Below the pieces are notes generated by a model. The model was not told the origin of the DNA. It saw only the letters and a program-made list of their open reading frames with translations, and did no database searches. From positions 5,475 to 37,537 of the forward strand of contig MGIR01000004.1 of assembly GCA_001793855.1 (NCBI GenBank): DNA of 32,063 nt. The letters run 5' to 3'. Positions 1-32,063 of the stretch are shown here, piece after piece (positions within the stretch are counted from its first letter, which is position 1; each line of letters starts with the position of its first letter). Source of the stretch: Candidatus Wolfebacteria bacterium RIFCSPLOWO2_01_FULL_45_19. GTDB taxonomy: Bacteria; Patescibacteriota; Minisyncoccia; UBA6257; GWB1-45-9. The position numbers and the translations under genes are program-made.

Positions 1-287
1 GTAGCGTAAGCATAGTCAGAGGCGCAACGACGCAGCTTAGAGCATTTTATGATCCCGACGGATCTGATCCGCAATCGTCATTTGAAGTAACCGGCAGCGC
101 GAACTGGATTTCGGATAATCCAACAATCGCGAGCGTTAACAATACCGTTAGTAAAGGACTTGTTGCGGGAGAAAACTCGGGAAGCGCGAATATTGTCTCA
201 AGTTATGGAGGCGCCAGCGGATTTGCTAATGTGCGTGTTACCGCCTCCTTCCTTCAGCGCCTCAGAGAAATTCTGCCCGGATTTTAG
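1..287 (+). CDS. C-terminal fragment of a surface protein with bacterial Ig-like (BIG2-type) domain; 5' end outside window
   Basis: Open frame from nt 3 to TAG at 285-287. Translation ...FEVTGSANWISDNPTIASVNNTVSKGLVAGENSGSANIVSSYGGASGFANVRVTASFLQRLREILPGF* fits the BIG2 pattern (W.S.NP.IASV...G.V.G...G.A.I.A.Y.G). Absent from the supplied ORF track because it lacks a start. Confidence 0.7.
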   Translation, partial: SVSIVRGATTQLRAFYDPDGSDPQSSFEVTGSANWISDNPTIASVNNTVSKGLVAGENSGSANIVSSYGGASGFANVRVTASFLQRLREILPGF

Positions 288-305
288 CTCTTTTGTGATT
301 TCGCT

Positions 306-331
306 AAAAGCCGCCTCACGGCGGCTTTTTT
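306..331 (+). terminator. Rho-independent terminator
   Basis: AAAAGCCGCC-TCAC-GGCGGCTTTT: 10-bp perfect stem plus T-run, just after the stop at 287. Confidence 0.85.
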
Positions 332-348
332 GGTTGTTTGCAAAAGAG

Positions 349-354
349 TATAAT
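349..354 (+). promoter_or_regulatory. -10 box upstream of pilM
   Basis: TATAAT 9 nt before ATG at 364, just after the terminator. Confidence 0.5.
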
Positions 355-363
355 TATAAAGAA

Positions 364-1458
364 ATGCAAACTACGTTTTTGAGTAAATTAATTAAGAAAT
401 TTAGTCCCGGCGCTTACTTGGGCGTTGATATCGGCACGACATCCATAAAAGTAGCGGAGCTTTTAAAAACGCCAAAAGGGTTGCGTCTCAGCAATTACGG
501 CCTGCTTGAAAGCTACGGCCATCTTGAGCGCTTCAACGACGCCATTCAAACCAGTTCTTTAAAATTACTCGGCAAAGAAACAGCCGAGATGCTGAAACTG
601 CTGATTAAAAAATCCAAAATAAAAACAAAAAGAGCGATAGCGTCAATTCCGCTCTTTGCCGCGTTCACCATATTGCTGGAGGTGCCAAGCATGAGTTCGG
701 AAGAAATAACGCAGTCAATGCAGTTTCAGGCGCGGCAATATATTCCTTTGCCTATTAACGAAATGGCGCTGGAGTGGATTAAGGTGGGGGAATACACGGA
801 CGAAAAAGGATTTTCAAAACAGCAGATATTTTTGATATCAATTCCAAATGATACCATAGGGCGATATAAAGATATTTTTAATTCGGCCGGATTAAATCTT
901 GAGGCGATTGAACTTGAGAACATAAGTTTGACTCGCGCTCTTATAGGCGGCGACCTGACACCGACTGCGATTTTGGACATCGGTTGCCGCGCGAGTTCGG
1001 TCAGTATCGTTGACGGAGGATTTGTAAAGGCGGTTCACCAGAGCGATTACGGAGGCGGCAACCTTACTCAAGCTATTGCCGGTGGGTTGCGCGTAAACCC
1101 GAAAAGAGCCGAAGAATTAAAGCGGCAAAGAGGGCTTTTGGGCACGCGAGGGGAATACGAGTTATCCACATTAATGACACCCTTTTTAGATGTTATAATA
1201 AATGAAGTGAGACGCGCCGCGAATAGTTATTTTGAAAAGTACGCGCGCAAAGTTGAACGCGTCATCATATCCGGCGGAGGCGTTGCTTTGCCGGGAATAG
1301 TTGAATACGCGGAGCGGCAGTTGGGTTTGCCTGTGATAAAATCCAATCCCCTCGCGGGAAGCCGCATTGCTTATTCGCAAGAGTTGACTCCGCTGATTGA
1401 GGGCCTCGGTTCGTCTTTTTCGGTTGCTTTGGGCCTGGCGATGAAAGAATTAATATAA
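364..1458 (+). CDS. pilM: Type IV pilus assembly protein PilM (actin-like ATPase)
   Basis: YLGVDIGTTSIKVAEL..., TAILDIGCRASSVSIV, VERVIISGGGVALPG. Start reassigned from 160 to 364 because the supplied start reads through a terminator and promoter. Confidence 0.9.
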   Translation: MQTTFLSKLIKKFSPGAYLGVDIGTTSIKVAELLKTPKGLRLSNYGLLESYGHLERFNDAIQTSSLKLLGKETAEMLKLLIKKSKIKTKRAIASIPLFAAFTILLEVPSMSSEEITQSMQFQARQYIPLPINEMALEWIKVGEYTDEKGFSKQQIFLISIPNDTIGRYKDIFNSAGLNLEAIELENISLTRALIGGDLTPTAILDIGCRASSVSIVDGGFVKAVHQSDYGGGNLTQAIAGGLRVNPKRAEELKRQRGLLGTRGEYELSTLMTPFLDVIINEVRRAANSYFEKYARKVERVIISGGGVALPGIVEYAERQLGLPVIKSNPLAGSRIAYSQELTPLIEGLGSSFSVALGLAMKELI

Positions 1459-1463
1459 AACAC

Positions 1464-2009
1464 ATGATTGATACTTTAAATATAGCTTCTAAACTTGGAA
1501 AAGGCGCCGAATCGCGGGCGGGTTGGCCGTGGCGGCTGATGTTTTTCGGCATATTCTTGTCTGCTTCCGTGGCGGCGATTTATGTCGGATTGACCGTGGG
1601 TTATATCACTTACGCAAACGCTGAAATAAGAAATATAGATAATCGCATAGCTCAATTGAGCCAGGACATCGACCCGGAAACACAAAGCCGTTTTCTGGAT
1701 TTTTATTCTCAAATATCCGGCATACAAAAATTACTTGGTTCGCACGTGAAAACAACGCGTTTATTCGCCGCGCTTGAGACGAATACCAATACAAGGGTCA
1801 GATACACAATAGCAAGAATAGACGCCTTCAGGTCGCAAGTTACCTTAAACGGCGCCGCGGCGACTTATGGACACTTGGCTCAACAGCTTGAGGCGTTCGC
1901 GGTCAATCCGGATGTGACGAACATTGAATTAATTGAGTCGCAGACCAGCGAAGGCGGCGTCGTTACTTTTTCCGCCCGACTAACTTTTAAGCCGTCATTT
2001 ATAAGATAA
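1464..2009 (+). CDS. pilN: PilN-like type IV pilus protein
   Basis: Single N-terminal TM segment, coiled region, position between pilM and pilO. Confidence 0.65.
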   Translation: MIDTLNIASKLGKGAESRAGWPWRLMFFGIFLSASVAAIYVGLTVGYITYANAEIRNIDNRIAQLSQDIDPETQSRFLDFYSQISGIQKLLGSHVKTTRLFAALETNTNTRVRYTIARIDAFRSQVTLNGAAATYGHLAQQLEAFAVNPDVTNIELIESQTSEGGVVTFSARLTFKPSFIR

Positions 2010-2010
2010 T

Positions 2011-2589
2011 ATGGCAAAACCAAGCAGCAAAAGATTTGTAAGCATACTTCTGTCAATGTTTTTCATATTGGCCGCCATTGTCGGTTACTCTCTTTTTGTT
2101 GTTCCGGCTCTTCAAGAAGCAAAATTACTACGTGGAGAAATGGATGCGAAGGAGCAATTTTACGACGACCAGCGCCTGGCCATTGAACGAATAAAGGCAT
2201 GGCTTTCGCAGTTTGAAGAAAATGCCCAGCTTCAGGAAGCCATGAATTCAATTTTGCCCGTCGGTGATTCTAGGCAGTCTTTGCTGGTCGCGCAGGTGAG
2301 CGGTTTAGCGGCTTTAAATGGGTTGGTTTTGGACAATCTTTCTATGCGTGTCGGGCCTATTGAACCCCCGTCGTTTGAAATTCCTCTTGCCGCCGGAATG
2401 GGAAAAGTTACGCTGGAATTCTCCGCGGCTGGTAGCTATGAGGCCTTGAAAAATTTTCTGTCAGCTCTTGAAACGAATATAAGAATAATGGATGTTGCGA
2501 GCTTGGACGCCGAAGCTATAGCTGGACAAAATTTATTCAGATTGGATTTCGCGGTCGACGTTTATTATCAAGCGAAAAGTACGCAATAA
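2011..2589 (+). CDS. pilO: PilO-like type IV pilus protein
   Basis: N-terminal TM, PilO-like C-terminal ferredoxin-like pattern (LEFSAAGSYEALKNFLSALETNIRIMDV), operon position. Confidence 0.75.
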   Translation: MAKPSSKRFVSILLSMFFILAAIVGYSLFVVPALQEAKLLRGEMDAKEQFYDDQRLAIERIKAWLSQFEENAQLQEAMNSILPVGDSRQSLLVAQVSGLAALNGLVLDNLSMRVGPIEPPSFEIPLAAGMGKVTLEFSAAGSYEALKNFLSALETNIRIMDVASLDAEAIAGQNLFRLDFAVDVYYQAKSTQ

Positions 2590-2590
2590 A

Positions 2591-2881
2591 ATGGCCATCG
2601 CAATTGAACAAAGAAAAAGTGGATCGGGCCTGCTTTCGTGGATGGTAATATTCACGTTTATAGGCGGAACGTTTTGGTTTGGATACCAGATATTTTTGTC
2701 GCCAGTGGATATTCTCGAACCGTTTCTAGCGCAAGAACAGGAAATTATTTCAAGTTTGTCGCAAATTACCATTGAGCCCGCGGTTGTGATAAATTCGCAG
2801 GAATTTCGAAATTTGCGCAAACAAATACCAGACGTTACGGTTGGACAAATCGGCAGAACAAATCCGTTTTTACCGTTTTAG
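2591..2881 (+). CDS. Small membrane protein, PilP-like C-terminal motif
   Basis: 96 aa, one TM, ends GRTNPFLPF (PilP-type GR.NPF motif), lies between pilO and pilB. Confidence 0.55.
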   Translation: MAIAIEQRKSGSGLLSWMVIFTFIGGTFWFGYQIFLSPVDILEPFLAQEQEIISSLSQITIEPAVVINSQEFRNLRKQIPDVTVGQIGRTNPFLPF

Positions 2882-2884
2882 AGG

Positions 2885-4621
2885 ATGGATAACAAAACCC
2901 TCATAGATGCTTTAGTAAAAAAGGGCCTTTTAGCGCAGGAGATCGGCACCAAAATTTTACGCGAGGCAACTCTTTTAGAAAGTTCCGCGGAGAATTCGAT
3001 ATATCAGCGCCGTTTGGTGGATGAAGTCAATCTCGCGCAAACCAAAAGCGAACTTCTCAATATTCCTTATAAAAAAATATCGGCTGACGAAATTTTTGAT
3101 GAATTGCTTTCCGTTATTCCGGAAGTTACGGCGCGTACCTACAAAATAGTGCCCATTTCCAAAAATAAAGAGATTCTTGTGGTCGGAATGCTTAATCCGG
3201 ACGACCCGCGCGCTCAAGACGCGCTTAAATTCATCGCCAAACAGCAAAAAATAAATTTGGGAGTTTATATAGTTACACCTTCGGATATTGAATCGGTGAT
3301 GAGGAAATACGCTCCCTACAAGAGCGAAATTGAAGCCGCGATTAAAAGCATGCAGGGCAAGGGGTTGTCTCTTGCCGAATCGCAGAGAATAGTTCGGCTG
3401 GAAGAGGGCGCGAATGTTTCGGAAGAAGCTCCGATTATAAAAATGGTAAAACGGACCATCGAAGAAGGTGTTCAATTAAAGGCCTCTGACATTCATATTG
3501 AGCCACAGCGCAGCCGTTTGCGCATCCGCATTCGTGTTGACGGCGATTTGCAAGAGGTGTCCAGTATCCCGCTGGAACTTGCGCAGCCGATTGTGTCGCG
3601 CGTAAAAGTTCTTTCCAATTTAAAAATAGACGAAACGAGAATCCCTCAAGACGGAAGGTTCAGAAGTGTTGTTTTCGATCGCGACATTGATTTCCGCGTG
3701 GCGACGTTTCCGACTCCGGTCGGCGAAAAAGTTGTTCTTAGAATCTTGGATCCGACAATCGGTCTTCGCGGTTTTGAACAACTCGGAGTATCCGAGCATA
3801 ATCTCGCCGCCATGAAAGAAGGGCTTGCCCGGCCATTCGGTATGGTTTTGGTTACGGGACCCACGGGTTCCGGAAAAACTACCACGCTCTACGCGATGCT
3901 GCAGACATTGAACAATGAAGAAGTTAATATTGTCAGCTTGGAAGATCCGGTTGAATATTTCATAGACGGATTGAACCAATCGCAAGTCAAACCGGAAATC
4001 GGTTATGATTTCGCTTCGGGCTTGCGTCAGATTTTGCGCCAGGATCCGGATATTATCATGGTTGGAGAAATTCGCGACAACGAAACCGCGGCGCTCGCGG
4101 TTCACGCCGCGTTGACCGGTCACGTCGTTCTTTCCACCCTGCATACCAATGACGCTTTGGGAGTGATACCGAGATTGGTTGATATGAAGGTGGAGGGATT
4201 TTTGCTTTCTTCCGCTCTAAGTTTGATGACCGCTCAGCGCCTTCTTTCAAAACTGTGTCAAAATTGCAAAGAAGTCGAACAAGCGGCGCCGGAGCTTCAG
4301 AAGCTGATAGACGGCGAAATTTCAAAACTTCCGGAAAAAATTCGCAGAACATTGTCTTTAAAGAAGCCGTATGAGATTTATCACGGACGCGGCTGTAAGG
4401 TCTGTAAGGACAAAGGATTCTCGGGGCGTTTAGCACTGCATGAAGTTTTGATAATGACTCCGGAATTGCGCGAGACAGTAAGCGTCGGAGTCAGCGAAAG
4501 CAAGATTTTGGCTGAGGCGCGGCGGCAGGGCATGGTCAGCTTGAGACAGGACGGTATTATAAAAGCGCTTAACGGCTTGTTGAGCATCGAAGAAGTTCTG
4601 CGTGAAACAACTGAAACGTGA
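2885..4621 (+). CDS. pilB: Type IV pilus extension ATPase PilB/GspE family
   Basis: Walker A GPTGSGKTTT, Walker B DPDIIMVGEIRD, CxxC motifs, STLHTND. Confidence 0.95.
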   Translation: MDNKTLIDALVKKGLLAQEIGTKILREATLLESSAENSIYQRRLVDEVNLAQTKSELLNIPYKKISADEIFDELLSVIPEVTARTYKIVPISKNKEILVVGMLNPDDPRAQDALKFIAKQQKINLGVYIVTPSDIESVMRKYAPYKSEIEAAIKSMQGKGLSLAESQRIVRLEEGANVSEEAPIIKMVKRTIEEGVQLKASDIHIEPQRSRLRIRIRVDGDLQEVSSIPLELAQPIVSRVKVLSNLKIDETRIPQDGRFRSVVFDRDIDFRVATFPTPVGEKVVLRILDPTIGLRGFEQLGVSEHNLAAMKEGLARPFGMVLVTGPTGSGKTTTLYAMLQTLNNEEVNIVSLEDPVEYFIDGLNQSQVKPEIGYDFASGLRQILRQDPDIIMVGEIRDNETAALAVHAALTGHVVLSTLHTNDALGVIPRLVDMKVEGFLLSSALSLMTAQRLLSKLCQNCKEVEQAAPELQKLIDGEISKLPEKIRRTLSLKKPYEIYHGRGCKVCKDKGFSGRLALHEVLIMTPELRETVSVGVSESKILAEARRQGMVSLRQDGIIKALNGLLSIEEVLRETTET

Positions 4622-4627
4622 TATAAT
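4620..4627 (+). promoter_or_regulatory. Extended -10 upstream of pilT
   Basis: TG-A-TATAAT followed by exactly 6 nt and ATG at 4634. Confidence 0.55.
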
Positions 4628-4633
4628 TTTTAT

Positions 4634-5707
4634 ATGTCCGAAGTTTATGAACAAAAATTAAAAGATTTGCTTTTGCTTGCGGCAAGGCAAAATGCCTCCG
4701 ATCTTCATTTGGCGGTGGGACGAAGGCCGACTTTGAGAATAGATGGAAATCTAATTCCTGTTCAGCAGGAACAAATTCTCACTCCGGAAGCGACGGCGGG
4801 TTTGTCCATGACTTTGCTTACACCAGACCAACAGGCATATCTTGCCAAGAATAAAGAAGTTGACTTCGCTTATTCTTTTGAGGACAAGGCGAGGTTCCGC
4901 GTCAACGTTTATATGCAGAGAGGATTTTTTGCCGCGGCTTTGCGCCTGATTCCGTCAAAGATAAGAACGATTGAAGAATTGAATCTGCCGCCGATACTTC
5001 ACGATTTTACGCGACTGGCTCAGGGTTTTGTTCTTGTGGTTGGTCCAGCGGGGCACGGTAAATCAACGACGCTTGCCGCGATGGTAGACGAAATAAATCA
5101 TAGCCGCACCGAGCACATTATTACGGTTGAAGAGCCGGTGGAATATCTGTTCGCGCAGGACCGTTCCATTATCTCTCAGCGTGAAGTCGGGGTGGATACC
5201 GTTGATTTTCACAACGCGCTTCGTTCAGTTTTGCGACAGGACCCCGACGTGATAATGGTAGGCGAGATGCGTGACTCGACTTCCATATCCACAGCGTTGA
5301 CCGCTTCTGAAACGGGTCATTTGGTTTTTTCAACTCTGCACACCAATTCTGCTTCTCAAACAATAGACAGAATAATAGACAGTTTTCCGGCGGGACAGCA
5401 GGGGCAGGTTACTTCACAGCTCGCCGCGACGCTTGCCGGAATAGTTTCGGAGCGCCTTGTTCCCGGTATCAACGGCGGACGTTTTCCGGCTTGCGAGATA
5501 ATGTTGATGACTCCGGCAATACGCAATCTTATTCGCGAGAGAAAAACATATCAGATTGATTTGGTGATAGAAACAAGTTTGCAGGAGGGTATGATAAGTT
5601 TGAACAGGTCTTTTTCGGATTTGGTGCGAAAAAAGAAGATTTCGCTTGAAAACGCAGAATTGTATTCGCTCAACCCGTCAGAGTTAAGAGTGTTACTTGA
5701 GAGATGA
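4634..5707 (+). CDS. pilT: Type IV pilus retraction ATPase PilT
   Basis: GPAGHGKSTTLAAMVD, DPDVIMVGEMRDSTSISTALTASETGHLVFSTLHTNSASQTIDRIID. Confidence 0.95.
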   Translation: MSEVYEQKLKDLLLLAARQNASDLHLAVGRRPTLRIDGNLIPVQQEQILTPEATAGLSMTLLTPDQQAYLAKNKEVDFAYSFEDKARFRVNVYMQRGFFAAALRLIPSKIRTIEELNLPPILHDFTRLAQGFVLVVGPAGHGKSTTLAAMVDEINHSRTEHIITVEEPVEYLFAQDRSIISQREVGVDTVDFHNALRSVLRQDPDVIMVGEMRDSTSISTALTASETGHLVFSTLHTNSASQTIDRIIDSFPAGQQGQVTSQLAATLAGIVSERLVPGINGGRFPACEIMLMTPAIRNLIRERKTYQIDLVIETSLQEGMISLNRSFSDLVRKKKISLENAELYSLNPSELRVLLER

Positions 5708-5777
5708 CCAAAGAACCAAAGAATTAAAGAACTGTTATTAAGTTCATCCGTTCATAAGTTCTTAAGTTTATAAGTTG
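5708..5777. repeat. Two opposing 8-bp-period arrays filling the pilT-pilC gap
   Basis: CCAAAGAA CCAAAGAA TTAAAGAA (5708-5731), then GTTCATCC GTTCATAA GTTCTTAA GTTTATAA GTTG (5742-5777). Confidence 0.8.
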
Positions 5778-5782
5778 AAACT

Positions 5783-7006
5783 ATGAAGTTTAAATATCAA
5801 GCTCGTACAAAAACAGGAGAATTGCAGGCGGGATTTGTTGAGGGCGCCAGTAAAGAAATCGCGCTCAATCTTCTTCAGGGCAACGAACTTTATGTTTTAA
5901 GCCTGGAAGCAATGCAAAAAACGCAGTGGCTTGGAACGCTTACCGATTACTTTAATCGTGTGCGAGGTGTTGACTTGATGGTGTTTACGCGCCAGTTCGC
6001 GACAATGCTTTCCGCGCAGGTTCCGCTTGGAGATACTCTGAAAAGCCTGCATAGTCACACCAAAAGCCCGATTTTGCGGGAAGTTATTTTTGAAATGATT
6101 TCCGACGTAGATGCCGGATTGTCTTTATCACAGGCAATGGAAAGACATCCGAACGTTTTTTCCGTATTTTACATAAATCTAACCAGAGCAGCGGAGGCGA
6201 CCGGTCGGCTTGACGAAACCATTTCTTATCTGGCGGGTTATCTTGAAAATGAGGTTGGACTGACTACAAAAATACGCAACGCGCTTATTTATCCGTCAAT
6301 TCTTATCGGTCTGTCATTTTTGGTTGCAATGATTTTAATAGTTGTCGTATTTCCGGCGCTTAGACCCGCCTTCGAAGAAGTTGGAGTAACACTGCCACTA
6401 TTTACCAGGATTATTTTTGGCTTTGGAGAATTTGTCGCGAGTTGGTGGCTGGCTATAATTGTTTTCTTATTTTTAACCTTTTTGCTTATAGCGGATTATT
6501 TCCGTTCATCGGAAGGCAGGTTAGTTTATGACGAGATTCGCGTTAAAGCTCCGATTTTGGGAAAGATATTTAGAATGCTTTATGTAACGAGATTTTCCGA
6601 TGCCGCTTCAATTTTAATAAAAGGGGGCATACCCATAGCTCAGGCGATAGAAATTTCCGCGCATACCATAGACAACACGACTTATCGCGAAGTTTTGCAT
6701 GAGGCCGCGGAATCGGTTAGGCGCGGCGAACCGATGTCGCTTTATTTTGGGAAGAGTGAATTTTATTTCCCGTCTTTGGTAAGCCAGATGATCGCGGTTG
6801 GTGAAACAACCGGGCGTTTGGAGGAGATGCTTGACAGGATTTCAAAATTTTACGCACGCGAGGTTGATAGTTTGGTGACGAATTTGGTAGAATTGATACA
6901 GCCTGTTTTGATTGTTGCTATAGGAATTTTTGTCGGGTTGATTTTTGCTTCTGTTTTAATTCCGATTTATAATTTGACACAAGCAATAGGAGCCGGTGGA
7001 TTTTAG
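5783..7006 (+). CDS. pilC: Type IV pilus inner-membrane platform protein PilC/GspF
   Basis: FTRQFATMLSAQVPLGDTL, repeated GspF domains, multiple TM segments. Confidence 0.93.
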   Translation: MKFKYQARTKTGELQAGFVEGASKEIALNLLQGNELYVLSLEAMQKTQWLGTLTDYFNRVRGVDLMVFTRQFATMLSAQVPLGDTLKSLHSHTKSPILREVIFEMISDVDAGLSLSQAMERHPNVFSVFYINLTRAAEATGRLDETISYLAGYLENEVGLTTKIRNALIYPSILIGLSFLVAMILIVVVFPALRPAFEEVGVTLPLFTRIIFGFGEFVASWWLAIIVFLFLTFLLIADYFRSSEGRLVYDEIRVKAPILGKIFRMLYVTRFSDAASILIKGGIPIAQAIEISAHTIDNTTYREVLHEAAESVRRGEPMSLYFGKSEFYFPSLVSQMIAVGETTGRLEEMLDRISKFYAREVDSLVTNLVELIQPVLIVAIGIFVGLIFASVLIPIYNLTQAIGAGGF

Positions 7007-7043
7007 AATATGGTCTAAAAGGTCGTATGTTGACTAGTAATAA

Positions 7044-7478
7044 ATGACAAATAAAAAAGGTTTTACATTGGTTGAAGTATTGGTGGTGGCGACTATCATC
7101 GCTTTATTGGCTTCGGCCGTATTTTATGGATACACTCAATTTGCGCGCCAGGGGCGTGACAGCCGCAGGGCCCTGGATCTTAACAATATACAGAAAGGGC
7201 TTGAGTTGTATTACGGCCGTAATCTGCAATATCCGAACTCGCCTTATTCCACTATGGTTTCGGAGATTCAGGGCATCGGCATATCCCAGGTGCCAAATGA
7301 TCCGTTTCCGGGACAAACCTACGCATACGGCGTCAGTAGTGACCGCCAGCAATATGTTTTGAGAGCTCAGCTTGAAACAGCGGCAAGCCCGCTTCTTAAC
7401 CAAGATCTTGACGGAACGGTCTTTAGTATTGATTGCAGTGACGGGTCTCCGAATCTTGGCTATTGTATCGGATCGTAG
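7044..7478 (+). CDS. Type IV prepilin (GspG/PilA-like)
   Basis: Prepilin leader KKGFTLVEVLVVATIIALLAS; C-terminal Cys pair. Confidence 0.88.
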   Translation: MTNKKGFTLVEVLVVATIIALLASAVFYGYTQFARQGRDSRRALDLNNIQKGLELYYGRNLQYPNSPYSTMVSEIQGIGISQVPNDPFPGQTYAYGVSSDRQQYVLRAQLETAASPLLNQDLDGTVFSIDCSDGSPNLGYCIGS

Positions 7479-7488
7479 TTATTAAGTG

Positions 7489-8382
7489 ATGGCATATATA
7501 TTGCTTTTTATCATCGGCGTTAGCGTCGGCAGTTTTTTGAACGTTGTTTCCTTGCGTTACCGGTCTGGAGAAAAATTGTTCAGTTTTCGGGTAATCGGGG
7601 GGCGTTCGCGTTGTCAAAATTGCCAACGTTCGCTAGGCGCTTTTGAGTTGATCCCGCTGCTGAGTTTTGTATTTCAGAAGGGAAAATGCCGCTCATGTGG
7701 CGTCCGACTGTCGTTTCAATATCCACTGGTTGAAGCATTGGCGGGGTTTATTTTTGTTTTGGTTCCTATGCGGTTGTTCGCGCTTTATCTTTTTGCATCC
7801 GTTGAAATTATTTATCTCCTCTCTTTTCTATGGATTTTATTTTTTCTAACCCTGCTCCTTATTTCCATAATTGATTTTCGCCATTATATTATTCCGGATT
7901 CCCTTAATTTTTTTATTGCCGGTTTGGGCGCGGCCTTGATTTTGATTAAAATATACGGCGATTATGGTTTAGTTTTTCATGACTCGTTTCTTCTCGGCTA
8001 TTCAATGTTTATGTCGTTTGTTTCCGGAGTTTTGGCAAATCATTTTGTCGGGGTTACAGTCGGCGCCGGTTTGTTCGGCTTAATAATTTATTTGACAAAA
8101 GGAGCGGGAATGGGATTCGGCGACTTGAAGCTCGCGGCCGTTCTTGGAATCGCGTTGGGATGGCCGGATGTTTTTTTTGCGATAATATTCGCTTTTCTTA
8201 TCGGGGGCGCTGTAAGCATTCCGTTGCTTTTTGGAGGTCCCTCGACTTTGCTCGGGATAAATAAAAAAACCATGAAATCCGCCTTGCCATTCGGGCCGTT
8301 TCTGGCTTTTGGAACGGCGCTTTTGTTTTTCGCCGGATTTGAAATCTTAGAGCTGTATTTTATGGCTATGGGTCTGTTATAA
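7489..8382 (+). CDS. pilD: Prepilin peptidase PilD/GspO
   Basis: N-terminal CxxC...CxxC zinc motif, IIDFRHYIIPDSLN and GMGFGDLKLAAVLG aspartyl protease motifs. ORF track start at 7486; second ATG at 7489 also possible. Confidence 0.93.
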   Translation: MAYILLFIIGVSVGSFLNVVSLRYRSGEKLFSFRVIGGRSRCQNCQRSLGAFELIPLLSFVFQKGKCRSCGVRLSFQYPLVEALAGFIFVLVPMRLFALYLFASVEIIYLLSFLWILFFLTLLLISIIDFRHYIIPDSLNFFIAGLGAALILIKIYGDYGLVFHDSFLLGYSMFMSFVSGVLANHFVGVTVGAGLFGLIIYLTKGAGMGFGDLKLAAVLGIALGWPDVFFAIIFAFLIGGAVSIPLLFGGPSTLLGINKKTMKSALPFGPFLAFGTALLFFAGFEILELYFMAMGLL

Positions 8383-8383
8383 T
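8377..8383 (+). promoter_or_regulatory. Extended -10 upstream of pseudopilin gene
   Basis: TG-T-TATAAT followed by exactly 6 nt and ATG at 8390. Confidence 0.55.
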
Positions 8384-8389
8384 TCATAT

Positions 8390-8914
8390 ATGAATATTGG
8401 AAAAGGAGCCGGTTTTACGTTGGTGGAATTGGTTGTTACCGCTTCTATAATTGTTCTTCTTGTTTCGATTCTGCTCGTTTATAGCCGCAATCAGGAGATT
8501 CCGTTACTGCTTCTCCGCGAACAATCACAACTGGTGTCCGTTATTAATCGCGCGAAGGTTTTAAGCATTCAAGCGTTTAGCGACCCGGATGTGCCGTGCG
8601 GTATCGGCGTTTATTTCCAGACAAACGGTCGTTATTTTATGTTTAAAGATCAGGCGGCTAATTGCGCCAATTCCAATTACGTCTGGGAAAGCGGCGACGC
8701 GATTATCTCCGGCGAGGACTATCTTATGGATTCAAAAATAATTTTCGCCACCCTTCCGATAAACAGCGTTGTTTTCGCGCCGCCGCATCCACTGACTTAT
8801 CTTAACGGCAGTTTAACGTTCGGTGAGGCGCAGATACGTTTTCAAGTCGTTGAAGAGCCGAATTTTTTTAGAACCATTACCATAAACAATGCCGGACAAA
8901 TTACAACGCAATAA
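8390..8914 (+). CDS. Pseudopilin (prepilin-type N-terminal methylation motif)
   Basis: GAGFTLVELVVTASIIVLLVSI leader. Confidence 0.85.
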   Translation: MNIGKGAGFTLVELVVTASIIVLLVSILLVYSRNQEIPLLLLREQSQLVSVINRAKVLSIQAFSDPDVPCGIGVYFQTNGRYFMFKDQAANCANSNYVWESGDAIISGEDYLMDSKIIFATLPINSVVFAPPHPLTYLNGSLTFGEAQIRFQVVEEPNFFRTITINNAGQITTQ

Positions 8915-9410
8915 GGGCTCTATATTAATAGAGGCGCTGGTTGCTCTTTCCATAATAGTGGTGGCGTTCTCGGCGGCGCTTTCGCTTCTAACCAGCTCGT
9001 TCGGACTTAATCGCGTAATAAGCGACCAATATACCGGCACTCATTTGGCGGCAGAAGGAATTGAAGTGGTAAAAAATATTATAGACGGTAATATTTTGCG
9101 GTGTTTGCCCTGGAACAGCGGTTTCGCGAACGGAGTTTTTATAGCGGACTATAACGACACGGCTTTATCCGCGTCGATGGGTTCGGAGGTTTTGCGTTTT
9201 AATCCATTAATTGGAGTTTATAGTTATGACGGTGGCATCAACACGAAGTTTAGTCGCCAGATTCAAATAAATTTATCCGGGTCGAATAGAATTCAGGTTC
9301 GTTCCACCACAAACTGGACAACAAGAGGCGGTTTTACCTCTTCGGTTAGAGTTGAAGATTATTTTTACAATTGGAGAACAGACGTCAATATACCACCGCA
9401 ATGCAGATAG
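8889..9410 (+). CDS. Pseudopilin, PilV-like
   Basis: NKGSILIEALVALSIIVVAFSAALSLL leader; overlaps the upstream gene by 26 nt. Confidence 0.75.
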   Translation: MPDKLQRNKGSILIEALVALSIIVVAFSAALSLLTSSFGLNRVISDQYTGTHLAAEGIEVVKNIIDGNILRCLPWNSGFANGVFIADYNDTALSASMGSEVLRFNPLIGVYSYDGGINTKFSRQIQINLSGSNRIQVRSTTNWTTRGGFTSSVRVEDYFYNWRTDVNIPPQCR

Positions 9411-9883
9411 AAACTAAGAACGGTTATACTTTAATTGAATTGCTGGTAGCGATGACGCTGTTTGTAACCGCTTTCGCGCTGGTGAACGCCGCGTTTGTAA
9501 GCGCCTTAAAAACTCAGCGTGAAATAGTGGCTCTTATCTCCGCGAATGACAATGTGATTACGTCTATGGAGCAAATCAATAGAGAGATTAGAACCGGAAT
9601 TGATTTTAGCGGCGGCGGCGACTCCTTGACGTTCACGAACGCAAGAGGCGAGGCAGTTGCCTACCGTCTTATAAATAACAGGATTGAACGCGGAGTGGGC
9701 GGAAATTTTTTCGCCATAACCGCAAACAACGTAAGGATAACCAGATTGAATTTCATACGGACGCAACCTGCCGGTTTTCCGCTGCGTGTTACAATAATCG
9801 TACAGATAAATCCCGTAGGCAAAGACCTTGAGCAGATTTTTGTCAATATGCAAACAACCGTGAGCCCGAGGATTATATTTTAA
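9401..9883 (+). CDS. Pseudopilin, PilW-like
   Basis: MQIETKNGYTLIELLVAMTLFVTAFALVNA; start moved from 9371 to 9401 to give a normal leader. Confidence 0.8.
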   Translation: MQIETKNGYTLIELLVAMTLFVTAFALVNAAFVSALKTQREIVALISANDNVITSMEQINREIRTGIDFSGGGDSLTFTNARGEAVAYRLINNRIERGVGGNFFAITANNVRITRLNFIRTQPAGFPLRVTIIVQINPVGKDLEQIFVNMQTTVSPRIIF

Positions 9884-9886
9884 AAT

Positions 9887-10228
9887 ATGAATTATAAAAA
9901 AGGACAAGCTCTTATCATGACGGTTATGGTGCTTTCTGGAATTATGGTCGGCACCACGGTAATCGCCGGGACGCTTATAAAAAATCAAATTCGCCAAACC
10001 GTCGGCGTTGTTCAATCCAATCAAGCCATATATGCCGCGGACGCCGGTTTGGAATGGGAGTTGTACCGTTTTTTTGTTAATAACGCGGAGCCGAAACCAA
10101 GTATAGGAGGAGCATCTATTCAAACTTGTTCTCCCGTGGGAACGCGATGCGCCGGTTTCGAATCCAAAATACGTTCTATTGGAACCGCCGGCAGAACATC
10201 GAGGGCGTTTGAGGCTATATTTGAATAA
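9887..10228 (+). CDS. PilX-like minor pilus-associated protein
   Basis: MNYKKGQALIMTVMVLSGIMVGTTVIAG...AIYAADAGLEWELYRFF, typical of PilX-type proteins. Confidence 0.6.
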   Translation: MNYKKGQALIMTVMVLSGIMVGTTVIAGTLIKNQIRQTVGVVQSNQAIYAADAGLEWELYRFFVNNAEPKPSIGGASIQTCSPVGTRCAGFESKIRSIGTAGRTSRAFEAIFE

Positions 10229-10231
10229 AAT

Positions 10232-12271
10232 ATGGACAAGCAAGAGGCCAAAAGACGAATGGAAAAATTGAGGCAAGAGATTGACCGTTATAGATACGCT
10301 TATCACGTTTTGAATAAGTCGCTCGTTTCCGACGCGGCACTGGACTCCTTAAAAAAGGAGCTTTTTGATTTGGAACGGCAGTTTCCGGATTTAGTAACGT
10401 TCGATTCACCGACTCAGCGTGTCGCCGGGAAACCGCTCAAAGAATTCAAGAAAGTTCACCACGAAGAACGGATGCTTTCCTTCAATGACGCTTTTTCAGA
10501 AGAAGATATGCGTGACTGGATGGGACGCGTTGAAAATTATCTCGGCAAGAAAATCAAAGATGAATTTTACTGCGAGCTAAAAATTGACGGTTTGGCGATA
10601 GAACTTGTCTATGAAAACGGCATTCTGGTTCAGGCCTCAACTCGCGGCGATGGCATAATTGGCGAAGACGCCACGCAAAACCTCAAAACAATTGAAGCTA
10701 TTCCTTTACGCATCCAGATTCCAGATTCCAGATTCCAGATTCCAAACCGCTTCGTGGTTCGTGGCGAGGTTTTCCTGACCAAAAAAGAATTTGAGCGAAT
10801 TAATAAAGAACAGAAAAAGAAAGGACTGAAACCGTATGCCAATCCGAGAAATATCGCCGCCGGCTCCGTGCGCCAGCTTGATTCAAAAATAACTGCTGGC
10901 AGGAAATTGGATTCTTTTCAATACGACGTGGTAACCATTCTTGGGCAGAAAACGCACGAGGAAGAGCACGAGCTTTTGAAAAAATCGGGATTTAAAATCA
11001 ATCCTAACAATAAGCGCGTCAAATCGCTGGAGGAGGTCTTCGAATTCCGCGATTACTGGGCTAAACACCGCGACAGATTGCCTTATGAAATAGACGGCAT
11101 AGTTGTGATTATTAACGACAATAAAGTTTTTGATGATGCCGGAGTAATCGGTAAAGCGCCGCGCGCGGCAATCGCTTACAAATTTTCGCCAAAGGAGGCA
11201 ACTACAATTATTGAAGACATCAAAGTTCAGGTTGGCCGCACCGGCGCTTTAACGCCAGTAGCCGTATTGCGCGCGGTGAGCGTCGGCGGCATTACCATTA
11301 CGCATGCCTCGCTTCATAATTATGACGAGATTAAACGGCTTGGAATAAGAATTGGAGACACCGCCATAGTCAGTCGCGCGGGCGACGTTATACCGCAGGT
11401 GACCAAAGTACTTAAGGACTTAAGAACTGGAAAAGAAAAAGAATTTCATATGTTGACGCGTTGTCCGGCTGACGGTTCCAAAGTGATCAAAGAAGGAGCG
11501 GTCCACAGATGTTCCAATAAAAATTGCGGAGCGCGCGTCCGTGAGCAGTTGTATCATTTTGTGTCGCGCGCGGCTTTTGATATCCGTGGTCTCGGCAGCA
11601 AGATTATTGACCGCCTTTTGGACGAAGGACTCATCAGCGACGCCGCGGACATTTTTACGCTAAACTCCGGTGACGTCGCGGCCCTGGAACGCTTTGGCGA
11701 AAAATCAGCGGAAAATATCGTTCGCGAAGCTGATGGGCATAAAAAAATAACCCTGCCGCGTTTTTTATACGCTTTAGGAATTCTGCACGTTGGCGAGGAA
11801 TCCGTGCGTCTGTTGGCCGAGGCGTTGCTTCGCGGCAAGTCAAAAATTAATTTGCCAGCCGACGTGTTGAAAGTTGGAAAATCGTTAACTGAAGGAGAGC
11901 TTCAAAATATTCGCGACATCGGTCCGGCTGTGGCCAAAAGTATTGTTGATTATTTTAAGGACAAACGCCATCAAGAACTTCTAAAAAAACTGGATTCAGT
12001 CGGCGTCAAAATAGAAATCCCGCGTCTAAAAGCTAAAAGCTCAAAACTTAAAACTAAAACATTCGTTTTGACCGGCGGTTTGGAATCAATGAGCCGCGAT
12101 GAGGCAAAAGAAAAAATTCGCGAACTTGGCGGAGACATTTCAGAATCGGTTAGTAAAAAAACCGACTATGTCGTGACTGGCGGCGAGCCTGGTTCGAAAT
12201 TTGAAAAGGCGAAAAAACTTGGCGTAACAACTTTGACCGAAAAGCAATTTCTTGAGATGATTCAAAAATGA
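10232..12271 (+). CDS. ligA: NAD-dependent DNA ligase LigA
   Basis: ELKIDGLAIELVY active site, NRFVVRGEVFL, OB, Zn-finger region, HhH and C-terminal BRCT (KTFVLTGGLESMSRDEAKEKI). Confidence 0.97.
   Translation: MDKQEAKRRMEKLRQEIDRYRYAYHVLNKSLVSDAALDSLKKELFDLERQFPDLVTFDSPTQRVAGKPLKEFKKVHHEERMLSFNDAFSEEDMRDWMGRVENYLGKKIKDEFYCELKIDGLAIELVYENGILVQASTRGDGIIGEDATQNLKTIEAIPLRIQIPDSRFQIPNRFVVRGEVFLTKKEFERINKEQKKKGLKPYANPRNIAAGSVRQLDSKITAGRKLDSFQYDVVTILGQKTHEEEHELLKKSGFKINPNNKRVKSLEEVFEFRDYWAKHRDRLPYEIDGIVVIINDNKVFDDAGVIGKAPRAAIAYKFSPKEATTIIEDIKVQVGRTGALTPVAVLRAVSVGGITITHASLHNYDEIKRLGIRIGDTAIVSRAGDVIPQVTKVLKDLRTGKEKEFHMLTRCPADGSKVIKEGAVHRCSNKNCGARVREQLYHFVSRAAFDIRGLGSKIIDRLLDEGLISDAADIFTLNSGDVAALERFGEKSAENIVREADGHKKITLPRFLYALGILHVGEESVRLLAEALLRGKSKINLPADVLKVGKSLTEGELQNIRDIGPAVAKSIVDYFKDKRHQELLKKLDSVGVKIEIPRLKAKSSKLKTKTFVLTGGLESMSRDEAKEKIRELGGDISESVSKKTDYVVTGGEPGSKFEKAKKLGVTTLTEKQFLEMIQK
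10714..10744. repeat. 7-bp tandem repeat (CCAGATT)x4 + CCA inside ligA
   Basis: Four perfect heptamer copies; encodes IQIPDSRFQIPN. Confidence 0.97.
12026..12060. repeat. Degenerate 7-bp-period array inside ligA linker
   Basis: CTAAAAG CTAAAAG CTCAAAA CTTAAAA CTAAAAC; encodes LKAKSSKLKTK before the BRCT domain. Confidence 0.85.
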
Positions 12272-12588
12272 GCGTTATAGACAAAAAAACATTGGAACAC
12301 TTGGCCGAATTGGCGCGTATTGAGTTGAATGAGGGCGAAGAAGAGAAACTGCTCAAAGATTTAAAAAACATCCTGGGCTATTTTAATGAATTGAAAGAGC
12401 TGAATACTGAAGGCGTAGAGCCATTATCGGGCGGCGTCGCGGAAGTTAACGTTTTCCGCGACGATGTTCCGGACTTGCCCTCCGAAGCCTCGGCGCAGGC
12501 GGGACGTGCCTCCGATACCGGCAAGGGTAAGAACCAATTTCCAGAAGTAGAAAAAGGATATTTGAAAGTACCGCCAGTTTTTGAGTAG
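12268..12588 (+). CDS. gatC: Asp/Glu-tRNA amidotransferase subunit C
   Basis: LEHLAELARIELNEGEEEKLLKDLKNILGYFNELKELNTEGVEPL; ATGA overlap with ligA stop. Confidence 0.92.
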   Translation: MSVIDKKTLEHLAELARIELNEGEEEKLLKDLKNILGYFNELKELNTEGVEPLSGGVAEVNVFRDDVPDLPSEASAQAGRASDTGKGKNQFPEVEKGYLKVPPVFE

Positions 12589-12595
12589 GAATTTA

Positions 12596-12633
12596 ATTTT
12601 GAATTTCGAAATTCGAATTTCGAATCAATTTTT
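12596..12633. repeat. AT-rich palindromic 7-bp-period array in gatC-gatA gap
   Basis: GAATTTC GAAATTC GAATTTC GAATCAA; GAATTTCGAAATTC is a perfect palindrome. Confidence 0.65.
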
Positions 12634-12679
12634 AAATGAATTAAATCCGAAACGTTTCAAAATTCTAGTTTAAATAATA

Positions 12680-14107
12680 ATGTTTACCTTACACGATCTC
12701 ACAATCAAAAAAGTCCACGATGGTTTGTTAAGCAAGGAATTTTCAGCGCTGGAGTTGGCAAAAGAATTTTTTGAATATATAGCATACAAAGACAAAGAAG
12801 TCGGCGCGTATTTAACTTTGGATAAAGACGGAGCTTACGTCATGGCGGAAAAAACCGATATCGCTATTGCCAAAGGCGAGGAAATCGGGGTGTTGTCTGG
12901 TGTTCCGCTTGCCGTGAAAGACAATATGCTTATTGAGGGTCTGCCCGCGACCGCGGCTTCAAAAATTCTAGAAAATTACCGTGCCGCGTATGACGCTACG
13001 GTTATTGAAAAATTAAAAAAAGAAAATGCGGTTTTTCTTGGCAAAACCAACTTGGACGAATTTGCTATGGGTTCTTCAACCGAGAATTCGGCGTTTGGAA
13101 TAACTAAAAATCCGCATGACCTTAAGCGTGTTCCCGGCGGTTCTTCCGGCGGTTCCGCGGCGGCAGTTGCCGCCCATATGGCCGTTGCGGCGCTTGGTTC
13201 CGATACCGGCGGCTCAATCCGCCAGCCGGCAAGCTTTTGCGGCGTTGTCGGTTTGAAGCCGACTTACGGCGCAGTTTCGCGTTACGGCTTGATTGCGCTG
13301 GCGTCCAGCTTGGACCAAATCGGTCCGCTGACCAAAACCGTTGAAGATGCGGCAATTTTGTTTAATGCCATTCGCGGAAAGGATGAAATGGATGCGACGA
13401 GCGTAGATTTGAATCTGGAATCTGGAATCTGGAATCTGGAAAAAGTTAGAAAATTAAAAATCGGTTTGCCGAAAGAATATTTTGTAGCCGGTTTGGACAA
13501 AGAGGTAGAAAAAGCTGTTCAGAACGCGATTGATTCCATCAAAAGTTTAAAAATTGAATTTAAAGAAATTTCGCTCCCGCACACCAAATACGCGCTTTCT
13601 TGTTATTACATCATTATGCCGGCGGAAGCCAGCGCGAATTTGGCGCGGTTTGACGGTATAAGATATGGCTCGCGCGCCAAAAAAGCGGAAAACCTCCCCG
13701 AACTTTATAAAAAAACGCGCGGCGAAGAATTCGGCGCGGAGGCGCGGCGCAGGATAATTTTGGGCACGTTCGTTTTATCGTCCGGATATTATGACGCGTA
13801 TTACGCTAAGGCACAGAAAGTTCGGCGGCTTATAAAAAATGATTTTGACGAAACGTTCAAGGAAGTTGACATAATTTTGACTCCAGTCGCGCCCACTCCG
13901 GCTTTCAAAATCGGCGAAAAAACAGAAGACCCGCTTTCAATGTATTTGTCCGACATTTTTACTATTCCGGTAAACCTCGCCGGCCTGCCCGCGATTTCTA
14001 TTCCGGTTAAAACTGAATTACCAGTTGGCTTCCAGCTAATCGGCAAACCCTTCTGCGAAGCCGACATATTGTCCCTCGGACAGTTTTACGAAAAAATTTC
14101 GATTTAA
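12680..14107 (+). CDS. gatA: Asp/Glu-tRNA amidotransferase subunit A
   Basis: PGGSSGGSAAAVAAHMAVAALGSDTGGSIRQPASFCGVVGLKPTYG amidase signature. Confidence 0.96.
   Translation: MFTLHDLTIKKVHDGLLSKEFSALELAKEFFEYIAYKDKEVGAYLTLDKDGAYVMAEKTDIAIAKGEEIGVLSGVPLAVKDNMLIEGLPATAASKILENYRAAYDATVIEKLKKENAVFLGKTNLDEFAMGSSTENSAFGITKNPHDLKRVPGGSSGGSAAAVAAHMAVAALGSDTGGSIRQPASFCGVVGLKPTYGAVSRYGLIALASSLDQIGPLTKTVEDAAILFNAIRGKDEMDATSVDLNLESGIWNLEKVRKLKIGLPKEYFVAGLDKEVEKAVQNAIDSIKSLKIEFKEISLPHTKYALSCYYIIMPAEASANLARFDGIRYGSRAKKAENLPELYKKTRGEEFGAEARRRIILGTFVLSSGYYDAYYAKAQKVRRLIKNDFDETFKEVDIILTPVAPTPAFKIGEKTEDPLSMYLSDIFTIPVNLAGLPAISIPVKTELPVGFQLIGKPFCEADILSLGQFYEKISI
13411..13440. repeat. 7-bp tandem repeat (AATCTGG)x4 inside gatA
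   Basis: Perfect reverse complement of the ligA (CCAGATT)x4 array; encodes NLESGIWNLE. Confidence 0.97.
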
Positions 14108-15882
14108 GCCGCCGAAATAAATCCGGCGGAGATTTCTTTTTGTATTGGCTGCGGTTTTATACCGTGTAGTGTATTGTGTTTTTTCTGAATGGCGCGGCGG
14201 TTGGTTGTTTCGGCAACGAGTTTTTTAATTGAATCGGTCAGGAAGTCGGCGTATAAAATCACCTGTCCGTTTACCGAGCGCGCGGCGCGGCCTGCCATTT
14301 GCATCAAACTGCGGTAGTTTCGCAGAAACCCCTCGCGGTCAGCGTCCAAAATCGCCACCAAACTGACCTCCGGCAAATCCAAACCTTCGCGCAGAAGATT
14401 TATGCCGACGATGACGTCAACCTCGCCGCGGCGCAAGTCGTTCAAAAGCTCCATCCGCCTCAGTGTTTTTATTTCGGAATGGAGATAGTGCGTTTTTATG
14501 TTCCGTTCAAGGAGATATTCGGCAAGGTCTTCGGCTGAGCGCTTGGTTAGCGTCAGTGCCAGCACGCGTTCATTGCGGCTGACGCGCGTTTCTATTTCTT
14601 TAACCAGGTCTTTCACTTGGTTTTTCGCGGGTTTGATTTTGAGTATCGGGTCAAGAATGCCGGTCGGCCGGGTAAGCTGTTCGGCGATATGTCCGTCGCT
14701 TAATTCTGTTTCGTATTCTCCGGGCGTGGCGGAAACAAACACCGCAGAGTCAATTTTTGAATTAAATTCGTCAAAATTGAGCGGCCGATTGTCCAGCGCC
14801 GAAGGCAGGCGGAAGCCGTAATCAACCAGTGTTTGCTTTCTTTGCCGGTCGCCGCAATACATTCCTTTTAGTTGTGGCATGCCGATGTGCGATTCGTCTA
14901 CAAACGTCAAAAATGGACGCGGGAAATAATCCAGCAGAGTGAACGGCGGTTCTCCTTCCTCGCGGAAAGAAAGATGTCGTGAATAATTTTCTACGCCGTT
15001 GACATAGCCGGCCTTCATAAGCATGACCAAATCAAATTTGACGCGTTTTTCCAGGCGTTCGGCTTCTTCAAATTTGCTCGCGGCTTGCAGTTCTTCCACT
15101 CGGCTGTCAAGTTCGGTTTTAATGTTTCTGCGGGCCAGGCGCAGTTGTTCTTTCGGCGCAATCCAGAATTTGGCGGGATAGATGCCGAGAATGTCAAGCG
15201 GCAGGCCGCCGTTCTCCAGAGAAATAATTTTATTTTTTGAAAATCGCGCGAGAGCTTTTTCGCCGGTAACAAGATGAATCAGCAGTTCTTTCCCGTTTTT
15301 TGAGAGGTGAAATTCTCCGGGCGACGGCTCTTTTGCCGTTCTTTGATATTGCAGAAAATTAAGATGGCGAATTAGGTCTGCCGGACTGGCTTTCTGTCCG
15401 TTTCTTATTTGCAAACGGATTCGGCGGTATTCAGACGGGTCGCCGAGTCCGTATATGCACGAAACCGAGGCCACGATTATCGCGTCTTTTCTTGTGAACA
15501 AACTTTGCAGGGCGGCATGGCGCAATTTATCTATCTCAGCGTTGATGCGCGCGTCTTTTTGAATGTAGGTATCGGTCGCGGGAATGTATGCCTCGGGTTG
15601 GTAGTAGTCGTAATAAGAAACAAAATAATGCACCGCGTTTTGCGGGAAAAATGTTTTGAATTCGTGATACAGTTGAGCGGCGAGAGTTTTATTCGGCGAT
15701 ATGACCAGCGCGGGCAGATTGGCTTTTTCAATGACTTGGGACATACTGAACGTTTTGCCCGAGCCGGTTATGCCGAGAAGCACTTGGCGTTTATGGCCGT
15801 TTTCCAGTCCGGATACGAGTTTTTCCACGGCTTGGGCTTGATCGCCGGTGGACTTAAATTGTGAGATAAGTTTGAAATTCAT
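14104..15882 (-). CDS. uvrB: Excinuclease ABC subunit B, lacking the C-terminal UVR domain
   Basis: LLGITGSGKTFSMSQVIE, YYDYYQPEAYIPATDTYIQKDA, VDESHIGMPQLKGMY, DVIVGINLLREGLDLPEVSLVAILDADREGFLRN. Confidence 0.95.
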   Translation of the reverse strand: MNFKLISQFKSTGDQAQAVEKLVSGLENGHKRQVLLGITGSGKTFSMSQVIEKANLPALVISPNKTLAAQLYHEFKTFFPQNAVHYFVSYYDYYQPEAYIPATDTYIQKDARINAEIDKLRHAALQSLFTRKDAIIVASVSCIYGLGDPSEYRRIRLQIRNGQKASPADLIRHLNFLQYQRTAKEPSPGEFHLSKNGKELLIHLVTGEKALARFSKNKIISLENGGLPLDILGIYPAKFWIAPKEQLRLARRNIKTELDSRVEELQAASKFEEAERLEKRVKFDLVMLMKAGYVNGVENYSRHLSFREEGEPPFTLLDYFPRPFLTFVDESHIGMPQLKGMYCGDRQRKQTLVDYGFRLPSALDNRPLNFDEFNSKIDSAVFVSATPGEYETELSDGHIAEQLTRPTGILDPILKIKPAKNQVKDLVKEIETRVSRNERVLALTLTKRSAEDLAEYLLERNIKTHYLHSEIKTLRRMELLNDLRRGEVDVIVGINLLREGLDLPEVSLVAILDADREGFLRNYRSLMQMAGRAARSVNGQVILYADFLTDSIKKLVAETTNRRAIQKKHNTLHGIKPQPIQKEISAGFISAA

Positions 15883-15886
15883 GTAT

Positions 15887-15928
15887 AATAAGAACTAAAG
15901 AACCGTTTATAAGTTCTTAAGTTATACA
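15887..15928. repeat. Second copy of the two-armed 8-bp-period repeat, uvrB-ruvA intergenic region
   Basis: AATAAGAA CTAAAGAA CC GTTTATAA GTTCTTAA GTTATACA; shares ATAAGTTCTTAAGTT and AAAGAAC with 5708-5777. Confidence 0.7.
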
Positions 15929-15930
15929 GT

Positions 15931-16509
15931 ATGATTTACGCCCTTGAAGGTAAAATTATGGCAAAAAAGTCTGGCCTGGCGATTGTGGAAGTTGGCGGAA
16001 TCTGGTTCAGAGTTTTCGTCGGAGCTGGAACGCTCGAAAGTTTACCACCTCCGGGAAGCGTGGTCAAATTATTTTCTTATCTCCGCATGCGCGAGGATGG
16101 GATTGAATTATACGGCTTTTTGAGCGAACGGGAATTAAGTTTTTTTGAGCTTCTCAATACCATAAGTGGCATAGGGCCGAAGTCGGCGTTGAATATTTTA
16201 AGCATAGCCAAAACCGAAGAGCTTTTCGCGGCGATTCGCGAAGGCCGAGCGGACCTTTTTGGCAAGGCCTCCGGAGTGGGCAAAAAAACAGCGGATCGCA
16301 TCATTCTTGAGTTGAAAAATAAAGTTGATTTTCACGAATCGGCCGAAATGGTAAAGACCATGGAGAGTGATGAAGATATTGTTGAAGCGCTTGTTGCCGT
16401 GGGATATTCGCGCGTCAAAGCGAAGGAGGCGCTTTCAAAAGTTGATGCTGGCCTGAAAGAATCCTCGGGGCGCTTTAAAGCCGCGATGGATATGCTTAAA
16501 CAACAATGA
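15931..16509 (+). CDS. ruvA: Holliday junction branch migration protein RuvA
   Basis: MIYALEGKI, LLNTISGIGPKSALNIL, ASGVGKKTADRIILELKNK, C-terminal domain EALVAVGYSRVKAKEALSKV. Confidence 0.95.
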   Translation: MIYALEGKIMAKKSGLAIVEVGGIWFRVFVGAGTLESLPPPGSVVKLFSYLRMREDGIELYGFLSERELSFFELLNTISGIGPKSALNILSIAKTEELFAAIREGRADLFGKASGVGKKTADRIILELKNKVDFHESAEMVKTMESDEDIVEALVAVGYSRVKAKEALSKVDAGLKESSGRFKAAMDMLKQQ

Positions 16510-16511
16510 GT

Positions 16512-16634
16512 CCCGTTAGAAGCCGCTTCGCTACGGAAACGTTAAATTATGAATATAAAATTTTACCATCAGACAATTAACAAGCTAGGTAACGACTTCA
16601 TCAACATAGCGAAGCGTTTCCTGCTTCTAACGGG
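16512..16634. repeat. 123-bp inverted-repeat-bounded intergenic element, copy 1
   Basis: CCCGTTAGAAGC...GCTTCTAACGGG terminal inverted repeat, second inner stem CGCTTCGCTA/TAGCGAAGCG. Homologous to 30815-30937, same length. Confidence 0.93.
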
Positions 16635-17939
16635 ATGAACGCGGAAAATTTTCTGGAACGTTTAAAAAAAAATGAACTGATCGTCGCTTTGTATCGGATG
16701 TCGTTTTTGAGGCGGGCATATCATTTTACGCTCGCTTTTTTAGGCGCTTTGGTTTATCGTTTTCCGTCCAGAAAAATTTTCGTTCTCGGTGTTACCGGCA
16801 CAAAAGGAAAATCAACGGTTTTGGAGTTGATAAGCGCCATTTTTGAAGAAGCCGGAAAAAAGACGGCGTTGCTTTCTTCGGTTCGCGTTAAAATCGGGAA
16901 AGACAGCGCCAAAAATAAATCATCCACCACTATGCCGGGCAGATTTTTCATACAGAAATTTTTACGGCGCGCCGTTGGTACCGGATGTGAATACGCGCTG
17001 ATAGAAGTTACTTCTGAGGGCATTGAGCAATTTCGCCACCGTTTCATAAGTTTTGACGCCGCGCTTGTTACCAATCTTCATCCCGAGCATGTTGAAGCGC
17101 ACGGCTCTTTTGAAAATTACAGAAACGCCAAGGTCAGTTTTTTTGAATATGTTTCGCGTTCACGCAAGAAGAAAGTGCGTTTTTTCATCAATGAAGAGGA
17201 CGCGCATAGAGATTATTTTATGGCTGTCGCGCGCGATATTGAATCGGTTGTGCTGTTTGGACGCGAACAATTTATAGAGAACGAAGTAGGCGCGCGTTAC
17301 ACGCTGAAAGCCATGGGCGATCACGGCGTCGTCGGTGATTGGCTGAGGGCGAATTTTAATCTTGAAAATGCGGCAGCCGCGGTGGCTTTCGCGCGAAGCC
17401 AAGGCATTGACTGGTCGGTTATCGCGGCGACATTCAAAAAATTCAAGGGCTTGCCTGGGCGGCTTGAATTTATACAGCACAAGCCGTTTACGGTTGTCAT
17501 TGACTACGCGCATACTCCTGATTCTTTGCGAAAGGTTTATGAGACATTGAGTAATGAAAATTCAAAGCTAATATGTGTTCTTGGCGCCGCAGGCGGAGGA
17601 AGAGATAAGTGGAAGCGTCCGGAGATGGGCAAAATAGCATCGCAATATTGTTCGGAAATTATACTCACAAACGAAGACCCATACGATGAGGTTCCGGAAA
17701 AAGTCTTGGAAGATATTGAGGGCGGTTTTCCGGGCGCGGTGAATTACAGAAAAATTATGGATAGAAAAGAGGCGATTCGCGCCGCTTTGAAATCGGTCAA
17801 AAAAGGCGATACAATTATAATTACGGGCAAGGGTAGCGAGATTTGGATGCGTGTTGCCGGTGGAAAGAAAATTCCGTGGAACGAGAAAAAAGTTGTGCTT
17901 GCCGCGTTAAAAGCTTCAAAGAAAAGGTCGCGCGTTTAA
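16635..17939 (+). CDS. MurE-like Mur ligase (UDP-N-acetylmuramyl peptide synthetase family)
   Basis: VTGTKGKSTVLELIS P-loop, LVTNLHPEHVEAHGSFENYRNAK, VIDYAHTPDSLRKVYE, LGAAGGGRDKWKRPEMGKIA. Confidence 0.88.
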   Translation: MNAENFLERLKKNELIVALYRMSFLRRAYHFTLAFLGALVYRFPSRKIFVLGVTGTKGKSTVLELISAIFEEAGKKTALLSSVRVKIGKDSAKNKSSTTMPGRFFIQKFLRRAVGTGCEYALIEVTSEGIEQFRHRFISFDAALVTNLHPEHVEAHGSFENYRNAKVSFFEYVSRSRKKKVRFFINEEDAHRDYFMAVARDIESVVLFGREQFIENEVGARYTLKAMGDHGVVGDWLRANFNLENAAAAVAFARSQGIDWSVIAATFKKFKGLPGRLEFIQHKPFTVVIDYAHTPDSLRKVYETLSNENSKLICVLGAAGGGRDKWKRPEMGKIASQYCSEIILTNEDPYDEVPEKVLEDIEGGFPGAVNYRKIMDRKEAIRAALKSVKKGDTIIITGKGSEIWMRVAGGKKIPWNEKKVVLAALKASKKRSRV

Positions 17940-17962
17940 TTATTTTATACTTATAAAACAAA

Positions 17963-18106
17963 ATGATGAATTATTGGGGAAATTCCACGGAATGGGGATG
18001 CGGAATGTGGGGATTCGGTATATTCGGCTTTCTTTTCCAAGTTGGAGTTCTAGCACTGTTGGTCTTGGCTATTGTCTGGCTGTGGCAGAAAGTTGCCAAA
18101 AAATAG
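17963..18106 (+). CDS. Small membrane protein, 47 aa (missed by ORF track)
   Basis: MMNYWGNSTEWGCGMWGFGIFGFLFQVGVLALLVLAIVWLWQKVAKK*; one TM helix, Gly/Trp-rich N-terminus. Confidence 0.6.
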   Translation: MMNYWGNSTEWGCGMWGFGIFGFLFQVGVLALLVLAIVWLWQKVAKK

Positions 18107-18108
18107 AA

Positions 18109-18873
18109 ATGAAAGACAATATAAAAAATATTCTAGGCGTTTCACTCGCGGTCGGAGTGATTGTTTTTGCTTTCAGCGCGTGGGTTTTCGCTAAATCATT
18201 TTTGAAATCTAGCGATCCGGCCCGGACTTTTAACGTAAGCGCCGAAGGCGAAGTGGTGGCCATACCCGACATCGCCGAATTCACTTATTCGGTTATAAGC
18301 GAAGGCGGAGAGGATATAGTTGCTTTGCAAAGAGAAAATACGCAAAAGGCAAACAGAATAAACGAATATTTAAAAACGCAGAGCGTTGAAGATAAAGACA
18401 TAAAAACGACAAGTTACGGCATAAATCCGCGATACCAATATTATCCTTGTCCGGTTGGCATGAGAGTATGCCCGCCGAGCGAGATAGTCGGCTACTCGAT
18501 CTATCACTCCGTTGTTATAAAAGTCCGCGATTTGTCGCGAGTGGGCGAATTACTTTCCGGAGTTGTTGAAAACGGCGCGAATTCCGCCTCGGGTCTGACT
18601 TTTTCAATTGACGATTTGGACAAAGTCCAGAGTCAAGCCAGAGATATCGCCATTCAGAAAGCCGGAGCGAAGGCCAAGGCAACGGCCGCTTCCGCCGGGG
18701 TCCGGCTCGGTAAAATAGTTTCAATAGACGAGAGTTTTTACACCCCATTTTATCAGACTCGCGCTTTGACAGAAGGATTTGACGGTGATTCGTTCGTTCC
18801 GTCGTCTCCGGCGATAGAGCCCGGCAGTCAAGAAATAAAAGTCAGCGTTTCCGTTAGATACGAAATAAGATAG
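18109..18873 (+). CDS. SIMPL (DUF541) domain periplasmic/surface protein
   Basis: FNVSAEGEVVAIPDIAEFTYSVISEG...; N-terminal TM. Start reassigned from 17974 to 18109 because the upstream part overlaps the 47-aa ORF. Confidence 0.85.
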   Translation: MKDNIKNILGVSLAVGVIVFAFSAWVFAKSFLKSSDPARTFNVSAEGEVVAIPDIAEFTYSVISEGGEDIVALQRENTQKANRINEYLKTQSVEDKDIKTTSYGINPRYQYYPCPVGMRVCPPSEIVGYSIYHSVVIKVRDLSRVGELLSGVVENGANSASGLTFSIDDLDKVQSQARDIAIQKAGAKAKATAASAGVRLGKIVSIDESFYTPFYQTRALTEGFDGDSFVPSSPAIEPGSQEIKVSVSVRYEIR

Positions 18874-18928
18874 TATCCAAATTAGGAGGGCTTGCAAAAG
18901 ATTGTAAAATGTGTTAGTATTTTGGCCT

Positions 18929-19906
18929 ATGAACACAAAGGTTTTTTTTGTTGTTTTTATTGCCGTTTTGGGCATTGGCATTACTACGCCTTTTATTGTT
19001 GGCGCGCAGTCGCCGCTTTTGCCTACTATTACGATAGGAGCCAGCCCGTCCACCGTTGACCGTGGAAGTCCGACGATTATTTCGTGGAACACGGTAAATG
19101 CTGCGAGCTGTTACGGTTTAGGCGCGTGGAGCGGACCAAAAGCGACCTCAGGAGCGGAAACAACGCATCCATTGGTTGACTCCACTTACATACTCGTGTG
19201 CAACAGCGGCTTCCCGGGCCAGTATTCTTCAGCGCATACAATAGTTAGGGTTAACAGTTTTTTTCAACAGCCCCAGCAATCGCCAATACAGCAGAACAAC
19301 GTTAACAGTTCGCTTGCAGTAACCAACTTGGTTTTAAACAAAACGTTGAACCAGTCCACCTTTACGAATTCCGTTGAGGCGCGGGAAACGGATACGCTTG
19401 TTTTTGAAATCAGGGTCAGAAACACCGGCGCTTCGTTGACGGACATTACCGTGCGCGATATTTTGCCGAAAGAAATTTTTTATCTCGGCAGTACCACAGT
19501 TAACGGCGCCGCGGTTAGCGATGGAATAGCCGGCGCTGGCCTCAATCTTTCTTCGGTTGTGTCCGGCCAGGAAATCGTAATCCGTTTCAGCGCGATTGTT
19601 TCTATTGGGATCGGCCAAACAACGGTTGTTAACCAGGCCGCGGCTATTAATTCTTCTGGTTTTTCTAATAGCGGATTTGCTACAATAATATTGAAGGGCG
19701 AAGGGCAAGTTTTGGGCGTAGGCGATATAGTGACCGGTCCGGAAAACGTCGTTCCTTGGGCTCTTGCGATAGGATTTTTCGCGACGCTTTTTATCCACCT
19801 CGTTTTTTTCAGACGGAGAGAGGAAACCGTGAATATAGCTTCCGAGCTTGAAACCGAAATTCGGAAATTAAGAACGGAAGAAAATCCTCGCTCCTTGCGT
19901 TTCTAA
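18929..19906 (+). CDS. Exported protein with DUF11-like (CARDB/Ig-fold) repeat and C-terminal TM anchor
   Basis: Signal peptide MNTKVFFVVFIAVLGIGITTPFIVGAQS, LVFEIRVRNTGASLTDITVRDILPKEIFYL, C-terminal TM then RRREE. Confidence 0.65.
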   Translation: MNTKVFFVVFIAVLGIGITTPFIVGAQSPLLPTITIGASPSTVDRGSPTIISWNTVNAASCYGLGAWSGPKATSGAETTHPLVDSTYILVCNSGFPGQYSSAHTIVRVNSFFQQPQQSPIQQNNVNSSLAVTNLVLNKTLNQSTFTNSVEARETDTLVFEIRVRNTGASLTDITVRDILPKEIFYLGSTTVNGAAVSDGIAGAGLNLSSVVSGQEIVIRFSAIVSIGIGQTTVVNQAAAINSSGFSNSGFATIILKGEGQVLGVGDIVTGPENVVPWALAIGFFATLFIHLVFFRRREETVNIASELETEIRKLRTEENPRSLRF

Positions 19907-19918
19907 AATTTTTTACGA

Positions 19919-20920
19919 ATGGAATACGTTAAAAATTTCTTTTTTCCAACCGATGGCAATGAAATGTCGCCGTACGGGCTTTCGTACAGGGCTTCCGCTC
20001 TATATTTTATTTTTGCCCTGTCGTTGACCGTTGTCCCGGTTTATATGCGCGTTTCCGAACTCGCGACGCTGGCAAATTCGGATTTGACGAGTTTTACTTC
20101 AAGGTCGGTGATTGATCTCGCGAATTCGGCGCGCTTTGCTTACGGACTCGCGCCGCTTGAAGAAAATTCTAAACTGGCTTCCGCGGCGGAACAAAAAATT
20201 GAAGATATGTTCGCCAATCAGTATTTCGCTCATTTTTCTCCGCAAGGAAAGTCGCCGTGGGATTTTTTCAGAGCGTCCGGATATTATTACTACGCGGCCG
20301 GCGAGAATTTGGCAATTGACTTCGCGACTGCGGAAAGCGCTCATGTCGCGTTAATGAATTCGTCTGCTCACAGAGAAAATATATTAAATACTTTATACGA
20401 CGAGATAGGCGTGGCTGTGAAATACGGAACGTTTAACGGCCGCCCGAGCATTATTGTCGCGCAATATTTTGGGAAAAAGCGTGCCGTTGCGGCAGTTCAG
20501 TCGGAAGTTCCACCAGTCGCCGAATCTGTCGAACCCGCCGAACCTGCGGAACCAGAGGGCATTTTGGTTTCCGTGACAGCAAACAACGAAAACCGCGTAG
20601 CGGCGGCGATTGACGAGCCGGAAGTTTTACCCGAGAATGTTCCGGTTTCGTCAGCCGAAAGCAACGGAAATGGAGTATTGGCGGTGATTACGGCGGACTC
20701 ATCCGCGAAAGCCGCGGCTCTGTTTGCGATGCTTCTTCTGCTTCTTTCTGTTTTATTTCTTATCACAAGAACCGGGACAATGCCGTTTGCAATCGGAGCT
20801 CGCGCGCTTGTTTTGCTGATTATGTTCGCGTATGTGGCGTTTACGGGAGTCGGCGAGACAAGGGCGGCAAAAGTTACTCCGGATTCTGCCTTTACGGTTT
20901 CCAATTCAGTAGGAAATTAA
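19919..20920 (+). CDS. CAP/SCP-domain protein with C-terminal TM segments
   Basis: FAYGLAPLEENSKLASAAEQKIEDMFANQYFAHFSPQGKSPWDFFRASGYYYYAAGENLAIDFATAESAHVALMNSSAHRENILNTLYDEIGVAV. Confidence 0.88.
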   Translation: MEYVKNFFFPTDGNEMSPYGLSYRASALYFIFALSLTVVPVYMRVSELATLANSDLTSFTSRSVIDLANSARFAYGLAPLEENSKLASAAEQKIEDMFANQYFAHFSPQGKSPWDFFRASGYYYYAAGENLAIDFATAESAHVALMNSSAHRENILNTLYDEIGVAVKYGTFNGRPSIIVAQYFGKKRAVAAVQSEVPPVAESVEPAEPAEPEGILVSVTANNENRVAAAIDEPEVLPENVPVSSAESNGNGVLAVITADSSAKAAALFAMLLLLLSVLFLITRTGTMPFAIGARALVLLIMFAYVAFTGVGETRAAKVTPDSAFTVSNSVGN

Positions 20921-20921
20921 A

Positions 20922-21566
20922 ATGTTTTTGAGGAAATTTAACATTTTTTTAATGGTATTTTTTGGGATGAGTTTCCTCGCTTATTTTTTGCTGAACGGCG
21001 GGGCGTATTGGCGCGTCGCGAGGTACGCTATTTTTTTGAATTCTCCGTTCGCGAGCGCGGAATTAAGGCAAGGTGATATTCTTGCTTTTGCCGCGTCTGG
21101 CGCGGCGGTTAGCGACGTTCCGGTCGGCAATTCATTGCTTGTAATTCCCAAAATCGGAGTTGAAGCGCCGGTAGTTATGCCAAAAAGCTCAACAAAAGAA
21201 AGCATTCTCGCGAGTATGGAAGAGGGTGTGGGAATATATCCGGGTTCGGCGAAGCTTGGAGAAGACGGACGCCTTATTATTTTGGGGCACAGTTCTCAGG
21301 CGACGTGGTATAGGGGAGATTACGCTCATGTTTTTGCTCTGTTGAATAAGCTTGAAGATTCTGACGAGTTTTATATAATAACAAACGGAAAGAAATATGT
21401 TTATCGCGTTTTCGCGAACAAAGTTTTGACGCCGCAAGAAACAAATGAATTTCTTTCAACGAAGCCGCCGCATTCCGAAATTAATCTTGTCACTTGTTAT
21501 CCAGTCGGTTCTGCGTCAAAGCGGACCGTTATACAGGCGAAATTGATAAGCGAAGAGACAATATAA
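20922..21566 (+). CDS. Sortase family transpeptidase
   Basis: LVIPKIGVEAPVV, LGHSSQATW (catalytic His), NLVTCYPVGSASKRTVI (TCYP Cys and downstream Arg). Confidence 0.88.
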   Translation: MFLRKFNIFLMVFFGMSFLAYFLLNGGAYWRVARYAIFLNSPFASAELRQGDILAFAASGAAVSDVPVGNSLLVIPKIGVEAPVVMPKSSTKESILASMEEGVGIYPGSAKLGEDGRLIILGHSSQATWYRGDYAHVFALLNKLEDSDEFYIITNGKKYVYRVFANKVLTPQETNEFLSTKPPHSEINLVTCYPVGSASKRTVIQAKLISEETI

Positions 21567-21569
21567 TCA

Positions 21570-22136
21570 ATGAAATATATTTATTTTGTCGTAATAGCAA
21601 TTGTATTAATCGCGGTCGCGAGTGTGTTTATGTTTAGGTCCGAGAACGGGGAATCGGTTGAAAATCCAATCGTCGTTTTGAGCACTGCGATGGGCGATAT
21701 TAAAATAGAACTTTTTGCGGACAAAACTCCGGTTACGGCGGGGAATTTTTTGAAACTCGCGCAAGAAGGATTTTATGACGGCACTAAATTTCATCGCGTC
21801 GTTGACGGTTTTATGATTCAAGGCGGAGATCCAAATACAAAAGGCGATGACGCTTCAACTTATGGCACCGGTGGTCCCGGTTATACAATAGAAGACGAAT
21901 TTGTTAATGGCATTTCAAACGCGCGCGGAACAATTTCAATGGCAAACATCGGCCAGCCCAATACCGGCGGTTCGCAGTTTTTCATCAATCTTGTTGACAA
22001 TGTTTTTCTTGATGGCCGACACGCGGTTTTCGGCAAAGTGGTTGCTGAAATGGAAGTTGTTGACGCTATAGCCGGCGTTCAAACAAACGAATTTGATATG
22101 CCCATTGAACCGGTTGTTGTTTTATCAGTGCGTTGA
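21570..22136 (+). CDS. Peptidyl-prolyl cis-trans isomerase, cyclophilin type
   Basis: GNFLKLAQEGFYDGTKFHRVVDGFMIQGGDPNTKGDD...TGGSQFFINLVDNVFLDGRHAVFGKVV; N-terminal TM. Confidence 0.95.
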   Translation: MKYIYFVVIAIVLIAVASVFMFRSENGESVENPIVVLSTAMGDIKIELFADKTPVTAGNFLKLAQEGFYDGTKFHRVVDGFMIQGGDPNTKGDDASTYGTGGPGYTIEDEFVNGISNARGTISMANIGQPNTGGSQFFINLVDNVFLDGRHAVFGKVVAEMEVVDAIAGVQTNEFDMPIEPVVVLSVR

Positions 22137-22178
22137 ACTCCCACGCCAAAAAACCCGCAAAAATGCTAAAATAAATTT

Positions 22179-22343
22179 ATGAACTGGCTAAAAGAAAGAA
22201 ATAAATTAATTGTTATTTTGTCGCCAAGCATTGAAGAAAAATGCTCTATTCTTTTAAAAAGAACGGACGCAAAGATTGTTTATGTAAGCGATAAAAGGTC
22301 AATTTTAGAAGTCCAAAATGAAAAAGCCCCCGATGCAGACTAA
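22179..22343 (+). CDS. Small ORF, 54 aa, unknown function (missed by ORF track)
   Basis: MNWLKERNKLIVILSPSIEEKCSILLKRTDAKIVYVSDKRSILEVQNEKAPDAD*; extended -10 TGCTAAAAT exactly 6 nt upstream of ATG and terminator overlapping its 3' end. Confidence 0.5.
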   Translation: MNWLKERNKLIVILSPSIEEKCSILLKRTDAKIVYVSDKRSILEVQNEKAPDAD

Positions 22344-22361
22344 CCGCACAAGGGTCTTTTT
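22321..22361 (+). terminator. Probable Rho-independent terminator
   Basis: AAAAAGcCCC...GGGtCTTTTT imperfect stem with a long loop and T-run. Confidence 0.5.
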
Positions 22362-22538
22362 CGTAGTGATTAATCACATAATAGCAACAGGCCGTCAAGA
22401 GTCAATACCTTTGTGGATAACTAAAAATGTCAAAAATCGAGAAATAATACCATGACCTCAATTTTAATTTTCATAATCCTTCAGCTTTGAGGTGGTCGTT
22501 TTTGCGTCTATGGAAGATGCGGTGTATGCTAAAATAAA

Positions 22539-23306
22539 ATGGCTATGTTTCAGTTAAAAAATAAAATAGCGTTGGTAACCGGCGCCAAGCAAGGAATGGG
22601 CAGGACTCACGCGTTTGCGTTGGCCGAACAAGGAGCAAAAGTAGTTGTTACCGACATCAATCAAGACGAATGCGCGGCGGTGGTTGAGGAAATAAAATCA
22701 AAAGGAGGAGAGGCCGCTTGTTTCAAAATGGACGTTTCCAATGAGGCCGAGGTTGATCAGGTTTTTGATAAAGTTGTAAAGCAATTCGGGCGATTGGATA
22801 TTTTGGTAAATAACGCGGGCATCTATTTCTCAAAGCTGGCATTGGAACTTACCGAAGAAGATTGGGATAAAATGATCAATATTAATCTCAAGGGCCAATT
22901 TCTTTGCGCCAAACGAGCCGCGAAAGAGATGGTTAAAAACAAGTGGGGGCGGATTATCAATATATCCTCGGTCGCTTCTGGGCAAGTTGGCGTCGGGATT
23001 GCCGGTGGCGCGCACTATACTGCTTCAAAGGGTGGAATTATCGGAATGTCGGAAACTCTTGCGGTTGAATGGGCACCCTTTGGAATAAATGTAAATGTCA
23101 TTGCTCCCGGCGCGATTGATACGCCAATGGTGCAGGCAGCGCAAATACCCAAAGAGGCAATGGACGCGATGCTTCAACGTGTCCCCTTAAAAAGAATCGG
23201 CAAACCCGAAGAGGTTTCGGCAATGGTTGTTTTTCTCGCATCCGAAGAAGCAAGTTACGTTACCGGCGCCACTTTCTATGTGGATGGCGGTTGGCTGGCT
23301 GTTTAG
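22539..23306 (+). CDS. Short-chain dehydrogenase/reductase (FabG-like)
   Basis: VTGAKQGMGRTHAFALAEQGAKVVVTD, NNAGIYF, YTASKGG, PGAIDTPM, YVTGATFYVDGGWLAV. Real start may be 22545 (second ATG). Confidence 0.93.
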   Translation: MAMFQLKNKIALVTGAKQGMGRTHAFALAEQGAKVVVTDINQDECAAVVEEIKSKGGEAACFKMDVSNEAEVDQVFDKVVKQFGRLDILVNNAGIYFSKLALELTEEDWDKMININLKGQFLCAKRAAKEMVKNKWGRIINISSVASGQVGVGIAGGAHYTASKGGIIGMSETLAVEWAPFGINVNVIAPGAIDTPMVQAAQIPKEAMDAMLQRVPLKRIGKPEEVSAMVVFLASEEASYVTGATFYVDGGWLAV

Positions 23307-23318
23307 GAAAATATTTAA

Positions 23319-24671
23319 ATGCGTTTAACTTTTCACGGCGGGGCGAAATCGGTTACGGGAGCGAACTATCTTGTTGAATCAGGGCAAGCAAATATTCTGG
23401 TTGATTGCGGCCTTATTCAGGGCGGTTATTATTGCGATAAGCGGAATTTTGAGCCGTTTCCTTACGAGCCGGACAAAATTTCGGCGGCTTTTATAACGCA
23501 CGCGCATATTGACCATACCGGCCGTTTGCCAAAGCTGATAAAAGACGGATTCAAGGGGACGGTTTATTCCACGCCGCCGACGCGTGAGTTTGCCGGTCTG
23601 CTTCTAGCAGATTCGGAAAATATTCTAAATAAGGAAGCGCAAAGGGAAAATCACGCGCCGCTTTACGGCATTGACGACGTTCAAAAATTAATGACTCAAT
23701 GGCAAGGCGTTTCATATCGTAAACCGATAGAAGAAAAAAGATTTAAAATTACGCTTTACGATGCCGGGCATATTTTGGGGTCAAGCGTTGTTGTTGTTGA
23801 ATCTGAGGGAAAGAAAATCGCTTTTTCTGGCGATCTCGGTAATTCGCCGTCGCCGATAATAATGCCTACGGAAAGTTTGGAAGAGCTGGATATTGATTAT
23901 TGCGTCATTGAATCCACTTACGGCGACCGCTTTCACGAAGACGTTGATAAGCGTAAGGGTATTTTGGAAAATATTATTGAAGCTACGGTAAAAACCGGGG
24001 GAGTTCTTATGATTCCCGCCTTCGCGATGGAGCGCACCCAGCAGTTGCTTTTTGAATTGAACGAACTCGTGGAAAACGGTCGCATTCCGCGCGTTCCCAT
24101 ATTCATAGACAGCCCGCTCGCGATTAAACTTACGGCGGTATATCGGGAATATAGAAGTTATTTTAATCCTGAAGTTCGGGATTTGATAAAATCCGGAGAC
24201 GACATTTTTAATTTCCGCGGTTTGAAAATGACTTTGGCTACCGAAGAATCCAAGGCGATTAATGAAGTTCCATCGCCGAAAATTATAATAGCCGGCTCGG
24301 GAATGTCGCAGGGTGGCAGAATTCTTCATCACGAAAGGCGTTATCTTTCCGACCCTAAAAACACCATTCTTTTTGTCGGCTATCAGGCAAAAAATTCGCT
24401 TGGCCGAAAGATTTTAGAAGGAGCGAAAATCGTCAAGATTTTCGGTGAAGAAGTTCCGGTAAATTGTCGCGTTGAGGCCATTGGCGGATATTCGGCTCAC
24501 GCAGACCAGGCACAGCTTTTAAATTGGCTGAAGCCGGCGCGCAAAACTCTCAAAAAGGTGTTTGTGGTCCAAGGAGAAGAAGAGGCAAGTGCGGCGCTGT
24601 TGCGAAAGATTCATGATGAACTTGCGATTGAGGCAGTCGCGCCGAATGTCGGAGACGTAATTGAAATATGA
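23319..24671 (+). CDS. Beta-CASP metallo-beta-lactamase RNA exonuclease-like protein
   Basis: THAHIDHTGRLPKL, DAGHILGSS, ESTYGDR, AFAMERTQQLLFEL, GYSAHADQAQLLNWL. Confidence 0.92.
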   Translation: MRLTFHGGAKSVTGANYLVESGQANILVDCGLIQGGYYCDKRNFEPFPYEPDKISAAFITHAHIDHTGRLPKLIKDGFKGTVYSTPPTREFAGLLLADSENILNKEAQRENHAPLYGIDDVQKLMTQWQGVSYRKPIEEKRFKITLYDAGHILGSSVVVVESEGKKIAFSGDLGNSPSPIIMPTESLEELDIDYCVIESTYGDRFHEDVDKRKGILENIIEATVKTGGVLMIPAFAMERTQQLLFELNELVENGRIPRVPIFIDSPLAIKLTAVYREYRSYFNPEVRDLIKSGDDIFNFRGLKMTLATEESKAINEVPSPKIIIAGSGMSQGGRILHHERRYLSDPKNTILFVGYQAKNSLGRKILEGAKIVKIFGEEVPVNCRVEAIGGYSAHADQAQLLNWLKPARKTLKKVFVVQGEEEASAALLRKIHDELAIEAVAPNVGDVIEI

Positions 24672-24683
24672 TACAATCTGTCT

Positions 24684-25271
24684 ATGCCTAAAAATAACAG
24701 TGGGGATTTGAACTGGCTCAAGAATCAGCCGAATTATAAAATTTGCGTTTCCGGGGCGGCTGAAACAGGACATTGCGCCAAAGACGCGTACAAACAGGCG
24801 ATAGAAGTCGGCCGTGAAATAGCCAAGCGAGGAATGATTTTAGTTACCGGCGCCACAACAGGCATTCCTTATTGGTCCGCGAAGGGAGCGAAAGAAGAGG
24901 GCGGAATTGTAATAGGAATTTCACCGGCGGTGTCGCGGGAGGCGCATGTTAAAACCTTTCATTTGCCGCTTGATTATCATGATGTTATTATTTATACCGG
25001 CTTTGATTATTCCGGAAGAAATTTGCTTCTCACTCGGGCGTCTGATGCTATAATTTCAATATGCGGGAGAATGGGTACTTTGAACGAATTCACTATCGCT
25101 TTTGAAGACAATAAGCCCATCGGTGTTCTTGAGGGAAGCGGAGGTATGGCTGATATGCTGAGAAATATCATCGCGAACGCGTATCGCGGTTACGGTAAGG
25201 TTGTTTTTTCTTCCGAACCAAAACAGCTTTTGGACTCAGTAATTAAAATGGTCGAAAAAGAACAGGTTTAA
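24684..25271 (+). CDS. LOG-family/SLOG Rossmann-fold protein
   Basis: ICVSGAAETGHC...REIAKRGMILVTGATTGIPYWSAKGAKEEGG...SGRNLLLTRASDAIISICGRMGTLNEFTIAFED. Confidence 0.75.
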   Translation: MPKNNSGDLNWLKNQPNYKICVSGAAETGHCAKDAYKQAIEVGREIAKRGMILVTGATTGIPYWSAKGAKEEGGIVIGISPAVSREAHVKTFHLPLDYHDVIIYTGFDYSGRNLLLTRASDAIISICGRMGTLNEFTIAFEDNKPIGVLEGSGGMADMLRNIIANAYRGYGKVVFSSEPKQLLDSVIKMVEKEQV

Positions 25272-25277
25272 AATAAT

Positions 25278-25541
25278 ATGCCAAAAACAAAAGAACCAAA
25301 ACCGATAGGAGAAATTAAGCATTATTACGGCGGCATCGGTGTTGCGGTGATTAAGTTTGGTAAGGCGGTGAAAGTTGGCGACAGAGTCAGCGTAAAAGGC
25401 GCGACTTCTGATTTCGAGGAAACGATTTCTTCAATGCAGTACGACCACAAAGAGATAAAAGGCGCGAAAAAAGGACAGGAGGTCGGCGTGAAGATTTCTA
25501 AAAAGGTTCGTGAAGGCGACAAGATTTACGAGATAAAATAG
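25278..25541 (+). CDS. Translation-factor domain-2-like (EF-Tu beta-barrel) small protein
   Basis: GEIKHYYGGIGVAVIKFGKAVKVGDRVSVKG...SMQYDHKEIKGAKKGQEVGVKISKKVREGDKIYEI. Confidence 0.65.
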   Translation: MPKTKEPKPIGEIKHYYGGIGVAVIKFGKAVKVGDRVSVKGATSDFEETISSMQYDHKEIKGAKKGQEVGVKISKKVREGDKIYEIK

Positions 25542-26030
25542 ATGGAAGTTTTCGGAGATGAAAATTTGATAATGATGGGTCAGGTTTTGTTGGCCGCGTT
25601 TTTGGGCGTATTGGTCGGAGCCGAGCGTGAACTTGCGCGCAAGCCAGCCGGAATGCGCACATACGCCCTGGTCAGCATGGGCGCTTGTATTTTTACAATA
25701 ATATCCATCTTTGCCGGCAGAATGTCCGGAATGATTTTAGGCACCCCGGATGACGCTTTTACAGACGTTTCGCGCATCGCGGCGCAAGTTGTGGTGGGAA
25801 TAGGTTTTATCGGCGCCGGTATGGCTATTTTTCAAGGAACAAAAGTGCGCGGTTTGACCACTGCGGCGGGTGTGTGGGTTTCTGCGGCGATAGGAATGGC
25901 AATTGGTTTCAGAATGTATTCGATAGCAATATTTACTACCTTTGTGGTTCTTTTAATTTTCGTTTTTTTGTGGCAGTTGGAGGTTAGGATAGTTAAGAGA
26001 TACGCCAGCGAACCGCCGGAAGATGTTTAA
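25542..26030 (+). CDS. MgtC/SapB family membrane protein
   Basis: FLGVLVGAERELARKPAGMRTYALVSMGACIFTIIS...RIAAQVVVGIGFIGAGMAIF...VRGLTTAAGVWVSAAIGMAIG. Confidence 0.92.
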   Translation: MEVFGDENLIMMGQVLLAAFLGVLVGAERELARKPAGMRTYALVSMGACIFTIISIFAGRMSGMILGTPDDAFTDVSRIAAQVVVGIGFIGAGMAIFQGTKVRGLTTAAGVWVSAAIGMAIGFRMYSIAIFTTFVVLLIFVFLWQLEVRIVKRYASEPPEDV

Positions 26031-27156
26031 AAGTTTTATTCTTCCATCCGCGTTTTTGGCGGCGATGATTATCGGCGCCGGAGTGTTCGCTCTGCCTTTT
26101 ATTTTTTCCGTGGCCGGATTGCCGGTCGGCTTTTTTTATTTGGCTTTCTTTGGAACTGTTTTCGCCGTTATTCATCTTCTTTACGCGGATATTATTTTCA
26201 GGACTTCCGGAGAGCGGCATCGATTTGTCGGTTACGCTAAAATTTATTTAGGCAAAGCCGGTTTTTTTGTTTCTGTATTTACGACGGCAATAGGGCTTGT
26301 TTTGGCGCTTACTATCTATCTTGTTTTGTCAGCAAGTTTTTTAAACCTCGTTTTCCCCGCGATTGACGCATTTCAAGCCATTCTCATTTTTTGGCTGGCA
26401 GCTTCTTCTTTTATTTTTTTGAAGATTGAGAACCTTGCAAATTCCGAGGTTCTGGTTGCGGCTTCAATGCTCGCGATTATTTTTGTCGTATTTTTGTTTG
26501 GTTGGTTCAGCGGCGAAGCGAATATCGCTTATGCGGAAATTAATTACGCTTATTTTTTGCTTCCTTTTGGCCCGGTGCTTTTCGCACTCGCCGGACGGCC
26601 GGCAATTTCTTTCATTGTTGATTATTTTGACCATAATCAATTGCCGGCCGCCGCGATTAAAAAGCCGATTATAGTAGGTACTCTGGTGCCTGCCGCGGTT
26701 TATCTGCTTTTTGTTCTCGGCATTTTAAAAATTTCTCCGACCATCAGCGGAGACGCCGTTTCTGGTTTAATCGGCTATCTTCCGGCTTCGTTTTTGGTTG
26801 CCATTGGTTTGTTCGGCCTTTTTTCCCTGTGGAGTTCTTATACCATCATTTCAAGGGAAGTGGAGGGGATTTTCGCGCTTGATTTTCATCTGCCGTTAAG
26901 CATCGCGCTCATCGCGACCGTATTTCTTCCGCTTATTTTGTATTTCGCGGGATTGCAGAATTTTTTGGTTTTGGTCGCCGCGGCGGGAGGGATTTTTCTA
27001 GCTCTGGAAAGCATTTTGGTCGTTTTAATGTGGCGCGCGCTCGGCAAACGCGCTATTCCGCCATTGCTTGTACGCCGCGTTTCGGCGCCGGTTCTTTTCG
27101 GTATAATTTTAATCTTTATGGGCGGGATGCTGTACGAAATATTAAATTTATTATGA
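26023..27156 (+). CDS. Amino acid permease-like membrane protein
   Basis: About 10-11 TM segments, AMIIGAGVFALPFIFSVAGLPVGF typical of AAAP/aromatic amino acid permeases. Confidence 0.75.
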   Translation: MFKSFILPSAFLAAMIIGAGVFALPFIFSVAGLPVGFFYLAFFGTVFAVIHLLYADIIFRTSGERHRFVGYAKIYLGKAGFFVSVFTTAIGLVLALTIYLVLSASFLNLVFPAIDAFQAILIFWLAASSFIFLKIENLANSEVLVAASMLAIIFVVFLFGWFSGEANIAYAEINYAYFLLPFGPVLFALAGRPAISFIVDYFDHNQLPAAAIKKPIIVGTLVPAAVYLLFVLGILKISPTISGDAVSGLIGYLPASFLVAIGLFGLFSLWSSYTIISREVEGIFALDFHLPLSIALIATVFLPLILYFAGLQNFLVLVAAAGGIFLALESILVVLMWRALGKRAIPPLLVRRVSAPVLFGIILIFMGGMLYEILNLL

Positions 27157-27163
27157 TTAATTT

Positions 27164-27289
27164 ATGGCGAAACGCGGGTTGAATTTAGAAATGCCGAAAC
27201 GGCGCGGGGAACAGCGGGAATTTCCAAAGGGCGCCAAAGAGCCAAGCGACGTAGTTTATATCAAAATTGATTTTGCAAAAGCTGGTTAA
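27164..27289 (+). CDS. Small basic ORF, 41 aa, unknown
   Basis: MAKRGLNLEMPKRRGEQREFPKGAKEPSDVVYIKIDFAKAG*; fills the intergenic gap and overlaps the next start. Confidence 0.35.
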   Translation: MAKRGLNLEMPKRRGEQREFPKGAKEPSDVVYIKIDFAKAG

Positions 27290-28610
27290 AATTTCCTTTT
27301 TTGTCCTTCTGCTTTCTTTGCCGTTCGGCTACCGCCGGTTATTTCACCAATTTACATTCGGCTTTGACGAGTATGAGGCGATTTTTTTGTATGCAAGCGA
27401 TATTTTATTGATATTGTTCCTGGGTCTATTTACGGTTTTTGTTTTTAGATTCAAAGCGCAAATTTTAAATTTCAAAAACTTTTCTACTTCCCACTTCCTG
27501 CTTTTCACTTTCTTGTTTTTTGCCGCTGTTTCCATATTTCTGGCGCAATACCAGTTTTTGGCTTTGTATAATTTCGCGCGATTGTTGCTGTTGGTATTCG
27601 CCGCGCTTGCGATCGCGGCGTTAATACGAGACGAGGTCGTTAAATTGTCGCATATTTTCGGCGTTATTGCCGGTCTCGCGGTTATTCAGTCGTTTATAGG
27701 TTTTTTGCAGTTCGCGCGACAGGGGAGCTTGGGACTTTGGTTTTTGGGCGAATCGGTTTTAAGCCCATTCATCGGCGGGGCAGCCAAAATATCGGTTGCG
27801 GGAGGTGTTTTGCTCCGCGCCTATGGAACGTTTCCGCACCCGAACATTTTGGCCGCTTTCTTGTTGCTCGGTCTTCTTGCGCTGTATTATTTTTGGCTAA
27901 ATCGCTCTTACGAGCGATCGCCCGACCTAGAACGCAATGCGATCGGTTTAGGGCTAAACCCTTGGAGTGATATTATAATCGGTGTCGGCATATTTATTGT
28001 TGCTTACGGATTGATTCTTTCATTTTCACGCATCGGATGGATTGTCGCGGCTATCGGCATGATTTTGACTTTGGTTTGGACGCTATGCCAGAAAGAATAT
28101 CGCGTTCAATCCACACGCTTATTTATAATTCTATTTTCTATTTTCTGCTTTCTATTTTCTACAATTGGTTGGGCAATTTTTCCGCGAGCGAATATCGCGG
28201 CAGATGAACCGGCTGTTACTTATCGTTTATCGTACAACGAACTTGGTTTGCATTTAATAAAAGAAAATCAGCTTGGAGTTGGCGTTGGCAATCAGGTTAT
28301 TTATTCTGTGAAAAATGGCGCTTACAAAACACTCGGAATGAGCGAGGCATGGCAATGGCAGCCGATACATAACATATATCTCTTAATCGGTTCCGAAATT
28401 GGAATTTTGGGACTTTTCGTTTTTTTAGTTTTTCTCGCGCTTTCAATTTTCAAACTCGAAAATTTCATTCCCAAAATCATGCTTTTATCTTTATTAATTT
28501 TTGGTTTAGCAGATCATTTCTTTTGGACTCTTCAGCCCGGACGATTGATGTTGTGGGCAGTGGTTGGTATAGTGTTGGGATTAACAAGCGATAGGCGCGA
28601 GTCCTCGTAG
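27267..28610 (+). CDS. O-antigen ligase/Wzy-like polytopic membrane protein
   Basis: Multi-TM, LLRAYGTFPHPNILAAFLLLGLLALYYF, ILSFSRIGWIVAAIGMIL, ENQLGVGVGNQ, PIHNIYLLIGSEIGILGLFVF. TTG start. Confidence 0.8.
   Translation: MILQKLVKISFFVLLLSLPFGYRRLFHQFTFGFDEYEAIFLYASDILLILFLGLFTVFVFRFKAQILNFKNFSTSHFLLFTFLFFAAVSIFLAQYQFLALYNFARLLLLVFAALAIAALIRDEVVKLSHIFGVIAGLAVIQSFIGFLQFARQGSLGLWFLGESVLSPFIGGAAKISVAGGVLLRAYGTFPHPNILAAFLLLGLLALYYFWLNRSYERSPDLERNAIGLGLNPWSDIIIGVGIFIVAYGLILSFSRIGWIVAAIGMILTLVWTLCQKEYRVQSTRLFIILFSIFCFLFSTIGWAIFPRANIAADEPAVTYRLSYNELGLHLIKENQLGVGVGNQVIYSVKNGAYKTLGMSEAWQWQPIHNIYLLIGSEIGILGLFVFLVFLALSIFKLENFIPKIMLLSLLIFGLADHFFWTLQPGRLMLWAVVGIVLGLTSDRRESS
27460..27515. repeat. Degenerate 7-bp-period array inside O-antigen-ligase-like ORF
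   Basis: AAATTTT AAATTTC AAAAACT TTTCTAC TTCCCAC TTCCTGC TTTTCAC TTTCTTG. Confidence 0.6.
28131..28165. repeat. 7-bp-period array inside O-antigen-ligase-like ORF
   Basis: CTATTTT CTATTTT CTGCTTT CTATTTT CTACAAT. Confidence 0.85.
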
Positions 28611-28675
28611 TTTAATGGATAGAACATCGGCCTCCGAAGCCGGGAATGGCAGTTCGAATCTGCCCGAGGGCACCA
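28601..28675 (+). tRNA. tRNA-Arg (anticodon CCG), CCA encoded
   Basis: Cloverleaf: GTCCTCG/CGAGGGC acceptor, TCGGC-CTCCGAA-GCCGG anticodon arm, GGCAG-TTCGAAT-CTGCC T-arm, A discriminator + CCA. Confidence 0.95.
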
Positions 28676-28716
28676 ATAAAATAAATAGGACAGACGTCTG
28701 TCCTATTTATTTTATT
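28675..28716. repeat. Perfect 42-bp palindrome abutting tRNA-Arg 3' end
   Basis: AATAAAATAAATAGGACAGAC|GTCTGTCCTATTTATTTTATT. Confidence 0.97.
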
Positions 28717-28751
28717 GTGCGCAGATTCGAACTGGGAAGGGGGTCGGGGAA

Positions 28752-28848
28752 ACGGGAGTTTTCCCGTGACGGAGTCCACGAACCGAAGGGTTCGTGAGCG
28801 CAGTCCCGCTTTTGGCGGGACGAGCAGTGAGATTCTGCCCGAGGGCAC
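28752..28848. other. Cluster of strong stem-loops ending in a copy of the tRNA 3' end
   Basis: ACGGGA/TCCCGT, CACGAACC/GGTTCGTG, GTCCCGC/GCGGGAC, then TCTGCCCGAGGGCAC (28834-28848), identical to tRNA nt 28659-28673. Confidence 0.8.
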
Positions 28849-28940
28849 AATGCAAATGGCAGGATTGATTTTTTGATCTTCTTTGTACTATAGTATAGGT
28901 ACGTTTTTTGAGAATTTGTTATTAGCTTGGAGGGTGCGCA

Positions 28941-29855
28941 ATGAGAAAGTTTCTTCTTCCATCACGGGATAGTCCGTTAGATGCGCGGATGAAGGAATGG
29001 CTTCGCCATTTTGATACGTACGACCATAGACCGGCAGAACCGACTATTGGCACTGTTGTGGTTCTTCCTGGATATCGTGAGACTATGTGGGATCTCGCCT
29101 CGTTGCTTAAGCGATTTGAAAAAGCTAAATTCAACATTTTTGTCGCGAACTTGCCAAATCACGGTACGAGCGCCGTCAGTAAACGCATGCGAGGAGTCAT
29201 TACCAACTTTGACGAATGCGTTGCCGAAACACGGCTTCTGCTAGATATGATATTCCGATCGGAATCCAGGGGAAATAAGCCGGTAATCTTTTTCGGTCAT
29301 AGCGCCGGGGGGATCGCCTGTATTCGTTTGCTGCAGAAGAAACCGTTTTTCCGCACGCGTATTTCTGGCTTTATCGGGCTAAGCGTGCCGTTTGTGGTTG
29401 ACCATGGCATACGTTCTTTTTTAAAACCTTTTGTAAAATATTTTTTATGGCTCGCGGTCAAGCTTCCGCGGCTCCCCATTGATTTTCTTCTTTTCACAAA
29501 ACAACGCCGCGGCATCCATCCGGAGGATATGAAAGACCCTCTTTATTACAGCGGGTCTCTGCCAATCGGTTTCGCGGCTGAGGTGTACAAGGAATCAATA
29601 TCTGCTCGCGAAGAAATTGCCAAACTCAATGTTCCGTGCCTCTTCGTTCACGGCGACAAAGACATTACTGCCGATTTTTCCGGCGCCGTCGAAGCATTCT
29701 CGTTAATTCCGCATAAAGATAAAACGTTTATCCCTCTTCTTGGCGTTGGGCATGAACGGCATGAAGTGTTTGACGAGTCTGGTATTGTGGAGCGTCGCAT
29801 TCTTCGGTGGGCGCTAAGACGCATTAAAAAGAAACAAAAAGAACCAAGACCGTGA
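28941..29855 (+). CDS. Alpha/beta hydrolase (lysophospholipase-like)
   Basis: GTVVVLPGYRETMW, FFGHSAGGIACIRLL nucleophile elbow, CLFVHGDKDITADF, VGHERHEVF. SD GGAGG upstream. Confidence 0.88.
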   Translation: MRKFLLPSRDSPLDARMKEWLRHFDTYDHRPAEPTIGTVVVLPGYRETMWDLASLLKRFEKAKFNIFVANLPNHGTSAVSKRMRGVITNFDECVAETRLLLDMIFRSESRGNKPVIFFGHSAGGIACIRLLQKKPFFRTRISGFIGLSVPFVVDHGIRSFLKPFVKYFLWLAVKLPRLPIDFLLFTKQRRGIHPEDMKDPLYYSGSLPIGFAAEVYKESISAREEIAKLNVPCLFVHGDKDITADFSGAVEAFSLIPHKDKTFIPLLGVGHERHEVFDESGIVERRILRWALRRIKKKQKEPRP

Positions 29856-29883
29856 AAGCAGGCGCGATTTCGCCTGCTTTTTT
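29855..29883 (+). terminator. Rho-independent terminator
   Basis: AAAGCAGGCG-CGATTT-CGCCTGCTTT followed by TTT. Confidence 0.9.
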
Positions 29884-29911
29884 GCGTGTGCTAAAATTAA
29901 TTTAATTAGCG

Positions 29912-30463
29912 ATGAGTAAGTTTGAAGAACTCAACAAATTGGAATTGGAAATGGCGGCGGATAAAACTTTGCCGCTTGTTGCCAACCTTGTTTTCGGAGA
30001 AGGAAATCCGGATTGTGAAGTTATGTTTATCGGCGAGGCGCCTGGCTATCACGAAGACCTGGAGAAACGCCCTTTCGTCGGCCGGGGCGGCCAGCTTTTA
30101 AATCGGGCGCTGGAGAGTATCGGCTGGAAGCGTGAAGATGTTTATATAACCAACATCGTGAAGCGCCGTCCTCCGGAGAATCGTGACCCGTTGCCGGAGG
30201 AGATTGAGGCTTATAAATTCTATCTCGCGAAGCAGGTTGAAATAATAGACCCGAAACTGATTGTCGCCTTGGGCCGATTCGCTACGAACTCTTTTTTGCC
30301 AACCGCGAAAATTACCCGAGATCAAGGCAAGGTATTCAAACTCGGCGGGCGTTTAATCGTGCCGGTGCTTCATCCCGCGGCGGCTTTGCGCGGAACAGGA
30401 GCGATGAATCAATTTTTGGATAGTTTTAAAAAACTGCCCATTATAGTGAAACGTGAGTTATAA
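29912..30463 (+). CDS. Family 4-like uracil-DNA glycosylase lacking Fe-S cysteines
   Basis: LVFGEGNPDCEVMFIGEAPGYHEDLEKRPFVGRGGQLL, NIVKRRPPENRDPLPEEI, VPVLHPAAALRG. Confidence 0.88.
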   Translation: MSKFEELNKLELEMAADKTLPLVANLVFGEGNPDCEVMFIGEAPGYHEDLEKRPFVGRGGQLLNRALESIGWKREDVYITNIVKRRPPENRDPLPEEIEAYKFYLAKQVEIIDPKLIVALGRFATNSFLPTAKITRDQGKVFKLGGRLIVPVLHPAAALRGTGAMNQFLDSFKKLPIIVKREL

Positions 30464-30470
30464 TAAGCTT

Positions 30471-30812
30471 ATGAGCTTCGCCTTGATTTATATAGTTGTG
30501 AGAGCGTTTTATAGTTTTGTTAAATTTTGGCGGCATTGGTATGTTGAAAGTTTTACGATTATCGCGCGTATGGCAATGAATGTTCTGGAGAAGCTTGACC
30601 GTGTATTCGCGGTAAGAATAAATTTCCGTTTTCTTCTTCAGCCGCTCTATCAGGATTATACCGTCGTCGGTCGCGTTATCGGTCCAATATTTCGTTTGAT
30701 TCGGGTTATTGTCGGTTCGTTGATTTATTCCGTGACTGTTGTTGCCGCGGCGATTTTTTATATCGTTTGGGCTTTGTTGCCGGTTTTTATTATTTATAGA
30801 GCTTTAACATGA
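30471..30812 (+). CDS. Small membrane protein, two TM segments, unknown function
   Basis: MSFALIYIVVRAFYSFVKFWRHWYVESF...; start reassigned from 30453 to 30471, where TATAAT is 6 nt upstream. Confidence 0.6.
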   Translation: MSFALIYIVVRAFYSFVKFWRHWYVESFTIIARMAMNVLEKLDRVFAVRINFRFLLQPLYQDYTVVGRVIGPIFRLIRVIVGSLIYSVTVVAAAIFYIVWALLPVFIIYRALT

Positions 30813-30814
30813 AT

Positions 30815-30937
30815 CCCGTTAGAAGCCGCTTCGCTGCGGAAACTACAAATAAGCAACATGATATTTAGCAATAAACAATTAACCAAAGCAGATTATGACT
30901 TCGCCAGCACAGCGAAGCGTTTCCTGTTTCTAACGGG
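30815..30937. repeat. 123-bp inverted-repeat-bounded intergenic element, copy 2
   Basis: Same ends and length as 16512-16634; interior diverged. Confidence 0.93.
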
Positions 30938-32063
30938 ATGAAGCATGAAAATTTAAATATTTATTACAGAGACCCAAGGATGGATATGACCATCGGGGGA
31001 AGATTTTTGGTTCGCGCTTCAAGCTATCTTGGTTATGGACTTTTGACCGCATTAACCGCGTCTTTCTTTATTTCGGACATAACAGCTTTGCGTTGGCTCG
31101 GTGTTTTTTTCGCGCTGTTTCTTATTCATGAAATATATCATCGCGGCGACGCGGACCGCTCTTTAAAAAATATAAAATCCGAAGCGGAAATTAACGTTAA
31201 AAATTATTTATGTCCATCCGCGTGGTCTGTGATTGGATACGCTTTTGACCGCGCGCTTTTGGGCGGGGGAGATTTCTACTTGCTAGCGCTTAGGTCGCTC
31301 TTATCAAAAAGCGAGGTTCGTTCCGCTTTTTTAAAACTTGAAATCAAACCGGATGAAGTGGAGCAAAAACTGGAGGATTATATTAAAGAGAGTGTTAAAA
31401 ATACGACGTCAAAGGCTGGAATTAAAAAAAACGCCGAAGAACTTGTTTTATCGGCGTTTCGGCAGGCGATGTCAACCGATGACCGTTTCGTAAAACCTTA
31501 TCATTTGGTAGGGGCTTTTAGTTCGGCGAAAAACGATTATGTTTCGCGTTTATTTGGCGTTTTCGGCATACAGCCGTCAGATCTTAAATACGCCATAATT
31601 TTTAGCCGTTTTTATTCAAGATTTTCTTTAATTCGTAATCTTCCGAGAGAACTTGGTGGATTTGTTCACGGACCGGGAAAAATAAGGCACCGCGTAATGA
31701 ATCGCGCCTGGACAGCTCGGCCGACGTCGACTTTAGACCGCTACAGCGTTGACTTCACCGATTTGGCAAGAAGCGAAAAGGTAGGTTTTCTTATAGGCCA
31801 TGAAAAAGAATTTGACCGGCTTGTGAACGTATTGTCCCGCCTCTCAAAGCCCAACGCTTTATTAATAGGAGAGCCAGGAAGCGGGAACGAAACAATCGTT
31901 TCGCATCTTGCTTATCGGATAACCAAAGACGACGTGCCACCGCAGCTTTTTGACAAACGGTTGGTGTCTTTGCAAATAGGAAGTTTGGTGGCCGGAGCAA
32001 AAACCGGCGAACTTCAAGACAGGGTTAGGCGAATAATTGATGAAATACTAGCCACAGGAAACA
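30938..32063 (+). CDS. Membrane-anchored Clp (ClpA/B/C)-like AAA+ protein, 3' truncated by window end
   Basis: Open to window end (absent from ORF track). N-terminal TM region, Clp-N-like helical region, LDRYSVDFTDLARSEKVGFLIGHEKEFDRLVNVLSRLSKPNALLIGEPGSGNETIVSHLAYRI...LVAGAKTGELQDRVRRIIDEI. Confidence 0.82.
   Translation, partial: MKHENLNIYYRDPRMDMTIGGRFLVRASSYLGYGLLTALTASFFISDITALRWLGVFFALFLIHEIYHRGDADRSLKNIKSEAEINVKNYLCPSAWSVIGYAFDRALLGGGDFYLLALRSLLSKSEVRSAFLKLEIKPDEVEQKLEDYIKESVKNTTSKAGIKKNAEELVLSAFRQAMSTDDRFVKPYHLVGAFSSAKNDYVSRLFGVFGIQPSDLKYAIIFSRFYSRFSLIRNLPRELGGFVHGPGKIRHRVMNRAWTARPTSTLDRYSVDFTDLARSEKVGFLIGHEKEFDRLVNVLSRLSKPNALLIGEPGSGNETIVSHLAYRITKDDVPPQLFDKRLVSLQIGSLVAGAKTGELQDRVRRIIDEILATGN

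Follow-up and report, generated by a model that had tools for sequence, protein, structure and literature searches.

What are the two near-identical repeats that occupy gene junctions in this DNA, and is the pairing of their ends a property of RNA or of DNA? The whole stretch analysed (the window; 32,063 nucleotides, G000:C4:5475-37537, from a 588.8-kb genome in 10 contigs) carries two repeats of 123 bp apiece, at 16512-16634 and 30815-30937, which a preliminary description had singled out for their paired, near-identical ends. Both are indeed present, and an unguided repeat search returned them as the strongest direct repeat in the window (16506-16651 and 30809-30954; 146 nt, 75%). Minimum-energy prediction also returns the proposed nested fold for each copy, whether treated as RNA or as single-stranded DNA, with z values of -3.3 to -5.6 against dinucleotide shuffles. 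The limits had to be redrawn: the 123 bp stand as a core, and the full element is one base longer at each end, with a flanking duplication of 4-5 bp. The added terminal bases are complementary to each other, T-A in 121/149 elements and C-G in 26/149. Each window copy sits exactly between an upstream stop codon and a downstream start codon, both at ATGA stop/start overlaps, as the following features show.

16511-16635 (+): element copy 1, which adds a terminal T16511 and A16635 to the core 16512-16634; A16635 is also the first base of the downstream ATG
16507-16510 (+): left target duplication of copy 1, TGAG, containing the ruvA stop TGA at 16507-16509
16636-16639 (+): TGAA, right-hand duplicate of the target at copy 1, contributing to the rebuilt start codon
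16512-16523 (+): left outer arm of copy 1, CCCGTTAGAAGC, partner of 16623-16634
16623-16634 (+): right outer arm of copy 1, GCTTCTAACGGG
16524-16533 (+): left inner arm of copy 1, CGCTTCGCTA, partner of 16607-16616, with a right-side bulge TTTCCT at 16617-16622
16607-16616 (+): right inner arm of copy 1, TAGCGAAGCG
16506-16580 (+): relay ORF 1 of copy 1, beginning at the old ATG, MSPVRSRFATETLNYEYKILPSDN and stop
16549-16638 (+): relay ORF 2 of copy 1, overlapping ORF 1, its stop TGA overlapping the rebuilt ATG, MNIKFYHQTINKLGNDFINIAKRFLLLTG and stop
15931-16509 (+): gene upstream of copy 1, ruvA (Pfam RuvA_N, RuvA_C)
16635-17939 (+): gene downstream of copy 1, a Mur ligase (Mur_ligase_M, Mur_ligase_C) beginning at the rebuilt ATG
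30814-30938 (+): element copy 2, which adds a terminal T30814 and A30938 to the core 30815-30937
30810-30813 (+): left target duplication of copy 2, TGAA, containing the upstream stop codon
30939-30942 (+): TGAA, right-hand duplicate of the target at copy 2, contributing to the rebuilt start codon
30809-30868 (+): relay ORF 1 of copy 2, MNPVRSRFAAETTNKQHDI and stop
30858-30941 (+): relay ORF 2 of copy 2, its stop overlapping the rebuilt ATG, MIFSNKQLTKADYDFASTAKRFLFLTG and stop
30453-30812 (+): ORF upstream of copy 2, 119 aa, no Pfam match
30938-32063 (+): ORF downstream of copy 2, beginning at the rebuilt ATG and extending past the window end, no Pfam match

The flanking duplication is identical on the two sides of copy 2 and identical at 3/4 positions in copy 1. 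The window holds other repeats as well. Beside a tRNA gene (28601-28672) lies a perfect 22-bp inverted repeat with no spacer (28674-28717; CAATAAAATAAATAGGACAGAC and its complement), a 42-bp repeat (28641-28682 and 28816-28857) takes in the 3' end of the tRNA, and a (TTCCAGA)n tandem repeat occurs at 10713-10745 and 13408-13440, in opposite orientations, within ORFs of 679 aa (10232-12271) and 475 aa (12680-14107).

The two copies are members of a dispersed family, YCCCGTTAGANNN...NNNTCTAACGGGR. Most of its elements measure about 66-127 bp, and they end in YCCCGTTAGA and TCTAACGGGR. The 21-nt end motif, with at most one mismatch, has six copies in the source genome and none when the pattern is reversed; the genome also contains CCCGTTAGA elements from other subfamilies. 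One copy lies directly before what we take to be the rpsS start, after an rplB-like ORF, and another directly before what is presumably rpmI, after an infC-like ORF, all named by reading the translations; at the rpsS starts seen in genomes G057 and G123 the element is absent. The pattern CCCGTTAGA-N85..115-TCTAACGGG was found in 45/149 genomes of the same order and in 21/384 genomes sampled across the phylum, with zero matches to the reversed pattern in either set. In a scan of named genomes, the matches listed were mainly from Parcubacteria-type MAGs, and also from Kazan, Berkelbacteria, Saccharibacteria, Levybacteria, Omnitrophota and a few others; three genomes (G012, G087 and G123) have dozens of end motifs each.

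Among the elements compared, the outer 9 bp are near-invariant, an invariance partly imposed by the search pattern, and the next 3 bp and the inner stem or hairpin differ by subfamily (CGCTTCGC, CGCGATCG, CGCGGACG, CGCGTACG, GGTCGTC hairpins, AAAATTAA). In almost all of the 122-149 elements, a set first assembled partly by pattern search and in which related copies recur, about 12 bp of the terminal inverted repeats (TIRs) are complementary; the elements contain no transposase gene. The same ends with duplications also occur outside Patescibacteria, in Omnitrophota MAGs (L230, L232, L243, L253, L258, L266, L274, L279, L302) and Deltaproteobacteria MAGs (L233, L236), often with a TAAA/TTTA target and C-G ends; these copies may reflect either horizontal transfer, shared ancestry or misbinning. 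An open-access literature search with the end motif and with Patescibacteria MITE/REP returned no description of a CCCGTTAGA element family, which is apparently undescribed so far.

Similar ends occur in a different setting, as tRNA genes inside tRNA genes (L171, G273:C2:123827-124226; L086:14172-14356; L048:1463-1640; L050, minus strand, about 1649-1460). Here CCCGTTAGA...TCTAACGGGG(G)CARG ends flank a complete tRNA gene, and they in turn interrupt the anticodon loop of another tRNA, which has kept the pairing of its stems; at L171 the tRNA is nested twice, and a Spirochaetia MAG (L269) may hold a further case. Such loci could be defunct duplicates, or they could represent a tRNA intron of a new kind. 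In genome G273, intact Lys and Glu tRNAs are present, and Ala(TGC), Ile(GAT) and Asn(GTT) were not found.

The flanks of the elements show that they are mobile. Exact 4-mers are duplicated on both sides of 70/122 elements, against 14.4 expected from shuffled pairs, and exact 5-mers around 11, against 0.7 expected; in an independent set from named genomes the 4-mer count is 61/88 against 10.4. The duplicated target is TNNA, 4 (sometimes 5) bp long, mostly TGAA/TTCA and TGGA/TCCA. At locus L051 a C-G element is nested in the right arm of another, and rejoining the flanks at TCTA restores the standard arm. Neighbours in tandem have one ATGAAT in common, and three genomes hold copies 98-99% identical to each other. 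Loci L001:1501-1659, L005:1357-1521, L078:755-1099 and L051:1392-1617 hold composite elements, formed when one subfamily inserted into another or the two recombined, and tandem arrays with a central ATGAAT in common.

Taken with three features described below, namely a start-codon niche in which ATG is rebuilt, a reading path through the element and covariation of the arms at the DNA level, the TNNA duplication makes it likely that these are mobile DNA elements of a MITE-like, non-autonomous type. Insertion would be carried out in trans by an enzyme that makes staggered cuts, and ribosomes coming from the old ATG or the upstream gene would be handed to the rebuilt ATG through short coupled ORFs. 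TIRs on a short element without a transposase gene, a 4-5 bp target duplication and multiple dispersed copies are all MITE features; the assignment stays incomplete in that a search for an autonomous partner, which is part of the definition, found none. No long copy with the same ends was seen in the roughly 2.5 Mb scanned, including about 90% of G057, and end pairs 0.2-8 kb apart were rejected as single long elements, being neighbouring or nested short ones. The earlier statement that no transposase is recognisable holds and extends to related genomes.

A narrower version of the MITE-like reading names the mobiliser: the elements would be classical MITEs derived from a DDE insertion sequence, with an autonomous parent that has been lost, is rare or resides elsewhere. 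The TIRs, the 4-5 bp duplication and the copy number all fit. Nevertheless, the DDE families considered as mobilisers (PF01609, PF12762, PF00665) are mostly absent from element-bearing genomes (DDE_Tnp_1 in 1/18, IS1595-type in 1/16, rve in 4/16), and no long end pair in the roughly 2.5 Mb scanned has a matching duplication. Phage and plasmid records gave no element matches, and viral carriage was rejected, three viral-contig matches being unrelated and without target duplication. The terminal base, moreover, covaries as T-A or C-G, which is unusual for an end read by a single transposase. We therefore regard a DDE parent as possible, if somewhat doubtful.

The terminal base pair also separates the elements by location. 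A start codon followed by at least 60 open codons lies exactly at the right end of 91/122 elements; the corresponding share is 1% for random positions and 31% for ATGRR sites. When both sets are pooled, a gene ATG is found at the right end of 143/173 T...A-ended elements (83%) and of 0/58 C...G-ended ones. T...A elements lie at start codons because the terminal A and the duplicated TG rebuild ATG: ATGAA becomes ATGAA-T[element]A-TGAA, and the left copy retains the old ATG, plus the upstream stop at ATGA overlaps. Orientation relative to the gene is biased 55:6, and the native orientation tends to read through. Occupied sites have a Shine-Dalgarno sequence in 3% of cases against 19% in the background, and an abutting upstream ORF in 58% against 24%, the background being the noisy one of first ATGs of long ORFs. 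At its right end the element reads TCTAACGGGATGA, which places a stop at the ATG or within 4 nt of it in two of the frames and leaves the remaining one open. With such a layout, the start codons of closely spaced genes poor in Shine-Dalgarno sequences would be a niche where insertions are tolerated.

Inside the element, reading tends to be kept open between the old and the new ATG. From the old (left) ATG, the reading frame of 31/76 elements runs without a stop almost as far as the new one, falling short by a few bases at most, and 15 more reach it through a second overlapping ORF, as both window copies do, the second stop overlapping the rebuilt ATG. Together, 46/76 have an open or relayed path, against 17.2 +/- 3.2 (maximum 28) in dinucleotide shuffles of the interior and 11 when the element is reversed. 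The excess persists with relatives down-weighted (29.8/47 clusters against 11.6 +/- 2.7) and in the independent set (21/34 against 10.1 +/- 2.4 shuffled). By the criterion used, 30/76 elements have no such path, some of them because a 5-bp duplication brings the TIR stop TAG in frame (MKSR and stop), and the relay is a tendency, no rule. A conserved encoded peptide was ruled out, substitutions being equal across the three codon positions in a 103-bp family; since the peptides are not conserved, the constraint looks like one of continuity, not product.

These features could be pushed further, to a new class of mobile DNA specialised for start codons, which would be moved as folded DNA by an unrecognised enzyme, end in the base that rebuilds ATG, and, through a selected ribosome relay, take seats between essential ribosomal-protein genes without silencing them. 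We advance this only tentatively and rate it as rather improbable. Active targeting of start codons by the insertion machinery, in place of survival of the insertions that land there, we consider unlikely. The share of T-A elements at starts is high even though TNNA sites are common in spacers, as targeting would predict, but C-G elements, which have TNNA targets of the same sort, are never at start codons, and the biases in orientation and reading path point to survival after insertion.

The source genome itself suggests another mobiliser, as it carries two RAYT/Y1 transposase genes (L007, G000:C7:855-4088, and L008, G000:C1:13543-16761), with short palindromes of their own both within the coding sequence and at the ends of the gene (TAACGTAGTCGGACTACGTTA; TTAGGGCTTCGCAAGCCCTAA) that are unlike the CCCGTTAGA element. 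If the family were REPIN-like and moved by a RAYT (Y1, IS200-like) transposase, the two genes would be expected companions, and RAYT/Y1_Tnp (PF01797) is indeed enriched in element-positive genomes of the order (19/45 against 20/104 element-negative ones; odds ratio 3.1, p = 0.005, not phylogeny-corrected). This reading is nevertheless very unlikely. PF01797 is absent from 26/45 element-positive genomes, including G057 with its 99%-identical copies, the RAYT loci bear other palindromes, and at none of the 15 RAYT loci examined does the element occur as a flanking pair. The ends, YCCCGTTAGA / TCTAACGGGR, contain no GTAG or CGTC tag. Transposition of single-stranded DNA by HUH enzymes leaves no target duplication, whereas the elements have one. 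We accordingly rejected RAYT as mobiliser, its association being weak and the protein not required.

Returning to the MITE-like element, the pairing of its ends is a family-wide property. Across 43 distinct elements, 91.4% of the cells in the 21-pair structure are paired, against 81.1% after shuffling and 33-43% with slid partners. Cells changed on both sides number 111, against 37.5 +/- 7.5 shuffled, and the covariation score is 0.317 against 0.132 shuffled, with every slid control at or below 0.11. Further copies and covariation, the two points on which the preliminary description had staked its claim of maintained pairing, were thus both found, and the claim was not refuted. The single exchange that it had offered as compensatory, A16533-T16607 for G30836-C30910, does not carry this weight: in two other copies from the same genome (C4:43k and C2:53k) A stands opposite C, unpaired, so that the pair alone proves nothing and the family-wide counts do.

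Pairing in RNA tolerates G-U and not A-C. On the gene-sense strand, departures of the two kinds are about equally frequent (17 G-U to 15 A-C; 4 to 4 in the independent set), which argues for a constraint on DNA, not mRNA. The pairing is best read, from these substitution patterns, as a property of inverted-repeat ends, read as a duplex or folded as a single strand. A single-stranded DNA fold is possible, and double-stranded terminal inverted repeats with arm-to-arm templating would give the same pattern. In the stem subfamilies the right-arm bulge repeats part of the inner stem (ATC-GCG-ATC, ACC-GCG-ACC, TCC-GCG-TCC), so that the two ends can also pair in an alternative way that excludes the first. 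A structured RNA, either a cis-regulator or a small RNA, with a selected fold and spread as a regulatory module at gene starts, would account for the strong covariation, the low folding energy and the location at starts of co-directional genes, but it is highly improbable given the equal sense-strand departures, the lack of any Rfam match in either scan, the duplications and nesting that mark mobility, and the C-G class, which is never at starts and pairs equally well. The preliminary description, which had noted correctly that no known RNA family is recognisable and had proposed a structure maintained in RNA or single-stranded DNA, was thus right on pairing and most likely wrong on RNA, the single-stranded alternative being the part that may stand.

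Several known repeats resemble this MITE-like family. ERIC, RUP and Correia-type repeats are intergenic and duplicate TA. Like them, the CCCGTTAGA elements are inverted-repeat elements of about 100-150 bp co-transcribed with genes; unlike them, they duplicate TNNA and abut start codons (ERIC and RUP-type intergenic repeats are covered in PMC10969869). The prokaryotic MITEs QMITE1 and QMITE2 of Coxiella, 150-400 bp long (PMC5896051; review PMC10969869), share the short inverted-repeat form without transposase, flanking direct repeats, multiple copies, overlap with gene ends and internal short ORFs. The CCCGTTAGA elements differ in being smaller, rebuilding ATG and keeping a reading relay, in that the T-A or C-G end base predicts start-codon location, and in that no autonomous parent was found. 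Rickettsia palindromic elements (PMC10969869, PMC3733652), which lie in frame inside ORFs and have a CGTC end, are likewise palindromes of about 100-150 bp, from a bacterium with a reduced genome that tolerates them within coding sequence or next to it. Ours lie at start codons, with a target duplication and without the CGTC tag, and in-frame location inside ORFs was not found, T-A elements being at starts (143/173) and C-G elements outside them. With the REP/REPIN sequences associated with RAYT (PMC3733652, PMC3116915, PMC2817692) they have in common imperfect palindromes, covarying stems, many copies per genome and a presumed movement in trans; they differ in having no GTAG/CGTC tag and a target duplication, and RAYT is absent from many element-rich genomes. 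The novelty is the start-codon niche and the reading relay within a MITE-like type.

The missing mobiliser is a concrete enzyme to seek. Annotated gene starts are probably misplaced by these elements, because N-terminal MNPVR.../...LTG peptides can be element sequence. If the MITE-like reading is true, an abundant mobile family would live in streamlined genomes with almost no spacer DNA, and would show how DNA inserted within operons can do next to no harm.
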